DNA from: Coriobacteriia bacterium
GTDB taxonomy: Bacteria; Actinomycetota; Coriobacteriia; Coriobacteriales; Eggerthellaceae
Reading direction: 5' to 3'
Length of the DNA: 64,000 nt
Assembly (NCBI GenBank): GCA_030526515.1
Contig: JAUNCQ010000002.1
Span: forward strand, 1 to 64,000
Under the pieces are notes generated by a model, which had not been told where the DNA came from, searched no databases, and saw nothing but the letters and a program-made list of their open reading frames with translations. The position numbers were made by a program, and so were the translations under genes. This document shows positions 1 to 64,000 of the stretch, piece after piece (position 1 is the stretch's first letter; every line of letters starts with the position of its first letter).

Positions 1-41
1 GAAGGGAAGGAACGGCGAGGCCAGAAGAATTTACACACTAA

Positions 42-1130
42 TCGGGACTTGACTACTGCAACGGTCTGACCTCCGTCGGACTGGGATCCAAGCTGACCTC
101 CGTGGGCGAAAACGCCTTCGATAACTGCAGCAACCTGACGAAGGTCTACCTTGCCAACTGCAACGGCCGCGAGGGCTACCTTGCCAATGGCGGTACCATA
201 GCTTCGGGCAACGACAAGCTCGAGTCCGCAACCTGGTACTTCGACCGCAGCAGCACCACCCCCGCCAACGGCCACAACTGGGGTGAATGGGTCTTCGCCA
301 ACGACGCCACCTGCACAGAAGACGCCCATGACGTGCGCACCTGCGCCCGTTGCGCAGGCACCGAGTCCCGCACGGTGGAAAACACCGCCACCGGGCACGA
401 ATGGGGCGATGCCTCCTACGCCTGGTCGGACGACTACCATGCCTGCACCGCCAGCCGCAGCTGCGCCAACAACGCAGCCCACGTCCAGACCTGCCCGGGC
501 ACGGTGACGTCCCAGGTGATCACCGAGCCCACCTACGACGACCTGGGCCAGTTCACCTCCACCGCTACCTTCGACGAACCCTGGGCATCCACTGTCACCG
601 CCACGGCAGACATCCCCGCCCTGGCCCGCACCCTCATAGCGGTGCCCAAGGCACGCACGGGGCTGACCTACACCGGCAAGGCCCAGGCGGGTGTGGCTGC
701 CGGCAAGGGCTACACGGTAGCCGGCGGCACCCGCACGAGCGCGGGCAGCTACACCGCCACCCTGACGCTGGCGGAGGGCTACGCCTGGGCCGACGGGACC
801 CTGGGCCCCAAGTCCGTGAAGTGGACCATTTCCAAGAAGTCCCAGGCCCTGGGCGTGAGCGCTGCCCAGCGCTCCAAGAAGGTAGCCTACTCCAAGCGCA
901 GCGCACGCTACACCAGCAAGGTGTCCGTGACCGGCGCCAAGGGCAAGCTCACCTGGTCCAAGGTATCCGGCACCAAGAAGCTGACCGTGGGCAAGACCAC
1001 CGGCAAGGTCCGGGTGACCGCCGGCACCAAGCGGGGCACCTACCGCATCAAGGTCAAGGTCAGCTCCGCCACCACGACCAACTACAAGGCCGCCAGCAAG
1101 ACCGTCACCGTCACGGTGCGGGTCAAATAG
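42..1130 (+). CDS. C-terminal part of a BspA-like LRR surface protein
   Basis: The frame reads as a BspA/LRR_5 repeat (NAFDNCSNLTKVYL) from its first codons, then a cysteine-bearing segment with two CxxC-like motifs and GHxWG repeats (residues about 60-140 of the open stretch), then Ig-like repeats and a lysine-rich C-terminus ending in KAASKTVTVTVRVK. Such proteins are secreted or surface-bound. An in-frame TAA at 39-41 cuts the frame even though LRR sequence continues upstream of the first usable start, a GTG at 102. The first 40 or so bases are less GC-rich than the gene. There is no signal peptide, so this is an N-terminally truncated copy, a rearrangement joint, or an assembly edge. The C-terminal domain is shared with the proteins at 28648 and 58333. 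Confidence 0.6.
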   Translation, partial: SGLDYCNGLTSVGLGSKLTSVGENAFDNCSNLTKVYLANCNGREGYLANGGTIASGNDKLESATWYFDRSSTTPANGHNWGEWVFANDATCTEDAHDVRTCARCAGTESRTVENTATGHEWGDASYAWSDDYHACTASRSCANNAAHVQTCPGTVTSQVITEPTYDDLGQFTSTATFDEPWASTVTATADIPALARTLIAVPKARTGLTYTGKAQAGVAAGKGYTVAGGTRTSAGSYTATLTLAEGYAWADGTLGPKSVKWTISKKSQALGVSAAQRSKKVAYSKRSARYTSKVSVTGAKGKLTWSKVSGTKKLTVGKTTGKVRVTAGTKRGTYRIKVKVSSATTTNYKAASKTVTVTVRVK

Positions 1131-1154
1131 CGGCTCCCCTCCCCCAGCATGACG

Positions 1155-1182
1155 AAGGGCGCGACCGAGGTCGCGCCCTTCT
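1155..1182 (+). terminator. Rho-independent terminator of the BspA-like gene
   Basis: A perfect 12-bp stem (AAGGGCGCGACC and its complement) with a 2-base loop, followed by CTT, lies 25 bases after the stop codon. The T-run is weak. Confidence 0.7.
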
Positions 1183-1258
1183 TGCGTTCAAGCAGGATTG
1201 CCAGCGGAACTTTCGCCCCCTGGATCAGGAGGCTGCAGGTCCGGACGGGCCGGCGAGC

Positions 1259-2338
1259 CTAGCGATTCTCGATGTGGCTGATGTTCTTCAGGGAGATGCT
1301 GATGCTGCCGTCGGCTTCGTTGGTGAACGTGATGAACTCCGGGCTCTTGCTGTACTCCGCGGGGAAGGTGATCTGGATGCCCGTGTCGGTGACTATGCGG
1401 TGGTTGCGGGTGACCTTCTTCACGGCCTCGCGCTCCAGCGGCACGCGCTCGGGCAGCTCCTGCTCATGGACGGCCTCCACAAAGCGCTTCTTCAGCTCGG
1501 GCTGGTCTTCGAACACCTCTTCGGCCAGCTGCTCTATGTCCACCTCCACGCGGTCTTCGTAGTCGTACTCCTCCACGCTTTCCGCGGCGTAGGCCTTGGC
1601 CTTGCTCATGGCCACGGCGGTGTTGGCGCCGTACTCTTCGGCCACGGCCTCCACGATCTCCGTGACGGCGGTCAGCGTTTCCTTGCTGGAGGCCTCCATG
1701 GAGCACTGCAGCAGGCCGTCGGGGATGAGCCAGCGCTCCTCGCCCGCAATGACGCGCTTCTTGTCGGCGAACTGCACCTCCAGGGTACGCAGGTCGATGA
1801 CCGCGTAGGAGGGCACCTTTTGGCTGGGGTTGGGCAGCACGGCGTGCTGGCGGACCACGGTGTTCATGGGGCCGACTTCGCCAAAGCCCATCTCATGCAT
1901 GTAGGCCTGCTTGCTTTCCAGCAGCAGGATGGCGAAGTAGCGGTTGGCGCGGCCCTTGAAGGACGCCTCCACCTCTTCGTCGGACATTTCATTCACGGCC
2001 TTGACCGGCTCGTCTTCGAAGTCCACCACCAGCAGGTCCGTGGACGGGGTCTTCTCCATGTGGCCCAGCTCCGTCACCAGGAAGTCGCCGATCTGCTGGC
2101 TCAGCTCCACGAAGTCGCGCTGGCCGGCGTAGTAGGCCCGCAGCTCCTCGGCGAATCCGCTTTCCGGGGCAAAGGTGCCGCGCTTGTTGTCCAGGCAGGT
2201 CAGGGCCTTGACCGCATGCTTGGTCACGAAGTTCTTGGCATTCTTGCTGGTCAGGTCGATTTCCTCCTGGGCGAAGGTGTTCTCACAGGATACGAAGTCG
2301 AAAATATGCAGGATGGCGTGGTTGATCTTGGTGGGCAC
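1259..2338 (-). CDS. Nucleoid-associated protein, NdpA/YejK family
   Basis: The 359-residue product matches the 37-kDa nucleoid-associated family (NA37/NdpA) in length and order: an N-terminal half starting INHAILHIFDF, a central acidic segment, and a C-terminal domain ending in a beta-rich GIQITFP...SISISLKNISHIE stretch. Members bind the nucleoid in the cytoplasm; the biochemical role is poorly defined. The start is a GTG at 2338, preceded by AAGGAAGCCCC. It stands alone, convergent with the surface-protein gene on its left and divergent from the YgbA-like gene on its right. Nothing suggests degradation. Confidence 0.85.
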   Translation of the reverse strand: MPTKINHAILHIFDFVSCENTFAQEEIDLTSKNAKNFVTKHAVKALTCLDNKRGTFAPESGFAEELRAYYAGQRDFVELSQQIGDFLVTELGHMEKTPSTDLLVVDFEDEPVKAVNEMSDEEVEASFKGRANRYFAILLLESKQAYMHEMGFGEVGPMNTVVRQHAVLPNPSQKVPSYAVIDLRTLEVQFADKKRVIAGEERWLIPDGLLQCSMEASSKETLTAVTEIVEAVAEEYGANTAVAMSKAKAYAAESVEEYDYEDRVEVDIEQLAEEVFEDQPELKKRFVEAVHEQELPERVPLEREAVKKVTRNHRIVTDTGIQITFPAEYSKSPEFITFTNEADGSISISLKNISHIENR

Positions 2339-2462
2339 GGGGCTTCCTTGGCTCGAAGGGGCAGGTCATGCCTGCGACGCGCCGCATGCCGATGACGCGG
2401 GCAAAATCGCAGAGCGCCTGCTATTGTAACCCGATACACCACCGCGAACGAAGGAGGCGACC

Positions 2463-2795
2463 ATGGCCCGAACCACCGACGAAGAGCGCATTGCCCGCGA
2501 CCTGCGCACGCTGCAGGCAATCGGCAGCATCTACTGCCGCGCCCACCACGCCGACCAGCCGAAGGACCAGGCCGGCATGTGCCCGGAATGCGCCGCCACC
2601 ATCGCCTTCACCCACGACCGCGCCGCCAGCTGCCCCAACGGCCACCAGGGCAACTGCCAGGACTGCAGCATCAAGTGCAACCGCGGCGACCAGCAGCAGC
2701 GCATCAAGGCCATCATGGCCTACGCCGCCCCGCGCATGCTCGTGCGGCACCCGCTCATGACCCTGGAGTACCTGGGCAAGAAGATGCGCAAATAG
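2463..2795 (+). CDS. YgbA-like 'nitrous oxide-stimulated promoter' family protein
   Basis: A 110-residue protein with eight cysteines, mostly in paired motifs: IYCRAHH near residue 23, CPEC near 40, CPNGHQGNCQDCSIKC around 57-72. This is the YgbA_NO family layout, which suggests metal or Fe-S binding. Relatives are induced by nitrosative stress in enterobacteria, but the molecular function is unknown and no regulatory site for NO is evident here. The start at 2463 has a strong GAAGGAGG site. A single gene, about 90 bases before the aminotransferase. Confidence 0.8.
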   Translation: MARTTDEERIARDLRTLQAIGSIYCRAHHADQPKDQAGMCPECAATIAFTHDRAASCPNGHQGNCQDCSIKCNRGDQQQRIKAIMAYAAPRMLVRHPLMTLEYLGKKMRK

Positions 2796-2883
2796 CCGCC
2801 GTCTTCCCCGCCGGCCGCGGGAACGCCGTATAATCGTCCGCATACTCATTCACGTATCCATAGGACGAAAGAGAAGGCACCCC

Positions 2884-3741
2884 ATGAAGCACGTCGGCTA
2901 CTACAACGGCACCATCGGACCCCTGGAGGAAATGCAGATCCCGCTGCTGGACCGCGTCAGCTTCTACGGCGACGGCGTGTACGACGCAACCATGACCCGC
3001 GACGGCGTGATCCTGTACCTGGACGACCACCTGGACCGCTTCTTCAACAGCATGCGCCTGATGCGCTTCCAGCCCAACTTCACCCGCGAAGAGCTGGCCG
3101 CCGACCTGCAGCGGGTGGTGGACGCCGCCGACGACCGCGACCTGTTCCTGTACTGGCAGATCACCCGCGGCACCGGCCTGCGCCAGCACGCCTTCCTGCC
3201 CGGCGTGGAGCCCAACCTGTGGATCTACGCCAGCCCCTGCCCCTACGCGGACCTGGAGCAGTCCGTTGCCGTGATCACCGTGGAGGACACCCGCCACCAC
3301 CACTGCAACGTGAAGACCCTGAACCTGCTCCCCAACGTCATGGCCCAGCAGGCCGCCGACGAAGCCGGCGCCTCCGAGGCCGTGTTCGTCCGCGACGGCG
3401 TGGTCACGGAAACCGCCCACAGCAACGTCCACATCCTGAAGGACGGCACGCTCATCACCCACGCGGCCGACAACCTGATCCTGCCCGGCATTGCCCGTAA
3501 GCACCTGATCGCCATGTGCCACGAGCTGGGCATTCCCGTCCAGGAAACCGGCTTCACCCGCCAGGAGATGCTGGATGCGGACGAAATCATCATCAGCGCC
3601 AGCAGCACTTTCGCCCAACGCGTCCACAGCGTGGACGGCCAGCCCGCCGGCTGCAAGGACGCCGCCACCTACCTGCGCCTGCGGGACGCGCTGCAGGCCG
3701 AGTTCGAAGCCTACATTGCCGCCGGCACGGCTGAGCGCTAG
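2884..3741 (+). CDS. Class IV aminotransferase (D-amino-acid transaminase-like)
   Basis: The 285-residue PLP enzyme belongs to the fold-type IV family of branched-chain aminotransferases, D-amino-acid transaminases and aminodeoxychorismate lyases. Lys144 in NVKTLNLLPN is the expected Schiff-base lysine. WQITRGTGLRQHAF (about 91-104) and HSNVHIL...NLILPGI resemble D-amino-acid transaminase most closely. It probably interconverts D-alanine/D-glutamate and 2-oxo acids for peptidoglycan, but family IV specificities are hard to separate by eye. The acetyltransferase gene follows 9 bases after the stop, so the two are probably cotranscribed. Confidence 0.8.
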   Translation: MKHVGYYNGTIGPLEEMQIPLLDRVSFYGDGVYDATMTRDGVILYLDDHLDRFFNSMRLMRFQPNFTREELAADLQRVVDAADDRDLFLYWQITRGTGLRQHAFLPGVEPNLWIYASPCPYADLEQSVAVITVEDTRHHHCNVKTLNLLPNVMAQQAADEAGASEAVFVRDGVVTETAHSNVHILKDGTLITHAADNLILPGIARKHLIAMCHELGIPVQETGFTRQEMLDADEIIISASSTFAQRVHSVDGQPAGCKDAATYLRLRDALQAEFEAYIAAGTAER

Positions 3742-3750
3742 GGGACGAAA

Positions 3751-4416
3751 ATGAGCTTAGCCGAGCCCGCGATCGAGTCCGCGACTGCGCCCGAGCCCGC
3801 GGCAGCGGCCGCCACCGACGCACCCGCGCCCGCCGCGCCGCTGAAGATCCGCGTGGCCCGGCCCCAGGACGATGCCGCCGCCGTGGCCGCCATCTACGCG
3901 CCCTACGTGGAGCAGACCGCCATCACCTTCGAATACGTTGCCCCCGATGCCGCGGAGATGGCCCGGCGCATGGCCGCCACCCTGAAGCGATACCCCTACC
4001 TGGTGGCCGAGAACGCCCAGGGCCGCATCCGCGGGTACGCCTACGCCAGCGCCTTCAAGTCCCGCGCCGCCTACGACTGGTCCGTGGAAACCTCCATCTA
4101 CGTGGAGCAGGGCTACCACGGCCACGGCCTGGGCCGGCAGCTGCAGGAAACGCTGGAGGGCCTGCTGGCCGTGCAGGGCGTGCGGAACGTGAACGCGTGC
4201 ATCGCCTTCCCACCGACGGCCGACGACCCCTACCTGACGGACGGCAGCATCCGCTTCCACCTGCGCCTGGGCTTCCAGCCCGTGGGCACGTTCCACGACT
4301 GCGCCAGCAAATTCGGCCGCTGGTACCACATGGCCTGGATGGAAAAGCACATCGGCCCCCACCAGCCTGGCGAACCCAAGCCGCTGGTTCCTTTCGCCCA
4401 GCTGAACATGGGCTAG
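3751..4416 (+). CDS. GNAT N-acetyltransferase (phosphinothricin acetyltransferase-like)
   Basis: The 221-residue protein has a 30-residue Ala/Pro-rich N-terminal extension followed by a GNAT fold. IRVARPQDDAAAVAAIY (33-49) is the first strand and helix, and GYHGHGLGRQLQ (121-132) is the acetyl-CoA pyrophosphate loop. Closest in appearance to the PAT/Bar-like subfamily that acetylates phosphinothricin or methionine sulfone; the real substrate is not evident. The start ATG at 3751 follows GGGGACGAAA. It lies 9 bases after the aminotransferase gene. Confidence 0.8.
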   Translation: MSLAEPAIESATAPEPAAAAATDAPAPAAPLKIRVARPQDDAAAVAAIYAPYVEQTAITFEYVAPDAAEMARRMAATLKRYPYLVAENAQGRIRGYAYASAFKSRAAYDWSVETSIYVEQGYHGHGLGRQLQETLEGLLAVQGVRNVNACIAFPPTADDPYLTDGSIRFHLRLGFQPVGTFHDCASKFGRWYHMAWMEKHIGPHQPGEPKPLVPFAQLNMG

Positions 4417-4496
4417 GGGGCGAAACAGCCGCGCCCGGCCCGTCCGACCCGCAAGAATCCCGCCCGCCAGGGCCCGCGCGCTCGGCAGCCCGCCCG

Positions 4497-4913
4497 CTAG
4501 GCGGAGCCGTACCCCATGTCCCGGAGCTGATCTTCGTCCATGCCGAAGTAATGGCCGATCTCATGCACCATGGTGCGGCGCACCATCTCCTGCAGCTCCT
4601 CGGCCGAGTCGCACACGTCCTCGTGGGGCTCCTTGAACAGCGTGATGCGATCGGGCGTGTTGCCCAGCCCGTAGCCGCCGTCCCGATCCGTCAGGGCAAC
4701 GCCGCTGTACAGCCCCAGCAGCAGCTTGTGGCCGGAGGGGTTGTCCGGGCTGGCAATGGAGGTCCCGTCCTCCAGCCGCTCCAGATGATGGGCTCGCGGC
4801 ACGTCCTCCACCAGGAAGGCCACGTTCTCTATGTCGCGCGTGAAGCGCTCGGGAATGCTGTCGAACGCCTGCTGGCAGATCAGGTCGAACTCTTCGTCGG
4901 TCACTATGAACAT
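4497..4913 (-). CDS. Small zincin-type metallopeptidase (HExxH family)
   Basis: A 138-residue cytoplasmic protein ending in a zinc site: HEIGH at 117-121 followed by FGMDEDQLRDMGY, the signature of the short 'metallopeptidase family' (zincin_1) proteins common in Actinobacteria. The physiological substrate is unknown. I place the start at 4913 (MFIVTDEEF) because GGGAGGAGGCATC directly precedes it; a longer frame begins at 4958. It is convergent with the acetyltransferase gene and divergent from sufS. Confidence 0.8.
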   Translation of the reverse strand: MFIVTDEEFDLICQQAFDSIPERFTRDIENVAFLVEDVPRAHHLERLEDGTSIASPDNPSGHKLLLGLYSGVALTDRDGGYGLGNTPDRITLFKEPHEDVCDSAEELQEMVRRTMVHEIGHYFGMDEDQLRDMGYGSA

Positions 4914-5017
4914 GATGCCTCCTCCCGTCACCTCCCATGGTACGCCAACCAGCGGCAAGGGGGCCGAAACGCCCGTGGTAAACTAGCAGGCAGAACACCC
5001 GACCAGAAGGGGCCTTC

Positions 5018-6259
5018 ATGACCGCACCCGTGAACATAGACCACAACCCCTACCTCCAGGACTTCCCCCTGCTGGCAGCCAATCCGGAGCTGGCCTTCCT
5101 GGACAGCGCGGTCACCGCCCAGCGCCCCGCCTGCGTCATAGAAGCCCAGCAGCAGTTCTACCAGACCATGAACTCCAACCCCCTGCGCGGCCTGTACCGC
5201 CTGTCCGCGGAGGCCACCCAGGCCACCAACCAGGCCCGCCGGGACGTGGCGGCGTTCATCGGCGCCGATCCCGACCAGGTGGTGTTCACCCGCAACACCA
5301 CGGAGGCCCTGAACCTGCTGGCGCTGTCCTTTGCCCCGACGGTGTTGGAACCGGGCGACGACGTGGTCATCACCATCATGGAGCACCATTCCAACCTGAT
5401 CCCCTGGCAGCGGGTCTGCGCGGCCACCGGCGCCAACCTGGTGTTCATGCGCCCCAATGAGCAAGGCCAGATCACCCAGGACGAAATTGCCGCCAAGATC
5501 GGCCCCCGCGCCAAGATCGTCAGCGTGGCCCACGTGTCCAACGTGCTGGGCGTGCGCAACCCCGTCCGCGCCATTGCCGACGCGGCCCACGCCCACGGCG
5601 CCTATGTGATCGTGGACGGTGCCCAGAGCGCTCCCCACCTGCCCATTGACGTAGCCGAGCTGGGCGCTGACGCCTTCGCGTTCTCCGGCCACAAGGCCTT
5701 CGGTCCTATGGGCGTGGGCGTGCTGTGGGGCACCAAGGAGCTGCTGGAGACCACCCCGCCCCTGTTCGCCGGCGGCGAGATGACCCTGCGCACCACCGAG
5801 TCCGACGCCACCTGGGCCCCCGTCCCCACCCGGTTCGAGGCCGGCACCCAGGACGCCGCGGGCATAGTGGCCCTGGGCGCGGCAGTCCGCTACGTGCAGC
5901 AGATCGGCCACCAGGCCATCATGGAGCGGGAAGCGGCGCTCATGGCGTACCTGGTGGAGCAGATGGCAAAGCTTCCTTTCGTCCAGATGCTGGGACCCAG
6001 CGACCCGACGCAGCGCTACGGCGTGGTGTCGTTCACGGTCCGCGGCGTGCATCCCCACGACGTGGCGTCCATCCTGGATTCCGTGAACGTGGCCATCCGC
6101 GCCGGGCACCACTGCGCCCAGCCTTTGCTAGACTGGCTAGAGGTCGAAACCGGCAGCACCTGCCGCGCATCCCTGGCGTTCTACAACACCCGGGCCGACG
6201 TGGACAAGCTGATCGACGGCCTGAACCTGGTATGGAAGATCTTCGGAGGTGGCAAGTAA
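5018..6259 (+). CDS. sufS: Cysteine desulfurase SufS
   Basis: The 413-residue PLP enzyme removes sulfur from L-cysteine for Fe-S cluster assembly. The PLP-binding lysine is Lys226 in FSGHKAFGPMG. The persulfide cysteine is Cys366 in GHHCAQPLLDWL, the group II (SufS/CsdA) context. The length is normal for SufS. The scaffold/sulfurtransferase gene sufU starts 2 bases after the stop, the usual Gram-positive pairing. The rest of the suf operon (sufB, sufC, sufD) is not in the window. Confidence 0.95.
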   Translation: MTAPVNIDHNPYLQDFPLLAANPELAFLDSAVTAQRPACVIEAQQQFYQTMNSNPLRGLYRLSAEATQATNQARRDVAAFIGADPDQVVFTRNTTEALNLLALSFAPTVLEPGDDVVITIMEHHSNLIPWQRVCAATGANLVFMRPNEQGQITQDEIAAKIGPRAKIVSVAHVSNVLGVRNPVRAIADAAHAHGAYVIVDGAQSAPHLPIDVAELGADAFAFSGHKAFGPMGVGVLWGTKELLETTPPLFAGGEMTLRTTESDATWAPVPTRFEAGTQDAAGIVALGAAVRYVQQIGHQAIMEREAALMAYLVEQMAKLPFVQMLGPSDPTQRYGVVSFTVRGVHPHDVASILDSVNVAIRAGHHCAQPLLDWLEVETGSTCRASLAFYNTRADVDKLIDGLNLVWKIFGGGK

Positions 6260-6261
6260 CC

Positions 6262-6708
6262 ATGGCGTTGGACAGCATCTATCAAGGCGCGCTGCTGGAC
6301 CACAGCTGCAACCCGACCTGCCGACGCGTGCTGGCGAACGCAACCCACACCCATGAGGGCGTGAACGCAAGCTGCGGCGACGATGTGACCCTTTCCCTGG
6401 TGCTGGACGAAAGCAACGTCATCCAGGAGGCGGCGTTCACCGGCAACGGCTGCGCGGTCAGCCAGGCGTCCGCGGACATCATGGCCTCGGTCATTTCGGG
6501 CAAGCCCCTGGCGGAGGCCGTTGAGCTGGCCGATGCGTTCATTGCCATGATCGACGGCGCCGAGCCTACCCCCGAGCAGAAGGAGGCGCTGGGCGAAGCC
6601 GCCGAGCTGCAGGGCGTGTCCCGCATGCCCGCCCGGGCCAAGTGCGCGCAGCTGGGCTGGCGCACGCTGCAGGAGATCGCAGCCGACCTGGCCGCCTCCG
6701 CCGTGTAG
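6262..6708 (+). CDS. sufU: SufU zinc-dependent sulfurtransferase / Fe-S assembly protein
   Basis: The 148-residue protein accepts persulfide sulfur from SufS. The zinc ligands Cys38 and Asp40 (SCGDD), Cys64 (GNGCAVS) and Cys128 (RAKCAQLGW) are present, as is the 18-20-residue insertion between the second and third ligand regions that separates SufU from IscU. The start at 6262 lies 2 bases after the sufS stop, with GGAGGT upstream in the end of sufS, so translation is probably coupled. A terminator follows at 6802. Confidence 0.93.
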   Translation: MALDSIYQGALLDHSCNPTCRRVLANATHTHEGVNASCGDDVTLSLVLDESNVIQEAAFTGNGCAVSQASADIMASVISGKPLAEAVELADAFIAMIDGAEPTPEQKEALGEAAELQGVSRMPARAKCAQLGWRTLQEIAADLAASAV

Positions 6709-6801
6709 GCCCACGCCCAGGCGACTGGGCGCGCCCCTGAGGCAGCGCCCGCGACCCGCTGCCCATCGTCCGCAGGCAGCGCGCTATTCTCAGCCACGAA
6801 T

Positions 6802-6832
6802 GCCCCGCTCCCCCGTTGAGCGGGGCTTTTTT
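6802..6832 (+). terminator. Rho-independent terminator of sufSU
   Basis: GCCCCGCTC and its complement form a perfect 9-bp stem with a 7-base loop, followed by six T residues. Confidence 0.9.
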
Positions 6833-6882
6833 GCGGTATGCTCTATCCCAATGAAGCGACTCCGCCGACCTTGGGAGGCCCC

Positions 6883-9800
6883 ATGGCACAGCATCATCCG
6901 CGCCTGCGCGCGCATCACCTGTCCGTCGCACTGGCCCTGGCGCTGCTCACAGCGCTGCTGGCTTTCGCCCCGCCCTTGCAGGCCCATGCCGCCGGTCCCC
7001 AAGCGGACGGCAAGAGCGGCAACGTGATCTTGTGCGTGGAGCAGGACCGGGCCGCCGACCTGGCCGCTGAGCTGGGCGTGGCCCCCAAGCAGGCCGCCCT
7101 GGCGGAGCAGGACCCGGACGCCGCCACCGGCACCGTGTCCGACGCGTCCCGCGGCTGCACCTGGGAGGTCCTCATGGATGCATCCGCCCAGGCAGTCCAG
7201 CAGGCTCAGGAGCAGACCCAGGCCCAGGACGAAGACGCCCGGCCCCTTGACCAGGGCGGATACGTCATCGTGGCCGTGACCTCCGACCGCTCCTCCACCA
7301 AGGCGCTGCTGGCCTGGGCCGAGCAGGCACCCGGCGTGCTGTTCGCCGAGCGCAACCAGGCCATCAAGACGGACCTGACCGCCGCCGCGGACGAAGGCGA
7401 CCCCGACGACGCCGAAAACGAGGACTCCTACGACTCCAACGCCAAGTGCGTCCCCACCGACTACTTCGGCACCGCGCCCGCCTTCCCCACCTACCGCAGC
7501 TCCGCCTGGTTCCTGAAGAACACCGGCGCCTATGCCCAGGGCAAGGTCGGCTTCGACCTGAACATGCCCGCGGGCGTCACCGCCACGGAGCAGCAGGTGG
7601 TGGCCATCATCGATGGCGGCGTTGACTACAACAACCCGGCCCTGCAGCCCTACATGGTCGACCTGCAGGCCTTCCCCGAGCTGCTGGCCCAGACCGGCGC
7701 CCAGCAGTACGGCTTCAGCGGCGTGGACCCTGAGGCTCCCGCCGACTGCATGGACATCAACGGCCACGGCACCCACTGCGCGGGCATCGTGGCCCAGGCT
7801 GCCACCCAGGGCGGCACCGCCGGCGACGTGCGGCTCATGGCCGTGCGCGCCGCCGACCCCGACGGCACCTTCCGCTCCGATTCCCTCATCCGCTGCTACG
7901 AGTTCGTGGCCAAGGCCCGCCAGGCCGGCGTCAACGTGGTGGCCGCCAACGCCTCCTACGGCGGCGGCGGATACGCAACCTTGGTCGAGCGCGTGGCCCT
8001 GAACCAGATGGTCGACTCCGGCGTGGCCCTGTCCATGGCCGCCGGCAACGACGGCTCCTGCATTGACGGCACCCCCACGTCCCAGTCGGGCTATTCGTCC
8101 ATCAACGGCGTGCTGATGGTGGGCTCCAGCAACCCCACGGGCAACCCCAGCTCCTTCAGCAACTACGGCAAGCATGACGTGGATGTTTTCGCCCCGGGTT
8201 CTTCCGTGGTCTCCACCGTGGCCCAGGAAGCCGCCGAGTACGTGGGCTTCCTGGCCGCTCAGAACACCCGCGAAGGCCGCACCGATGCCCCGCAGGCCCT
8301 CATTTACGAAAGCTTCGAGGGCTCCGGCTCCGCTGACCCGTCCCTGGGCGGCGGCCTGACCTTCCACTACGCCAATAAGGAGGAGGGCGAAAACGAGCAG
8401 GGCGAATGGGCCGTCACCTTCCCCCAGAACAGCACGCCCCTGGAGTACTCCGACGGCGCCATGCTGGGCAACCGCAGCCTGGTGCTGCGACCCGACGGCC
8501 CCCAGGAGGCTATCATCAGCGATCCCCTGAACCCCGACCTGGCCCGCCAGCTCGAAGCCCTGGACTTCACCCTGAAGGCCACGGAAAACGGCACCCTGGT
8601 GGACTGGGGCTTCGTGGACGAAGAGGGCACCTGGTACTGCTGCGACGACTACGAGCGCGTGGGCACCGAAGGAGAGTGGATCACCCTGGGCTCCCCCGAC
8701 CGGCAGCTGCTGCTGAAGGACGTGCAGGACGCCATGGCCGCCGGCACCCACCAGTTCCGCCTGGTCATCTACCTGGTCTACTCCCCGGCTCCCGTGCACG
8801 TGGACACCGTCAGCCTGGGCCGCGGCGTGGGCGGCTACTCCCTGAAGCTGGGCACCTCCATGGCAACGCCCATGGTCACGGGCCTGATGGCCGTGGCAGC
8901 CGCCCAGCATCCGGAGGCATCGCCGGCTGAGCTGTGCGCCTACGTGAAGGGCGGCGCCGCTCCCGCGGACAACCTGAAGGACCTGTGCACCACCTCCGGC
9001 AACGCCAGCATGGCCGGCATGGCCAATCCCGTTCCCGTGGTGAACGCAGCGTCCGCCGGCCGCGGCGTGCTGACCCTGGACGGCTTCTTCTTCGGATCCG
9101 CCCGCGGCACCGTCAAGGTGGGCTCCGCCACCGCCCAGATCCTGTCCTGGCAGCGGGTATCCGGCAACGCCTACGCCGTCAAGACGACCATCCCCGCCTC
9201 CGCCAAGAGCGGCTTCAACGAGCTGCGGGTCACCTCCGCCAGCGGCGCATCGGGCCGCGCGGTGAAGAACCTGGGCAACATCACCCGCAGCCGCCTGTAC
9301 CAGGATCTGCCTAGCCTTGCCGACTCCTTCAACGACGGCGGATACGCGACCCTGGCGTCCACGTCCAAGAGCGTCTACTCCATCATGGTCGGCGGCGAGC
9401 ACGACGACGACTCCACCGTCATCCGCGTCTACCGCTACAGCAAGGCCAAGGGCACCTGGTCCAAGCTGGCCTCCACCACGCTGTCCAAGGCCGTGGGCGT
9501 TTCCTTCAAGATAGTGTCCCGCGGCATGCCCCGCATGCTGAACGCCGGCGGCACCCTGTACGCCGCAGTCAACCTGGACGCCGCCGACGACGTGGACCGC
9601 GACTATCAGAAGACCGCCCTGTTCAAGCTGGACTCCTCCACCGGCAAGCTGGTCAAGTGCCTGACCACCACCCGCGAGCTGGACAACCTGTTCACCTACG
9701 GCTCCAAGATCTACCTGCCCACCGTGGAAAAGGTCACCAGCAAGAAGGCGTCCCTGGCCGCGCTGAAGGGCCGCGCCAAGGGCACCTACCTGGCCGTGCG

Positions 9801-10605
9801 CCAGATGGACCCCCGCACCGGCAAGCTGACCTTCGCCGGCGCCGCCAACCTGAAGTGCCTGGGCGAAGATGCCCAGTACCTGGGCGGCACGCTGAGCTCC
9901 ATCAACGTCATCAACCACCGGCTGACCATCACCTGCGCGCCGGAAGGAGCCCTGTGCGCGCTGACCTGCCCCATGAGCTCCCTGAAGTCCGCCGGCGCGG
10001 CCTTCGTCAAGACCAAGGCCCCCTTCAGCACCGAAGCCGTCGAGACCGCCGCAGCCAGCGGCGCCCTGGCCCTGCTGGGCGTGGACACGGGCAAGGGATC
10101 CAACACCACCTGGCTGTTCAACCCCAAGTCCCGGACCTGGCGCAACATCGGCATCCCCCTGGGCGACACCAACCCCACCGGCATCTCCGGCACCGGCCTG
10201 CCCGGCAGCAGCTCCCTGTACGTGGTGGGCGAAGAGGACGCCACCGTCAACCAGCGCCTGGGCTTCATGCGCTGCCTGGACCTGACCGGCCTGGCACCGA
10301 CCTGCGACCCCTGGCGCCCCACGTCGGTGAAGGTCACGGCCGCCCGCGCCAAGAAGGGCGCCAAGACCCGCTCCGTCACGGTGCGCTGGACCAAGTCCTC
10401 TGATGCCACCGGCTACGAGGTCCGCTACAGCACCACCAAGGGCATGAAGTACTGCGCCACCGCCACCGTGAAGGCGGGCGCCAAGAAGACCGTCAAGGTG
10501 TCCAAGGCCGCGAAGCGCTGCTACGTGCAGGTCCGTTCCTACAAGAGCGTCAACGGCACCCGGCTGTACTCCAGCTGGACCACCAAGAAGAGCGTGAAGC
10601 TGTAG
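6883..10605 (+). CDS. Large secreted subtilisin-family serine protease
   Basis: The 1240-residue precursor starts at the ATG at 6883, 4 bases after GGGAGG, and has a signal peptide ending near QAHAAG. The S8 triad is visible: Asp244 in AIIDGGVDYNN, His295 in NGHGTHCAGI and Ser659 in GTSMATPMV, with oxyanion-region SMAAGNDGS about 85 residues after the His. Between that and the catalytic Ser is an inserted domain of about 190 residues that looks beta-rich. After the peptidase come an IPT-like segment, a kelch-like beta-propeller region (about 800-1130), and a C-terminal fibronectin-III-like domain rich in Lys. No LPxTG or lipobox is seen. It is a single gene between two terminators and likely degrades host or dietary protein outside the cell (inference). 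Confidence 0.9.
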   Translation: MAQHHPRLRAHHLSVALALALLTALLAFAPPLQAHAAGPQADGKSGNVILCVEQDRAADLAAELGVAPKQAALAEQDPDAATGTVSDASRGCTWEVLMDASAQAVQQAQEQTQAQDEDARPLDQGGYVIVAVTSDRSSTKALLAWAEQAPGVLFAERNQAIKTDLTAAADEGDPDDAENEDSYDSNAKCVPTDYFGTAPAFPTYRSSAWFLKNTGAYAQGKVGFDLNMPAGVTATEQQVVAIIDGGVDYNNPALQPYMVDLQAFPELLAQTGAQQYGFSGVDPEAPADCMDINGHGTHCAGIVAQAATQGGTAGDVRLMAVRAADPDGTFRSDSLIRCYEFVAKARQAGVNVVAANASYGGGGYATLVERVALNQMVDSGVALSMAAGNDGSCIDGTPTSQSGYSSINGVLMVGSSNPTGNPSSFSNYGKHDVDVFAPGSSVVSTVAQEAAEYVGFLAAQNTREGRTDAPQALIYESFEGSGSADPSLGGGLTFHYANKEEGENEQGEWAVTFPQNSTPLEYSDGAMLGNRSLVLRPDGPQEAIISDPLNPDLARQLEALDFTLKATENGTLVDWGFVDEEGTWYCCDDYERVGTEGEWITLGSPDRQLLLKDVQDAMAAGTHQFRLVIYLVYSPAPVHVDTVSLGRGVGGYSLKLGTSMATPMVTGLMAVAAAQHPEASPAELCAYVKGGAAPADNLKDLCTTSGNASMAGMANPVPVVNAASAGRGVLTLDGFFFGSARGTVKVGSATAQILSWQRVSGNAYAVKTTIPASAKSGFNELRVTSASGASGRAVKNLGNITRSRLYQDLPSLADSFNDGGYATLASTSKSVYSIMVGGEHDDDSTVIRVYRYSKAKGTWSKLASTTLSKAVGVSFKIVSRGMPRMLNAGGTLYAAVNLDAADDVDRDYQKTALFKLDSSTGKLVKCLTTTRELDNLFTYGSKIYLPTVEKVTSKKASLAALKGRAKGTYLAVRQMDPRTGKLTFAGAANLKCLGEDAQYLGGTLSSINVINHRLTITCAPEGALCALTCPMSSLKSAGAAFVKTKAPFSTEAVETAAASGALALLGVDTGKGSNTTWLFNPKSRTWRNIGIPLGDTNPTGISGTGLPGSSSLYVVGEEDATVNQRLGFMRCLDLTGLAPTCDPWRPTSVKVTAARAKKGAKTRSVTVRWTKSSDATGYEVRYSTTKGMKYCATATVKAGAKKTVKVSKAAKRCYVQVRSYKSVNGTRLYSSWTTKKSVKL

Positions 10606-10709
10606 GCTCCGCCCGGCGCACCCGGCCTGCCCAGGTCGCCCGATCTGCCTGGGCCACCTGACCTGGCTGGCCCGTCCGAGCCGCCCGGCTTTCCCAGCCC
10701 CACAGCAAG

Positions 10710-10745
10710 ACGGCCCCGCGAACCGAGCCTGGTTCGCGGGGCCGT
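10710..10745. terminator. Bidirectional terminator between the subtilase and lysozyme-like genes
   Basis: A perfect 15-bp GC-rich inverted repeat with a 6-base loop between convergent genes. It is followed at 10755-10776 by GGACGAAA and TTTCGCCC as an inverted pair. Confidence 0.8.
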
Positions 10746-10776
10746 TGTCATTCACAGGACGAAATTTCCTTTCGCC

Positions 10777-11760
10777 CTAGCCCTTCTTCTTTTCCTCACG
10801 GATCTGGTTCCAGGCCTGCTGGACCTTGCCGCCGTGGTTGGCGGTTCCCACGCCGCCGATCTGGTTCTGGTAGTCCTGGGACGCATCCAGGGACCAGGCG
10901 TCCACGCCGTTGTTGCGGCAATAGCGGAACCAACCCGCATGGCCGTAGTTGTATCCCTGGGCGATCAGGCCCACGTCGTCCTCGTCCTTGGGGTTGGGGT
11001 CGCGACCCATGTACTTGCGGAAGTCGCGGATGCATTCGCGCAACTCGAACACGCCGGCGTAGATGGAGGCCTCCGGGGTACCGGCCTCCACGCCCTTTTC
11101 GGGGACGCCGTTGTACAGGTACTTGGAGCCGTCGCCTTCGGCGGTCTGCATGATGTCGCCCTGGTCGTCAATGTAGATGTCGCCGTCGGACTCCACCTTG
11201 ATCATGGCAAGGACGGTGTCGGTCCAGCCGGCGTCCACGTCGAAGTAGTACTCGGCGTTCATGGCCACGGTGCGCCAGGTGTTGTCGCCGTAGAGCTCCT
11301 TATCATGGCCCTCACGCTTTTCCTTGGCCTTCTTGACCTTCTTCTTGAAGTCCTTGACCACCAGCACCACATTGTCCTTGGCCTTGCCGACCGCCTGGAC
11401 GGGGGTCAGGCCCTCAACGGACAGGCCCACCGCAATCACGACCACCACCAGCAGGGTGATAATGGCCTCGCGCTTGGAGGGCTTCAGGGCGCGGACGCCC
11501 TTGGGGCGGTCGTCAGCGCTGGGGCGGGGGTCCTGGGCGTGCTTCACCGTACGCTTTGCCTGGCGCTTGTGGACCCGGTCGGTGCGGCGCTGCCGGTACT
11601 CGGCGCGTCGCTGCTCGTAGCGGGCCTTGCGCTCCGCAGCGCGCTGGGCGCGGTCGGAGCCGTCCTGCGGGGAGGAAGGGGTGCCCGGAGCGGGAGTGCT
11701 GGCGGGGCTTTCGCCCTGATCCTTCTGATGCTGCGTATTGTTGTTGCCGTTTGCTTCCAC
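10777..11760 (-). CDS. Membrane-anchored lysozyme-like muramidase
   Basis: The 327-residue protein has a charged, disordered N-terminal tail (1-98, Arg/Gln-rich), one transmembrane helix (about 99-116), a Lys-rich stalk, and a C-terminal lysozyme-like domain of the CwlT/phage type: AMIKVESDGD with Glu190 as the probable catalytic acid, IMQTAEG, and LIAQGYNYGHAGW. It should cleave peptidoglycan glycan strands at the outer face of the membrane. It is convergent with the subtilase and divergent from the MATE gene. Confidence 0.82.
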   Translation of the reverse strand: MEANGNNNTQHQKDQGESPASTPAPGTPSSPQDGSDRAQRAAERKARYEQRRAEYRQRRTDRVHKRQAKRTVKHAQDPRPSADDRPKGVRALKPSKREAIITLLVVVVIAVGLSVEGLTPVQAVGKAKDNVVLVVKDFKKKVKKAKEKREGHDKELYGDNTWRTVAMNAEYYFDVDAGWTDTVLAMIKVESDGDIYIDDQGDIMQTAEGDGSKYLYNGVPEKGVEAGTPEASIYAGVFELRECIRDFRKYMGRDPNPKDEDDVGLIAQGYNYGHAGWFRYCRNNGVDAWSLDASQDYQNQIGGVGTANHGGKVQQAWNQIREEKKKG

Positions 11761-11873
11761 GTTTCACCGTCCATTCGATTCGTTCCCGTAGTATACCGCC
11801 AGTTCACTGCTACACTGTCATGCGAACTTTATGGACCCACTGGGTCTTTATTTTTGTGTGGAAAGAGGCATGT

Positions 11874-13370
11874 ATGTTTGCGAAGAAGGAAAAAGACAAG
11901 AAGAAGCTGGCAACCGATCCCGAGCGCCTGGGCAATGCGCCCATCGGCAAGCTGCTGATCGAGTTCTCCATTCCGGCCATCATCATGATGGTGTTCAACA
12001 CGCTGTACAACATCGTGGACACCATCTTCCTGGGATACGCCGTGCCCGTGGTGGGCGTTGCCGTGACCACGCTGGCGTTCCCGATCATGACCGTGCTCAT
12101 GGGCTTCAGCATGCTGGCCGGCCAAGGCGGCAGCGCGCTGGCGGCCATCCAGATGGGCCAGGGCGACCGCAACAAGGTGGAGTGGACGCTGGGCAACACC
12201 GCCATGCTGCTGTTCGGCATGTCACTGGTGGTTGCGCTGGTGGCGCTGGTGGCCATCGACCCGCTGCTGGCGGTAATCGGCGCCACGAAGGACCCGAGCC
12301 TGACCGAGCCCACCCGCCAGTTCGTGCAGATCATCTGCGTGGGCTTTGCCTTCCAGTCCCTGGGCATGGGCCTGAACAACTTCCTGCGTACCGCCGGCAA
12401 GCCCAACCTTTCCCTGGCAACAGGCGTGTTCGGCACCATCATGTGCATCGTGTTCAACTACGTGTTCGTGATCATGATGGGTATGGGCGTTCCCGGCAGC
12501 GCCCTGGCAACCGTGGTCGGCCAGCTGTTCGGCGCGGTTCCGGTCCTGTGGTACTTCATCCTCAGCAAGGACACCCCGTTCCGCCTGCGCGTCCGCTGTC
12601 TGAAGCCGCAGCTGAAGCTGTGCCGCAAGATCATGGCGCTGGGCGTGGCATCCTTTGCCATGCAGGTGGCCGGCACCCTGGTGGGCATTGTGTTCAACCA
12701 GGTCATCAACGTGTACGGCCCCACCGATCCCATTGGCATTGCCGGTGCGCTGTCCAGCATCGGCGTGGCCCAGAAGGTGTGCATGTTCTGCTTCACCCCG
12801 CTGATCGGCCTGACCATGGGCGCACAGCCCATCTTCGGCTTCAACTACGGCGCCAAGAACTGGCAGCGCGTGCTGACCTGCTTCAAGCTGACCTGCCTGA
12901 CGGCCGTGGCCATTGGCGCCGTGTTCCTGCTGTGCGCCTACGTGATCCCCTACCCCATGGTGGGCCTGTTCGGCGTGACCGGCCAGTACCAGGAGTTCAG
13001 CGTGTGGGCGCTGCAGGTCATGTGCATCCTGTTCCCGCCGGTTGGCTACCAGATCGTGGGCTCCAACTACTTCCAGGCCAGCGGCCAGCCCATGAAGGCC
13101 ACCATCCTGGAGCTCACGCGCCAGGTGATCTTCCTGACGCCGCTGTACGTGATCCTGCCGCCGCTGCTGCACGACATGTTCGGCCTACCGTACCTGCACT
13201 CCGTGGTGTTCGCCGCGCCGGTTTCCGATGCACTGTCCATCTGCGTGACCACCGTGTTCGTGGTCTACGAGATTCGCAAGCTGCGTCGCCTGCGCGACGA
13301 GCAGCGCAACGGCGGCGCTCCTCAGCCGCCGGCTGGAGCACCCGCGCCCCAGGACGCCGCGGCTTCCTAG
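11874..13370 (+). CDS. MATE family multidrug/cation exporter
   Basis: A 498-residue inner-membrane protein with about 12 hydrophobic helices arranged as two similar halves, typical of MATE antiporters. The first half opens PIGKLLIEFSIPAIIMM, with NTLYNIVDTIFLG and TLAFPIMTVLMGFSMLAGQGG following; the second has QPIFGFNYGAK. The layout is nearest the MepA-type branch. It couples Na+ or H+ influx to efflux of drugs or metabolites; the substrate cannot be read from sequence. The start at 11874 is chosen for the AAAGAGG site 5 bases upstream; a longer open frame extends to 11556. It ends in a Pro/Ala-rich cytoplasmic tail. Confidence 0.88.
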   Translation: MFAKKEKDKKKLATDPERLGNAPIGKLLIEFSIPAIIMMVFNTLYNIVDTIFLGYAVPVVGVAVTTLAFPIMTVLMGFSMLAGQGGSALAAIQMGQGDRNKVEWTLGNTAMLLFGMSLVVALVALVAIDPLLAVIGATKDPSLTEPTRQFVQIICVGFAFQSLGMGLNNFLRTAGKPNLSLATGVFGTIMCIVFNYVFVIMMGMGVPGSALATVVGQLFGAVPVLWYFILSKDTPFRLRVRCLKPQLKLCRKIMALGVASFAMQVAGTLVGIVFNQVINVYGPTDPIGIAGALSSIGVAQKVCMFCFTPLIGLTMGAQPIFGFNYGAKNWQRVLTCFKLTCLTAVAIGAVFLLCAYVIPYPMVGLFGVTGQYQEFSVWALQVMCILFPPVGYQIVGSNYFQASGQPMKATILELTRQVIFLTPLYVILPPLLHDMFGLPYLHSVVFAAPVSDALSICVTTVFVVYEIRKLRRLRDEQRNGGAPQPPAGAPAPQDAAAS

Positions 13371-13434
13371 CGCTGGCGCGGTGCCACGCGGGCGCGGACC
13401 ATGCGCTGCCGGCGCTTTCGCCCCCTTGCCATTC

Positions 13435-13467
13435 AAGCGACTGCCTTCGGGCGGTCGCTTTTCTTTT
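13435..13467 (+). terminator. Rho-independent terminator of the MATE gene
   Basis: An 11-bp stem with one G-T pair around a TTCG tetraloop (AAGCGACTGCC), followed by TTCTTTT. Confidence 0.85.
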
Positions 13468-13771
13468 GGAGCAAGCACAGCAGCTACGCAACCGAACGCA
13501 AGTTGTGAGCATGATCTCCTTCCTTCGCTATACGCAGGAACCGACCGAGATCATTAGAATCGATGCCATCGTAGCCGCGCCTAGGGCACAAAATGTGGTT
13601 GCAGGAGCTTTGCATGCTCCAACTTGCGCGACTTCTCTTTCTTCCAAGATGGATTGTTATTAATCCAATTTCATCACCGTAGTATCAACGAGAAAATGCT
13701 CGTCCTCGGGTGCACGTAAAACGTCCAAGCCCGTCGTCAAAAGCACAACCAAGCTAAAGCTCGTTGATTAA
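13468..13771. other. Lower-GC spacer without a recognisable gene
   Basis: About 300 bases with noticeably lower G+C than the flanks and no coding pattern in any frame that I recognise. It marks the left side of the fragment patch at 13.5-15.3 kb. Confidence 0.5.
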
Positions 13772-14152
13772 CAGCGAATACCTCCACCACCTCCAATTAA
13801 TTACTTCAGGAACAACGCCTGCACCTACTGGATGCAAAAGAATCTCCCTATCGCCGTGCCGCAAGCTCGATGCGAAGAAGGCAATTTCGAAGCGGTCCTC
13901 GCAGGCCATCCGAAGCATTCCACCATTGCCATCGGCGCAAGAGCAATGGTGCGCAGAAAGGAAGACCGAGAGGTACTAAAGCAATCAGTAAAACATATCG
14001 TCGACTTCCTTGAGCCAACCAATCTACTCTGGTACGGAAGCACGCAGTACGGCGTAGCCGACTATCCGCTGGAGAAAGGCATTCCCGTTGCGGTGCTCCA
14101 GGGAAAAGGACGCGGGCAGCTGATTCACACTCCGACTAAGCGAGCGCTATAA
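13772..14152 (+). pseudogene. DUF4417-like protein, N-terminally truncated remnant
   Basis: From 13802 the frame reads like the C-terminal half of DUF4417 proteins: YFRNNACTYWMQK, then STIAIGARAMVRRKEDREV, a hydrophobic VDFLEPTNLLWYGS strand, and a final IPVAVLQGKGRGQ. An in-frame stop at 13769 and the absence of the N-terminal half mark it as a remnant; an ATG at 13832 could still give a 106-residue product. DUF4417 genes are found in mobile and phage-like loci and their function is unknown. The next gene starts within its stop codon (TAATG), which preserves an operon-like arrangement. Confidence 0.6.
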
Positions 14153-14577
14153 TGGGCGGGCATAGTGACAGCAGTCTATTTGCTGGCGTGCTTGCAAACA
14201 GGCAAGCCGTTGCCAAGATCGAACCTGAACTTGACAGCGGCGGCTCTAGCCCCGACAACACGACTTCAGAGGCACCAGCGCAACCCGAATCCACTCGTAG
14301 CGAGTTAATGAGCCAAGCGACCACCGATCAAGTTAAGCGCATTGTTGGCGAACTGTATCGGCCTGGAGCCGAAGAGGGTGACGGCGGAACAGCTGATGCC
14401 ATCCGCAAACAATTGCGCACGGGGCAACTGGTCGGCGGAAGAGACCATATCCGCAAGGGACGAGAACGTCTCCGACAGATAAAGAAATTGCTTTCGCGAT
14501 TTCCAGATCACCCTGATCGCGGTCTTCTAGAACGCCTCAGGAGCGATCTTGAAGACGCGTTAGGAGGAACGAAATGA
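14152..14577 (+). CDS. Uncharacterised protein next to the DUF4417 remnant
   Basis: A 141-residue polar protein with no signal peptide or membrane helix. Its N-terminal half is Ser/Pro/Thr-rich and looks disordered. The C-terminal 60 residues are helical and charged, with the motif GRDHIRKGRERLRQIKKLL followed by PDHPDRGLLERL. It overlaps the preceding and following genes by 1 and 4 bases, so the trio was one operon. I do not recognise a family with certainty. A toxin-like role paired with the next gene is possible but unproven. Confidence 0.55.
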   Translation: MGGHSDSSLFAGVLANRQAVAKIEPELDSGGSSPDNTTSEAPAQPESTRSELMSQATTDQVKRIVGELYRPGAEEGDGGTADAIRKQLRTGQLVGGRDHIRKGRERLRQIKKLLSRFPDHPDRGLLERLRSDLEDALGGTK

Positions 14578-14921
14578 ACGAGAAAGATTTGAACCTGGCT
14601 CTACTCGAGGCGTTCCCCGAGCTAGCAGACGAGTTTGAAGACTACACATCTTGGCAAGACGGCCTAGAAACTGGAGCGTTCCTGATATACGAGGACGTCT
14701 TCAGACCACGCATCGAGAAAGCCTTAACAGACAACGATTGCATCTTTGCCGAAAGAGCCTTCGCCTACGTTGAAAAGCTCTTCGCTTCGGGCGACGACTA
14801 CGCCGTGAACATCGTGACCGTGGGCATCCTTGAGGGTCTAAAGGCAAATTGCGACAATGACGCGGTTCGCAAGTTCCTCGGAGCATCAACCCTGGCCGTC
14901 TTCAACGAGCTCACCTATTAA
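14574..14921 (+). CDS. Small acidic DUF7674-like protein
   Basis: A 115-residue acidic helical protein. The stretch SWQDGLETGAFLIYEDVF (about residues 24-41), then VEKLFASGDDYAVNIVTVG, resembles the DUF7674 family, whose members often lie beside DUF4417 or toxin-like genes and look like immunity proteins; the function is not established. The start is good: AGGAGG lies 8 bases upstream and the ATG overlaps the previous stop (ATGA). IS debris follows on the other strand. Confidence 0.6.
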   Translation: MNEKDLNLALLEAFPELADEFEDYTSWQDGLETGAFLIYEDVFRPRIEKALTDNDCIFAERAFAYVEKLFASGDDYAVNIVTVGILEGLKANCDNDAVRKFLGASTLAVFNELTY

Positions 14922-14984
14922 CGAGAAGGAGCAAAAACGCAAGGGGCCGGCGGGTCTGAACTGCGCCCCGAATCTTGGACGGAT

Positions 14985-15203
14985 AAAATAACGACTGGGC
15001 TGCTAAGGACTGATTCAAGAACTCCTCCGGGGTCACTCCTTTCAGCTTAACCTGGCGCCGCCGCGCGTTCCAACGAGACACGCACTCGTCGAGATCGCCC
15101 TCGAACTCTTCGAAGCTGCCCACTCCCTGTCTCTGAAGAACTCGTCCTTGATGCGCCCGAGCACCTGCTCGGTGGCGCCGCTATCAATGCAGTCTCCTTC
15201 CAT
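14985..15203 (-). pseudogene. IS3-family transposase (integrase C-terminus) remnant
   Basis: On the minus strand one frame gives DCIDSGATEQVLGRIKDEFF and, after a frameshift, another gives CVSRWNARRRQVKLKGVTPE followed by EFLNQSLAAQ. Together these are the C-terminal end of the OrfB integrase of IS3/IS150-type elements. The rest of the transposase, including the DDE aspartates, is missing and no terminal inverted repeats are visible. It is a dead fragment beside the DUF4417 trio. Confidence 0.75.
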
Positions 15204-15391
15204 GAGGCAAGAGCAAAAGCACCCACCACCGAACCGAGCTTCCCGCATGCCTCCGAGACCGCCGCCCGGAGAAGCGTCCACGCAAGATCACCTCCTTCCC
15301 TGGCTCAAGCTACAGTTCTATCAAGCGCGCTGAGCGGAGCCTATGCAGCGGTCGCTCGACCAATCCTATCCAAAACGGCCTGTCCGAGCAC

Positions 15392-15427
15392 GTTCAAAAC
15401 AAAGGGACCGCCCGGAGGCGGTCCCTT
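15392..15427 (-). terminator. Rho-independent terminator of the ArsB/NhaD-type permease gene
   Basis: Read on the minus strand, an 11-bp perfect stem (AAGGGACCGCC) with a 4-base loop is followed by TTTGTTTT. Confidence 0.88.
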
Positions 15428-15459
15428 GAAGTCCCGAAGGAGCAGCTATGCGCTTGCGC

Positions 15460-16731
15460 CTACATGGGCGGGAAGCGGAAGACCAGGTAGACGGCGGCAA
15501 TGACCACGGTCAGCATCATGATCGGGAAGCCGGTCTTCAGGTAGTCCACGAAGGTGATGGTGTAGCCGTTCTTCTTGGCGATGTCGGAAAGCACCACGTT
15601 GGCGCTGGCGCCGATGAGCGTACCGTTGCCACCCAGGCAAGCACCCAGGGAAACAGCCCACCACAGCGGGGTGACGTCCATGCCGGTGGCCTCCATGGCC
15701 AGCAGAATCGGAATCATGGTTGCCACGAACGGGATGTTGTCCAGGAAGGAGCTGATGACTGCGGAAGCGAACACCAGGACCAGCATGGTGATGAACACGT
15801 TGCCGCCGGTGACGTCGATCAGGGCCTGGGCCAGCATCTCGATGACGCCGGTCTCGGCCAGGCCGCCGACGATGATGAACAGGCCGGCGAAGAAGGACAG
15901 GGTGGTCCACTCAACGTCCAGCAGCGCTTCCTCCACAGGGTAGCGGCTGAGCAGCAGGATCAGGCCAGCAGCCGCCAGGGCGATGACGCAGGACTCAACG
16001 TGCAGGGTGCCATGAGCCATGAAGCCGATGACGACCAGGATGACCATGCCCACGCTCAGGTACAGCAGCTTTTCGTCCTTGATCTGACCGAAGGGCTCCA
16101 GCTCCATCAGGCGGGCCTTGTTTTCGTCAGTGACGTGCATCTTGCGGCCGTACATGAAGTAGAAGAGCACCAGGATGACCGCCAGAATGATGATGACGGC
16201 CGGGGTGTCGTACATGACGAAGTCGGCGAAGGAGAAGCCAGCGGCGGAGCCGATCATGATGTTGGGCGGGTCGCCGATCAGGGTTGCGGTGCCACCGATG
16301 TTGGACGCCATGATCTCCGCCATGAAGAACGGGATCGGGTTGATGTCCAGCAGGTCGCAGACCTTCAGGGTCATGGGGCCCATGAGCAGAACCGTGGTGA
16401 CGTTGTCCAGCAGCGCGGACAGAACCGCGGTCAGCAGGACGAACAGCACCATGATGATCCATGGATTACCCAAGGCCTTCTTAGCGCAAAGCACTGCCAG
16501 GAACTCGAACACGCCCGACTGCTTGACCACCGCGACGAACAGCATCATGCCGCACAGCACGCCCAGCGTGTTGTAGTCGATGTGGTGGATAGCAGTCTCG
16601 AAGGGCATGATCGTGAACATGAGCACCACGGCGCCGATGATAGCCACAACCGAACGATGGACCTTTTCGCTCACGATGAGCGTCATGGCCACCAGGAAGA
16701 TGACTGTAGCTATGATCTGTTCAGGAGTCAT
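15460..16731 (-). CDS. ArsB/NhaD superfamily ion transporter
   Basis: A 423-residue membrane protein with about 11-12 helices. It carries the family's two hairpin signatures: SALLDNVTTVLLMGP with NIGGTATLIGDPPNIMIGSA in the first half, and SSFLDNIPFVATMIP with CLGGNGTLIGASANVV in the second. These mark the ArsB/NhaD/P-protein branch of the ion transporter superfamily. It may exchange Na+/H+ or move an oxyanion or dicarboxylate; no ars genes accompany it, so arsenite export is not supported. The start is ATG 16731 with AAGAAGG upstream. Confidence 0.85.
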   Translation of the reverse strand: MTPEQIIATVIFLVAMTLIVSEKVHRSVVAIIGAVVLMFTIMPFETAIHHIDYNTLGVLCGMMLFVAVVKQSGVFEFLAVLCAKKALGNPWIIMVLFVLLTAVLSALLDNVTTVLLMGPMTLKVCDLLDINPIPFFMAEIMASNIGGTATLIGDPPNIMIGSAAGFSFADFVMYDTPAVIIILAVILVLFYFMYGRKMHVTDENKARLMELEPFGQIKDEKLLYLSVGMVILVVIGFMAHGTLHVESCVIALAAAGLILLLSRYPVEEALLDVEWTTLSFFAGLFIIVGGLAETGVIEMLAQALIDVTGGNVFITMLVLVFASAVISSFLDNIPFVATMIPILLAMEATGMDVTPLWWAVSLGACLGGNGTLIGASANVVLSDIAKKNGYTITFVDYLKTGFPIMMLTVVIAAVYLVFRFPPM

Positions 16732-16866
16732 CTATAGCCTTCTTTCGCTTACTAGTCTTTTACGGTATCCGTGTTAGTTTAGCGAATCCGCTGACCAGCC
16801 GACTGTTATTTGACGTGTTTTTGACAAACGCGCTCAAATGACCCTACGAGCGACATTAATAAGGCC

Positions 16867-17181
16867 TCATCTTGGCAAATCGTCCATCCGCGGATCCCAG
16901 GCGCACTCCTTCAGCGGCGTATCCAGAAGCTCCACGAACCATCCCTGCTCGTCATGGAACAAGTAGCGGCGGCGGCCCTTTATGAGCACCGCGTAGCGAA
17001 TGGCGAACCCATGGGTATGGTCGCAGCGAGCGCGCCGAGCGTCCTCCACCACGTCCACGTCGAAGCGGCGGCCGTCGTCCCAGATGATGGTGACGGGCAT
17101 GATGTGGCCATCCGTCCGGCACAGCGCCAGGACCTCCACGTAGTGGCGCACGTACCTGCGCGCCGCTCCGTACACGACCAT
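16867..17181 (-). CDS. Small conserved protein of unknown function
   Basis: A protein of about 104 residues predicted as a beta-rich single domain: MPVTIIWDDGRRFDVDVVED near the N-terminus, then IRYAVLIKGRRRYLFHDEQG and WFVEL. The pattern recalls short proteins found beside Y-family DNA polymerases in Gram-positives, but no polymerase is nearby and I would not transfer that name. I chose ATG 17181 because GGGGAGG sits 8 bases upstream; ATG 17187 is too close to it. It is a single gene. Confidence 0.6.
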   Translation of the reverse strand: MVVYGAARRYVRHYVEVLALCRTDGHIMPVTIIWDDGRRFDVDVVEDARRARCDHTHGFAIRYAVLIKGRRRYLFHDEQGWFVELLDTPLKECAWDPRMDDLPR

Positions 17182-17291
17182 CCGCATCACCTCCCCACGC
17201 GTTCGACCAACCGGCTTCGGGGCGCAACAAGCTAAGGCCGACCTCGGCCTGTTGTTATATCTGGCTCCGAATTGCCTTCGATTCTAGAACG

Positions 17292-17318
17292 CTTGTTCGC
17301 ACTTGCATAGCGAACAAG
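17292..17318. other. Intergenic 9-bp inverted repeat
   Basis: CTTGTTCGC and GCGAACAAG, 9 bases apart, lie 31 bases past the stop of the zinc-ribbon gene. It could be a terminator hairpin for that gene, but neither side has a convincing T-run. Confidence 0.45.
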
Positions 17319-17348
17319 TTGTGGATTTTGAAAGAGACGGAGGCGCCC

Positions 17349-17738
17349 CTACATTCCTCCGCCCATGAACAGCAGGCATGCGTTGCACACCATGCCAATC
17401 AGGGCACCGATGCCGGCGACCTTGGAGCACTTGGGCTTGGACTTCAGCCAAACAAGGCACAGGATGATGCCGACGATGGGGATGAAGAAGCCCAGGATGC
17501 CCCAGCCGATGGAGCCGCTGTCCTTGACGGCAGGCTGGGTCGTCGGCTGATCATAGGTCGCCTGGGTGTACGTGGGCTGCACCGGCTGGATGGGCTGTGC
17601 GGGCTGGACAGGCTGAGCCGGCTGAACCGTCGGAGCGGAAGCGGGCTGGCCGACGGCCACATTCGCAGGGGTGCCGCAGCTGGTGCAGAACTTAGCGTTG
17701 TCCGGCAGGGAGGTGCCGCAGTTGGGGCAGAAGGGCAT
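17349..17738 (-). CDS. Zinc-ribbon membrane protein
   Basis: A 129-residue protein starting MPFCPNCGTSLPDNAKFC, a two-CxxC zinc ribbon (residues 4-21), then a Pro/Gln/Thr-rich linker with repeated QPAQPVQP units (about 30-70), then two transmembrane helices (about 78-125). Such zinc_ribbon_2 proteins are common small membrane proteins in Gram-positives with no defined role. I place the start at 17738 with AAAGGA upstream; the longer frame to 17786 is less likely. Confidence 0.78.
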   Translation of the reverse strand: MPFCPNCGTSLPDNAKFCTSCGTPANVAVGQPASAPTVQPAQPVQPAQPIQPVQPTYTQATYDQPTTQPAVKDSGSIGWGILGFFIPIVGIILCLVWLKSKPKCSKVAGIGALIGMVCNACLLFMGGGM

Positions 17739-17831
17739 GAGAGTTCCTTTCGTCCTAATGATGTGATGAGACGATTCTATACCCACGGCCGGCCGCGCAG
17801 CCCTCCCCTTCGCCCAGCTGTTTGCATGCCG

Positions 17832-18632
17832 TTACTGACAGAAGGACCGGATGTAGGTATCGACCAGCTGGACATCTAGCGGGGTGGCCGCAGTTTCAAA
17901 GGTGGCGATCAGCCCCTTGCCCAGCACCAACCCCGATCGGGCATATGCCGAGACTTTGCGAAGCGCCCGCTCTCGATAGTCTGGATCGTCCATCAAGCCA
18001 AAATGCTCCCATATGAATTGCTGACGCGTACGCTTGTTGAGGACGGTGAAGTCGGGATGGACGGTGTCCAAGCCCTCGATATAGCAGGGACGCTCGTACA
18101 AATATCTGACACCTGCGCGGTGCAGCTTGTCGGCGATGATCACCTCGGACTTTGAGCGAACCAGGTCCCCCTTTTCGGTCTGATAGGCCCGGGTCGTTAT
18201 GGAGATCAGCGGCTCGCGTTGGTTTTCCCGCTCCCAAAGGAGAGCGTAATCATCATCAGGGAGCTCGAAGGGGACCACCATGGACTTGCGCTCCGGGCCC
18301 ATCTGGGCGTAGATGCGCTTGATGGCCTGGGCTCCAACGGATCCTCGTGATGACAGGCGGCGGATGCTCGCCAGGTCCCTCTCCGCCTGCTTCAACACGC
18401 GAAGATCGTAGTCTTTCTGGGCCAGCTGCAAAGCCAACGAACGCTGATCCTTGCGCAGGTAGCGCTCGCGGATCTTGCCATTAACGCGACCGAGGTATTG
18501 CTGGTAGCGTACGAGCTTTCCAGAGCAATTCACCCGCAGAGATCCCTCCGGGGCGTCAGCCAAGCGCTTCCGCGCCTGGTCCACCACCTCCTCAAGCCTG
18601 CGGACCTCCTTGTCCAGCTCCTCCTGCAGCAT
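17832..18632 (-). CDS. PD-(D/E)XK nuclease-like protein
   Basis: A 266-residue protein with a coiled-coil N-terminal half (about 1-110), a short linker, and a C-terminal domain whose motifs fit the PD-(D/E)XK nuclease core: SKSEVIIADKL with Glu163, HPDFTV with Asp194, and FIWEHFG with Glu209, then a helix with Lys and the strand LIATFET. The expected lysine two residues after the last acid is replaced by His-Phe, so activity is uncertain. The start has GAGG 8 bases upstream. The whole upstream region is occupied by the regular TTACC/GGTAA array (18656-19117), which begins 24 bases before the start codon, so the array is either its control region or its substrate (inference). Confidence 0.65.
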   Translation of the reverse strand: MLQEELDKEVRRLEEVVDQARKRLADAPEGSLRVNCSGKLVRYQQYLGRVNGKIRERYLRKDQRSLALQLAQKDYDLRVLKQAERDLASIRRLSSRGSVGAQAIKRIYAQMGPERKSMVVPFELPDDDYALLWERENQREPLISITTRAYQTEKGDLVRSKSEVIIADKLHRAGVRYLYERPCYIEGLDTVHPDFTVLNKRTRQQFIWEHFGLMDDPDYRERALRKVSAYARSGLVLGKGLIATFETAATPLDVQLVDTYIRSFCQ

Positions 18633-18655
18633 TCAAAGCACCTCGCTTCCGGATT

Positions 18656-19117
18656 GCTTACCTGCTTGAATCAACTCGACCGATCTAGGTAAGCGCCCTT
18701 CCTTCTAGAACGACGCGCCTTTACCCATAATCAAATCGCCTCGCAAACTTAGGTAAGCAATCAGGAAGCCCCAGTCGCTTATCTTTACCCACGTTGGCCC
18801 GTTAGGCCAACGTGGGTAAGCGGAAAGCCACGAATCATCAGCCTGCTTTACCTATCTCAGAAACATCTGGGCTCATAGGTAAACCGGCTCTTACCTACGA
18901 CAAACAAAGACGGCTCACGTAGGTAAAACCAGACAGCTATCAGGACCAAAGCGCTTACCCAAGACGCACGAAGAGCACCAAAAAAGGTAAGCAGCAGGCG
19001 CCGCGCCCGCGAAACGACTTACCCAAAACAAGCAAGTGCCTCATCGTAGGCACGCCGTTCCTCGCAAGCCGCCCGGACAAGCTACCCAACGCCCAGCAAC
19101 AACCAGAAATAGGTAAC
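18656..19117. repeat. Regular array of alternating TTACC / GGTAA half-sites
   Basis: Half-sites start at 18658 (TTACC), 18688 (GGTAA), 18721, 18752, 18785, 18815, 18848, 18878, then 18891, 18922, 18955, 18986, 19019, a missing one near 19050, a TACC at 19083 and GGTAA at 19112. Orientation alternates and spacing is 30-33 bases, about three turns of B-DNA, except one 13-base step at 18878-18891. Each TTACC...GGTAA pair makes a 37-40-bp dyad and neighbouring dyads are mostly 24-25 bp apart, so the period is 63-65 bp. Arms are often longer than 5 bp (15 bp at 18785-18819; TTACCTACG at 18891). The sequence between half-sites is not conserved. No gene is credible here. Confidence 0.85.
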
Positions 19118-19275
19118 AGGCTAGGCCCGAAGGATACTTCGACAAGCCCTCCGGAAAGAGCCCACCTCGACCTATCCACGGGAAGCACACGCCAATCCGC
19201 CAAAACTCGACGATCTGCCAGCAATGCACCCAGCAGAAAGCCCAGCAACGCCTCACGCCAGCCGCAACCGCTCTC

Positions 19276-20850
19276 CTAGCCCCAAGCCTCCTCCAACGCA
19301 CGGACCGCCGGCTCAACCGCATCCGCATGCAGGCCGCTGAAGCTCACCAAGAACGCACGGCCATCGCCGCCCGCGGCCGCGCTCCCGAAGAAGAAGTCGC
19401 CCAGACCCCGCATCGCCACGCCGCGCTCCCGCGCCAGCGATACCAGCTCGTCCTCGCCGCGCGGATCCTGCAGCCGCAGCACGAAGTGCAGGCCGGCATC
19501 AAGCCCCTCGAAGCTGACCCGCGGGCCCAGGGAGCCGCCTCGCAACGCGCCCACCAGGGCATCCTGCACCTTCCTATAATGGCTGCGCAGCCGGCTCACG
19601 TGCCGCTCGTACTCCCCCGACTCGATGAAGTGCGCCAACGTCAGCTGATCCAACGCGCCCACCGTGCAGGAGTAGAAGCCCAGGTACTCGTCAAAGGCCT
19701 GGTTCAGCTCCGGCGGCAGCACCATATAGCCAATGCGGAACGCCGGACCCAGGCTCTTGGTGAACGTGTTGGCGTAGATGACGCGGCCCATGGTGTCCAC
19801 GCTGGCCAGCGACGGAATGGGCCGGCCCGCCAGCCTGAACTCGCAGTCGAAGTCGTCTTCCACTATGAACCGCACGGGGTCCTCGGCCGCCCAGGCCAGC
19901 AGCTCGTAGCGGCGGCTGACCGGATACACCCGTCCCGTGGGGAACTGGTGCGACGGCATCAGATGCACCACGTTCGGGTCCGCCTTCCGCAGCGCATCCA
20001 TCCGCACGCCGTCGCCATCCATGGGCAGATGCACCAGCTCCACGTCGTTGGCGCCATAAATGCGAGAAAGGCGCCCGTAGCCCGGGTCCTCAACCGCGTA
20101 ACGCAGTGACCGCCCCAGCAGCTGCACGATCATGCCGTACAGCGTCTGCGCGCCAGCGCCTACCACAATTTGGCTCGGACTCACCGCCATGCCACGGGCC
20201 CCCTGCAGGTACCGTGCAATAGCCCGCCTCAGCCGCAGCGATCCGCGGGAATCCAGCTGCCCCACCAGAGATTCCTCGGTTTCCTGGGAAAGCACGCTGC
20301 GCATGTTCTTGGCCCACTGCGCGTACGGGAACACGCCGGTGGCTGCGGCGCTACCGGTCAGGTCGGCAATAAGCGTCGGGGCGAAATCCCCCTCCGGCTC
20401 CGCGCCTCCCCCGAAGCCCGACAGCATGCCGCCCACGCGGGAATCCCCCGTGAACCCCGGGGCCGCCTCTCGGCTTCGGGCGGATCCGGATATGGCCGTC
20501 TGCAACTCTGACTCGCCGAACAGGCTGGCGGTTCCGCGGCCCAGCACCCTGCCACCGGCAGCGCTTCGCAGCAGACGCGCCGCGCCTCCGTCAGCGGCAC
20601 CACCGGGCACCAGGTCCGCCGCGTAGAACCCTCGCCGCGGCTCCGAGCGCACGTACCCCTCCGCCACCAGCTGGGTGTAGGCGCCCTCCACCGTCACCAG
20701 GCTGACCCCCAGGTTCTGGGCCAGCGCACGCTTGGACGGAAGCTTCTGGTTGGGAGCGATGACGCCCGCCTCTATGTCCGCGCGAACGCACAAGTAAAGG
20801 TACTCGTACAGGCTGTAGTCGCCGTGCTGGGTCATGTCGTAGGTGAGCAT
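19276..20850 (-). CDS. MocR/PdxR-type GntR regulator with aminotransferase-like domain
   Basis: The 524-residue protein has an N-terminal GntR winged helix (about 1-75: SLYEYLYLCVRADIEAG, LPSKRALAQNLGVSLVTVEG), a long variable linker (about 80-160), and a fold-type I aminotransferase-like domain. The PLP-lysine context is NTFTKSLGPAFRIGYMVLP. MocR regulators sense PLP-linked metabolites and commonly control pyridoxal or amino-acid genes; the target here is not evident, since neither neighbour is an obvious pyridoxal gene. Start ATG 20850 follows GGGAGGCCCC. The linker is longer than usual. Confidence 0.88.
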   Translation of the reverse strand: MLTYDMTQHGDYSLYEYLYLCVRADIEAGVIAPNQKLPSKRALAQNLGVSLVTVEGAYTQLVAEGYVRSEPRRGFYAADLVPGGAADGGAARLLRSAAGGRVLGRGTASLFGESELQTAISGSARSREAAPGFTGDSRVGGMLSGFGGGAEPEGDFAPTLIADLTGSAAATGVFPYAQWAKNMRSVLSQETEESLVGQLDSRGSLRLRRAIARYLQGARGMAVSPSQIVVGAGAQTLYGMIVQLLGRSLRYAVEDPGYGRLSRIYGANDVELVHLPMDGDGVRMDALRKADPNVVHLMPSHQFPTGRVYPVSRRYELLAWAAEDPVRFIVEDDFDCEFRLAGRPIPSLASVDTMGRVIYANTFTKSLGPAFRIGYMVLPPELNQAFDEYLGFYSCTVGALDQLTLAHFIESGEYERHVSRLRSHYRKVQDALVGALRGGSLGPRVSFEGLDAGLHFVLRLQDPRGEDELVSLARERGVAMRGLGDFFFGSAAAGGDGRAFLVSFSGLHADAVEPAVRALEEAWG

Positions 20851-21063
20851 GGGGCCTCCCAAAATCTGGCATGGTTCAATCTGGCATTATTTTGATATGC
20901 ACACATTAGCAAAGATTTGCAAAGTCAATAAGGTCAGTTTTCAAGAACCGTCCCAGCGCAAACCGCATCCCCAACCCCATCAGGGGAAAAGTGAACTATC
21001 CTGAGTACACACCATCCGCGCCGCCCGTTGGCGCACTGGCAAATCCGACCCGAGGAGCATCCC

Positions 21064-22386
21064 ATGATCAAGGCACCCATCGCCATGCGCACCGCTGCAG
21101 CGGCCGTCGCAACCGCCGCCCTAACGGCCCTGATGCTGGCCGGCGCCCCCGCCGCCTTCGCAGAGCCCGCCGAGCCGGGCGAGCCCGTCATCCCCACCGA
21201 TCCGACGAACCCCGCGGATCCCTCCAACCCCGGCTCCGAGGCCCCCGAGCTCATCACCCTCGACGCCGTCCTAGACAAGACCTCCGTCACCTACAACGGC
21301 ACCACCCAGAAGCCCACGGTCATCGTGACCGACTCCATCCTGGGCGTGCCCCTGCCCTCCTCCTCCTACTTCGTGGAGTGGGACGCCACCCCCAAGGCTG
21401 CCGGCACCTACCATGCCGTCGTCATCGGCAACGAGCTTGAGGGCGTCACCGGCACCAAGACCCTGACCTTCACCGTGAAGCGCAAGGCCCTGACAGAAAA
21501 AGGCGTCAAGCTGGCATACACCAGCAAGGTCTACGCCCGCCACGCTTACAAGCCCTCCGTCACCGTCAAGCGCACCGTGAACGGCGCCGTCCGCACCCTG
21601 AAGAAGGGCCGCGACTACACCGTGACCTACCAGAAGAACTGCACCAGCGCCGGCACCCATAAGGTCTACGTCAAGGGCATCGGCAACTACAAGGGCACCG
21701 TGACCAAGACCTACAAGATCACCCGCCGCCCGCTGACCAAGTTCAACGCGCAGTTGGCATCCACCATCTTCGTGGCCAACGGCACCAAGCACACCCCCAA
21801 GGTCACCGTGACCGGCCGCCTCAACCGCAAGGCCGTGACCCTGAAGCGCAACCGCGATTTCACCGTCACCTACCTCAACAACGTCAACCACGGCATCGCC
21901 ACGGCAGTGGTCAAGGGCAAGGGCAACTTCAAGGGCACCAAGAAGCTGAAGTTCGTCGTGACCAGCGCCAACGAAGCCAGCATGCACAAGAAGATCAACG
22001 ACCAGTCCAGCCGCACCAAGTACATCATCGCCGTCAGCTGCAACCTGCACCGCGTGGCCATCTACCAGGGCAGCAAGGGCAACTGGAAGCAGATCAAGTT
22101 CTGGAAGTGCACCAACGGCGCCCCCGCCACCCCGTCCCGCAAGGGCGTGTTCACCGTCGGTAGCCGCGGCCTGTCCTTCGGCGCCGGATACACCTGCTGG
22201 TACTGGACCCAGTGGAGCGGCAACTACCTGTTCCACAGCGTCCTCTACAACCCCGGCTCCAAGACCAGCATCCAGGACGGCCGCCTGGGCATCGCCGCCT
22301 CCCACGGCTGCATCCGCCTTGCGCTCGACAACGCCCGCTGGATCTACAACAACATCCCCCGCGGCACCAAGGTGGTCGTCTACTAA
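21064..22386 (+). CDS. Secreted L,D-transpeptidase with Ig-like repeats
   Basis: The 440-residue precursor has a signal peptide (cleavage near AFA-EPAEP), a Pro-rich spacer, three MBG/Ig-like repeats (about 60-300, with RDYTVTYQKN and NYKGT motifs), and a C-terminal YkuD domain. The active-site motif SHGCIR includes Cys416. It should form 3-3 peptidoglycan cross-links or attach proteins to the wall outside the membrane. The start has GAGGAG 7 bases upstream. The lipid-kinase gene begins 2 bases after its stop, so the two are cotranscribed. Confidence 0.9.
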   Translation: MIKAPIAMRTAAAAVATAALTALMLAGAPAAFAEPAEPGEPVIPTDPTNPADPSNPGSEAPELITLDAVLDKTSVTYNGTTQKPTVIVTDSILGVPLPSSSYFVEWDATPKAAGTYHAVVIGNELEGVTGTKTLTFTVKRKALTEKGVKLAYTSKVYARHAYKPSVTVKRTVNGAVRTLKKGRDYTVTYQKNCTSAGTHKVYVKGIGNYKGTVTKTYKITRRPLTKFNAQLASTIFVANGTKHTPKVTVTGRLNRKAVTLKRNRDFTVTYLNNVNHGIATAVVKGKGNFKGTKKLKFVVTSANEASMHKKINDQSSRTKYIIAVSCNLHRVAIYQGSKGNWKQIKFWKCTNGAPATPSRKGVFTVGSRGLSFGAGYTCWYWTQWSGNYLFHSVLYNPGSKTSIQDGRLGIAASHGCIRLALDNARWIYNNIPRGTKVVVY

Positions 22387-22388
22387 TC

Positions 22389-23315
22389 ATGAACGGCCCC
22401 GCCCAGGCAACGATCATCGCTAACCCGGCGTCACAGAACGGCAACGGCGCCAAGGCGGCTCAGTCCGCCTTGGCCCTGCTTCAGCAGAAGCTGGGCGAAA
22501 ACCACGTCGACCTGCAGCTCACCCAGCATCCCCGGCATGCCGAGGAGCTGGCCCAGAGCCTGCCCGACCACGTGCGCACGGTGATCGCCCTGGGCGGAGA
22601 CGGCCTGGTGAACGAAGTGGCCAACGGCCTCATGGCCCGCCGCGCCGCCCAGGGAACCGACTCCCTGCCAGCGCTGGCGGTCATCCCCTCCGGCTCCGGC
22701 AACGACTACGCAGCTACCCTGGGGATGAGCGGCAAGATGCCCCAGGCCGTGGACCAGATCCTGCAGGGCCGCACCGTCCGGGCGGACGTGGGCTGCTGCA
22801 ACGGCCGCCACTTCGTGGAAACCCTTTCCTTCGGCGTCGATGCCGCCATTGCCCTGGACACCGTAGAGCGCCGCAAGCGCACCGGCCACTCCGGCACGCT
22901 GCTCTATGCGGAAAGCGGCATCGACCAGATCCTGCACCACCGCGACGAGCGAGCCTTCAAGCTGATTGCGAACGGAACCGAGCACACGGGAACGTCCCTG
23001 ACCTTCGCAGTGCAACTGGGCCGCACCTACGGCGGCGGCTTCCAGATCTGCCCGGACGCCCGCATCGACGACGGCCTCTTCGACCTGTGCATTGCCCAGG
23101 GTCCTCTTTCCCTGAGCCACGCGCTGGTCGCCTTCGCCCGCGCCAAGTTCGGCGCCCACGCGAACATGAAGTGCATGAAGACCCTGACCGCCCGGGAGCT
23201 GCGCATCGAGTTCGACCAGGAACCCCCCGCTCAGATGGATGGCGAAAAGGTCCAGGGCCGTATCTTCGACGTCAGCCTGACCCCCAACGCCCTGCCGGTG
23301 ATCTGCGCTCGCTAG
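22389..23315 (+). CDS. Diacylglycerol kinase-family lipid kinase
   Basis: A 308-residue cytoplasmic enzyme of the DagK/YegS family that phosphorylates diacylglycerol or a related lipid with ATP. TIIANPASQNGNGAK opens the catalytic domain, GGDGLVNEVANGL is the nucleotide-binding loop and PSGSGNDYAATL the second conserved loop; the C-terminal beta domain is complete. Its start lies 2 bases after the L,D-transpeptidase stop, so it is probably translationally coupled. The pairing suggests lipid or envelope recycling. The stop overlaps the convergent gene's end by 4 bases. Confidence 0.88.
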   Translation: MNGPAQATIIANPASQNGNGAKAAQSALALLQQKLGENHVDLQLTQHPRHAEELAQSLPDHVRTVIALGGDGLVNEVANGLMARRAAQGTDSLPALAVIPSGSGNDYAATLGMSGKMPQAVDQILQGRTVRADVGCCNGRHFVETLSFGVDAAIALDTVERRKRTGHSGTLLYAESGIDQILHHRDERAFKLIANGTEHTGTSLTFAVQLGRTYGGGFQICPDARIDDGLFDLCIAQGPLSLSHALVAFARAKFGAHANMKCMKTLTARELRIEFDQEPPAQMDGEKVQGRIFDVSLTPNALPVICAR

Positions 23316-23908
23316 CGACGTCGCTTGCGACGGGCCTGCTCGGCACGCTCCGCAAGACCGCGCACCGCACCGGCGGCATCTCGCGCAGCCTGCTTGGCCA
23401 CCGGCGCCGCCGCATAGGCCACCGCGTTTGCCGCGTTCGCCGCCTCACTGGCCACCGAGCCAGCTGCCTGGCGCATCGCATGGACCTTCTTCGGGTCGAC
23501 CACGCGCCCCGCTGCGCCCTCGGCAACGTCGGCCACCTTATGCACGGCGCTTCCCGCAGCATCCGCAGCCATCCGCGCCGCCTGCTGGCCCTTCTCCGAC
23601 GCCTGCTCCTTGGCGACCTGGCCCAGCTTTCCCACGGCCACCTCCACGGTGCGCTCCAGCTCCGTTGCCTCGCGCCCCGTCAGATCCCGGTGTCCCTTGG
23701 CGGCCAGCGCCGCTCCTCCCGCAATGGCCAGGGCGCCCGGTCCCGGCAGGATCAGCATGGGCACGCCCACAGCGGCAATGGCCGCACCTGCCGCCATCTG
23801 CGCCGCTCCCTTGACCACGTTGGTCTGGGGCGTCGCCGACACCTCCCGGCCGAACTCGTCGGTCACCGTAGCCTTGCAGTACTCGGGGTTTCTGCCGTTG
23901 TTGCTCAT
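23312..23908 (-). CDS. Alanine-rich membrane-associated protein of unknown function
   Basis: A 198-residue protein with one hydrophobic segment around residues 38-66 containing LPGPGALAIAGG, the PGPG-type glycine-rich membrane motif, followed by a long Ala/Lys/Arg helix-forming region and a basic RRKRRR end. No catalytic motif is visible. It may be an envelope-stress or DNA-binding tail protein, but this is a guess. Start at 23908 with AGGAGG upstream. It lies 9 bases after the sirtuin gene in the same direction, so probably the same transcript. Confidence 0.65.
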   Translation of the reverse strand: MSNNGRNPEYCKATVTDEFGREVSATPQTNVVKGAAQMAAGAAIAAVGVPMLILPGPGALAIAGGAALAAKGHRDLTGREATELERTVEVAVGKLGQVAKEQASEKGQQAARMAADAAGSAVHKVADVAEGAAGRVVDPKKVHAMRQAAGSVASEAANAANAVAYAAAPVAKQAARDAAGAVRGLAERAEQARRKRRR

Positions 23909-23917
23909 GGGAACCTC

Positions 23918-24625
23918 CTACAGCATTCCGAAGACCTGGCCCACCTTGGCCTGGATGCACAGGTCCGCCTGGCGGTCCCGTGGCGTGGGACTCAGATTGC
24001 AGATGACCAGGCGCTTCCCCTGGAAGTAGTCCAGCAGCCCCGCCGCCGGATACACCGCCAGCGACGTTCCCGCCACCACCAGCATCTCCGCCTGGCGCAC
24101 CGCCTCGACGCTCTTGCGCAGCAGCTCGCCATCCAGGCCTTCCTCGTACAAGACCACGTCGGGCTTGATGATGCCCCCGCAGTTGCACCGCGGCACGCCA
24201 TCAGCTGCCCCGAGCCACGCAGCCCGCAGCTCCTCGGCGCCGAACTTGGCCCCACAGCCCATGCAGGTGTTCCGCAGCACGCTGCCATGAAGCTCGTAGA
24301 CCTCGCGGCTTCCGGCCGCTGTGTGCAGACCATCGATGTTCTGGGTAATCACGCAACGCAGCACACCCCGCCGCTCCAGCTCCGCCAGCTTCAGGTGCGC
24401 TGTGTTCGGCTGAACGTCGGTCACCAGCATGTGCTGGCAGTAGAACTCGTAGAAGTCCGCTGGCCGCGCGTCGAAGAACGACCGACTGATGATCTGCTCT
24501 GGCGGAATGGGTCCGTCCAGGCTGTACAGCCCGTCAGCGCTGCGAAAGTCCGGGATGCCGCTTTCCGTGCTCACGCCTGCACCGCCCAGGAACACCATGC
24601 CCCGGGTCTGCAGTCGGCAACCCAC
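23918..24625 (-). CDS. Sir2-family NAD-dependent protein deacylase (5' end frameshifted)
   Basis: The core is complete: NAD loop GGAGVSTESGIPDFRS, catalytic pair TQNID and ELHGS, zinc cysteines CMGC and a second CNC pair, and GTSLAVYPAAGL. It removes acyl groups from lysines using NAD+. The normal N-terminal helix (MDARTQKQVEQLASWVAD) is encoded just upstream from an ATG at 24666 with an AAAGGG site, but in another frame; one base is missing or two extra lie around the CCCGGGG run near 24601. The frame given starts at an internal GTG and would lack that helix. It is a natural frameshift or a sequence error. Confidence 0.8.
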   Translation of the reverse strand: MGCRLQTRGMVFLGGAGVSTESGIPDFRSADGLYSLDGPIPPEQIISRSFFDARPADFYEFYCQHMLVTDVQPNTAHLKLAELERRGVLRCVITQNIDGLHTAAGSREVYELHGSVLRNTCMGCGAKFGAEELRAAWLGAADGVPRCNCGGIIKPDVVLYEEGLDGELLRKSVEAVRQAEMLVVAGTSLAVYPAAGLLDYFQGKRLVICNLSPTPRDRQADLCIQAKVGQVFGML

Positions 24626-24760
24626 GATGCCAGCTGCTCCACCTGCTTCTGCGTCCGCGCGTCCATGAGCATCCCTTTCGTCCAGCGAGCTATTCGTCTT
24701 GTATTATCAAGTCATGGAATCCCGCTCTTGGTCCCTTAGCTCAAAAAGGAGAAAACCAAC

Positions 24761-26044
24761 ATGAACGTTCTGCTTACCAGCACCCCCTTCAGCTACGACG
24801 GACCCGAGCGCGTGAACCCTCGCGTGAACCCGGCCAACGGCTTCTGCCAAGCGCTGCGCCGCTGCTGGCCCAACGCAGACGGGACGCCCCGCCCTGCCAG
24901 CTGCGTGCTGGTAGCCTCCAATCCCGACTGCCCGCCCATGACCGATGGCATGGCAGCGAACTTCTCCTTCGCCCTGGAGCAGGCAGGCCTTCCCGTGCAG
25001 GCCATGCCCACGCTGGACAACCGCAACGCCGACCGGGCCGAACAGCTCATCAGCACTGCGGACGTGGTCATCCTGACCGGCGGCCACGTGCCCACCCAGA
25101 ACGCATTCTTCCAGGCCATCGGCCTGCGCGACCTGCTGCATGCACGCTGCGCCGACCCCGCGTCCAGCCATCAGCTGATCCTGGGAATCAGCGCCGGCTC
25201 CATGAACAGCGCCGCCCAGGTCTACGCCATGCCAGAGGAGCCTGGCGAGGCCACCGACCCGAACTTCGCCCGCTTCCTGGACGGCCTGGGACTCACCGAC
25301 ATCAGCGTAATCCCCCACTACGGTTTCCTAAAGGACGAAACCCTGGACGACCTGCCCTGCATGGAGGGCATAGCCTATCTGGACAGCGCAGGCCGACGCT
25401 TCCTGGTCATTCCCGACGGCACCTACCTGTCTTTCCAGTGGGGCGAAAACGCCGGCACCGACCCCGTGCCCACCGACCAAGTCAGCATCTGCGGCACCGC
25501 CTGGTGGCTGGCAGACGGCCGCATGACCCCCGCATGGCCGGACCCCGCCAAGCTGCAGCGCGCCCATGAGCTGGCCGACCAGCTGGGCATGATCATGCAG
25601 GAAGACGGCGAGGGAACCCTGTTCGTCCGCACCTACGAGTCCGCCCAGCTCAACGAAGCTAACATTCCCGTGGTGTCCACCATGTACGGCCTGTACTGCG
25701 CCGAGCCGCTGAGCCTGTCTAGGTTCCACCGCCTGACCTGCGACGAAACCTGGTGCCACTTCGAAGGCGACCCCTTGGAGCTGCATCTGATCAGCCCTGA
25801 CGGCTCCTACGACCGCGTGACCCTGGGCCAGTCCAGCCCCGGCTCTGCGCCCCGCTACCAGCACACCATTCCCGCAGGAACCTGGCAGGCCGGTCGCCTG
25901 GTCGAAGGCGGCACCTTCGCCCTGTACTCCTGCGTGGTTTCGCCCAGCTTCCACGATGGCTGCTACGAGGGAGCCACGGCAGAGGCCCTTCAGGCCCTCT
26001 GCTCCGACCCTGCGGCCGCCGTCGCAATACGCGACCTAGCCTAG
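24761..26044 (+). CDS. Peptidase S51-like domain fused to a Cupin_5 (DUF985) domain
   Basis: A 427-residue two-domain protein. Residues 1-240 resemble the S51 dipeptidase/cyanophycinase fold: VVILTGGHVPTQN, GISAGSMNSA with Ser144 as nucleophile, and VIPHYGF. Residues about 320-410 are a DUF985 cupin: HRLTCDETWCHFEGDPLEL, LGQSSPGSAPRYQHTIPAGT and GCYE. The N-terminal part probably hydrolyses a small peptide; the cupin may bind a metal or sugar. I know the two domains as separate proteins, and the fusion is uncommon to me. Start has AAGGAG upstream. No partner genes. Confidence 0.78.
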   Translation: MNVLLTSTPFSYDGPERVNPRVNPANGFCQALRRCWPNADGTPRPASCVLVASNPDCPPMTDGMAANFSFALEQAGLPVQAMPTLDNRNADRAEQLISTADVVILTGGHVPTQNAFFQAIGLRDLLHARCADPASSHQLILGISAGSMNSAAQVYAMPEEPGEATDPNFARFLDGLGLTDISVIPHYGFLKDETLDDLPCMEGIAYLDSAGRRFLVIPDGTYLSFQWGENAGTDPVPTDQVSICGTAWWLADGRMTPAWPDPAKLQRAHELADQLGMIMQEDGEGTLFVRTYESAQLNEANIPVVSTMYGLYCAEPLSLSRFHRLTCDETWCHFEGDPLELHLISPDGSYDRVTLGQSSPGSAPRYQHTIPAGTWQAGRLVEGGTFALYSCVVSPSFHDGCYEGATAEALQALCSDPAAAVAIRDLA

Positions 26045-26051
26045 CAAGAAG

Positions 26052-26375
26052 CTAGCCGGCCGCCATGGCCTCCAGCTCTTCAACCGGCTCGATCTGCTCG
26101 AAGCTCGCCTCAAACGAATCCCACAGGTCCACGTTGCGCTGAAGGTTCAGCCAATACTGCGGCGTGGTGCCGAACAGCTTGCCGAGCCTCCATGCCATGT
26201 CGGGGCTGACGGCCCGTCGCTCGCGGACGAGCTCGTTGGCCGTCTGGCGAGAAACCCCGATGCGGCGGGCGAACTCGGACACCGACAGCCCGCACTCCGG
26301 CAGGTAATCCTCTCGCAGCAGCTCCCCCGGATGCGGCGGTCGCTCCGTAATCAGAATCATTCCTTCGCTGTTCAC
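26052..26375 (-). CDS. higA: HigA-type antitoxin (XRE helix-turn-helix)
   Basis: A 107-residue cytoplasmic protein. PPHPGELLREDYLPECGLSV then an XRE helix-turn-helix (LSVSEFARRIGVSRQTANEL), then SPDMAWRLGKLFGTTPQYWL are the hallmarks of the HigA/VapI addiction-module antitoxins. It should neutralise the HigB toxin encoded 12 bases upstream and repress the operon by binding the palindrome at 26676-26705. GTG 26375 has a strong GGAGGAGG site; ATG 26360 is an alternative. Confidence 0.88.
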   Translation of the reverse strand: MNSEGMILITERPPHPGELLREDYLPECGLSVSEFARRIGVSRQTANELVRERRAVSPDMAWRLGKLFGTTPQYWLNLQRNVDLWDSFEASFEQIEPVEELEAMAAG

Positions 26376-26387
26376 GGTTCCTCCTCC

Positions 26388-26669
26388 CTAGTGGTAATCG
26401 CAGATCTCAACGTCATAGGCGCAACCATCGTCAAACCTGAAGCAGATGCGCCACTGGTCGTTGATCGAGATGGCAAACTGCCCCTTTCTACCTCCCGTCA
26501 AGGCATGGAGCTTATTCCCCGGAGGCAACCGAAGGTCCTCCACCCTCATGGCGGCATCCAGGGCAAACAGCTTTCTTCGAGCGCGCCTCACTATCTGGTC
26601 GGGAAACCCCGGAACCCTTTCGCCCGAAAAAACATCCTCGGTTGCTCTGTCCTTGAAATTCTTTATCAT
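26388..26669 (-). CDS. higB: HigB-type toxin (RelE superfamily mRNA interferase)
   Basis: A 93-residue RelE/HigB fold protein: MIKNFKDRATEDVFSG, RRARRKLFALDAA, then LRLPPGNKLHAL and INDQWRICFRF, the usual end of HigB toxins that cleave mRNA on the ribosome. Toxin before antitoxin is the normal HigBA order. I set the start at 26669 because the palindromic operator covers the sequence just upstream; an extension to 26711 would read through that operator. The pair is compact and complete. Confidence 0.88.
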   Translation of the reverse strand: MIKNFKDRATEDVFSGERVPGFPDQIVRRARRKLFALDAAMRVEDLRLPPGNKLHALTGGRKGQFAISINDQWRICFRFDDGCAYDVEICDYH

Positions 26670-26675
26670 GCCCGT

Positions 26676-26705
26676 ATTGTAATGCGTCACGTGACACATT
26701 ACAAT
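26676..26705. promoter_or_regulatory. 30-bp palindromic operator of higBA
   Basis: A near-perfect 30-bp palindrome (one mismatched pair) with arms ATTGTAATG and centre GTCACGTGAC, 6 bases before the higB start. The position and symmetry fit autoregulation by HigA or the HigBA complex. Confidence 0.8.
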
Positions 26706-26735
26706 CCCCAAAGCAAATTAGCCCCAAACGCAAGG

Positions 26736-26763
26736 AAGGCCGCCCACGCCGGGCGGCCTTCTG
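26736..26763 (-). terminator. Terminator of the Mop-protein gene
   Basis: A 10-bp perfect stem AAGGCCGCCC / GGGCGGCCTT with a 5-base loop lies between the mop-like gene and higBA. Either direction is possible; as the mop-like gene is read leftward, I assign it to that gene. Confidence 0.7.
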
Positions 26764-26813
26764 ATTGAGTGAGAGGAAGATAGGGCGGTGAGGCGCCCCG
26801 AGGAGGCTGTGGA

Positions 26814-27239
26814 TTACTCGTCCACGCCCACCATGATGGAGGTAGCCTTCACGATGGCCACAGCCTCGGAGCCGACCTCCAGGCCCAGCTCGTCGATGGA
26901 GGCGTTGGTGATGGCGCCGCAGATGTGCTGGCCCTCACCGAAGTTCAGGGAAACGCGGCCGTTCACAGCGCCCTTCTTCAGCTTGCCAACGGTGCCGGCG
27001 AACTGGTTGCGAGCGGACAGGCCAGCGACCTTGCCGGTGGCGAACATCACGTCGGTAGCCTTGATGACTGCGTAAGCGGTCTTGCCCTCGGCCAGGCCCA
27101 GCTCCTCGATGGAGTTCATGGTGATGTCGGCGGTGGCCACGTTGCCGGCGCCCAGGTCGATCTTGACGACGCCGTTGACTGCGCCCTCGGTCACGGAGAT
27201 GACGGTGCCCTTGATCTGGTTGCGTGCGGAGATCTTCAT
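26814..27239 (-). CDS. Tandem-Mop (TOBE) molybdate-binding protein
   Basis: A 141-residue cytoplasmic protein made of two Mop/TOBE repeats (1-69 and 73-141). Each starts SARNQIKGTV or SARNQFAGTV and continues with GAVNG, then ITMNSIEELGL or ITNASIDELGL, then A(V/I)KAT. Such di-Mop molbindins bind molybdate or tungstate and buffer it. The start at 27239 has AAAGGAAG upstream. Divergent from a HTH regulator with a binding-protein domain across a 280-base gap containing a ModE-like box, so the two belong to a molybdenum-homeostasis module. Confidence 0.88.
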   Translation of the reverse strand: MKISARNQIKGTVISVTEGAVNGVVKIDLGAGNVATADITMNSIEELGLAEGKTAYAVIKATDVMFATGKVAGLSARNQFAGTVGKLKKGAVNGRVSLNFGEGQHICGAITNASIDELGLEVGSEAVAIVKATSIMVGVDE

Positions 27240-27448
27240 ATCGGTCTTCCTTTCCTGCGGCGGGTGCCGCGGTCGCGCCGGCCGTGTTCGTCGGTCGTTT
27301 GGCCCGGCGTTTCTTTCGATGACCATATACTCACACGGCCCCGCCCCGTCCCAGGCGCCGTGGAGGCTCCTCCACAACTCACGTCCCAGTTGGTCCCTTT
27401 TCGTTCCAGTATGTTTTCAATAGCGTATAGACAAAATTGGAAATAATC

Positions 27449-27472
27449 CGTTATCCTAAAAGCAGAATAACG
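27449..27472. promoter_or_regulatory. ModE-like palindrome in the mop/regulator divergent region
   Basis: CGTTAT, 12 bases, ATAACG: 24 bp in all. This is the arm sequence and spacing of the E. coli ModE operator, as I recall it. It lies 48 bases upstream of the HTH regulator start and about 210 bases before the mop-like gene. The rest of the 280-base gap is AT-rich near the box and holds no gene. Confidence 0.6.
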
Positions 27473-27519
27473 TTTTCAGGGCGAAAGCCCCGTTCATCAG
27501 GAAAGGCAGGCGCAGCTGC

Positions 27520-28494
27520 GTGTTCGAATCCGACGTGCTTACCGTTGAGGATGTGACCAGGCTCTTGGGACTGTCCCGCAACACGGTGTACAAGATGGCC
27601 GGCGAAGGCACCCTGCCCTCCTACCGCGTCGGCCGCAAGCTGCGCTTCTCCGCCCGGGACCTGGCCGACTTCATGGCCAGCGCCCGCGCCGCCTCACCGG
27701 CCCGCCCCGCGGATCCGGAGCCCGCGACCGCCCCGGAGCAGCAGCCCCGCCGCACCCTCCAGGACGCCGCCCAGGCCATGGCCCCGAAGCTGGCTGATCC
27801 GCTGGTCCTGGCGTCAGACGACGTGCTGGGCGGGTTCTTCGCCCACCTGCTGAGCCAGCGCGGGTCCGGCACGGTGGCCCATCCCATGAGCAGCTACGCG
27901 GGGTTGGTTTCCCTGTACAGCGGCATGGCGGACATGGCGCTGGTAAACCTGTACGACTTCCGCAGCAACTCCTACAACGTGCCCTACGTGCAGCGCCTGT
28001 GCCCGGGGACCTCGGTGACCGTGATGCGGCTGCTCCGCCGCAAGCAGGGCCTGTTCGTGGCTGCGGGCAACCCCCGCGGCATCCGCAGCTGGGGCGCCCT
28101 GGCCCGAGATGACGTGCGCCTGGCCAGCCGCGAACGCGGCTGCGGCGCCCGGGTGCTGCAGGACCAGAAGCTGCTGGCGCTGGAGGCGTCCATGGAAGAC
28201 GCCGGGCGGCGATCTGCAGAGTGCGCAACCGCCGCCGAGGCCATTTCCCGCGTGTCCCAGGGCGCGGCCGACGCCTGCGTGGGCTATGCCGAAGAGGTAG
28301 GGCCCATCCGCGGCGTCCAGTTCCTGCCGCTGCAGACCGAGTGCGTGGACCTGGTGGTGCGCAAGGACCACCGCACCCGCGATGCTATCCGTTCCCTCAG
28401 GCAGATGCTGGAGGGCGAAGCTCTGCGCCAGCGCCTGCAGCTCACCCTAGACTGCGACGCCTCGGTATCCGGCGCCATAGCCTACGAGTGCTAG
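27520..28494 (+). CDS. HTH regulator with PBP-like (molybdate-type) sensor domain
   Basis: A 324-residue cytoplasmic protein with an excisionase/MerR-like helix-turn-helix at 8-50 (LTVEDVTRLLGLSRNTVYKM, RVGRKLRFSARDL), a Pro/Ala-rich linker (53-85), and a periplasmic-binding-protein-like domain (about 95-320) with YAGLVSLYSGMADMALVNLYD and a VSQGAADACVGYAEEV segment. This architecture is known for anion-sensing regulators near molybdate and tungstate genes. The divergent Mop gene and the ModE-like box support molybdate or tungstate sensing (inference). The start is GTG 27520 with a distant AGGAAAGG, so the initiation site is less certain. Confidence 0.8.
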   Translation: MFESDVLTVEDVTRLLGLSRNTVYKMAGEGTLPSYRVGRKLRFSARDLADFMASARAASPARPADPEPATAPEQQPRRTLQDAAQAMAPKLADPLVLASDDVLGGFFAHLLSQRGSGTVAHPMSSYAGLVSLYSGMADMALVNLYDFRSNSYNVPYVQRLCPGTSVTVMRLLRRKQGLFVAAGNPRGIRSWGALARDDVRLASRERGCGARVLQDQKLLALEASMEDAGRRSAECATAAEAISRVSQGAADACVGYAEEVGPIRGVQFLPLQTECVDLVVRKDHRTRDAIRSLRQMLEGEALRQRLQLTLDCDASVSGAIAYEC

Positions 28495-28540
28495 GCGGGC
28501 GGGCGTCTGTTTCGCCCTGCTCGATCTTCACCTGAACGCA

Positions 28541-28574
28541 GGAAGGCCGCCCCTGATGGAGCGGCCTTCCTTCT
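28541..28574 (+). terminator. Terminator of the HTH-PBP regulator gene
   Basis: Perfect 10-bp stem GGAAGGCCGC / GCGGCCTTCC with a 10-base loop, followed by TTCT. Confidence 0.8.
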
Positions 28575-28647
28575 ATGCTGGACGGGCTTTCCCCGAGCTC
28601 GTCCGCGTTGGGCTGACCCGATGCGGGCCGATCAGCTCAAACAGGTA

Positions 28648-30663
28648 CTAGGCAACCTTCACCTTCAGGGTGATGTACTTAGTTGCAGCCTTGTAGGTGC
28701 TGGACTTGGCAGCGGTCACCTTGATCTTGAAGGCGTAGGTGCCCTTCTTCAGGCCCTTCTTGATGTAGACCTTACCGCCCTTGGTGACGGAGAACTTGCC
28801 GGCAGCCGTCTTGGAAGCGACGTACTTCTTCTTCGTCTTGCTCCACACATAGGAGGTGGACTTGGCGAAGGTCTTGGAAGTCTTGGACTTCAGACCGAAG
28901 GTCTTGGTCAGGCTGGCAATGGACTTGGTGGTCTTCAGCTTTCCCTTGTAGGCACCGGACTTGGCGGTTGCGAAGGACTTGGCCACGGTGGACTTGCCGG
29001 TAATGGACTGGGCCTTCAGAGCCGGGGCCGGCTTCTTGTTGGGATCGGTCTGCGGGATGGTCACGTTGCCGGTGATGGTCAGCTTCGGCATCTGATCCAT
29101 GATGGCAGCCCTGTTCTGACCGTAGTAGTACAGGCCGGTCTGGATCTTCTTGTCAATGGCGGCCTCGTCATAGGCGGTGATGTCCGCGGTCACGCCCTTG
29201 GGCAGGCTGATGGTGCGGATGTTCATGCCCAGAGCGTTTGCCAGGGTCTTGGAGTCAGCGCTCACATGGTAGAAGTTGGTGAAGTAGTAGGCCAGTGCGT
29301 GAACCGGGTTCAGGTATTCGGGATACACGAAGCCGATGGCATTGCCGACGGACATGGCGGCCTCGGGACCCCAGCCGCCGGAGCCCATGAACTTGCTCAT
29401 GATCTGCGGGAAGTCCTTCTCCTGCACGCCGGACTCGGTCAGCAGGGTCTTGACGTTGGCTTCGTCAGCAGCGTTCTTCAGGACGATCACGTCAGCGTCA
29501 GCCAGCTTGGAGGCGTCGACCACGGCGGTCCAGCTGGAGCCGTCGACGGCACCGTCGGCCTTATGGTAGCCAGCCACGTTCTCGCACACGTTCTCCAGAG
29601 CCTCGGTCACGTAGCCGATCTCGTTGCTGCCGTTGCCGCTGTTCAGGGAGGCGTCGCCGCACTCGACGTTGCCGGACTCGGTGCTCTTGGCAAGCTTGAC
29701 GGTCTTGGCCGTGGTGTCAGCACCGCCGGACTGGACAATGGCGACCTTCTTCTTGGCAGCCTTGTTGGTGTTCAGCTCAGCCATGATGTACAGCTGCAGA
29801 CCGCGGATGTAGGACTCGTACTTGGAAGCGATCTTCATGGGGTCGCCGTAACGAGTGGTGCGGGTCTTGTCCTGCTCCAAGATCTCGGCGGCAGCAGCAG
29901 CCAGGCGATACTCGGTGTCGGTGGTGGTGTAGAGGCTGTAGTAGCCCGTAGTGGCCTTTTCGTTGTAGAAGCCGTCACCGTAGAAGGTGGCAAGCTCAAC
30001 GTAGTAGGGATCGTAGCTTTCGTCCCCTGCCTTGTAATACGGGGAGGTCTTGGGCATTTCGTTGATGGTCTTCACCTGATCGGTGTAGCCGCTGGTTGCC
30101 AGGGATGCCTTGGACATGCCCACGGCAGCGCCGCCGTTCTTCAGCTTGATGGACTTGCCGACCGCCGTGGAGTTGGGGTCGCAGCCCAGCAGGATGTCCG
30201 GACGATAGGACATGATCACGGACAGGTTGCCGTTTTCAGCCACCAGCTTGGTGTCGGCGGAGTCCGGCTTCCTGACGCCCGGCTGCTGAGCAGCCTGGGA
30301 GGTGCTGACCTTCTGCAGGCCGACCGTGTCGGCGTAGGCGTTGTAGAAGGTGTTGGCGAAATAGGGGTTGGCGTTCGCGTTCAGACCGGAGCCCATCAGA
30401 CCGAAGGTGTTGCTGGTGATCAGGGTGCCCAGCGCCTCGTTCGCGCTGTAGTCGGTGACTGCCGTCAGACCCAGCAGGTCAGCGGAGATGCCGGTGTTCT
30501 TGGTTCCGACGGTGATGAGCTTCTGGTCCACCGTAGTGGGCTCTGTGGGCGGCGCATAGCTGTTCATGGTGCCCAGCGCCATGGCAGGCACGCACGTAGA
30601 TGCCACCAGGGCACCTGCGCACAGCACGCTCAGACTGCCCTTGAGCAACGGGTGCTTCCTCAT
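28648..30663 (-). CDS. Secreted binding-protein-like surface protein of nitrogenase-like half 1
   Basis: A 671-residue precursor with a signal peptide (1-29, ending near PAMALG). The body (about 40-510) is homologous to the protein at 44658: both have GDESY(D/N)P, TRYG(D/S)P with a preceding acidic/Lys segment, FVYPE(Y/V)(L/I)NP and a YH(V/I)(S/A)ADS-like site followed by a SLP(K/R)G motif. The parts that recall periplasmic binding proteins are short, so the fold is an inference. The C-terminal 150 residues are Lys/Thr/Ser-rich Ig-like repeats ending KAATKYITLKVKVA, a module shared with 1130 and 60081. It is divergent from the NifD/K-like genes and is probably an extracellular or wall-bound capture protein. 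Confidence 0.7.
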   Translation of the reverse strand: MRKHPLLKGSLSVLCAGALVASTCVPAMALGTMNSYAPPTEPTTVDQKLITVGTKNTGISADLLGLTAVTDYSANEALGTLITSNTFGLMGSGLNANANPYFANTFYNAYADTVGLQKVSTSQAAQQPGVRKPDSADTKLVAENGNLSVIMSYRPDILLGCDPNSTAVGKSIKLKNGGAAVGMSKASLATSGYTDQVKTINEMPKTSPYYKAGDESYDPYYVELATFYGDGFYNEKATTGYYSLYTTTDTEYRLAAAAAEILEQDKTRTTRYGDPMKIASKYESYIRGLQLYIMAELNTNKAAKKKVAIVQSGGADTTAKTVKLAKSTESGNVECGDASLNSGNGSNEIGYVTEALENVCENVAGYHKADGAVDGSSWTAVVDASKLADADVIVLKNAADEANVKTLLTESGVQEKDFPQIMSKFMGSGGWGPEAAMSVGNAIGFVYPEYLNPVHALAYYFTNFYHVSADSKTLANALGMNIRTISLPKGVTADITAYDEAAIDKKIQTGLYYYGQNRAAIMDQMPKLTITGNVTIPQTDPNKKPAPALKAQSITGKSTVAKSFATAKSGAYKGKLKTTKSIASLTKTFGLKSKTSKTFAKSTSYVWSKTKKKYVASKTAAGKFSVTKGGKVYIKKGLKKGTYAFKIKVTAAKSSTYKAATKYITLKVKVA

Positions 30664-30818
30664 AAGGGGTTCTCCAATCTGCGAAATGACCTTTCCTACT
30701 TTTGTTCTTTGAGGGGAGTCGCAGCAGTCTGGATGCTATTATTCCCTACAAAGACTAATCTGTATTCAGTATATAGCATAGTCCGTTGTTTAGAATATTG
30801 TTATTGAAAGATAATTAG
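30664..30818. promoter_or_regulatory. AT-rich divergent promoter region of half 1
   Basis: A 155-base spacer between divergent genes, markedly AT-rich from 30730 on. It shares the 11-mer AAAGATAATTA (30807-30817) and the 8-mer TCTGTATT with the 44.5-44.65 kb divergent region. The ATG at 30819 has no clear Shine-Dalgarno beyond GAAAG. Confidence 0.5.
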
Positions 30819-32006
30819 ATGCCCCTTAGAACGCTTCTGCTCCAACCCGACCGCAAGCCGCTGCGCCGGTTCTTCGCCTGCGTGCCGGAGGCCCACATCC
30901 TGTACGTGGTGCCGCCGGCGTGCTGCCGCTGCCGCTGGTTCGAGCACGAGATCTTCGACGGCCCCGGCCGCATATCGTTCCTGTACCTGGACGACACCGA
31001 CATTGCCCTGGGCAACTTCACCCTCCAGATCGCCCAGGCCCTGCAGCGCATCCTGCCCCGCCTGGGCTCCCGCCCCAAGGCCCTGCAGATCTGCTTCACC
31101 TGCGCCTTCGAGGTGCTGGGCGTGGACTATTCCACCATGGTGGAGGAGCTGGAGGACGAATTCCCCGGCATCCGCTTCTACACCTTTCCCATCCACCACC
31201 TGACCACCCATGATGCCATCCGTCCTCCGGAGCATCGGGAGCTTTCCCTGTACCAGGCCCTGCGGGACCCCCTGCCCACGGACCCGACCGCCGTGAACGT
31301 GGTGGACTTCACCATTTCCACCAGCAGCCAGAACGAGCTGCTGACCGCCCTGCGGGATTGCGGCATCACGACCCTGCGCCAGCCCGTGCTCATGAGCACC
31401 TACGAGGAGTTCTGCCAGGTCACCGCCAGCTGCCTGAACCTGCGCATAGGCCGCTGCGGCGTTCCGGCCTGCGAGTTCCTGGAGCGGACCTTCGGCATTC
31501 CCACCCTGCACGCCCCGGAAACCTATTCGCCCCTGCGCATCCAGGACTCCGTGACCCGCGTGTACGAGCACTTCGGCAGGCAGCCCCGCAGCATGACCGC
31601 CCAGGTGGACGCCGCCATGGAACAGGGCCGCCGCGTGGCCGCCCTGTTCGACGGACGCCCCCTGGGCATCCTGGAGGCCAACACCATAGACTCCGTCGAC
31701 CTGGCCCTGTCCCTGCAGGAGATGGGCTTCAACGTGGAGCTGGTCAACTGCATCCAGCCCACCGCCTACCAGCTGCAGCTCTTCGACCAGCTGCGGGAGC
31801 AAAGCCCCACGGTGCGCATGGTGGACACCCACGAGCAGTCCGGCATCCAAGTAGCGCCGGAAACGGTGCTCATGGGCAGCCCCCTGGCCGCCATCGAGGG
31901 CGGAAGCCTGTTCTTCCGCGCCCGCTCCCACGGCGACGACTACGGCCTTGCCCGCACCGAGCACCTGCTGCGCGACCTCGAGTCCTTCGCCCGAAGGGAG
32001 CTTTAG
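30819..32006 (+). CDS. Nitrogenase component 1-like oxidoreductase subunit A (half 1)
   Basis: A 395-residue cytoplasmic protein of the NifD/NifK/BchN/BchB superfamily, about 100 residues shorter than NifD. Cysteines that could hold an Fe-S cluster occur at Cys21, Cys35/Cys36 (VVPPACCRC) and Cys95 (FTCAFEVLGVD), the last matching the TCxxxxxGxD cluster motif of the family. Later domains retain Rossmann-like segments (GRRVAALFDGRPLGI, GFNVELVNC, TVRMVDTH). With the next gene it should form a heterodimer reduced by the NifH-like protein at 43647. The substrate is unknown. Not a NifD: the FeMo-cofactor Cys/His context is absent. Confidence 0.82.
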   Translation: MPLRTLLLQPDRKPLRRFFACVPEAHILYVVPPACCRCRWFEHEIFDGPGRISFLYLDDTDIALGNFTLQIAQALQRILPRLGSRPKALQICFTCAFEVLGVDYSTMVEELEDEFPGIRFYTFPIHHLTTHDAIRPPEHRELSLYQALRDPLPTDPTAVNVVDFTISTSSQNELLTALRDCGITTLRQPVLMSTYEEFCQVTASCLNLRIGRCGVPACEFLERTFGIPTLHAPETYSPLRIQDSVTRVYEHFGRQPRSMTAQVDAAMEQGRRVAALFDGRPLGILEANTIDSVDLALSLQEMGFNVELVNCIQPTAYQLQLFDQLREQSPTVRMVDTHEQSGIQVAPETVLMGSPLAAIEGGSLFFRARSHGDDYGLARTEHLLRDLESFARREL

Positions 32007-32008
32007 CC

Positions 32009-33181
32009 ATGGCCTACGTTTCCCTGAGCATGCCCACCGCCACCGGCGACTTCTCCGGCGCAGCCGTGGCCCTGTACGACCTGCCCTGCACCTGCCTGGT
32101 CCTGGACCCCAAGGGCTGCACCATGGACTACCTGGAGGTGGAGGACCCTCGCCTGCCCGAGCCCTACCTGGACGTCCGCTCCGCCCGTATGGACGACGTG
32201 GACGTGACCCTGTGCGACTGCTCCCGCCTGCTGCGCATAGCCAAGGACGCCGTGGAGCAATCCCGCCCCGCGTTCCTGGCCGTGATCGGCAGCACGGTTT
32301 CATCCATCATCGGCATGGACGTGGACATGACGGCCCAGGAGCTGGAAGAGCAGCTGGGCCTTCCCGTGGTGGGCGTGGACGCCGACGGCTTCACCTCCTA
32401 CGCCCAGGGCATCCACCTGGCGACCCGCGCCGTGATCGAGCGGTTCGGGCAGGAGCAGGACGAAAGAAAGCCCGTGAACGGCCCCGTTGCCGTGAACGTG
32501 CTGGGCATGACGCCCCTGGACTTCGCGTCCCCCGCGGACGCCGACGCCATCCGCTGCGCCGTGGAGGCCTGCGGCTTTGCCGTGAACAGCATGCTGTCCT
32601 ACGGCTGCACCCTGGATGACGTCCGCCGAGCGCCCCAGGCCCAGCTCAACCTGGCCGTGACCAGCGCCGGCTACCAGACCGCCCGCTGGATGCAGCAGCG
32701 CTACGGCATCCCCTTCGCCACCTGCTGCCCCATCACCGCCGACGACCCAGCCCTGCCCCGGGCCCTGGCCGCCGCGCTAGAGGGCAGCCCTGTTTCGTCC
32801 CCTTGCATGGAACCTGACGCGCCGGCCGCAGAAGGACCCGCCACACTCATAGTGGGCGATGCCGTCATGGCGTCGAGCCTGCGGCAGTGGGTGCGCTCTC
32901 GCGGCCACGCCGCCCCCGTGGACGTGGCCAGCTTCTTCCGGACCGCCGACCCGCTGCCCGGCGTCGCCTACCTGCAGGGCGACCTTGCCCTGGTGGAGCT
33001 GGTGGAGCAGCGGGGCTACGCCCACGTCATCGGCGACCCGCTGCTGGAGCGGCTGCCCGGCATGGACCGGGTCCGCTTCACGCCGCTGCCCCATCCGCCC
33101 CTGAGCAGCCTTATCCATCGGGACGCCATGCCCGCCCTGGCCGCCCACGACCCCCTGTTCGAAAGGCTCCTTCGTGACTAG
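32009..33181 (+). CDS. Nitrogenase component 1-like oxidoreductase subunit B (half 1)
   Basis: A 390-residue partner of the preceding protein, starting 2 bases after its stop with AGGGAG upstream. The family's N-terminal cluster segment is LVLDPKGCTMDYL, with Cys37; the third cluster cysteine is lost, since the aligned motif reads IGSTVSSIIGMDVD with Ser/Thr. The following VVGVDADGFTSYAQG and Rossmann-like NVLGMTPLDF segments are typical of nitrogenase-like subunits. The asymmetry with subunit A recalls BchN/BchB of protochlorophyllide reductase, where one subunit supplies three cysteines. The GTG of the next gene lies inside its 3' end, so they are coupled. Confidence 0.8.
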   Translation: MAYVSLSMPTATGDFSGAAVALYDLPCTCLVLDPKGCTMDYLEVEDPRLPEPYLDVRSARMDDVDVTLCDCSRLLRIAKDAVEQSRPAFLAVIGSTVSSIIGMDVDMTAQELEEQLGLPVVGVDADGFTSYAQGIHLATRAVIERFGQEQDERKPVNGPVAVNVLGMTPLDFASPADADAIRCAVEACGFAVNSMLSYGCTLDDVRRAPQAQLNLAVTSAGYQTARWMQQRYGIPFATCCPITADDPALPRALAAALEGSPVSSPCMEPDAPAAEGPATLIVGDAVMASSLRQWVRSRGHAAPVDVASFFRTADPLPGVAYLQGDLALVELVEQRGYAHVIGDPLLERLPGMDRVRFTPLPHPPLSSLIHRDAMPALAAHDPLFERLLRD

Positions 33182-35072
33182 CAACCGCACGCGCAAACGA
33201 CTGGCCTCTGCGGCCCTGGCCCTGGCGCTGGGCTCCTGCACCGTTGCCCTTTCCGGCTGCCTGGAAAGCGACGTGCTGGTGAACTACGTCCACGACCAGC
33301 AGAACGGCACCGTGGACCCCACCCGAAAGGAAAAGATCTACGTTCCGGACGAAAACGCCGCTCAGACCATGGAAAACGTGGCTACGGCATCGCACCAGAC
33401 CACTGAGGAGCTCCACAAGACCATCAAGGACCAGGCAGCTCTTTCGGACAAGCGCAACACCGAAAAGAAGGCGGAGAAGACCCGCAAGACCAAGGTGCAG
33501 GACTCCCCGTCCACCGCGCCCAAGTCCAAGCCCAAGAAGGACGGCACGCCTAAGAAGAAGCCCGCCAAGAAGAGCGACGGCAAGAAAGACCAGGAGCAGA
33601 CCACGCCTCCCAAGCCCACCACCCCGGAGGAGCAGGGCAACCGCAACTCCAAGGTCACGGAAAAGAACAACGTGCACGACTCGTCCATGGGCAACACCGA
33701 AGACCTGCCCAAGGACGTCATGAAGGCCTGCGCGACGGGCGAAGCTGCCACCATGGTCATGAGCCTGGGCGGCAAGGGCGCCCTGGCGGGGTCGTCCAAG
33801 GAGTACCTGGCCAACAGCCACATCAACAAGGTGTTCAAGGACCGCGACGTGGCCAAGGCCGCCACCTGCTGGAGCGGCTACGGCGCCGGGTCCAAGAGCT
33901 TCGACGCGGACAAGGTCATCAAGTCCGCCGCCGACACGGTCTTCGTCATAAGCGGCCTGAACACCCTGACCCCCGCCCAGGAAAAGAAGCTGGGCCGCGC
34001 CCACGTCCGCGTGGTGGTCCTGCCCGCCCTGACCAGCGACACCAACATCCGCACGGCCATGACCATAGTGGGCAAGTGCTTCAGCAAGGCCACCGACGGC
34101 GCCTCCGAAAAGGCCGCCAAGGCCTATGCGGAAACCGTGGACGCCGCCCTGGCCGACGCCAAGAACGCCCACGGCGGCAAGGTGGCCACCTACGCCGAGC
34201 GCGACTACAACAACGCCGGCACCAGCTTCAAGACCGTTTCCGGCAGCATGCCCGACCCCAACTGGTGCCTGTACGTGAACGACTGGGACGAAGACGCCGT
34301 GGTCAGCGCCAGCTACGAGGGCAAGTCCGTGTGCTCCAACGCCCGCGGCGTGGCCACCACCTACGTGGGCTGGACGTGGAGCCCCATCAGCTACTACCTG
34401 AGCTGCGGCGGCGCCCTGAACAACGGTGCGGCCTATGGCGAGAAGCGCTACACCAGTATCCATCGTGCGGTGCTGCAGTTCAGCGAAAACATGGTCAGCT
34501 ACTCCTGGACCCGCAAGCCCGCGGACGTGACCCTGGGCGGCAAGGGCGGCGCCTTCGACGACCATGACAGCTCCCTCATGAACGGCTACGACGCCGTGGA
34601 CTCCCCGTCCCTCAACGACGCCCACCCCATAGGACAGAGCGATTTCACCAAGATGATCGTGCGCACCAAGCAGATCAAGAAGGCCGTGACCGAAGCCCAG
34701 GGAGCCAACCTGTACGCGCCGGCGTCCTTCCTGCGCCTGAACGGCGTCCAAGGCTACGGCGTGGAGGTGGACGGCAAGCTCATGTACACCTACAGCACCC
34801 GAAAGGACACCACCCACACAACCGACGACGGCCAGGTGATGGACACCGGCTACCAGGTCGTGGTGAACCCGGAGGGCCTGGTGGGCTCCTGGACGGCCGG
34901 CAGCATGGAATCCTTCCTGGAGGCCCTGTGGATCAGCTCCGAATACTACCCGGACGCCGTGTCTACCAGCCACGTGAAGACCCGCATAGCCGACTTCTAC
35001 CAGCAGTTCTACGGATACGAGCCCACTGACGACGAGCTGAGCAACATCCTGTCGGGCTCCTACGCCAAGTAG
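33174..35072 (+). CDS. ABC-importer substrate-binding lipoprotein (half 1)
   Basis: A 632-residue precursor with a lipobox ALSGC (Cys29). A Lys/Pro/Thr-rich, low-complexity linker (about 75-170) carries the binding domain away from the membrane; the domain (about 185-620) resembles the FepB/BtuF class, with AATMVMSLGGKGALAGSS, ADTVFVISGLNTLT, RVVVLPALTSDTNI and a WTWSPISYYLSCGG segment. Its paralogue at 47304 is of nearly equal length (631 residues). The start is GTG 33174, overlapping the previous stop by 8 bases. It should deliver a metal chelate, corrinoid or heme-like ligand to the FecCD permeases; the ligand is unknown. Confidence 0.78.
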   Translation: MTSNRTRKRLASAALALALGSCTVALSGCLESDVLVNYVHDQQNGTVDPTRKEKIYVPDENAAQTMENVATASHQTTEELHKTIKDQAALSDKRNTEKKAEKTRKTKVQDSPSTAPKSKPKKDGTPKKKPAKKSDGKKDQEQTTPPKPTTPEEQGNRNSKVTEKNNVHDSSMGNTEDLPKDVMKACATGEAATMVMSLGGKGALAGSSKEYLANSHINKVFKDRDVAKAATCWSGYGAGSKSFDADKVIKSAADTVFVISGLNTLTPAQEKKLGRAHVRVVVLPALTSDTNIRTAMTIVGKCFSKATDGASEKAAKAYAETVDAALADAKNAHGGKVATYAERDYNNAGTSFKTVSGSMPDPNWCLYVNDWDEDAVVSASYEGKSVCSNARGVATTYVGWTWSPISYYLSCGGALNNGAAYGEKRYTSIHRAVLQFSENMVSYSWTRKPADVTLGGKGGAFDDHDSSLMNGYDAVDSPSLNDAHPIGQSDFTKMIVRTKQIKKAVTEAQGANLYAPASFLRLNGVQGYGVEVDGKLMYTYSTRKDTTHTTDDGQVMDTGYQVVVNPEGLVGSWTAGSMESFLEALWISSEYYPDAVSTSHVKTRIADFYQQFYGYEPTDDELSNILSGSYAK

Positions 35073-35147
35073 CTCATGGCAAAAGGGAGGCTCGCGACGG
35101 CCCTTTCGCCCTGATGATTCAGACCAACCGCGAGGAAAGGAACGCAC

Positions 35148-38100
35148 ATGACCCCAACCTACCCGACCGCCCTCCGAAGAGCGGGCGCGGCGGCGCTGCT
35201 GGCATTTGCCCTGGCAGCGCTGCTGGCCCTGGTCCCCGGACTGGCCCGAGCCGACGTGGGCCAGACGTTCACCCAGGACGGCATGGCCTTCACCATCACC
35301 GGCCAGGACACCGTCAAGGTGGGCGCCGGCGCCAGCGGTGACGCCGTGGCCATGGACGCCGTGGACGTGACCATCCCCGCCACCGTGGAGCACCAGGGCA
35401 CCGCCTACGACGTGACCGCCGTGGGCGGCTATGCGTTCTCCGGCCACACCGCCCTGAGGTCCGTGACCCTGCCCGCCAGCGTCACGCGGCTGGAGGAGTA
35501 CGCCTTCGCCTACTGCGGCACCCTGGACGACAGCGCCGATCCCATATCCGTGTCCGGCCTGGTGGACTTCGTCCTGCCGGCCAACACCAAGCTCAGCTAC
35601 ATCGGCAAGAGCTGCTTCTACCAGGACTACGCGCTGAAGGACTTCGTCATTCCGGCAACGGTTTCGGTCGTGTCCAGCTGCGCCTTCTACGACTGCCTGT
35701 CCTTCAAGCACCTGCAGTTCGAAGAAGGCTCCACCGTCCAGGAGATCGGCACCAGCACCTTCGAGCTCAGCTGGAAGAAGCGCCAGGTCAGGCCCCGCGA
35801 ATGGACGGACACGGAAAGCTTCGTGTGGCTGGACGAGGAATGGGTCGACTGGGACTGGGAAACCGGCATCAAGAACTCCCCCGACTACGGCGGACTGGAA
35901 TCCGCCGAGCTCCCCGCTTCCCTGAAGGTCCTGAGCGACCGCTGCTTCTTCAACCAGCGCAACCTGAAGGAGCTTTCCTTCAAGGGCGACGCCGTGGACG
36001 CATTCCATAAGTACTGCTTCGGCTTCTGCACGTCCCTGAAGGAGGTCGTGCTGCCCGACGCCGGCTGCAAGGACCCCGGCACCTACACCTGGCGCCTGGG
36101 ATTCGGCTCCTACACCTTCGTCGAGTGCATCAACCTGGAAAAGGTCACCTTCGGCCGCAACAAGTCCGGCCAGGGCCGCTGGAACACCATCCGCATGTTC
36201 GACGGCTGCAAGAAGCTGAAGACCGTGGTGTATCGCTACAACCGCATCATCCCCACGTCCTTCTGGACCAGCTCCGGCTTCGACGGCACCTCCGTTGACG
36301 GCAAGTCCCTGTACGCGTTCAACTCCAGCGAGCCGACCCTGTACCACACCGTCTACTTCTGCGCAGACAAGGATGACCTGGGCCGCGACAAGGCTTCCCT
36401 GGGCACCGCGGTGATCCGCGAAGGCATCAAGGCCTACCAGGTCCGCAGCGCCCTTTCGCCCCAGGACGAAGAAGGCGCCGTCATCCTGGAGGGCGCCGTT
36501 CCCGCGCTGCCCGCCGGCTACGACACCTGGGCCCTGACCACCTGCAAGAAGCGAACGGACCTGCAGGCCAACACCAAGATCGAAGAGCCCTGCTACGCCT
36601 ACCCGGCCAAGACCTCCGACCTGACCCGCGGCTCGGCGGTTCTTTCGTCCGACGCCTACTGGTTCTCCAACGAAGCGCACAAGCCCGACGTCAAGGTCGT
36701 CTCCGCCCTGGGCCAGACCCTGAGCGAAGGCACCGACTACACGCTGGCCTGGGAACGCATGGTTCCCCAGGAGCCCTCCAAGGAGGATTCGGGCGAAAAG
36801 GAAAAGGAATGGGACCCCAACGACCCCACCGACCCTCGCAACGATGACGACCCGGACAACGACGATCCCGTCGAGCCGGACACCACCGTGTGGGAGCCCG
36901 CCAGCGACTTCACCAACGCCGGCACCCTGCGGGTGACCGCCACCGCCGTGGAGGGCAGCGGCTACGAGGGCAGCACCCGGGCTACCTACACCATTGCGTA
37001 CCTGAAGCCAGGCGCCACGCTGACGTCCGACGGCGTGACCTACATGGTGACCAAGGGCCAAACGGCCACCTCGCCCGCAGAGGTCCAGGTAGGCGACGGC
37101 GAAAAGCCCGCCGTGGACGAGAACACCGAGGGCACGGTCACCATCCCCTCCCGCATCCTGCTGGAAGGCTCTGCTAATCCCGTGGTGGTGACGGGCATAG
37201 GCGCCATGGCCTTCGGCTCCTCCGTCCCCTCCAATGCCAACCAGGGCATTACCGAAGTGGTGCTGCCGTCGACCCTGACCAGCATCGGGTCCTTCGCCTT
37301 CGGCTACATGCCCAGCCTCAGGACCGTCACGCTGCCGGCCAGCCTGCAGAGCGTGGGCAACGACGCCTTCTACTCCTGCACGCTGCTGGGCTCCGTGACC
37401 TTCAAGGGATCGAAGATCAAGACCATCGGCAGCCAGGCCTTCGGCTTCTGCACCAGCCTGAAGAGCCTCAGCCTGCCCACCATCAGCGAAAACCTGCTGG
37501 GCCTGGCATTCCGCGACTGCACCATGCTGCGTGAGGTCACCTTCCGCGGCACCGTGGCCGGCAGCCCCAAGCGCGGCCAGTTCAGCGGCTGCACCCGCCT
37601 GGAGACCGTGCAGTACCTGGGCGGCTGGTGGGACTACTCCTACGGCAGCTATCCGACCATCACCAGCCTGGCAGGCTCCGGCTCCGGCAAGGCGCTGTAC
37701 ACCGTGACCTCCGCCACCCGCAAGACGGTCACCTATGCGACCTGCAAGTACACCGGCAAGGCGGCCAGCGTTCCGGCCATCGTCAAGCTGGGCGACGTCA
37801 CCTACCAGGTGACCAAGATCGGCTCCAAGGCCTTCGCCGGCTCCAAGGCCACGTCGGTCAAGGTAGCCCGGACGCCCTCCAGCGGGCTTTCGTCCGCATT
37901 CACGGGCTCCAAGGTGACCACGATCACCTGCCCCGGCGGCTCCAAGAGCACGGCAGGCACCTACGTGATCACGTCCCGCTCCAAGAAGACCGTCACCTAC
38001 GCCAAGTGCACGTACTCCGGCAAGGCGGCCAGCGTTCCGGCCACCGTCAAGCTGGGCGGCACCACCTACAAGGTGACCAAGGTGGGCTCCAAGGCGTTCT

Positions 38101-38270
38101 ACGGCGCCAAGGCAACTTCGGTCACGGTCAGCTCCAAGACCGTGACCAGCTTCTCCAAGGCGTTCTACGGCTCCAAGGTCAAGACCGTGAAGGTCCCGGC
38201 CTCCAAGAAAAAGGCCTACGCCAAGCTGCTCACCAAGGCCCGCTGCGGCAAGGCCGTCAAGGTCAAGTAG
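35148..38270 (+). CDS. BspA-like leucine-rich-repeat surface protein
   Basis: A 1040-residue precursor with signal peptide (cleavage near LARA). It has many LRR_5 repeats (about 60-420 and 640-840; motif variants of VTLPASVTRLEEYAFAYC), separated by Ig-like and Asp/Pro-rich low-complexity (about 540-570) segments, and a C-terminal pair of 'KTVTYAKCTYSGKAASVPA' repeats rich in Lys. Such proteins bind host or dietary ligands at the cell surface. It closes the plus-strand operon of half 1, 76 bases after the lipoprotein gene, with its own AGGAAAGGA site, so it is either part of the system or only adjacent. No clear anchor signal; the wall-association mechanism is open. Confidence 0.85.
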   Translation: MTPTYPTALRRAGAAALLAFALAALLALVPGLARADVGQTFTQDGMAFTITGQDTVKVGAGASGDAVAMDAVDVTIPATVEHQGTAYDVTAVGGYAFSGHTALRSVTLPASVTRLEEYAFAYCGTLDDSADPISVSGLVDFVLPANTKLSYIGKSCFYQDYALKDFVIPATVSVVSSCAFYDCLSFKHLQFEEGSTVQEIGTSTFELSWKKRQVRPREWTDTESFVWLDEEWVDWDWETGIKNSPDYGGLESAELPASLKVLSDRCFFNQRNLKELSFKGDAVDAFHKYCFGFCTSLKEVVLPDAGCKDPGTYTWRLGFGSYTFVECINLEKVTFGRNKSGQGRWNTIRMFDGCKKLKTVVYRYNRIIPTSFWTSSGFDGTSVDGKSLYAFNSSEPTLYHTVYFCADKDDLGRDKASLGTAVIREGIKAYQVRSALSPQDEEGAVILEGAVPALPAGYDTWALTTCKKRTDLQANTKIEEPCYAYPAKTSDLTRGSAVLSSDAYWFSNEAHKPDVKVVSALGQTLSEGTDYTLAWERMVPQEPSKEDSGEKEKEWDPNDPTDPRNDDDPDNDDPVEPDTTVWEPASDFTNAGTLRVTATAVEGSGYEGSTRATYTIAYLKPGATLTSDGVTYMVTKGQTATSPAEVQVGDGEKPAVDENTEGTVTIPSRILLEGSANPVVVTGIGAMAFGSSVPSNANQGITEVVLPSTLTSIGSFAFGYMPSLRTVTLPASLQSVGNDAFYSCTLLGSVTFKGSKIKTIGSQAFGFCTSLKSLSLPTISENLLGLAFRDCTMLREVTFRGTVAGSPKRGQFSGCTRLETVQYLGGWWDYSYGSYPTITSLAGSGSGKALYTVTSATRKTVTYATCKYTGKAASVPAIVKLGDVTYQVTKIGSKAFAGSKATSVKVARTPSSGLSSAFTGSKVTTITCPGGSKSTAGTYVITSRSKKTVTYAKCTYSGKAASVPATVKLGGTTYKVTKVGSKAFYGAKATSVTVSSKTVTSFSKAFYGSKVKTVKVPASKKKAYAKLLTKARCGKAVKVK

Positions 38271-38305
38271 CCCGCACCAGCGGCCGGTCCCCATCCAGCA
38301 CGCAA

Positions 38306-38339
38306 AAGGGCCGCAGCTCAGATTCGAGCTGCGGCCCTT
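38306..38339. terminator. Bidirectional terminator between LRR gene and TgpA-like gene
   Basis: A 14-bp perfect stem (AAGGGCCGCAGCTC) with a 6-base loop lies between convergent genes; TTTCGCCC follows at 38343. Confidence 0.85.
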
Positions 38340-38363
38340 GCTTTCGCCCGCAAACGCAGGACG

Positions 38364-39677
38364 CTACAGCCGGAAGAACAGCGTCAGGGCGTACTTGGGC
38401 TTGCCCACGTACGCGCACACGTTCTTGTAGAACACGCCGTACAGGTCGGCGCACACCTGCAGCTCGGACTCGGAGGGCAGATGCTGGCCGTACACCACGT
38501 CGCAGTACATATGGGCCAGCTCCTTGTAGGTGGCGCCGCCCGCGCCGGCCTCGAAGGGCGCGTAGGCGGTGGCGTTGTCACATGCATAGGCATAGGGCGA
38601 AGAGGCCGGCTCCTTGACCAGGCCCAGCTTCTGGAACCGCTTCTGGAAGAAGAAGTAGAAGGCCTTGACCTGGTCGTCGGCGGGCAGTGCCCGCATGCGC
38701 TTGAACCGACGGGCCCGCAGCGCCTTCTTAGCCGCAATGACCAGCACCACCAGCAGGATCACGCCCAGCACCACCAACGGCCACCAGGGGCTTTCCACCC
38801 AGTAACGCACGGCGCCGGCGGGATCATCGAAGCCGGTGAGCTGGAAGCCCTGGCTGCCCTGGTCCTTGGCGTTGCCGTCGTCCTTTTCGTTGCTGTTTTC
38901 CTTGTTGGTCTGGCGATCGCCGTCCTTTTCGCGATCGGTCTTCAGCTGCTCGTTGATCTTGTGCTCGTACTGCTCGAAGCCGCTCACGCGGACTTCCTCC
39001 AGCGCATAGTAGCGGGTGATCAGCTTCAGCTCCAAGGCCGGCGGGTTCAGGGGCGCAACCACCACGAACCACACGCCCAGGGAAAGCACAGCCGCCGCCA
39101 GGCACAGGCCGGCGCCTACCGCCAGCGCGCTCAGACGGGAAACCGCGCCCTGGGCCAGCGTCTTGCCCGCGGCCTGCTGGGAGCTGCGCACCAGCAGGGC
39201 CAGCGCCGCCACCAGGAAGATCACGAATCGAACCAGCAGGCCGTTGCCGTACAGGAACTGGATGAGCACGCACGTGAAGGCGCCCAGCACCACGTACAGC
39301 ACCGCCGTGCCGCGACGCCTGGTCAGCAGGTACGTCAGTGTGGCACAGACGAACCCCAGCAGCAGCACCGAGCCCAGGTTCCCGTACACCTCATCAAAGG
39401 GGCTGTGCCCGCTCATGGCCGACGCCGCGAACACGGCGCCCATGCCCGCCACGGCATAGCCCACGCCGCCCGCCACCACGGTGCGGGGGCTGTAGGACGC
39501 CAGGGTCAGGGCCAGCGCGAGCACGAAGGACCAGCCTACGATCAGGGCATAGTTCGCCCGGACCGCATCGTCTACGTGAAAGCCAAAGGTCAGGGTGGAG
39601 AACAGCGCGCTAGACGCCACCGTCAGGAACAGCAGCTCCGGCAGGCGCTGCAGCAGGAAGCCCTTGAAGCTAGCCAA
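38364..39677 (-). CDS. TgpA-like membrane protein lacking the transglutaminase core (half 1)
   Basis: A 437-residue membrane protein: about six N-terminal helices (to about 200), an extracytoplasmic Lys/Asp/Asn-rich low-complexity loop (about 245-300), one more helix (about 315-335) and a cytoplasmic DUF4129-like C-terminal domain ending in VGKPKYALTLFFRL. It resembles the membrane part of TgpA transglutaminases but has no Cys-His-Asp domain. The start is TTG 39677 with GGAGGAGG upstream, overlapping the DUF58 stop by 8 bases. A paralogue lies at 53986. DUF58 plus TgpA-like pairs are common in other operons with MoxR ATPases; no MoxR is present here. Confidence 0.72.
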   Translation of the reverse strand: MASFKGFLLQRLPELLFLTVASSALFSTLTFGFHVDDAVRANYALIVGWSFVLALALTLASYSPRTVVAGGVGYAVAGMGAVFAASAMSGHSPFDEVYGNLGSVLLLGFVCATLTYLLTRRRGTAVLYVVLGAFTCVLIQFLYGNGLLVRFVIFLVAALALLVRSSQQAAGKTLAQGAVSRLSALAVGAGLCLAAAVLSLGVWFVVVAPLNPPALELKLITRYYALEEVRVSGFEQYEHKINEQLKTDREKDGDRQTNKENSNEKDDGNAKDQGSQGFQLTGFDDPAGAVRYWVESPWWPLVVLGVILLVVLVIAAKKALRARRFKRMRALPADDQVKAFYFFFQKRFQKLGLVKEPASSPYAYACDNATAYAPFEAGAGGATYKELAHMYCDVVYGQHLPSESELQVCADLYGVFYKNVCAYVGKPKYALTLFFRL

Positions 39678-40977
39678 AGCACACCTCCTCCACGTCGGCG
39701 GACGGATCGAACAGCGCGCAGCGCACGCCCTCGGTGCCCAGGCTCGCCAGCGGCGCCCGCAGGGCCCGCTGCTCCTCCGGATCCAGCTCACTGGGTACTA
39801 TCAGCAGCAGCGAAACGGTCTTACCGCGCTCCTTCGCCTCCCGGATGGCAACCACCATGCGGTCGCTGATGCAGCTGGTCACCACGATCATGTTGGCATC
39901 GGCGAAGGTCGAACCGGAAACGTCCCGCAGCAGCTGGGGCAGCTCGTTTTCGTCCCGTTCGGGCGAAGGCAGGGGCATGCGCTCCAGCAGGTCGTGGAAG
40001 TCGATCTCGTCATGGTCGGTAATGCGACACAGCTCGCCCAGGGCATCGAAGAACAGCAGCTCTGTGCGGAGCGAATGGTGGCGGCCGAACTGGTGCAGCG
40101 ACGTGCCCAGCTCCATGACCGAGTCGTAGACCGACATGAGCGCCGCCTGGTCCTGGCAGCTGGAATGCAGGTCGCACAGCACGTCGATGCCCGGGTTGCC
40201 CGAGGACTCGTACAGCTTGGTGTGCAGGGTGCCGGTGCGCGACGATATCTTCCAATGGATGGTCTTCATGGGGTCGCCCATGGCATACTCGCGCACGCCC
40301 ATGTAGTCCATGCCGTCCTTCTGAAACGGCGTCATGGACAGCACCGACTCGCTCATCTCAAGGTTGCGGATGACCTCATCGCTCACGGGAATCTGCCGCG
40401 GCGTGACTTCCACCACCTGGGGCTGCGGGTCAGGCAGGCGCAGGGCGAAAAGGCCCAGCGGATCGTGGACCGTCACCTCCTGCACTCCCAGCTGGATGCG
40501 GCCCACGTGGGCGAAGCATATGCCGTACTCGAAGTCCTTGGAGGCCCGGGGCTCCAAGGAAAGAGAGAAGCGCTTCAGCACGTCATCGGTGCCGTAGGAG
40601 CTGGACACCCGGAACGTGGCGTCCACGCGGGTCACCGGCAGCACGAAGTCGTTGCGAAAGCGCACCAGGAACTTGGCCTGGGTGTTGCGGGGGCAGGTGC
40701 CCTTGCTGGAAATGCCGCCGAAGGTGATGGACCGGGCCGTCAGGCGCAGGTACCCGTAGGAAAGCGCCAGCAGGAACACCATCATGAGGGGCGGCAGGTA
40801 GCCAATGGGGTGGTTCACGAAGAACACGGGAGCCAGCAGCAGGCAGAAGACCACCAGGCACACCAGGGCCTTCAGCAGCCGGTGCCGCTTGAACCCCGCG
40901 TCGGAGCGCCAGTCGCCCGCGGCCTTGCCCTTCCTTCCCAGGCGGCTCCTCAGGTTGCCGATCGGATTCTTCACCAT
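39670..40977 (-). CDS. DUF58 domain protein (half 1)
   Basis: A 435-residue protein with two N-terminal transmembrane helices (about 33-52, 58-78) and a DUF58 domain with signature GMDYMGVREYAMGDPMKTIH (about 220-240), followed by a von Willebrand-like fold. DUF58 proteins typically work with MoxR-type AAA ATPases in envelope assembly or metal-insertion chaperoning; here they pair with the TgpA-like protein. It starts 6 bases after the FecCD permease stop, in the same operon as nifH-like and both permeases. Paralogue at 52718. Confidence 0.82.
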   Translation of the reverse strand: MVKNPIGNLRSRLGRKGKAAGDWRSDAGFKRHRLLKALVCLVVFCLLLAPVFFVNHPIGYLPPLMMVFLLALSYGYLRLTARSITFGGISSKGTCPRNTQAKFLVRFRNDFVLPVTRVDATFRVSSSYGTDDVLKRFSLSLEPRASKDFEYGICFAHVGRIQLGVQEVTVHDPLGLFALRLPDPQPQVVEVTPRQIPVSDEVIRNLEMSESVLSMTPFQKDGMDYMGVREYAMGDPMKTIHWKISSRTGTLHTKLYESSGNPGIDVLCDLHSSCQDQAALMSVYDSVMELGTSLHQFGRHHSLRTELLFFDALGELCRITDHDEIDFHDLLERMPLPSPERDENELPQLLRDVSGSTFADANMIVVTSCISDRMVVAIREAKERGKTVSLLLIVPSELDPEEQRALRAPLASLGTEGVRCALFDPSADVEEVCFG

Positions 40978-40983
40978 GCCGAC

Positions 40984-42180
40984 CTACTCCCACGTGCGCT
41001 GCTGGCGCGCCACGATCCACACGAAGAACGGCAGGCAGACCAGCGATGCCACCACGCCAATGGGGAAGTCGAACAGGAAGCCCGCCTTCCACAGCACAAT
41101 GGACAGCAGCGCGGCAATATCGCGGCAGACCAGCACCAATATGGCGCCGATCAGGATGTTTCCCACCAGCTGCTTGCGAGACTCGGCCCCGAAGAACGCG
41201 CGGGACAGGAACGGCACGATCAGCGCCGCCATGCCCACCATGCCCGCATGGGCCATGGCCACTATCACCATGATCGTGGCCAGGAACAGCATGACGTAGC
41301 GGAAGCGATTCAGGTCAACGCCCATGCCGCGGGCCTCGGTTTCCGTGAAGCTCAGGGCGTTCAGGCGGAAGCGGATCAGGAACACGGGAATGAAGGTGAC
41401 CAGGAATCCCACGATCAGGAACGCGTAGGCAACGGGCTCGGTGTTCACCTGAAGCACCTCGTTGATGGTGGTGTAGATCAGGAATGTCTCGTCATCGAAC
41501 ACGTAGTAGGTCACGTACAGCACGATCTGGCCGAACACCTGGGACACGATGCTGCCCACCAGCAGCATGTCCACCACGGAAAACCATCGCTTCCCGTTGA
41601 TCAGCCTGCTCAGCGCCAACACCAATATAAGGGCGAAAAATCCGCCCAGGTACGCGAACAGGTAGTGGGCCGTGGTGGCGTACAGCGCCATGGAGCCGTA
41701 CACGCCCACGAAGATCAGCAGGCCCATGTTCAGGCCGCCGGCCACGCCCAGCATGGTGGGAGCGGCCACGGGGTTGCGGAAGACGTTCTGGTAGATCATG
41801 CCCGACGTGGTCAGGACTATGCCGCACAAGATGGCCATGACGCTGATGCCCGCGCGGTCAAGGACCTGGAAGTAGTTCGGACACAGGTCCGTCAGGTCAA
41901 CCGTCGTGTAGTGGGCGCCTTGGAACATGGTGGCAAAGCTGGTCTGCACCCAGGTCACCAGCGCAGCAACTGCTTCGCCTGGCGAATACACCTGGTACGT
42001 GGTGACGGAAATGCACAGGGACAGCGCATAGACCACCAGCAGGACCACGACCAGCGCCACGGTCTTGCGGCGGAATGCGGCCTGGTCGTGGCGGATGCCC
42101 TGGGGAACCACCGAAACCCCCGCGGCTTCCCGTTCCAGGGCCGCGGCTTCCTGCTTAGAATTCCTGCCTGGAACCTTCAT
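40984..42180 (-). CDS. FecCD-type ABC importer permease 2 (half 1)
   Basis: A 398-residue membrane protein with about ten helices of the FecCD/BtuC family: TTSGMIYQNVFRNPVAAPTM, then the coupling-loop GMVGMAALIVPFLSRAFFGAES, are the usual signatures. A 45-residue charged N-terminal tail precedes the first helix. It overlaps the preceding permease gene by 26 bases and has AAGGAGGG upstream of ATG 42180. It forms the membrane pore of a siderophore-, corrinoid- or heme-type importer. No ATPase gene lies in this operon. Confidence 0.88.
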   Translation of the reverse strand: MKVPGRNSKQEAAALEREAAGVSVVPQGIRHDQAAFRRKTVALVVVLLVVYALSLCISVTTYQVYSPGEAVAALVTWVQTSFATMFQGAHYTTVDLTDLCPNYFQVLDRAGISVMAILCGIVLTTSGMIYQNVFRNPVAAPTMLGVAGGLNMGLLIFVGVYGSMALYATTAHYLFAYLGGFFALILVLALSRLINGKRWFSVVDMLLVGSIVSQVFGQIVLYVTYYVFDDETFLIYTTINEVLQVNTEPVAYAFLIVGFLVTFIPVFLIRFRLNALSFTETEARGMGVDLNRFRYVMLFLATIMVIVAMAHAGMVGMAALIVPFLSRAFFGAESRKQLVGNILIGAILVLVCRDIAALLSIVLWKAGFLFDFPIGVVASLVCLPFFVWIVARQQRTWE

Positions 42181-43633
42181 GGGGCACCCTCCTTTCGTTC
42201 ACGATCGCGAACAGGAACACCACCGCGCCAAGGCAGGTGGTCACCAGGCCAACGCCGCCGTCAGCTCCGGGAATGCACGAGTAGGCGTACTGGACCGCTA
42301 TGGTGAAGGCCGCACCCGCCAGGGCGGAGGCTGGCAGAAGGTAGCGGAAGTCCGGGCCCACCACACGGCGGACCAGGTGCGGGATCATGAATCCCACGAA
42401 GCCCACGGCGCCCACGAAGGACACGATCACGGCCGTGGCCAGGGTGCTCACGCCGATCACGATGCCCCGCAGCACGCTGGGACGAGGGCCCATCATGCGG
42501 GCCTGCTCATCGCCGAAGGCCAGCAGGTTGAGCTTGCCGGAAAAGAAGATCAGCACGCCTATGCACACCAGCACGGGAATGCCCATGAAGAACAGGTCAT
42601 ATATGTAGCCGATGCGGGTGAAGTCACCGGTCTGCAGGGAAGCCAGGGCGTTCACGCCATCCTGGCCCGCCGTGGTCTGCAGGAACAGCCTGAACAGCAC
42701 CACTATGGCGCTGGCAATGGCTCCGAACACCTGGCCGGCAATGACTATGGTGGCGTTGCCCAGCTTCCCCTTGCCCGCCAGCTTGGCTATGAGCACGGTC
42801 AGGAACACGACCACCAGGGCGCCCACGAAGGACCAGAGCACGCCCTCCACCTGGCCAAGGTACACGCCAAGGGGCGAAACAGCACCGCCTTCGAAGGCAG
42901 CGGCCTGCTCCTTGGTGGTGACCACCAGGCGGGTGGCCTCGATAGCGCCTCCGGCCCCGACGATCATGTACAGCACCATGCCGCAGGAGGCGCCGCTCAT
43001 CACGCCCAAGGTGGACGGAGATGCCAGGGCGTTGTTGAAGCTGCCCTGGTAGGCGGCGCCCACGGCACCCAGGCCAGCGCCGGCAATGCCCACCAGCGCA
43101 AAGACCAGCAGGCTGCTGTGGGAAAGCCCGTTGGCGGCCTTGCCGGAAAGGACCAGTCCCAGCTGTCCTATGTTGGCCTGCATCAGCTCGGAGAAACGGG
43201 CAGCTGCGGCATCGCCGCTGAACAGCACCGTCACCAGGTTCTGGGGGAACAGCACCGCGCAGGCGTACACCACCAGCAGGGCAACGGCCAGCAGGGCAAT
43301 CGACCGCAGCCGCTTGTCCATGGCAAAGCGCTCGGCGCTGCCATCGGCAGACGCGACGGCGGCCTTCAGGGCGGAATCGTCCACCATGGTCTGCCGCGCC
43401 CGCTTCCTGCCGCCACGCCCCGAGCTCACCGGATCCGCGGAGTCAACCTTGAGAAGCTCCTCGGCGCGGGCCCGCTTGATCGCCTGGCCCTGCTCCGCCT
43501 TGGCCCTTGCCTGCTGGCGATTCTGGGCCTGGACCGCCTGATCCTGCTCCAAGGTCTGGCCGTCAGCGTAGCTGCTTACCTCCTGGGCGCTGAACAGGTC
43601 ATCGCCTGCTCCCTTTCGTCCCCATGCCGCCAT
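42155..43633 (-). CDS. FecCD-type ABC importer permease 1 (half 1), with long N-terminal tail
   Basis: A 492-residue protein. Residues 1-110 are a cytoplasmic Gln/Arg/Ala-rich tail with no known domain; the FecCD core follows, with AYQGSFNNALASPSTLGVMSG and the GAVGFVGFMIPHLVRRVVG coupling helix. The tail is far longer than in BtuC or FecC. The gene begins 13 bases after the NifH-like stop. The pair of unequal permeases would form a heterodimeric pore. Homologous permeases at 49205 and 50631 also have tails, of about 100 and 80 residues. Confidence 0.88.
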   Translation of the reverse strand: MAAWGRKGAGDDLFSAQEVSSYADGQTLEQDQAVQAQNRQQARAKAEQGQAIKRARAEELLKVDSADPVSSGRGGRKRARQTMVDDSALKAAVASADGSAERFAMDKRLRSIALLAVALLVVYACAVLFPQNLVTVLFSGDAAAARFSELMQANIGQLGLVLSGKAANGLSHSSLLVFALVGIAGAGLGAVGAAYQGSFNNALASPSTLGVMSGASCGMVLYMIVGAGGAIEATRLVVTTKEQAAAFEGGAVSPLGVYLGQVEGVLWSFVGALVVVFLTVLIAKLAGKGKLGNATIVIAGQVFGAIASAIVVLFRLFLQTTAGQDGVNALASLQTGDFTRIGYIYDLFFMGIPVLVCIGVLIFFSGKLNLLAFGDEQARMMGPRPSVLRGIVIGVSTLATAVIVSFVGAVGFVGFMIPHLVRRVVGPDFRYLLPASALAGAAFTIAVQYAYSCIPGADGGVGLVTTCLGAVVFLFAIVNERRVPHEGSRQEF

Positions 43634-43646
43634 GGCTCACCCCGCC

Positions 43647-44480
<834 letters not shown>

Positions 44481-44490
44481 TTATTTATAC

Positions 44491-44563
44491 CTGGTTAAGT
44501 ATATTCTGTTTTGAACCAGATTACCTACCTGGGCGAAAACGAATTTATTATCTAAAAGATAAT
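44491..44563. promoter_or_regulatory. Two dyads in the AT-rich region between the halves
   Basis: Dyad 1: CTGGTT at 44491-44496 and AACCAG at 44514-44519. Dyad 2: ATTATCT, AAA, AGATAAT at 44547-44563, a 17-bp palindrome. Both lie between the divergent NifH-like gene and the secreted protein gene, in a 192-base AT-rich gap. AAAGATAATTA also occurs at 30807. Candidate operators, perhaps for the MarR protein at 57742 (inference). Confidence 0.5.
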
Positions 44564-44657
44564 TATTTCTTTTTTGGATTATTCTTGAACATGATTATAA
44601 GGACTCTTACAATCCCGTTTATCTATTCTGTATTGGAAATAGTCGAAAGGCTGGGAT

Positions 44658-47225
44658 ATGAGCGATCACGAATCCACCGCATCCATTCCTCAACTTGACT
44701 GCACCCGCCGCACCCTGGTAGCGGGCGCCGCCGCCCTGGCAGCAGCTGTGGCCCTTTCCTCCCTGGGTCCCGTTCGCGCCGAGGCAGCCACCACGGCCAC
44801 CATCCAGTGGCCCATGCCCTCCGGTGCACGCAAGAACGAAATCGACGGCAAGCAGGTGCTGAAGTGCTACGCGCCCTCCACCAACACCGTCATGACCGAG
44901 ATCCTGGGCCTTTCCAATCCCTCCTTCTACAACCAGGAGTACACCGAGTACTCCGGCAACCTGGCCACCTGCCCCACGCTGGGCGTATGGGGCTCCAGCG
45001 CCAACGCTCAGCCCAACGTCTTCTACTCCAACCTGCTGTACCGCGACGTCCTGAACCAGAAGGTGGACCCCAAGTACACCGCCGTACTGGGCTCCGCCCT
45101 GCAGGGCACGTCCCAGCAGGCTGCGTGGGATGACGTCGACGGTCTGCCGCTGTTCATGAAGCACCGCCCGGAAATCTACGGCATCACCGACGCTGACTCC
45201 TGGAGCAGCGCCAGCAAGACCACCGCCGAGCTGATCAAGACCATCAACGGCTTCACCCCCGACGACGACCGCTATCAGGAAGGGGACGAAAGCTACAACC
45301 CCTCCTTCGTGGACTTCCGCGCCTACTACGGCAAGAAGCTGGGCTACATGTACTCCATGTGGGAGGTCGCCGAGGCCGCCCAGAAGATCCTGGACGCAGA
45401 CAACACCAAGACCGCCCGCTACGGCTCCCCGCTCGACCAGGCTGCCATGGTGGAGAAGTTCATGGTGGGCACCCAGTACGCCATCCTCCAGGCCATCGAT
45501 GAGAAGCGCGTTCCCCGTCGCATCGTGGCCGTTGTCGGCGCTGGCGACAACAACTCCCTGAACGGCGTCGACAAGACCTGCGGCCGCGCCCGCATCGACG
45601 AGTTCGAGCCCTCCGAGCTGGGCTTCGACAAGTCCACCCAGTGGGGCTCCAGCACCGCCCGCAACGTGCGCTACTACCACGCCGCCTCCGCCATGGAGAA
45701 CGTTTCCGACAGCATCGTGACCAAGTTCACCCCGGTGGACAGCGAGGACCTGACCATCGACGCCCCCATCGTCCGCGACAAGAACGGCGTCCTGTGGGCT
45801 CGCCCCGAGGCCCTCATGGCCTGCGACGCCATCATCGTGCGCACCCAGACCACCATCGCCACCATGCCCGGCAAGGACGACCTGTACGAGCTCCTGCGCG
45901 GCTTTGGCTACACGGACGAAAGCAAGTGGCCCGACATCTACACCGGCTTCCCCCAGGCAAACGGCTACGGCGCCTCCAACGCCGGCGGCTACTTCTGGTG
46001 GTACTCCTACATGCTGTTCGTGTACCCCGAGGTCATCAACCCGGCCTTCATGAGCCGCTACCTGCTGAACAACATCTATCACATTGCCGACAGCTACACC
46101 TCCGACGCCATGGAGATCACCTGCGGCAACATGTCCCTGCCCCGCGGCTACGAGCTGAGCACCGCAGGCTACAGCAAGAAGGCCATCGACGACATCCTGG
46201 ACAACGGCATTGCCTGGTACCAGGCCAACAGCGAAACCGTCGACAAGGACTACCCGAACCTTGCCATGACCAAGCAGATGGCCGGATGGGTCGAAAACCA
46301 CAAGAAGCAGCCCGAGCCGCAGCCGCAGCCGGTCCTGAAGGACCCGAAGGTCATCACCGGCAAGTCCGAGTACTCCACCATGTGCAACGAGATCCTGAGC
46401 GCATGGGGCAGCGCCAGCACCATCGTGGTGGTCGGCAGCATCTACGGCGCAGCCATCGCCACCCCGTACGCCAAGCAGTACGGTGCTCCGGTGGTCGACG
46501 CCGAGGCCATCAGCAAGTCCTACACCACCGTGAAGTCCATGGTCAAGAAGCTGGGCGCCAAGAAGTACATCATCGTGGGCAACAAGAGCGCCGTGCCCTC
46601 CTCCGTGGAATCCAAGCTGAAAGCAATGGGCCTGGTCGCCCGCCGCAAGCGCATCACCGGCACCAACAACGGCTCCCTGTCCCTTGCCGTGGCAGCTACC
46701 AAGACCGCTTGGGGCAAGACCGCCGTGGTCTGCAGCACTTCCGACCTGATGGGCCTCATGGGCGCCGCCGCCTACGCACGTGCCATCAAGGCTCCCCTCT
46801 TCATCGTGGGCAAGACCCTTTCGTCCGCCCATAAGAAGGCCCTTAAGAAGTTCAGCTCCGCCGTGGTCGTGGGCAGCTCCACCGTGGTCAGCAGCGCCGT
46901 CTACAGCGCCATCCCCTGCAAGCGCAAGAGCCGCATCTCCGGTACCGGCTCCAAGCTGGCGGCAGCCATGGCCTCCAAGCAGCTGGGCGCCGGCATGAAG
47001 GCGACCAACTCCCTGCTGATCGCCCCCAGCGGCAAGTCCTCCGCCATCGCGGCCGCAAGCGTTGCCGGTCGCAAGTCCGTGACCCTGGTCCCGGTCTACA
47101 AGGCGAACGTGGCGACCGCCGCCAAGTCCGTCCTGGCAAAGAAGCCGACCATGCTGACCGTTGCGGGCGCTTCCTCTGACGCCACCAACAAGCTGGTCGC
47201 TGCTGCGAAGAAGGCCATCAACTAA
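44658..47225 (+). CDS. Secreted binding-protein-like protein with CWB2 cell-wall repeats (half 2)
   Basis: An 855-residue precursor. The leader has a twin-arginine-like CTRRTLVAGAA followed by a hydrophobic stretch and an AEA site, so Tat export of a folded protein is possible. Residues about 50-540 are homologous to the 28648 protein (GDESYNP, TARYGSP, FVYPEVINP, YHIADS). Residues about 560-855 carry CWB2-type cell-wall-binding repeats (STIVVVGSIYGAAIATP, KKYIIVGNKSAV), which attach Gram-positive proteins to wall polymers. Start has AAAGG upstream. It heads the plus-strand operon of half 2 and is probably a wall-bound ligand-capture protein. Confidence 0.75.
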   Translation: MSDHESTASIPQLDCTRRTLVAGAAALAAAVALSSLGPVRAEAATTATIQWPMPSGARKNEIDGKQVLKCYAPSTNTVMTEILGLSNPSFYNQEYTEYSGNLATCPTLGVWGSSANAQPNVFYSNLLYRDVLNQKVDPKYTAVLGSALQGTSQQAAWDDVDGLPLFMKHRPEIYGITDADSWSSASKTTAELIKTINGFTPDDDRYQEGDESYNPSFVDFRAYYGKKLGYMYSMWEVAEAAQKILDADNTKTARYGSPLDQAAMVEKFMVGTQYAILQAIDEKRVPRRIVAVVGAGDNNSLNGVDKTCGRARIDEFEPSELGFDKSTQWGSSTARNVRYYHAASAMENVSDSIVTKFTPVDSEDLTIDAPIVRDKNGVLWARPEALMACDAIIVRTQTTIATMPGKDDLYELLRGFGYTDESKWPDIYTGFPQANGYGASNAGGYFWWYSYMLFVYPEVINPAFMSRYLLNNIYHIADSYTSDAMEITCGNMSLPRGYELSTAGYSKKAIDDILDNGIAWYQANSETVDKDYPNLAMTKQMAGWVENHKKQPEPQPQPVLKDPKVITGKSEYSTMCNEILSAWGSASTIVVVGSIYGAAIATPYAKQYGAPVVDAEAISKSYTTVKSMVKKLGAKKYIIVGNKSAVPSSVESKLKAMGLVARRKRITGTNNGSLSLAVAATKTAWGKTAVVCSTSDLMGLMGAAAYARAIKAPLFIVGKTLSSAHKKALKKFSSAVVVGSSTVVSSAVYSAIPCKRKSRISGTGSKLAAAMASKQLGAGMKATNSLLIAPSGKSSAIAAASVAGRKSVTLVPVYKANVATAAKSVLAKKPTMLTVAGASSDATNKLVAAAKKAIN

Positions 47226-47253
47226 GCAGCATCGCACTACCCCTTGGAACGCA

Positions 47254-47286
47254 GGGCGCGCGCCGAATGAGGAGCGGCGCGTGCCC
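47254..47286. other. GC-rich hairpin between the surface and lipoprotein genes
   Basis: GGGCGCGCGCCG and CGGCGCGTGCCC form a 12-bp stem with two imperfect pairs and a 9-base loop. No T-run follows on the + side beyond CCCTTT, so this could be a partial terminator that lowers downstream expression. Confidence 0.55.
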
Positions 47287-47303
47287 CCTTTGAGGACAAC
47301 CGG

Positions 47304-49199
47304 ATGAAGAGAAGAGAGAACCTGCAAGCATCGCAGAGTCGGAAGGACATGGCGCGAGCCCCCTTCCTTTTCCGCGTTGTGGCAACCGGCGTGCTGGTAT
47401 CCAGCGTGGCACTGCTGCCCGGCTGCAAGACCAGCCAGACGCTGACCGAGATCCTGTTCGACCAAGAGTCGGATCAGGTCGACCAGAACAACCAAAGCCG
47501 TTTCCTCAGGAATGTCCTGGACAGCTTGGACATGACTGAAGAGCTGGCTGAAAAACTGCAGAAGAAGACGGAGCTCAAGCGAGACACCGTCGACGAGCAG
47601 GTGGTGAAGGGCAAGGACAAGAGCAAGCAGGAGGTGGCCAAGACCACCTACGAGGAGCATGCTACGTCCCAGTCCGAATCGGCCCAGCAGGGCACCGGCA
47701 ACACCACCTCCCGCAAGACGAACCCCGGCAAGAAGAAGGGAGCCTCCTCTTCTCAGGGCGAAAAGGCCGACAAGGGCAAGGGCAAGAACAAGGGCACCGG
47801 CAACAAGAAGCCCTCCAAGAAGCCCCAGAAGCCCAGCACCCAGAAGGACGAGCAGGACAAGCGGCCCATCTACCGCGGCAACGGCGGCGATGGCAAGACC
47901 TACGGCGATGAAGGCACCTACGAGGAGCTGCCCACCGGCGTCCAGACCGTGGTGGCCTTCGACGAATGCGCCAACATGGTGGTCTCCTTCGCCGGCAAGC
48001 ACGCCCTGATGGGCGCCAACGTCGAGTTCCTCCACAACACGTTCATCCAAGACGCCTTCAAGGACAAGGACATTGCCAACGCCCGCGTCATCAAGGCATC
48101 CGCCAAGGGCGTGGTCGACGCGGATCGCATTGCCGAGCTCCAGCCCGATGCGGTGCTGCTGAGCGGAACCCGCTACCAGATCAGCTCCGCAGGCATAAAG
48201 AAGCTCAAGGACAAGAAGATCGACGTGGTCTACCTGCCCGACATGGCCTCCGCCAGCCACATCACCAAGGCGGCTGACGCCATCGGCAAGATGTTCGGCA
48301 GCCAGACCCTGAGCGGAGACGACGCCGCCCAGGCCGCAAACGAGTACCTGACCTGGCACGACGAGGTCATGAACGAGGCCCTGAGCGGAGCCGGCGACCT
48401 GGTGGGCCCCACCAACTTCGACACCGGCAAGGGCAACGACGGCCCCGAGGGAAACCACACCATATACGTGTCCGACTGGGACGGCGCCACCTACTACGCC
48501 ACCCCCGACAACAAGCTGGCCTGGACCGACAAGAACGGCGTGGCCATCACCCAGGCGGGCTACAAGTGGTCCCCCATGAGCTTCTACCTGAGCGCGGGCG
48601 GAACCCAGAACGCCTCCGCGACCTTCAAGAAGTCCTTCTACGACGTCACCGCCAAGTACTACGTCTGGCAGTTCAACCTGGGCCGCGTGCCCACCGTCTA
48701 CCAGAAGAACTGGTCGGGGCAGAGCATATCCACCAGCCCGCTGAAGAGCTCGGGCGTGGACGACCTGATCACCCGCACCTCCGACGGCACGGGCCTGGGC
48801 GCAAGCAACTTCCCCTACGTGATCACCCGCACCCAGAAGATCACCGCGAAGATGCAGAAGTCCGTGCAGGCCAGCGCCAAGTCCGGAAACGGCCTGTACC
48901 ACGCCTATTCGCCCACCCGCGGCACCAACGGCAGCGGCATAGGCTTCCTGAGCGGAACCGGCAGCTACTGCTCGTCGACGATCACCGGGTCCTTCAAGGT
49001 CAAGACGAACCCCTGCGGCCTGTACTCCAGCTGGATCGACGGATCCCCCGAAAGCGTGCTGGAGGCAACCTGGGCCAGCGACCTGAACTACGGAACCGAC
49101 CGCACGTCAGACCGCATCAGGGAGTACTACCAGCTGTTCTACCACAAGGAGCTTTCGTCCAGTCAAGTTAAGAAGATCCTAGCCGGAAAGGAGGGGTAG
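47304..49199 (+). CDS. ABC-importer substrate-binding lipoprotein (half 2)
   Basis: A 631-residue precursor with lipobox VALLPGC (Cys41). A Lys/Gly/Ser-rich low-complexity linker (about 100-200) is followed by a FepB/BtuF-like domain (about 215-625): VVAFDECANMVVSFAGKHAL, ELQPDAVLLSGTRYQIS, VVYLPDMASASHITK and WSPMSFYLSAGG. The domain order and length match the 33174 paralogue. The start ATG 47304 has GAGG 10 bases before it; internal ATG 47349 is less likely. It feeds the permease pair that follows at 5 bases. Confidence 0.8.
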   Translation: MKRRENLQASQSRKDMARAPFLFRVVATGVLVSSVALLPGCKTSQTLTEILFDQESDQVDQNNQSRFLRNVLDSLDMTEELAEKLQKKTELKRDTVDEQVVKGKDKSKQEVAKTTYEEHATSQSESAQQGTGNTTSRKTNPGKKKGASSSQGEKADKGKGKNKGTGNKKPSKKPQKPSTQKDEQDKRPIYRGNGGDGKTYGDEGTYEELPTGVQTVVAFDECANMVVSFAGKHALMGANVEFLHNTFIQDAFKDKDIANARVIKASAKGVVDADRIAELQPDAVLLSGTRYQISSAGIKKLKDKKIDVVYLPDMASASHITKAADAIGKMFGSQTLSGDDAAQAANEYLTWHDEVMNEALSGAGDLVGPTNFDTGKGNDGPEGNHTIYVSDWDGATYYATPDNKLAWTDKNGVAITQAGYKWSPMSFYLSAGGTQNASATFKKSFYDVTAKYYVWQFNLGRVPTVYQKNWSGQSISTSPLKSSGVDDLITRTSDGTGLGASNFPYVITRTQKITAKMQKSVQASAKSGNGLYHAYSPTRGTNGSGIGFLSGTGSYCSSTITGSFKVKTNPCGLYSSWIDGSPESVLEATWASDLNYGTDRTSDRIREYYQLFYHKELSSSQVKKILAGKEG

Positions 49200-49204
49200 G
49201 AACA

Positions 49205-50641
49205 ATGGCGAAATACGACTTCAACAACCCGTCTTCAGGCTCGACCAGCAGGTTCGGCGCCAAGCGCAGTGCCGGCAACGCCGCCGTGCCCGGAGCCAAC
49301 ACGGGCAACTCCAAGCTCGTGGTCCAGGCCAAGGAAGACAAGCCCATCGAGGAAAAGGACGTGGCATCTGCCCTGTTCGCCCCTCCTCCCGAGGATGACC
49401 TGGGACCCCAGTTCGAAAAGAAGCGCCGCCGACGCCGCAAGAAGGACGAGGTCAGCGTCTACGAGGAGCAGATGGACCAGCGCTTCGCCTTTGACAAGCG
49501 CGCCAGGAACACCATCATAGTAGGCGTGTCCCTGGTGGTGATGTTCCTTGCGGCGCTGCTCCTGCCCGCAGGCCTGTTCGGCATCAACTCCACGAACCCC
49601 ACCATATCGGGCCTAATCAGCGGCGTGTCCACCAACACGCAGGGCCTGCTCAACTACCTGAGCGGCGCCGCGCCCACGGACCCCATGGGCTCCAAGCTGT
49701 TCCGCTACATCATCATCATCATCGCCGGCGCCGCCCTGGGCATCTCCGGCGGCGTGTACCAGGGCGCCCTGAAGAACGCCCTGGCCTCCCCCACCACCCT
49801 GGGCGTGATCAGCGGCGGCACCCTGGGCGCCATGGCCTACGTGATCTTCTTCATGCCCCAGGACCTGCCCGTCGGCTCCTCCTACGACGCCCAGCAGCTG
49901 CTGGGGTACCTGGAGGGCCTTTCGCCCATGGAGTACTTCACGGCCATGTACGGACAGATCGGCTGCACGCTGCTCGGCTGCTTCGTGGCCGTGGCCTTCA
50001 CGGTGACCGTGGCGCTGCTGGCCGGCAAGGGCAAGATCTCCAACCCGGTGCTCATCATCACCGGCCAGGTGGTCACCATGGTGGCCGGCTCCGTCATGAC
50101 CCTGATCCGCACCTACTATGCGTCGGGCGAAGGCAGCGAGGTCACCGCAAACGCCCTGTCCGCCGTGCGCTCCGCGTCGTTCTCCGGCATCTACACCATC
50201 CTTGACGTGGTGCTCATGGGCATTCCCATCCTGTTCGCCATCGGCGTCATCATCATGCTGCGCATGCGCCTGAACGTCCTGACGTTCTCGGACGAGGAAG
50301 CCCGCTCCATGGGCCTTTCCACCACCGCGACCCGCAACCTCATGGTGGGCGCCTGCACGCTCATGACCGCCGTGGTAGTGGCCTTCTGCGGCAGCATCGG
50401 CTTCGTGGGCTTCGTGGTACCCCACCTGACCCGCAAGGTGATCGGCCCCGACTTCCGCTACTACATTCCCGCAACGGCCCTGGTGGGCGCCCTGTTCATG
50501 GTCTGCGTGTGCTTCGCGTCCTCGTTCTTCGCCCTGGAGGCCCTGGGCGGAAACCGCCTGCTCACCTCCGTGATCGGCGGCGTTGCCTTCATTGCCATTG
50601 CACTTTCCGGCCGAAGGAGGACGACCACTGATGGCTTCTAA
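49205..50641 (+). CDS. FecCD-type ABC importer permease 1 (half 2)
   Basis: A 478-residue permease. Residues 1-100 are a polar tail ending in a basic KKRRRRRRK patch (about 72-80); then about ten helices of FecCD type with GVYQGALKNALASPTTLGVIS and CGSIGFVGFVVPHLTRKVIG. Orthologous to the 42155 permease in order and tail type. It starts 5 bases after the lipoprotein stop, and its own stop overlaps the next start by 11 bases, so the two are coupled. Confidence 0.88.
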   Translation: MAKYDFNNPSSGSTSRFGAKRSAGNAAVPGANTGNSKLVVQAKEDKPIEEKDVASALFAPPPEDDLGPQFEKKRRRRRKKDEVSVYEEQMDQRFAFDKRARNTIIVGVSLVVMFLAALLLPAGLFGINSTNPTISGLISGVSTNTQGLLNYLSGAAPTDPMGSKLFRYIIIIIAGAALGISGGVYQGALKNALASPTTLGVISGGTLGAMAYVIFFMPQDLPVGSSYDAQQLLGYLEGLSPMEYFTAMYGQIGCTLLGCFVAVAFTVTVALLAGKGKISNPVLIITGQVVTMVAGSVMTLIRTYYASGEGSEVTANALSAVRSASFSGIYTILDVVLMGIPILFAIGVIIMLRMRLNVLTFSDEEARSMGLSTTATRNLMVGACTLMTAVVVAFCGSIGFVGFVVPHLTRKVIGPDFRYYIPATALVGALFMVCVCFASSFFALEALGGNRLLTSVIGGVAFIAIALSGRRRTTTDGF

Positions 50642-51950
50642 GACTCACGGCTCCGTCACCGACTCCCTCGGCTACGAAGCACCTAAGAAAACCTACGCCA
50701 GCGTCACCGACGCGCTGTTCGGCAAGGAATCCTCCCTGGCCCCCGGCCAAGCGGAGGAGCAGGACCGCCGTCTGAAGGAGTTCGACGCGGCCCTTGCCTT
50801 GGGCGAAGACGCCTTCGAGGTTGACCTGGACCAGGCCAGCATCATGTTGGCGGAGGAAAACCGCGAGCTGCGCGGCAAGATCATCGGCTGCGGCGTTCTC
50901 TTCGCCATCATATTCCTGGGCTCCCTGTGCATCTCCCCGTCCCTGGGCGTGGGCTTCATCAACCCCGCCCTGGTGCTGGATGCCCTTGCCGCCCACGTGC
51001 AAAGCTTCTTCGGCTCCATCATCGGACAGCCGATGGACCTGACCATGGAGCAGATGATCCAGCAGCATCCGGCCTACTACATGGTGGAGCTGCGCTTCGG
51101 CACGTCCCTGGCGGCCGCCCTGTGCGGCGTGCTGCTGGCCGTGGCGGGCTCCCTGTACCAGATGGTCTTCAAGAACCCCATCGCCGCCCCCACCATGCTG
51201 GGCGTGTCCAACGGCATCAGCCTGGGCATCTTGCTCTTCGTCCTGATCTTCAGGGAAAACGCCCTGGTCATGGAAGGCCAGCGGTACCTGTTCTCCTACG
51301 GCGGCGCCGTGATCGTACTGCTGCTGGTCCTGGGCCTGACCAAGGCCATCTGCGGCCGCGGCAAGGCGTTTTCCGTGTTCGAGCTGCTGCTGGTGGGCTC
51401 CATCTTCAGCCAGCTGTGCGGCGGCGTGGTCCAGGCCATCACCGACACCGCCATGACCGACCAGCTCTTCGAGGTCTACACCCAGATCAACGAGGTCACC
51501 GGCGTCCAGATGGGCGTTGCCGGCATCGTGGTGCTCGCAATCATAGCGGTGGTCACCCTGGTGCCCGTGTTCCTGGCCCGCTACGCCATCAACACCATCA
51601 GCTACTCCGACCTTGAGGCCCGCCTGATCGGCCTGGACACCGAAAAGCTCAAGGTGGCCTGCCTGTGCTTCGGCACCGTCATGGTCACCGTGGCCCAGGT
51701 GGCCGTGGGCACCGTGTCCATGATCGCCCTGATCGTGCCCTTCATCTCCCGCGCCCTGTTCGGCACGGAGTTCAAGCACCAGCTGTGGGGCGACATCCTC
51801 ATCGGCGCCGTGCTGCTGCTCCTGTGCCGCGACCTGGTCGTGCTGTTCCCCTTCTCCCACATGGAGCTGACCCTGGGCTCCGTGGTGGGCTTCGTGACCC
51901 TGCCCATTTACGTGTGGATCATCGCCAGCAAGCAGAGGGGATGGAAGTAG
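50631..51950 (+). CDS. FecCD-type ABC importer permease 2 (half 2)
   Basis: A 439-residue permease with a tail of about 80 residues that contains a short internal repeat (GSVTDSLG and ASVTDALFG), followed by the FecCD core: GSLYQMVFKNPIAAPTMLGV and TVSMIALIVPFISRALFGTE. ATG 50631 is chosen because AAGGAGG lies 10 bases upstream and because it overlaps the preceding permease's end. The ATPase gene starts right after its stop. Homologous to 40984. Confidence 0.88.
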   Translation: MASKTHGSVTDSLGYEAPKKTYASVTDALFGKESSLAPGQAEEQDRRLKEFDAALALGEDAFEVDLDQASIMLAEENRELRGKIIGCGVLFAIIFLGSLCISPSLGVGFINPALVLDALAAHVQSFFGSIIGQPMDLTMEQMIQQHPAYYMVELRFGTSLAAALCGVLLAVAGSLYQMVFKNPIAAPTMLGVSNGISLGILLFVLIFRENALVMEGQRYLFSYGGAVIVLLLVLGLTKAICGRGKAFSVFELLLVGSIFSQLCGGVVQAITDTAMTDQLFEVYTQINEVTGVQMGVAGIVVLAIIAVVTLVPVFLARYAINTISYSDLEARLIGLDTEKLKVACLCFGTVMVTVAQVAVGTVSMIALIVPFISRALFGTEFKHQLWGDILIGAVLLLLCRDLVVLFPFSHMELTLGSVVGFVTLPIYVWIIASKQRGWK

Positions 51951-52736
51951 ATGAAACTGGAAATCCGAAACATTACCTACGGCTTTGATCCGGAGCTGCC
52001 CGTCCAGAGCAACGTGAGCTTCAGCATGGAAACGGGCGAAATATGCTGCCTGCTGGGCGCCAACGGCTGCGGCAAGTCGTCGCTGTTCAACGCCATCCTG
52101 GGCCTGGTCCCCGTGTACCGCGGCGACATCACCCTTGACGGCAACAACGTGAGGGACTGGCCCGCCCGCAAGCTTTCCCGCGTGCTGGGCTACGTGGCCC
52201 AGACCCACGAGCCGCCCTTCCCCTACAAGGTCCGCGACGTGGTCATGCTGGGCAACGCCGGCCGCCTGGGGTACACCAAGCAGCCCAAGCCCAAGGACTA
52301 CCTGGCAGCGGAAAAGGTCATGCACGACCTGGGAATCTACGAGCTGCGCAACACCCCGTACTCCGACATCTCCGGCGGCGAGCTGCAGCTGGTCATGATC
52401 GCCCGCGCCCTGGTGCAGGGCCCCCAGATCCTGATGCTGGACGAGCCCACCGCCGCCCTGGACTACGGCAACGCCCTGCGGGTGCTAGGCGTGATCAAGC
52501 GCCTGGCCGAACAGCAGGGCCTGGGCGTGATCATGACCACCCACGACCCGGACCACGCCTTCATGTGCAACTCCAAGGTGGTCCTGCTGCAGAAGAACGA
52601 CTTCCCCCGCGTGGGCATGGCAAAGGACGTCATCACCGAAAAGAACATGGCCCAGGCCTATGACACCCGCGTGAAGATCGTGGAGTACGTCAACGAGAGA
52701 AACGAGATCATGCGACGATGCGCACCCGAGTTCTAA
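51951..52736 (+). CDS. FecE/BtuD-type ABC importer ATPase
   Basis: A 261-residue cytoplasmic ATPase: Walker A GANGCGKSS (about 37-45), Q-loop YVAQTHEPPF, signature DISGGELQL, Walker B ILMLDEPTAALD and H-loop MTTHDPDH. Complete. It energises the FecCD permeases. It is the only importer ATPase gene in the 28.6-58.3 kb locus, so it may serve both permease pairs, or the first pair uses an ATPase encoded elsewhere. The ATG abuts the previous stop; the DUF58 gene overlaps its 3' end by 19 bases. Confidence 0.92.
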   Translation: MKLEIRNITYGFDPELPVQSNVSFSMETGEICCLLGANGCGKSSLFNAILGLVPVYRGDITLDGNNVRDWPARKLSRVLGYVAQTHEPPFPYKVRDVVMLGNAGRLGYTKQPKPKDYLAAEKVMHDLGIYELRNTPYSDISGGELQLVMIARALVQGPQILMLDEPTAALDYGNALRVLGVIKRLAEQQGLGVIMTTHDPDHAFMCNSKVVLLQKNDFPRVGMAKDVITEKNMAQAYDTRVKIVEYVNERNEIMRRCAPEF

Positions 52737-53989
52737 GCGCCTTCCGAAGCGTGGGAGCGTTCTTCAAGACGCACGCCTCCACCATCCTGAAGGTCCTCAT
52801 AACCGTTGCGCTGCTGGGAACGGCTGCCCTTCCCGCAGTGCTGGACAACACCATAATCGGATACCTGCCCCTGCTCATGGTAGTGGCGGGCATCCTGTTC
52901 TCCTTCGCCTACCTGCAGATCCTGAAGCGCAGCGTCACCTTCCAGGAGACCGGAACCCAGGGCAACTGCCTGCGCGGCGAAGCCTCCTCCATCGGCGTGA
53001 AGGTGACCAACGGCTCCTTCCTGCTGTGTCCCCGCATCGAGGTGGAGCTGTTCGTGTCCGATCTGGAGGGCAACGTGGACGCCGCCACCTTCGAGCGCAT
53101 ATCGCTGCTGCCCAAGGAGGAGCGGGAGCTCATGCTGGCCGCCCGCTTCGACCACATCGGCGAATACCAGGTGGGCCTGCGCTCCTTCACCATCTTCGAC
53201 CTGTTCGGCCTGTTCAGCTCCCAGATGAAGACCGCCCGTCCCAGCGTGGTCAGCGTTGCCCCGCGTCTGGCGGACCTGAGCGGCCTTGACGTGGTGCACC
53301 AGTCCGAAACCGACGTGCTCAGCATGAACCGCTCCGTCATCAACGACGGCTTCGACTACGTGGGCATGCGCGAGTACGTGCTGGGCGACACCATGAAGAC
53401 CATCCACTGGAAGGCATCGGCCCGGTTCGGCGACCTGATGACCCGCCTGTACGAAAAGCAGGTCAACCCGGACATCTGCGTGGTGCTGGACGCCACCAGC
53501 CGCTGGCCCCACGGCGAGCAGATGATGTGCCTGTACGACGCCGTCATCGAGGGCGTGCTGTCCATGGCCAGCTACGCCGTGGAAAACGGCATAGAGAGCA
53601 CGGTGGCCACGGCGGACGAAAACGGCGTTCCCGTGGAGTTCCTGTCCCGCGGCTCCTGGGGCTACGAGGACCTGATGCGCGCGGTGCCCAAGCTGCGTCC
53701 CAGCAAGGAAAACGCCGGCACCGCCCAGCTGCTGCACCGCATGACCATGGGCATGTACAGCTCCAGCAACATAGCGGTGTTTTCGTCCAACCCCACCGAG
53801 CAGCTGCTTTCCGAAGTCATTTCCGCCCATGCGGCCGGCAAGCACGTGCAGTTCCTGATGGCGCACCCCGCCGACTGGGAGCGCGCGGAGGAAGAGCACG
53901 TCAAGCGTATGCTTTCCCGCCTGTCCGCCGCCCGGGTCCCCTACTACCTGTACTCGACAGCCCAGGATCTTGAGGAGGTGCGCATATGA
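52718..53989 (+). CDS. DUF58 domain protein (half 2)
   Basis: A 423-residue protein: two N-terminal transmembrane helices (about 21-40, 46-66) and a DUF58 signature FDYVGMREYVLGDTMKTIH (about 209-228), then a von Willebrand-type fold with NPDICVVLD. Homologous to the 39670 protein. It overlaps the ATPase gene by 19 bases and the TgpA-like gene by 4, so the operon is tightly coupled. How a DUF58 protein would aid an importer/reductase is not known; scaffold or metal-chaperone roles are guesses. Confidence 0.82.
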   Translation: MRTRVLSAFRSVGAFFKTHASTILKVLITVALLGTAALPAVLDNTIIGYLPLLMVVAGILFSFAYLQILKRSVTFQETGTQGNCLRGEASSIGVKVTNGSFLLCPRIEVELFVSDLEGNVDAATFERISLLPKEERELMLAARFDHIGEYQVGLRSFTIFDLFGLFSSQMKTARPSVVSVAPRLADLSGLDVVHQSETDVLSMNRSVINDGFDYVGMREYVLGDTMKTIHWKASARFGDLMTRLYEKQVNPDICVVLDATSRWPHGEQMMCLYDAVIEGVLSMASYAVENGIESTVATADENGVPVEFLSRGSWGYEDLMRAVPKLRPSKENAGTAQLLHRMTMGMYSSSNIAVFSSNPTEQLLSEVISAHAAGKHVQFLMAHPADWERAEEEHVKRMLSRLSAARVPYYLYSTAQDLEEVRI

Positions 53990-55335
53990 GCCGCTTCGTA
54001 GCCTACATGGCGTCCCAGGCCTGGGACTGCCTGCTGACCGTGCTGGTGGCAGCCAGCGCCTCCGGCCTGGTGGCCACCGCCTACTGGTCGGGCGATGCCT
54101 TCGTGGCCGCCCCCTGGCTGTTCTCCATCCCCAGCGCGCTGGCGCTGATCCTGCTGTACGCGGCATCCTTCAGCAAGCGCGGCATGATCATAGGCGCGGT
54201 GGGCATCCCCGTGCTGACCGTGGTGGCGCTGGTAGCGGCATCCGCCGGCTTCAACGGCGCCATGTTCGACGACACCGCCGGCAACCCCTGCCCGCCGCTG
54301 CTGGCCACCATCGTGACGTCGGTCATAGCCTTCCTGCTGACCCGCCGCCGCCCGGGCATCGTGGTGCTCATGTTCGTCAGCATCCTGCTCATCGGGTACC
54401 TGCAGTTCATCTACAAGGAGGGCCACGTGGTCCTTTCCATGGTGCTGCTGTGCTCCCTGGCGGCCATGCTGGCGTTCCGCGGGTTCACCCAGTCCCGCTC
54501 CCAGACCGTGGCCCAGCAGCTCACCCAGACCCCCAAGGCCCTGGCCCTGTGCCTGCTGTGCGCCCTTGCCCTGCTGGGCGTGGGCTCCGGCGTGTACGCC
54601 GCCGTGGTGGCACCGCTGAACCCGCCCACCATGGAGATCAAGCTGATCAAGGAGCTGCTGGCCCTGCCGCAGGTGGACATGACCGGCATTGCCGACCGCA
54701 CCTCCACCGAAGACAAGGACAAGACCAGCAACAAGACCAACGACGAAGAGCAGCTCTCCAACAAGAAGGGCGACGACAAGACCGACCAGAACGACCAGGG
54801 CAAGGGACAGGACGAAAAAGACGACCGCACGTCCGCCTTCGATGCCTTCGACCCCTCGGTGCTGAAGGACGGCTACGACGCGGTCACCCATGACCTGCCC
54901 CCCGTGGCCATTGCGTTCCTGTGGATGATCCCGCCGCTGCTGGTGGCGCTGATACTGTTCGGCCTGGTGCGGCTGAAGCTGCATCGCCGTGCCCGCAGGC
55001 TGCGGGCACTGAAGGAGCTCCCGGCCGCCGAGTGCGCCATCCAGAGCTACCTGGCCGTGAACGCGCTGTTCAACAAGATCAAGATCCCCGCTCGCGGGGC
55101 AAAGACCCCCACCGAGCACGCCGCATCCGTGCGGTCCTTCACCCAGGCGTTCCGCGGCGCAGACGGCACCGACTTCTGCGCCCTGACCAACGTGTTCGTC
55201 CAGGCCCGTTACGGCCACCACGACCCCAGCCCCGAGCAGATCCAGCAGGTCAACTCCTTCATGGACGCCCTGTACGCCAACTGCCGAGCCCACCTGGGGA
55301 CCCCGTCCTACCTGCTCAGGTTCTTCCGACTCTAG
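53986..55335 (+). CDS. TgpA-like membrane protein lacking the transglutaminase core (half 2)
   Basis: A 449-residue membrane protein with about six N-terminal helices, a charged extracytoplasmic Lys/Asp/Gln-rich loop (about 240-290), a further helix (about 308-330) and a cytoplasmic DUF4129-like end with GTPSYLLRFFRL. No Cys-His-Asp transglutaminase domain. Homologous to 38364. Its ATG overlaps the DUF58 stop (ATGA). The charged loop resembles the low-complexity linkers of the lipoproteins, so interaction outside the membrane is possible. Confidence 0.74.
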   Translation: MSRFVAYMASQAWDCLLTVLVAASASGLVATAYWSGDAFVAAPWLFSIPSALALILLYAASFSKRGMIIGAVGIPVLTVVALVAASAGFNGAMFDDTAGNPCPPLLATIVTSVIAFLLTRRRPGIVVLMFVSILLIGYLQFIYKEGHVVLSMVLLCSLAAMLAFRGFTQSRSQTVAQQLTQTPKALALCLLCALALLGVGSGVYAAVVAPLNPPTMEIKLIKELLALPQVDMTGIADRTSTEDKDKTSNKTNDEEQLSNKKGDDKTDQNDQGKGQDEKDDRTSAFDAFDPSVLKDGYDAVTHDLPPVAIAFLWMIPPLLVALILFGLVRLKLHRRARRLRALKELPAAECAIQSYLAVNALFNKIKIPARGAKTPTEHAASVRSFTQAFRGADGTDFCALTNVFVQARYGHHDPSPEQIQQVNSFMDALYANCRAHLGTPSYLLRFFRL

Positions 55336-55343
55336 GAGGCTGC

Positions 55344-56612
55344 ATGCCCATCCAACTGTTCAGACGGTCCTTCCTCCCCGGCCCTGGCGGCGCAGAGGGA
55401 CCCCGCACCGACTTCACCTTGTTCGTGGGAACGGTGCCCTGCTTCTACCATAACCGGGGCGGATCCATTGCGGACGAAAGATCCGCGGCATTCTGCCCCT
55501 CCGACGCCGACCAGGCCCTGGGCACCGTAGAGGACCAGATCGTCCAGGCCATGGCCACCATCAAGGACCACGTGGACTTCCCGCTGGAAAGCGTCACGGT
55601 GTTCAGCGCCTGTCCGTCCGCCTTCATGGGACTGGACTTCGACCGCGTGAAGGCCGACATGCGCGACCAGCTGGGGCTGCTGTGCCTGCACCAGCAGCGC
55701 TGCCGCATCCTTCAGCAGGGCCCTGGCAGCATCCCCCGCGGGCCTGGCCGTCCCGGCCCCGACCGCGGCAACCAGGATGCCCAGCCCTTCCAGCAGCTGC
55801 TGGAGCTTGCCCCCGACGCACCGGTTCCCGGCACCCGGTCGCTGCTGGTGCTGGGCGGGAGCGCGGCCTTTGCCCCGGAAAACGAGCTGGTGCTGGCCGC
55901 CAAGGCCTGGGGCTTCACCCAGGTGCTGGGCCTGGGCAACATCACCTCCCCGAGCACCCTGGCTGCCGCCCGCAGCTGCGGCCTGATCCTGGCAACCGAC
56001 GAGTCCTTCGCCCCGCTGGCCCAGAAGCTGGCGGGCGAATGGGGCGCCGACCACCTGGTCATGCCCGTCAGCTACAAGCTCGACCAGGTAGACGCCTGCT
56101 ACGACGACCTGCAGTCCGCCTACGGGCGCCTGTCCGGCCTGGAGTCCTACCGGGCCCAGGCGGAGGAGGCCCTGGAGGAGCTGCGCTGGACCTTGGGCGA
56201 AAGCGCCGTGGAGATATCCGACGCCGAGCGCATTGCCGCCGACCTGCGCTGGCAGGGCCTGGACGTGCGCCATGCGGAGCCCGAGAACCCGTGGGGCCGC
56301 AGGCCCTTCGGCGGACCTGGCGGCCCGGGCGGCCCCGGCCCCCGCGGACCCCAGGGACCCGGTCCCGGCGGCCCCGGCAACCCCGGCGCATCGGGCCCGG
56401 GCAAGCGCCGCCCCCGTCCGTTCCGCAGCGGCGACCCGCACTTCCCCACCGCCGGCGGCCCGCCGCAGATGAACGCCAAGGGCCCCGGCGGCAAGCCCGC
56501 GCCCCGACCCCCGTTCATGCAGCCGTCGACCCTTCCCCGGGAAGGCGAGCGCTGGGGTTACTGCGCCATATTCGACCTAGCCACCCGACTTGCCCAGGAG
56601 GTCCGGAAATGA
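55344..56612 (+). CDS. Nitrogenase component 1-like subunit A (half 2) with collagen-like insert
   Basis: A 422-residue member of the NifD/NifK/BchN superfamily. Cys33 (GTVPCFYH), Cys51 (AAFCPSDAD) and Cys90 (SACPSAFMGLDFD) keep the three-cysteine cluster pattern, the last in the family's CxxxxxGxD motif. Residues 322-356 are almost pure Gly-Pro-X repeats (GGPGGPGGPGPRGPQGPG and so on) and the region to about 393 stays Gly/Pro/basic; a smaller Gly-Pro stretch lies at 127-140. Insertions of this kind are not known to me in nitrogenase-like enzymes. GGAGG lies 7 bases before ATG 55344. The partner gene overlaps its stop. Confidence 0.8.
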   Translation: MPIQLFRRSFLPGPGGAEGPRTDFTLFVGTVPCFYHNRGGSIADERSAAFCPSDADQALGTVEDQIVQAMATIKDHVDFPLESVTVFSACPSAFMGLDFDRVKADMRDQLGLLCLHQQRCRILQQGPGSIPRGPGRPGPDRGNQDAQPFQQLLELAPDAPVPGTRSLLVLGGSAAFAPENELVLAAKAWGFTQVLGLGNITSPSTLAAARSCGLILATDESFAPLAQKLAGEWGADHLVMPVSYKLDQVDACYDDLQSAYGRLSGLESYRAQAEEALEELRWTLGESAVEISDAERIAADLRWQGLDVRHAEPENPWGRRPFGGPGGPGGPGPRGPQGPGPGGPGNPGASGPGKRRPRPFRSGDPHFPTAGGPPQMNAKGPGGKPAPRPPFMQPSTLPREGERWGYCAIFDLATRLAQEVRK

Positions 56613-57745
56613 GGGGACTGTTCTACCAGCTGAGCCCGTTCACGCCGGACACGGTGGCGGCGGCATCGTTCTTCACCGACACCAACGCCCTGGTCATAAC
56701 CGTGGACATGAACGGCACCATATCGACCTATCGCGGCCGCGTGGGCGTGCGCCAGGAGTCCCCCGTGACGGTGTGCTCCGTCCTGGACAACCGAGAGATC
56801 TCCTACGTCATGGGAGAGGACAGCAGCTTTGCCCAGGAGTGCCTGGACCTGATGGCCGACTTCGACCACGACTACACCGTGCTGCTGCACGGGCCGGTTT
56901 CGTCCATGGTGGGCATTGACCTTGCCAGCCTGGCCGACGAACTGCAGGAGCGGGAAGGCAAGCCCGTGGTGGCCGTGGAGTGCACCGGCAGCGGCACCTA
57001 CGAGCAGGGCCTGGCCGCCGCGGCGACCACCGTGCTCAAGCGCGTCCGCGCGCTGCCCGCCGAGCCCCAGCCGGGCGCCTACAACATCCTGGGCGTGAAC
57101 GCCGTGGACCACAACGTATTCAGCCTGCGAGACCTGCTCATCGAGCGCATCCAGGACAAGATGGGCCAGCCGACCCTGAGCGTGTGGGGCTGCTACGACG
57201 TCTGGGAGGACTGGGAGCAGGCCCGCTTCGCAAGTGAGAACATAGTCGCGTCCGTCAGCGCACTGCCCCTGGCCAAGGCCATGAAGCGCGCCTGGGGCAT
57301 TCCCTGGCGCCGCGTGGACGAGCTGGGGCTGCTGGACGACCGGGCCCTGGAGCCCGCCGCCGCTCCCCGCAAGGTCCTGGTGGTGGGCGAAACCCTGCTG
57401 GGCACCCTGGTGCGCCAGCTGCTGGAGCCCGCCGGCCACCAGGTGACGCTGGCCACCTTCTTCACGCTGCCGTCGAACATGGCGCGCATGGAGGACCGTC
57501 GCCTGACCTGCGAGTTCGACCTGCGCGATCTTGCCCGCGAGCAGGACTTCGACCTGGTGGTCTGCGACGACCAGCTGCGCTGCTGCTGGAGGCCCGACCA
57601 GGCCTTCTACTGCCTGCCCCACTCCGCGGTGGCCCAGTCCGCCGACCAGTTCCACGAGCCCACGCCCCTGGGTGACCAGTGGATAACCGGGCTGCGGGAC
57701 GCGCTGGCGGATATTTCGTCCCCTTCCGAAGAGGAGGGCGCATGA
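56609..57745 (+). CDS. Nitrogenase component 1-like subunit B (half 2)
   Basis: A 378-residue partner of the preceding protein. The first cluster segment has no cysteine (VDMNGTISTYRG, with Thr37 where subunit B of half 1 has Cys37); Cys56 (TVCSVLDNREISYVMG) is retained, and the third motif reads LHGPVSSMVGIDLA, again without Cys. Rossmann-like NILGVNAVDHN and KVLVVGETLLGTLV segments are present. Any cluster would therefore be held mostly by subunit A, or the B subunit has other ligands. ATGA overlap with both neighbours. Confidence 0.8.
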   Translation: MRGLFYQLSPFTPDTVAAASFFTDTNALVITVDMNGTISTYRGRVGVRQESPVTVCSVLDNREISYVMGEDSSFAQECLDLMADFDHDYTVLLHGPVSSMVGIDLASLADELQEREGKPVVAVECTGSGTYEQGLAAAATTVLKRVRALPAEPQPGAYNILGVNAVDHNVFSLRDLLIERIQDKMGQPTLSVWGCYDVWEDWEQARFASENIVASVSALPLAKAMKRAWGIPWRRVDELGLLDDRALEPAAAPRKVLVVGETLLGTLVRQLLEPAGHQVTLATFFTLPSNMARMEDRRLTCEFDLRDLAREQDFDLVVCDDQLRCCWRPDQAFYCLPHSAVAQSADQFHEPTPLGDQWITGLRDALADISSPSEEEGA

Positions 57746-58320
57746 CGACGAGCACAGTGCACGAAAAAGACCGGATCACGCCCGAGTACCTGCAAAGCCA
57801 GGGCGAGCGGGCCGAGCTCATACAATCCAACATCCTGGCGTGGCGGCGCATGTACGTTGCACTGCAGCGTCGCTCCAAGCTGCGGTTCCATCGCGGCGAC
57901 TCCATGGTCAAGTACGACCCCGTTGTGGGCAAGGGCAAGATCCTGGCCCGCTTGGCCCAGGAGGACGGGCAGACCCAGGCGGACCTGTCTCGCGAACTGG
58001 GCATTCGCCCCCAGTCCCTGGGACCGCAGCTCAAGCAGATGGAAGCCGACGGCCTGGTCGCCAAGTCCAAGAGCAGCACGGACAAGCGCGTGCTCCACGT
58101 GCACCTGACCCCCAAGGGCCTGGCCGCCGCCCAGGCGCTGCGGGAGGAGCAGCGCTTTTCCGGATCCATGTTCGAGATCTACTCCAAGGAGGAGCTGGAG
58201 ACCCTGCTGCCCCTGGTCACGAAGCTGGCCGTGCGGCTGGAGGCGGAGTACGAAGCCGCCACCTCCTACGACCAGCTGACAAGCACGCCCGCCGCTGACG
58301 AACCGACCGATTCCGACTAA
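57742..58320 (+). CDS. MarR-family transcriptional regulator
   Basis: A 192-residue regulator with a winged-helix core: GKGKILARLAQEDGQTQAD, LSRELGIRPQSLGPQLKQME, GLVAKSKSSTDKRVLHVHLT with the wing DKR. ATG 57742 overlaps the stop of subunit B (ATGA), so it is the last gene of the half-2 operon and a likely autoregulator of it. Ligand unknown. The nearest dyads are those at 44491-44563. Confidence 0.88.
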   Translation: MTTSTVHEKDRITPEYLQSQGERAELIQSNILAWRRMYVALQRRSKLRFHRGDSMVKYDPVVGKGKILARLAQEDGQTQADLSRELGIRPQSLGPQLKQMEADGLVAKSKSSTDKRVLHVHLTPKGLAAAQALREEQRFSGSMFEIYSKEELETLLPLVTKLAVRLEAEYEAATSYDQLTSTPAADEPTDSD

Positions 58321-58332
58321 GGAAGGAAGCCC

Positions 58333-60081
58333 ATGAAACGAACCGTAGCAAACCGCGCCACGCACATTGCCCTGACCCTGGCATCGGCCGGCCTGGCCAG
58401 CGCCCTGTGGGTGCCCTGCGCCCTGGCCGCGGAGCCCGCTGGCGACGGCACCGGCACCGGCACCGAGCAGCCGGGCGATCCCGCCGAGGACCTGTACTTC
58501 ACGCTGGCCGAGTCCCAGATGACCATCGACTCCGGCGGCGTGCTACGCACCTCCGACCTGATCGACATGGTCGAGCGTGACGAAGACAGCAGCGTGACCA
58601 TGAGCCGCCACTTCGAGTACCTGGTGGCTGACCCCGACCTGCTGAAGGGCACCCGCCACCACGGACTCAAGCTGGCCAAGGAAACCACCGAGGACCTGAC
58701 CACCACCGTGACCATCCGCTACGTGGAGGGCACGTCCGCCAGCGGCGTGTCCAACGACCCCTGCGCAGACACGACCCTGCTGCAGGAGGAGCAGCTGCAG
58801 GTCACCGTTGCGGGCCAGAGCTCCCAGGCGATCGAGTACGGCGCCCAGGGCACGGACCTGAAGCTGACGGCTCTTTCGCCCCAGGTAACCGCATCCCGTC
58901 TTTCCGGCAGCACCTACCGCAACGTGCTCGAGCCGCAGGAGGCGGGGACCAGGCTCAGGCTTCCCCTGAAGCACAGCGCCGGCATGAGCCAGCTGCTGAA
59001 CAACTACCAGCGGTGGGGGTACCTGAACCTGCCCGCAGCGTATCGCGGCGTGATCGGCAGCAAGCTCACGTACATCTGGCCCTCCGGCAAGATTGAAAAC
59101 GGCAGCACCTACGGCGGCAACGTGGGCGCCGCCGACATCAGCAGCTCGGGCGGCACCTTCCTGATTCCAATGGGCGAAAAGACCGGCACGGCCTACGTGA
59201 TCATCAGCCGCGACCTGTGCACCTACGCTGACGACGACCGCGCCGAACCCAGCAAGTACCTGGGCGCTGACCTGGTGTTCGAGATTCCGGTGACCGAAAG
59301 CACCTATGTTGACGAACCGGCCAAGCCCCTTGCAGGAGCCTCCGCCACGCTGGCGTACACGGAAGCGGCCTACGACTCCTCCGAGCACCAGCCCATGGTC
59401 ATGGAGATCACCCTGGCTGACGGCTCCGTGGTCACCACCGGCTTCTTCGTGAGCTACCGCAACAACGTCATGCCCGGCACCGGCATTGCCGTCATCCAGG
59501 GCGACGGCATGAACCTGGAAGGCACCCTGGAGGTCCCGTTCACCATCACCAAGGCCGGTCAGTTGGTCGACGCCGCCAAGGACACCTTCAGCACCAGCTA
59601 CGGTAGCCGCTCCTTCACCCTGGGCGCCATGACCGGCGGCAACGGCAAGCTGAGCTATGCTTCGTCCAACACGAAGGTGGCCACCGTCAGCTCCACCGGC
59701 CGCGTGTACGTGAAGGGCGTGGGCACTGCCAAGATCACCATCAGCGCCGCCGAGACCAGCACCTACGCCAAGGGCCGCAAGGTCGTGACCGTGAAGGTGG
59801 GCAAGGGCATCCAGAAGCTGAGCATGTCCACCGCCAAGAAGACCGCCAAGCGCGGCGGCTATACCAGCACCGTAAGCGTGACCGGCGCCAAGACCGCCAA
59901 GACCTACAGCAAGGTCAGCGGCTCCAAGTACCTGACGGTGACCAAGACCGGCAAGATCAAGGTCAGCAAGGCGGCCAAGCGCGGCGCCACCTACTCCGTG
60001 AAGCTGAAGGCATACGCCAAGAGCAGCACCAACTACAAGGCCGCATCCAAGACCGCAACCATCAAGGTGAAGGTCAAGTAG
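58333..60081 (+). CDS. Secreted protein with BIG2/Ig-like domain and lysine-rich C-terminus
   Basis: A 582-residue precursor with signal peptide (cleavage near ALAAEPAG). The middle (about 50-400) has no family I recognise. Residues about 410-490 are a bacterial Ig-like (BIG2) repeat (SSNTKVATVSSTGRVYVKG, GTAKITISAAE); the last 90 residues carry the lysine-rich module KYLTVTKTGKIKVSKAAKRG and end NYKAASKTATIKVKVK, shared with 1130 and 30663. It begins 12 bases after the MarR stop with AAGGAAGGAA upstream, so it may be transcribed with half 2. Confidence 0.75.
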   Translation: MKRTVANRATHIALTLASAGLASALWVPCALAAEPAGDGTGTGTEQPGDPAEDLYFTLAESQMTIDSGGVLRTSDLIDMVERDEDSSVTMSRHFEYLVADPDLLKGTRHHGLKLAKETTEDLTTTVTIRYVEGTSASGVSNDPCADTTLLQEEQLQVTVAGQSSQAIEYGAQGTDLKLTALSPQVTASRLSGSTYRNVLEPQEAGTRLRLPLKHSAGMSQLLNNYQRWGYLNLPAAYRGVIGSKLTYIWPSGKIENGSTYGGNVGAADISSSGGTFLIPMGEKTGTAYVIISRDLCTYADDDRAEPSKYLGADLVFEIPVTESTYVDEPAKPLAGASATLAYTEAAYDSSEHQPMVMEITLADGSVVTTGFFVSYRNNVMPGTGIAVIQGDGMNLEGTLEVPFTITKAGQLVDAAKDTFSTSYGSRSFTLGAMTGGNGKLSYASSNTKVATVSSTGRVYVKGVGTAKITISAAETSTYAKGRKVVTVKVGKGIQKLSMSTAKKTAKRGGYTSTVSVTGAKTAKTYSKVSGSKYLTVTKTGKIKVSKAAKRGATYSVKLKAYAKSSTNYKAASKTATIKVKVK

Positions 60082-60112
60082 CGAACGACGCGCGCTCAAC
60101 CGCACGACCCGA

Positions 60113-60160
60113 GGCGGGCTCGATCAGGACGAAAGCCTGGCTGAGCCCGCCTTCTGTTTC
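60113..60160 (+). terminator. Terminator of the BIG2 gene with paired octamers
   Basis: GGCGGGCTC and GAGCCCGCC form a 9-bp stem; the arms enclose GGACGAAA, and TTTCGCCC follows the stem after TTCTG, giving an inverted pair of the window-wide octamer. Confidence 0.7.
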
Positions 60161-60250
60161 GCCCTGAATCTGATCTTCCGCCTGCAGGCCGTGGCGCCGC
60201 ACGGCAGCGGCAGTCGTACAATGGAGCCGACGCCCGACGAAGGAGGAGCC

Positions 60251-61147
60251 ATGGCACGCATCCAGCACCAGCATATGCCGCCCAAGGACATGACCAGCCC
60301 CATGCTGGAGGTGTCGGTCGGCTGCACCCACGGCGCCTGCCTGTTCTGCGACATCTTCAACGGCATCCCCTTCGAGCCCATTCCCCTGGACGAGGTCATC
60401 CAGAGCATCGAGGATCTGGCCAAGGTCACCATGCAGCACAAGCACCGCGTGTACCTGGCCGGTGGCAACCCCTTTGCCCTGCCCACGGAGCACCTGATGC
60501 GCATCTTCGACGAGGTCGAGGCCCGCATGCCCCAGATCAACGGCTACGGTGGCTTTGCCCGCATCGAGGACATTGCCAACAAGTCCGACGACGAGCTGGC
60601 GCTGCTGGCCAGCCGCGGCGTGGACGAAATCGGCATCGGCGCGGAAAGCGGCTACGACCCGGCCCTGGCCTTCATGCAGAAGAAGTGCACCGGGGCCGAC
60701 ATCGTCGAGCAGGGCCGTCGCCTGCACGCGGCGGGCATCAACTTCACCTTCTTCTACCTGACCGGCCTGGCGGGCGCGGGACTGGGGCAGGAAAACGCCC
60801 TGGCGTCGGCGCAGGTGTTCAGCCAGGCCGCGCCCAACCGCATCTTGGTGGTGTGCCTGACCCCCACCAAGACCTGGAAGCTGAAGGCGTGCATCCAAGA
60901 CGGCAGCTGGGTCCCGCCCACGGAGCTGGAAATGGCGCAGGAGATCCGCACCTTCATTGCGAACCTGACCTGCCCCACCAACATAGTGGCGTCCCATGAC
61001 TCGGACATAGTGAAGTTCGAGGGCATGGTGCCCAAGGACCAGGAAAACATGCTGAAGCTGCTGGACGCCCGCATGGAGCACTGGAACGAGCGCTCCGCCC
61101 GCAAGCTGCGGGACCTGATCCACCACGCCGGCTTCTACGACGACTAG
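60251..61147 (+). CDS. Radical SAM protein of unknown substrate
   Basis: A 298-residue radical SAM enzyme. The cluster motif CTHGACLFC puts cysteines at 25, 30 and 33 (C-x4-C-x2-C, typical of the branch with GCTHNACxFCD). GYGGFARIEDIA and EIGIGAESGYDPALAF are consistent with a partial TIM barrel. It reduces S-adenosylmethionine to a 5'-deoxyadenosyl radical; the substrate is unknown. It is not NifB: the sequence lacks the NifB accessory cysteines and domain. Start ATG 60251 has AGGAGG 4 bases upstream. Confidence 0.85.
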   Translation: MARIQHQHMPPKDMTSPMLEVSVGCTHGACLFCDIFNGIPFEPIPLDEVIQSIEDLAKVTMQHKHRVYLAGGNPFALPTEHLMRIFDEVEARMPQINGYGGFARIEDIANKSDDELALLASRGVDEIGIGAESGYDPALAFMQKKCTGADIVEQGRRLHAAGINFTFFYLTGLAGAGLGQENALASAQVFSQAAPNRILVVCLTPTKTWKLKACIQDGSWVPPTELEMAQEIRTFIANLTCPTNIVASHDSDIVKFEGMVPKDQENMLKLLDARMEHWNERSARKLRDLIHHAGFYDD

Positions 61148-61165
61148 CTCGGGGCGAAAGACCCG

Positions 61166-61873
61166 CTAGAACTGGCGGGTCTGGTACACCTTGGCGGACA
61201 GGGTGGCGGCAGCGGCGAACAGAACCACCGCGACGGCGGTCAGGAACAGGCCGATGGGCAGCGGGCTGGCAGCGAACCAGGCATCCAAGTCAGCGGACAG
61301 GCTGCCCAGGGCAACCATGGATCCCAGCGCCGTGGCAATCACGAAGCCGAAGGCGAAGACAGCCAGCGGGATGAAGCGGATGGCCTTGGTCATGCCGAAC
61401 TTGGCAGCAAGCGGCAGCGTGACCAGCATGAGGGTCGCCACCAGGATCAGGGCAAAGCCGCAGGACAGCACCAGGGACGGCCCGTCGAAGATGAACCTTT
61501 CCGCGCTAACCGGCATCAGCTGGCCCCAGGTGGCATCGATCAGCGGGAACGCCGCGCAGGCCACGGCGCTGGCGATCACGCCCACCACCAGGGCGCCCGC
61601 AGTCACGGCCGCCACGAACAGCACGCGGCCCGCCATGATGTCCCGACGGGTCAGGGGCAGGGTGGCGCGGAAGGCGTCCCAGTGGTTCTGCTCGTCCAGC
61701 GCCATGGCGGAAAACGCCGCGGAAACGGACACGATCGCCACGCAGGTGGGCACCACGGAGTACACGCTGCCCAGGGGCAGGGCAATGACCAGGGAAATGA
61801 TCACGGCGGTCACCAGCTGCTGCCTCAGCTGCGGGCCCAGGATCCTCAGGTCAGTCATAACGGCGGTCTTCAC
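61166..61873 (-). CDS. ABC-2 type exporter permease
   Basis: A 235-residue membrane protein with six helices of the ABC2_membrane_5 (YtrC/BcrB-like) class. Its GTG start overlaps the ATPase stop by 4 bases. With the next two genes it makes a YtrA-type GntR-ATPase-permease operon; such sets are induced by cell-wall antibiotics or export small compounds, but the substrate cannot be read here. Confidence 0.82.
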   Translation of the reverse strand: MKTAVMTDLRILGPQLRQQLVTAVIISLVIALPLGSVYSVVPTCVAIVSVSAAFSAMALDEQNHWDAFRATLPLTRRDIMAGRVLFVAAVTAGALVVGVIASAVACAAFPLIDATWGQLMPVSAERFIFDGPSLVLSCGFALILVATLMLVTLPLAAKFGMTKAIRFIPLAVFAFGFVIATALGSMVALGSLSADLDAWFAASPLPIGLFLTAVAVVLFAAAATLSAKVYQTRQF

Positions 61874-62775
61874 AGCTGCTCCCCCCTCAGGGTCAGGGTC
61901 AGGTAGTCGTCAATGGAGGCCCGGTCCACGGGAACCTCCGGGAATGCCTCGGCGAACTCGAAGCGGTTCGGCACCAGCACGTCGGTGGCATAGGCGCCGC
62001 GCTTGGCCCGCAGCACGCCGGGAGCGTAGGCACGGCTGGCAACCAGCGCGTCCAGCGCGGCGGCACCGCAATGGGCCACGCCGGCCAGGTCGGTGATCTC
62101 ATCCACCGGCAGGTCGAAGATCAGTCGGCCGGCATCGATGCACACGATCCGATCCGCCGCCTTCTCCAAATCGCTGGTGATGTGGCTGCTGATCAGCACG
62201 CCCCGCTGCTCATCGGCCACGAACCCGCGGATCACCTCCAGCACCTGGTCGCGGGCCAGGGGGTCCAGGCCTGCGGTGGCTTCGTCCAGCACCAACAGGC
62301 GCGGCTCGTGGGCCAGGGCAAAGGCCAGGGACAGCTTCATGCCCATGCCGCGAGAAAGATCCTTGACCTTCTTGCGCGCGTCCAGGCCGAAGTCCCGGCA
62401 CAGCTGCGCGTACACGGTCCCGTTCCAGCGGGCGAAAGCCCCGGCGCCAATCCGCCCCACCACCTCCACGGTACACTCATCCGGGAAGGCGCAGGCATCG
62501 GGCACGAAGCCCACGTCCTGCATAAGCGCGGCGTGCTCGGCGGCGTCCACGTGCTCCGGGGAGCAGCTGGCCACCTCCCGGCCGAGCAGCCGTACGGAGC
62601 CGCCGTCCGGGAAGACCGTGCCCAGCAGGCACTTGATGGTGGTGGTCTTGCCGGCACCGTTGGAACCCACGAAGCCCACTATGCTGCCAGGCTCCACGGT
62701 CAGGTCGAAGCCGGCCAGCTCGAAGTCGTCGTAGCGCTTCGTCAGGCCGGAAATGGCAATCAGTTCGTCTTGCAT
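61870..62775 (-). CDS. ABC exporter ATPase
   Basis: A 301-residue ATPase of the ABC-2/YtrB type: Walker A GSNGAGKTT (about 38-46), signature KDLSRGMGMKL (LSGGQ replaced by LSRGM, as in this subfamily), Walker B LLVLDEATAGLD, H-loop SSHITSDLE. The C-terminal 90 residues are the usual regulatory extension. Start ATG 62775 with GAGGG upstream. Divergent regulation comes from the GntR gene 27 bases upstream in the same operon. Confidence 0.88.
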   Translation of the reverse strand: MQDELIAISGLTKRYDDFELAGFDLTVEPGSIVGFVGSNGAGKTTTIKCLLGTVFPDGGSVRLLGREVASCSPEHVDAAEHAALMQDVGFVPDACAFPDECTVEVVGRIGAGAFARWNGTVYAQLCRDFGLDARKKVKDLSRGMGMKLSLAFALAHEPRLLVLDEATAGLDPLARDQVLEVIRGFVADEQRGVLISSHITSDLEKAADRIVCIDAGRLIFDLPVDEITDLAGVAHCGAAALDALVASRAYAPGVLRAKRGAYATDVLVPNRFEFAEAFPEVPVDRASIDDYLTLTLRGEQL

Positions 62776-62802
62776 GATGATCCCTCGATCGGTACGTTGC
62801 GT

Positions 62803-63174
62803 TTAGTCCAGTGCCAGCGCGTCCAGGATCCCGTGGATTTCGTCCAGGGAAACGCCTGCCGAAGCGGCCTCGTCCAAGGCGCTGGCCAGGTGGGACTCTA
62901 TGCGCTTGAGCCGCTCTTCCCGCAGCATCTCCGCATTGCCCCCGGCTACGAAGCTGCCCTTGCCCTGGACGGTCCGCAGGAAGCCCTGGTCCTCCAGGTC
63001 CGAGTAGGCCCGCTTGGTGGTGATCACGCTCACCCCCAGGCTGTTGGCCAGGGCGCGGATGGAGGGCAGCTGATCGCCCTCCTTGAGCACGCCCTGCATG
63101 ATGGCGGCCTTGATCTGGCTGGTTATCTGCTCGTAGATGGGCTTTCCGCTGGAGTTTGAAATGACAATGTCCAC
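62803..63174 (-). CDS. GntR-family (YtrA-type) repressor
   Basis: A 123-residue protein with an N-terminal GntR winged helix (KPIYEQITSQIKAAIMQG, LPSIRALANSLGVSVITTKR, GKGSFVAGG) and a short helical C-terminal dimerisation end of about 40 residues, the YtrA type. It should repress the following ABC genes. I use GTG 63174 (VDIVISNS) with AAGGG upstream; a longer frame to 63246 is less likely. Candidate operators lie at 63267-63311. Confidence 0.85.
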   Translation of the reverse strand: MDIVISNSSGKPIYEQITSQIKAAIMQGVLKEGDQLPSIRALANSLGVSVITTKRAYSDLEDQGFLRTVQGKGSFVAGGNAEMLREERLKRIESHLASALDEAASAGVSLDEIHGILDALALD

Positions 63175-63266
63175 GTCTTCGGCCCTTCTGATCCGTTTCC
63201 TGCAACCCGGTTCCGCAGCGCGGCGCCTGCCCCGCTTCCCCGGCACTGACCGGCGTCCCGATCAAG

Positions 63267-63311
63267 AGTGTATATACCCTATATGCACACTATATACACG
63301 CATATACACAC
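63267..63311. promoter_or_regulatory. TATA-rich dyads upstream of the GntR operon
   Basis: AGTGTATATA...TATATGCACACT (63267-63291) is an imperfect inverted repeat, and TATATACAC at 63291-63299 and TATACACAC at 63303-63311 are direct copies. They resemble GntR/YtrA-type operator dyads and occur about 90 bases before the GTG. Confidence 0.55.
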
Positions 63312-63328
63312 TGTCAACAGCGACCGAC

Positions 63329-63375
63329 GGCATTTTCGCCCCGGGCAGCTTGAAAAGCCAAGGGACGAAAATGCC
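63329..63375. other. Hairpin whose arms are the octamer TTTCGCCC / GGGACGAAA
   Basis: CGGCATTTTCGCCC at 63328-63341 and GGGACGAAAATGCCG at 63362-63376 make a stem of about 14 bp with one mismatch, with an inner loop of about 20 bases. It lies between divergent genes, so a terminator role is uncertain; see the octamer findings. Confidence 0.6.
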
Positions 63376-63393
63376 GCCGGTCCGCAACGCAAG

Positions 63394-63427
63394 AAGGCGA
63401 CCCGGAGACCTTGCTCCGAGCCGCCTT
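63394..63427 (-). terminator. Terminator of the NADH-dehydrogenase-like gene
   Basis: AAGGCG(A)CCCGGAG and CTCCGAG(C)CGCCTT form a 14-bp stem with one or two weak pairs and a 6-base loop, 29 bases after the stop codon. Confidence 0.75.
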
Positions 63428-63455
63428 CGGCAACGATCGATTCCGCTTGCACCGG

Positions 63456-64000
63456 CTAGGGCCGCACCGCGAACTCCTGGAAGAACCTGCGGGGCTCCAT
63501 GCCCTCAACCGTCGGCGTCATGTCCCTGCCCAGCACGAAGCCGCCGGTCCAGTCGCCGAACACGCGCAGCTTGCGCTCCCAGGTGGGAAGCGCCAGGCCG
63601 TGGTAGCCGCGGTGGGCCAGCCACGCCAGCGGGCCCTTCACGATGAGCTTCTTCTTGCCGCTGGCAAAGATGCCCAGGCCAAAGCCCAGGCCCGCCACGC
63701 AACCGGCATTGGCATGGTAGTAGGTTTCCACCTTGCCGCCGCGGATGGTGTTCACCACGTTTTCCACCAGGACCTTGGCCTGGCGCATGGCGTGCTGGGC
63801 CGTAGGCGCGCAGGTGCCGTCAGGCAGGCCGCCGCCGCTGGCGTCTTCGATGCGCGTGCAGTCGCCGCAGCCGAACACGTCGTCGTAGATGCGGGTCGGG
63901 CTCTCCACCCGCATATCGGTGCGGCAGCACAGGCGGCCGCGCTCGTCCAGGGGCAGGCCCATTTCCTTCAGCACGGGGTTTGCCAGGGAGCCCGCCGCCC
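63456..64000 (-). CDS. C-terminal part of a type II NADH dehydrogenase-like flavoprotein
   Basis: The reading frame is open to the right edge of the window. The visible 180 residues contain IYDDVFGCGDCTRI (the FAD-binding GDxx motif of the family), APTAQHAMRQAKVLVENVV, then a membrane-facing region GLGFGLGIFASGKKKLIVKG and FVLGRDMTPTVEG at the end, as in NDH-2 enzymes that reduce quinone with NADH. The N-terminal Rossmann domain is outside the window. It is divergent from the GntR operon, with a terminator after it. Confidence 0.85.
   Translation of the reverse strand, partial: AAGSLANPVLKEMGLPLDERGRLCCRTDMRVESPTRIYDDVFGCGDCTRIEDASGGGLPDGTCAPTAQHAMRQAKVLVENVVNTIRGGKVETYYHANAGCVAGLGFGLGIFASGKKKLIVKGPLAWLAHRGYHGLALPTWERKLRVFGDWTGGFVLGRDMTPTVEGMEPRRFFQEFAVRP

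What the first reader, a model, noticed from the sequence alone, without database searches (positions are those of the whole stretch)
18656..19117. Phased array of alternating TTACC/GGTAA half-sites upstream of a PD-(D/E)XK-like gene
Seen: about 15 half-sites alternate in orientation every 30-33 bases (three helical turns), one 13-base step apart, giving dyads at a 63-65 bp period, with some arms extending to 15 bp and compensating changes (TTACCC/GGGTAA at 18785; TTACCTACG/CGTAGGTAA at 18891). Intervening sequence is not conserved. It starts 24 bases before the nuclease-like start. Inference: a nucleoprotein-array site (partition, silencing, phage-defence substrate or control region) recognised by one dimeric protein, possibly the encoded one. 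I know no described counterpart.
Basis: partly seen in the sequence, partly recalled or inferred. Interest (0 to 1): 0.82.

Follow-up and report, generated by a model that had tools for sequence, protein, structure and literature searches.

The report
Nuclease gene with mobile binding-site arrays
Upstream of an uncharacterised nuclease gene lies a row of eight paired DNA sites, all on one face of the double helix; relatives of the gene in rumen and gut bacteria of several phyla carry their own version of it, and copies of such arrays have spread through some host genomes, so gene and sites look like an undescribed genetic system that resembles REP elements but is built from unrelated parts.

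Summary
The array is real: eight dyads (TTACC..GGTAA, 35-36 bp) at 63-64 bp steps and one 43 bp step (window 18658-19116); score 21 against at most 7 in 400 shuffles. It is not unique. Of 80 relatives of the PD-(D/E)XK gene in Lachnospiraceae, Fibrobacter, Treponema and Coriobacteriia, 47 of 76 testable ones have an array within 600 bp upstream, against 2 of 506 control windows, both other repeats. Each gene has its own half-site. Dyad spacing is quantised at n x 10.5 bp (R=0.91), a dsDNA signature; hairpin covariation is absent. Half-site sequence follows the protein's N-terminal beta-sheet domain, and array plus about 52 codons are exchanged as one block between otherwise about 95% identical loci. 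The same dyads are dispersed as gene-free arrays (up to 47 exact dyads per genome), intergenic, copied as units, with half-sites conserved. Best reading: a nuclease with cognate mobile binding-site arrays, working like REPtron/REPIN but unrelated. Binding is strongly inferred; the nuclease's role in copying is not shown.

The parts
17832..18632 (-). Gene of the array-linked PD-(D/E)XK protein, 266 aa; no Pfam or NCBIfam family
   Evidence: AlphaFold mean pLDDT 93.9; C-terminal part matches PADLOC PDC-S68 (E 4e-28, residues 149-263 only)
18456..18542 (-). Three-stranded beta sheet (residues 31-59) between helices 2-25 and 61-109: predicted half-site recognition domain
   Evidence: residues 31-46 track half-site sequence, partial Mantel r=0.35 given the C-terminal part; block exchange with the array
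17838..18257 (-). PD-(D/E)XK nuclease domain (residues 126-265); E163, E209 and H210 invariant, D194 and K226 at least 90% conserved in 79 relatives
18658..18692 (.). Dyad 1, TTACC-N25-GGTAA
18721..18756 (.). Dyad 2
18785..18819 (.). Dyad 3 (arms happen to be complementary over 15 bp)
18848..18882 (.). Dyad 4
18891..18926 (.). Dyad 5, only 43 bp (about four turns) after dyad 4
18955..18990 (.). Dyad 6
19019..19053 (.). Dyad 7, right half-site degenerate (GGCAC)
19082..19116 (.). Dyad 8, left half-site CTACC

Best explanation
The array is the gene-linked copy of a family of mobile binding-site arrays, and the adjacent gene encodes the protein that recognises them. The N-terminal helix/beta-sheet/helix domain of the protein binds the half-site; two half-sites three turns apart form a dyad, probably bound by a dimer; dyads lie whole numbers of turns apart, so all bound proteins sit on one face of the DNA and can join into one higher-order assembly with the PD-(D/E)XK domains clustered. 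At its own promoter the assembly most likely restrains the gene (autorepression). Elsewhere in the genome, gene-free arrays with the same half-site are non-autonomous copies that have spread as units through intergenic DNA, probably with the help of the nuclease, as REPINs are thought to do with their RAYT. Shown by sequence: array, association, phasing, specificity tracking, block exchange, dispersal as units, half-site conservation. Inferred: protein-DNA binding, autorepression, catalytic activity, and the nuclease as agent of copying.
For: Array upstream of 47/76 relatives vs 2/506 control windows (both control hits are other repeats). 199 dyad distances cluster at n x 10.5 bp, also within single arrays, and again in 78 distances that are nearly all from gene-free arrays. 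Half-site similarity follows the N-terminal hairpin; array and codons 1-52 are swapped together in L018/L036, and similarly in L044/L055 and L017/L056. Gene-free arrays with the resident half-site: 47, 34 and 28 dyads (gene-linked ones included) in three Fibrobacter genomes, 4-25 in Treponema and Lachnospiraceae genomes, 0 in most genomes with a foreign half-site and 0-1 for the reversed control pattern. Copies are homologous only over the array plus 0-75 bp as a rule, in both orientations. In orthologous gene-free arrays half-sites are 91% and the rest 72% identical, p=1e-14. Arrays in a genome pair with swapped gene alleles hold intermediate half-sites. Arrays are rare between divergent genes (13 convergent, 10 tandem, 2 divergent).
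Against: No binding or cutting was measured. No clean empty site with target duplication was found. Homology of old copies in G033 and G070 could also come from recombination or gene conversion. 19 of 76 relatives show no clear array upstream (some carry it downstream). No transposase-like partner or terminal signature was seen. The window genome has only one further array.
Confidence: 0.6

Rival explanations
1. Conflict or defence system: the nuclease is held inactive on chromosomal arrays (a DNA sink) and is released or activated when foreign DNA or damage disturbs them; diversity of half-sites reflects an arms race.
For: Paralogs with different half-sites in one genome, swapped specificity blocks, conserved catalytic residues, nuclease domain related to candidate defence proteins.
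Against: No partner genes seen, no clear match of the array to phage DNA, family nearly absent from phages and plasmids.
Confidence: 0.17
2. Chromosome organisation or transcription insulation: the arrays are sites for a DNA-bridging or roadblock protein whose nuclease fold serves binding only.
For: Convergent intergenic positions are the commonest, arrays conserved at orthologous places, phased sites.
Against: Catalytic residues E163, D194, E209 and the EXH motif are conserved; arrays multiply as mobile units; presence and number vary strongly between related genomes.
Confidence: 0.15
3. RNA hairpin or guide array (CRISPR- or TIGR-like), with loops or linkers as guides.
For: Regular array next to a nuclease gene; dyad 3 forms a 15 bp hairpin.
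Against: No arm covariation in 54 arrays; spacing quantised by the DNA helix; no Rfam match at gathering score; no Nop or Cas domain; no guide-like matches in phages.
Confidence: 0.03
4. Ordinary autoregulatory operator; gene-free arrays are decaying leftovers of lost genes.
For: Gene-linked array upstream of the gene.
Against: Gene-free arrays keep half-sites while the rest drifts, and in one genome pair hold mixed half-sites as if following a changed specificity.
Confidence: 0.05

Closest known systems
REPtron: TnpA_REP/RAYT nuclease with REP, REPIN and BIME repeats (PMC8266576, PMC3116915)
   Same: A nuclease gene next to cognate inverted repeats; the same repeats dispersed as gene-free intergenic units; nuclease and repeats have co-evolved.
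   Different: HUH tyrosine transposase acting on single-stranded hairpins with a GTAG motif; here a PD-(D/E)XK protein with a beta-sheet domain and long-range phased double-stranded dyads without hairpin covariation. Half-site differs from gene to gene and there are up to about 10 paralogs per genome.
Tn7-like transposon ends (arrays of inverted TnsB sites; TnsA is a PD-(D/E)XK nuclease, the latter from general knowledge) (PMC8649781)
   Same: Arrays of inverted protein-binding sites and a PD-(D/E)XK nuclease fold.
   Different: No TnsB, TnsC or TnsD noted beside the gene, a single array rather than two ends, no cargo; gene-free copies consist of the array.
PADLOC candidate PDC-S68 (proteins of about 1200 aa with a C-terminal nuclease domain)
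   Same: Related nuclease domain.
   Different: Only the last ~120 of ~1220 residues match; no array known.
TIGR-Tas (PMC12045711) and CRISPR arrays
   Same: Regular repeat array beside a nuclease gene.
   Different: Those are RNA-guide arrays; here DNA dyads, no guide evidence, no Nop or Cas protein.

Membership tests
REPtron (TnpA_REP with REP/REPIN) | HUH/Y1 transposase gene | tested here: not met
   No Pfam family; model is a PD-(D/E)XK fold
REPtron (TnpA_REP with REP/REPIN) | Repeats form hairpins in single strands, GTAG-tagged palindromes | tested here: not met
   No arm covariation; half-sites vary and carry no constant GTAG
REPtron (TnpA_REP with REP/REPIN) | Cognate repeats beside the gene and dispersed in intergenic DNA | tested here: met
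CRISPR-Cas | Direct repeats with spacers from foreign DNA and cas genes | tested here: not met
   Repeats are inverted dyads; only a 26-base chance-level phage match; no cas gene seen among the neighbours
TIGR-Tas | Nop-domain Tas protein | tested here: not met
   No Pfam match; AlphaFold model shows another fold
Tn7-like transposons | TnsB-type transposase and arrays at both ends | tested here: inconclusive
   None recognised by eye among ORFs around gene-linked or gene-free arrays; gene-free copies end at the array; no profile search of all neighbours was run
Type II restriction-modification | Cognate methyltransferase | tested here: inconclusive
   No adjacent methyltransferase noticed in the window; one elsewhere in the genome not excluded
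PDC-S68 defence candidate | Full-length ~1200 aa protein | tested here: not met
   Only residues 149-263 match profile positions 1099-1217

The most novel reading that the evidence does not exclude
A new class of mobile genetic system: a PD-(D/E)XK nuclease that assembles on helically phased double-stranded arrays and drives their copying through the genome, with array and recognition domain inherited as one exchangeable specificity module.
Probability: 0.4. Interest if true: 0.92.

Novelty: categorically new. Interest (0 to 1): 0.86.

Why it matters
It would be a second, independent solution to 'nuclease plus dispersed palindromic repeats', built on dsDNA helical phasing instead of hairpins. 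The natural swaps give a ready data set for a DNA recognition code (about 15 hairpin residues against about 10 bp), and the system marks many intergenic regions of major rumen bacteria (Fibrobacter, Treponema, Lachnospiraceae). 61 of 168 Fibrobacterota genomes and 91 of 274 genomes of the Treponema family have a match, some only to the nuclease domain.

Tried and rejected
RNA or cruciform hairpins: tested by within-dyad against between-dyad matching, rejected. CRISPR-like spacers: no phage match beyond one of 26 bases (E 0.5). Phage or plasmid origin: mostly only the nuclease domain of other proteins is found there; one phage fragment covers 85% of a relative at 32% identity. Known domain families: none in Pfam or NCBIfam for the window protein; weak PHROGs hits. 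Solved relatives: none by sequence; by fold only weak nuclease matches (Bax1, MunI, DrdV), and none for the N-terminal domain beyond a weak prefoldin-like coil. A clean empty site was sought between G069 and G072 and between G070 and G071: arrays were conserved in place or the neighbourhood was rearranged, so no target-site evidence. Literature searches in the held library gave no description of such arrays, which does not cover subscription papers. The sigma-70 scan of the array found no promoter-like site.

Full report
OBSERVATION. The window holds eight dyads TTACC-N25/26-GGTAA between 18658 and 19116, steps 63, 64, 63, 43, 64, 64, 63 bp, beginning 25 bp from the start codon of a 266 aa gene on the minus strand (17832-18632). 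The alternating-chain score is 21; 400 dinucleotide shuffles of the same 600 bp reach 7 at most.

RELATIVES. In 60 genomes related to the host, one other (G033, same family) has the gene, in three copies about 50% identical, and each copy has its own upstream array with a different half-site (TTACGCCCA or TTACGCCAAC) at the same 63-65 bp step. A profile search gave 80 relatives in Lachnospiraceae, Fibrobacter, Treponema and Coriobacteriia, mostly rumen and gut MAGs. Arrays were found de novo: 47 of 76 upstream 600 bp stretches pass the threshold, 6 of 81 downstream, 2 of 506 control stretches; the two control hits are a repetitive coding region and an unrelated tandem repeat.

PHASING. The distance between half-sites of a dyad is nearly constant within an array (start to start about 31 bp for TACCTAT- or TACGGAC-type sites, three turns). 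Distances between dyad centres fall at 53, 63.5, 74, 84.5, 95 and 105.5 bp: best period 10.5 bp, R=0.91 for 199 distances, and R=0.76 even with one median per locus (p about 2e-14); several arrays mix steps that differ by one, two or three turns. A second set of 78 distances, nearly all from gene-free arrays, gives R=0.90 at 10.5 bp. Neither RNA nor an accidental repeat explains this; sites on one face of a double helix do.

WHO READS THE SITES. AlphaFold on 79 relatives gives a confident model (mean pLDDT 93.9): helix, three-stranded sheet, long helix, then a PD-(D/E)XK domain with conserved acidic residues and an EXH motif. Half-site similarity between loci correlates best with residues 31-46 of the sheet (r=0.48; partial r=0.35 given the C-terminal part, no permutation of 2000 as high). 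The strongest evidence is natural exchange: in Fibrobacter L018 and L036 flanks are 96% and the gene from about codon 52 on is 94% identical, but the array and codons 1-52 are unrelated, and the half-site changes from GGGGCATATAA to GTACCTATAAA; L044/L055 and L017/L056 behave alike. Conversely, similar hairpins on different bodies go with the same site, e.g. [KR]LR.I.NH...QYY with TTACATACTAA. I infer that this domain binds the half-site; no binding was measured.

DISPERSED ARRAYS. The same dyad occurs away from the gene. The window's genome has one gene-free array (C53:3742-4126). G033 has several. Three Fibrobacter genomes carry 47, 34 and 28 exact dyads of TACCTAT type, in at least 11 and 13 loci in two of them; Treponema and Lachnospiraceae genomes have 4-25 dyads of TACGGAC type; genomes whose gene has another half-site mostly have none, and the reversed control pattern gives 0-1 in these genomes and 3 for the short window pattern. 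The fetched ones are intergenic (24 of 25 without an overlapping ORF; 13 convergent, 10 tandem, 2 divergent). Copies are homologous over the array plus 0-75 bp with few exceptions, in either orientation, so the array is what moved. Two Treponema copies (G065) are still 94-97% identical, so movement is recent there. Between two related Fibrobacter genomes several arrays stay at orthologous places, with half-sites 91% and the rest 72% identical. In the pair G069/G072, whose gene alleles differ by exchange, the remaining arrays contain a graded mixture GGCATATAA, GGCCTATAA, GACCTATAA, TACCTATAA, as if sites were following the resident protein.

MECHANISM. The anatomy suggests cooperative one-face assembly, autorepression at the gene-linked copy (its place upstream of the gene and the scarcity of arrays between divergent genes fit), and spread and upkeep of gene-free copies that depend on the protein. 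Whether the nuclease cuts, and whether cutting drives copying, is inference. Defence and chromosome organisation remain open rivals.

COMPARISON. It works most like a REPtron, which also pairs one nuclease with cognate dispersed palindromic repeats (PMC8266576, PMC3116915), but fails its defining tests: no HUH transposase, no hairpin, no GTAG tag. Tn7-like ends also are arrays of inverted sites (PMC8649781), but no TnsB-like gene was recognised here and there is only one array per gene. The nuclease domain is shared with candidate defence proteins and AAA or RecD-like proteins on plasmids, but the architecture is not. I found no description of this system in the held library.

LIMITS. MAG contigs, exact-pattern counts, rough ORF calls, no empty site, no experiment. 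Classing it as categorically new rests on failed membership tests and a literature library that lacks most subscription papers.

Noticed in passing
L097:3786-4720 and 9925-10814; L098, L099, L102-L104 (genome G033): A dispersed, partly tandem repeat of about 120 bp lies beside several arrays in G033 and in other intergenic places; it may be a separate repeat family into which arrays tend to fall.
   Followed up: partly
L139:4081-4410, L140:3680-4060, L142:3530-3960: Gene-free arrays with mixed and intermediate half-sites (GGCATATAA, GGCCTATAA, GACCTATAA, TACCTATAA) in two 96% identical Fibrobacter genomes whose gene alleles differ.
   Followed up: partly
L132:3150-3923: Array enlarged by tandem duplication of a 168 bp (16-turn) unit, a likely way in which arrays grow while keeping phase.
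   Followed up: no
L067, L068, L078, L084: In four relatives the array lies downstream of the gene instead of upstream.
   Followed up: no
L083:1200-1800: Tandem copies of an interspersed repeat (GTCATTGCGAGCACGAAG..GTGGCAATCC), unrelated to the arrays.
   Followed up: no
L182 (G163:C103:30000-48500): Two paralogs of the nuclease about 14 kb apart in a genome with eight matches; a place to test whether paralogs use different half-sites.
   Followed up: no
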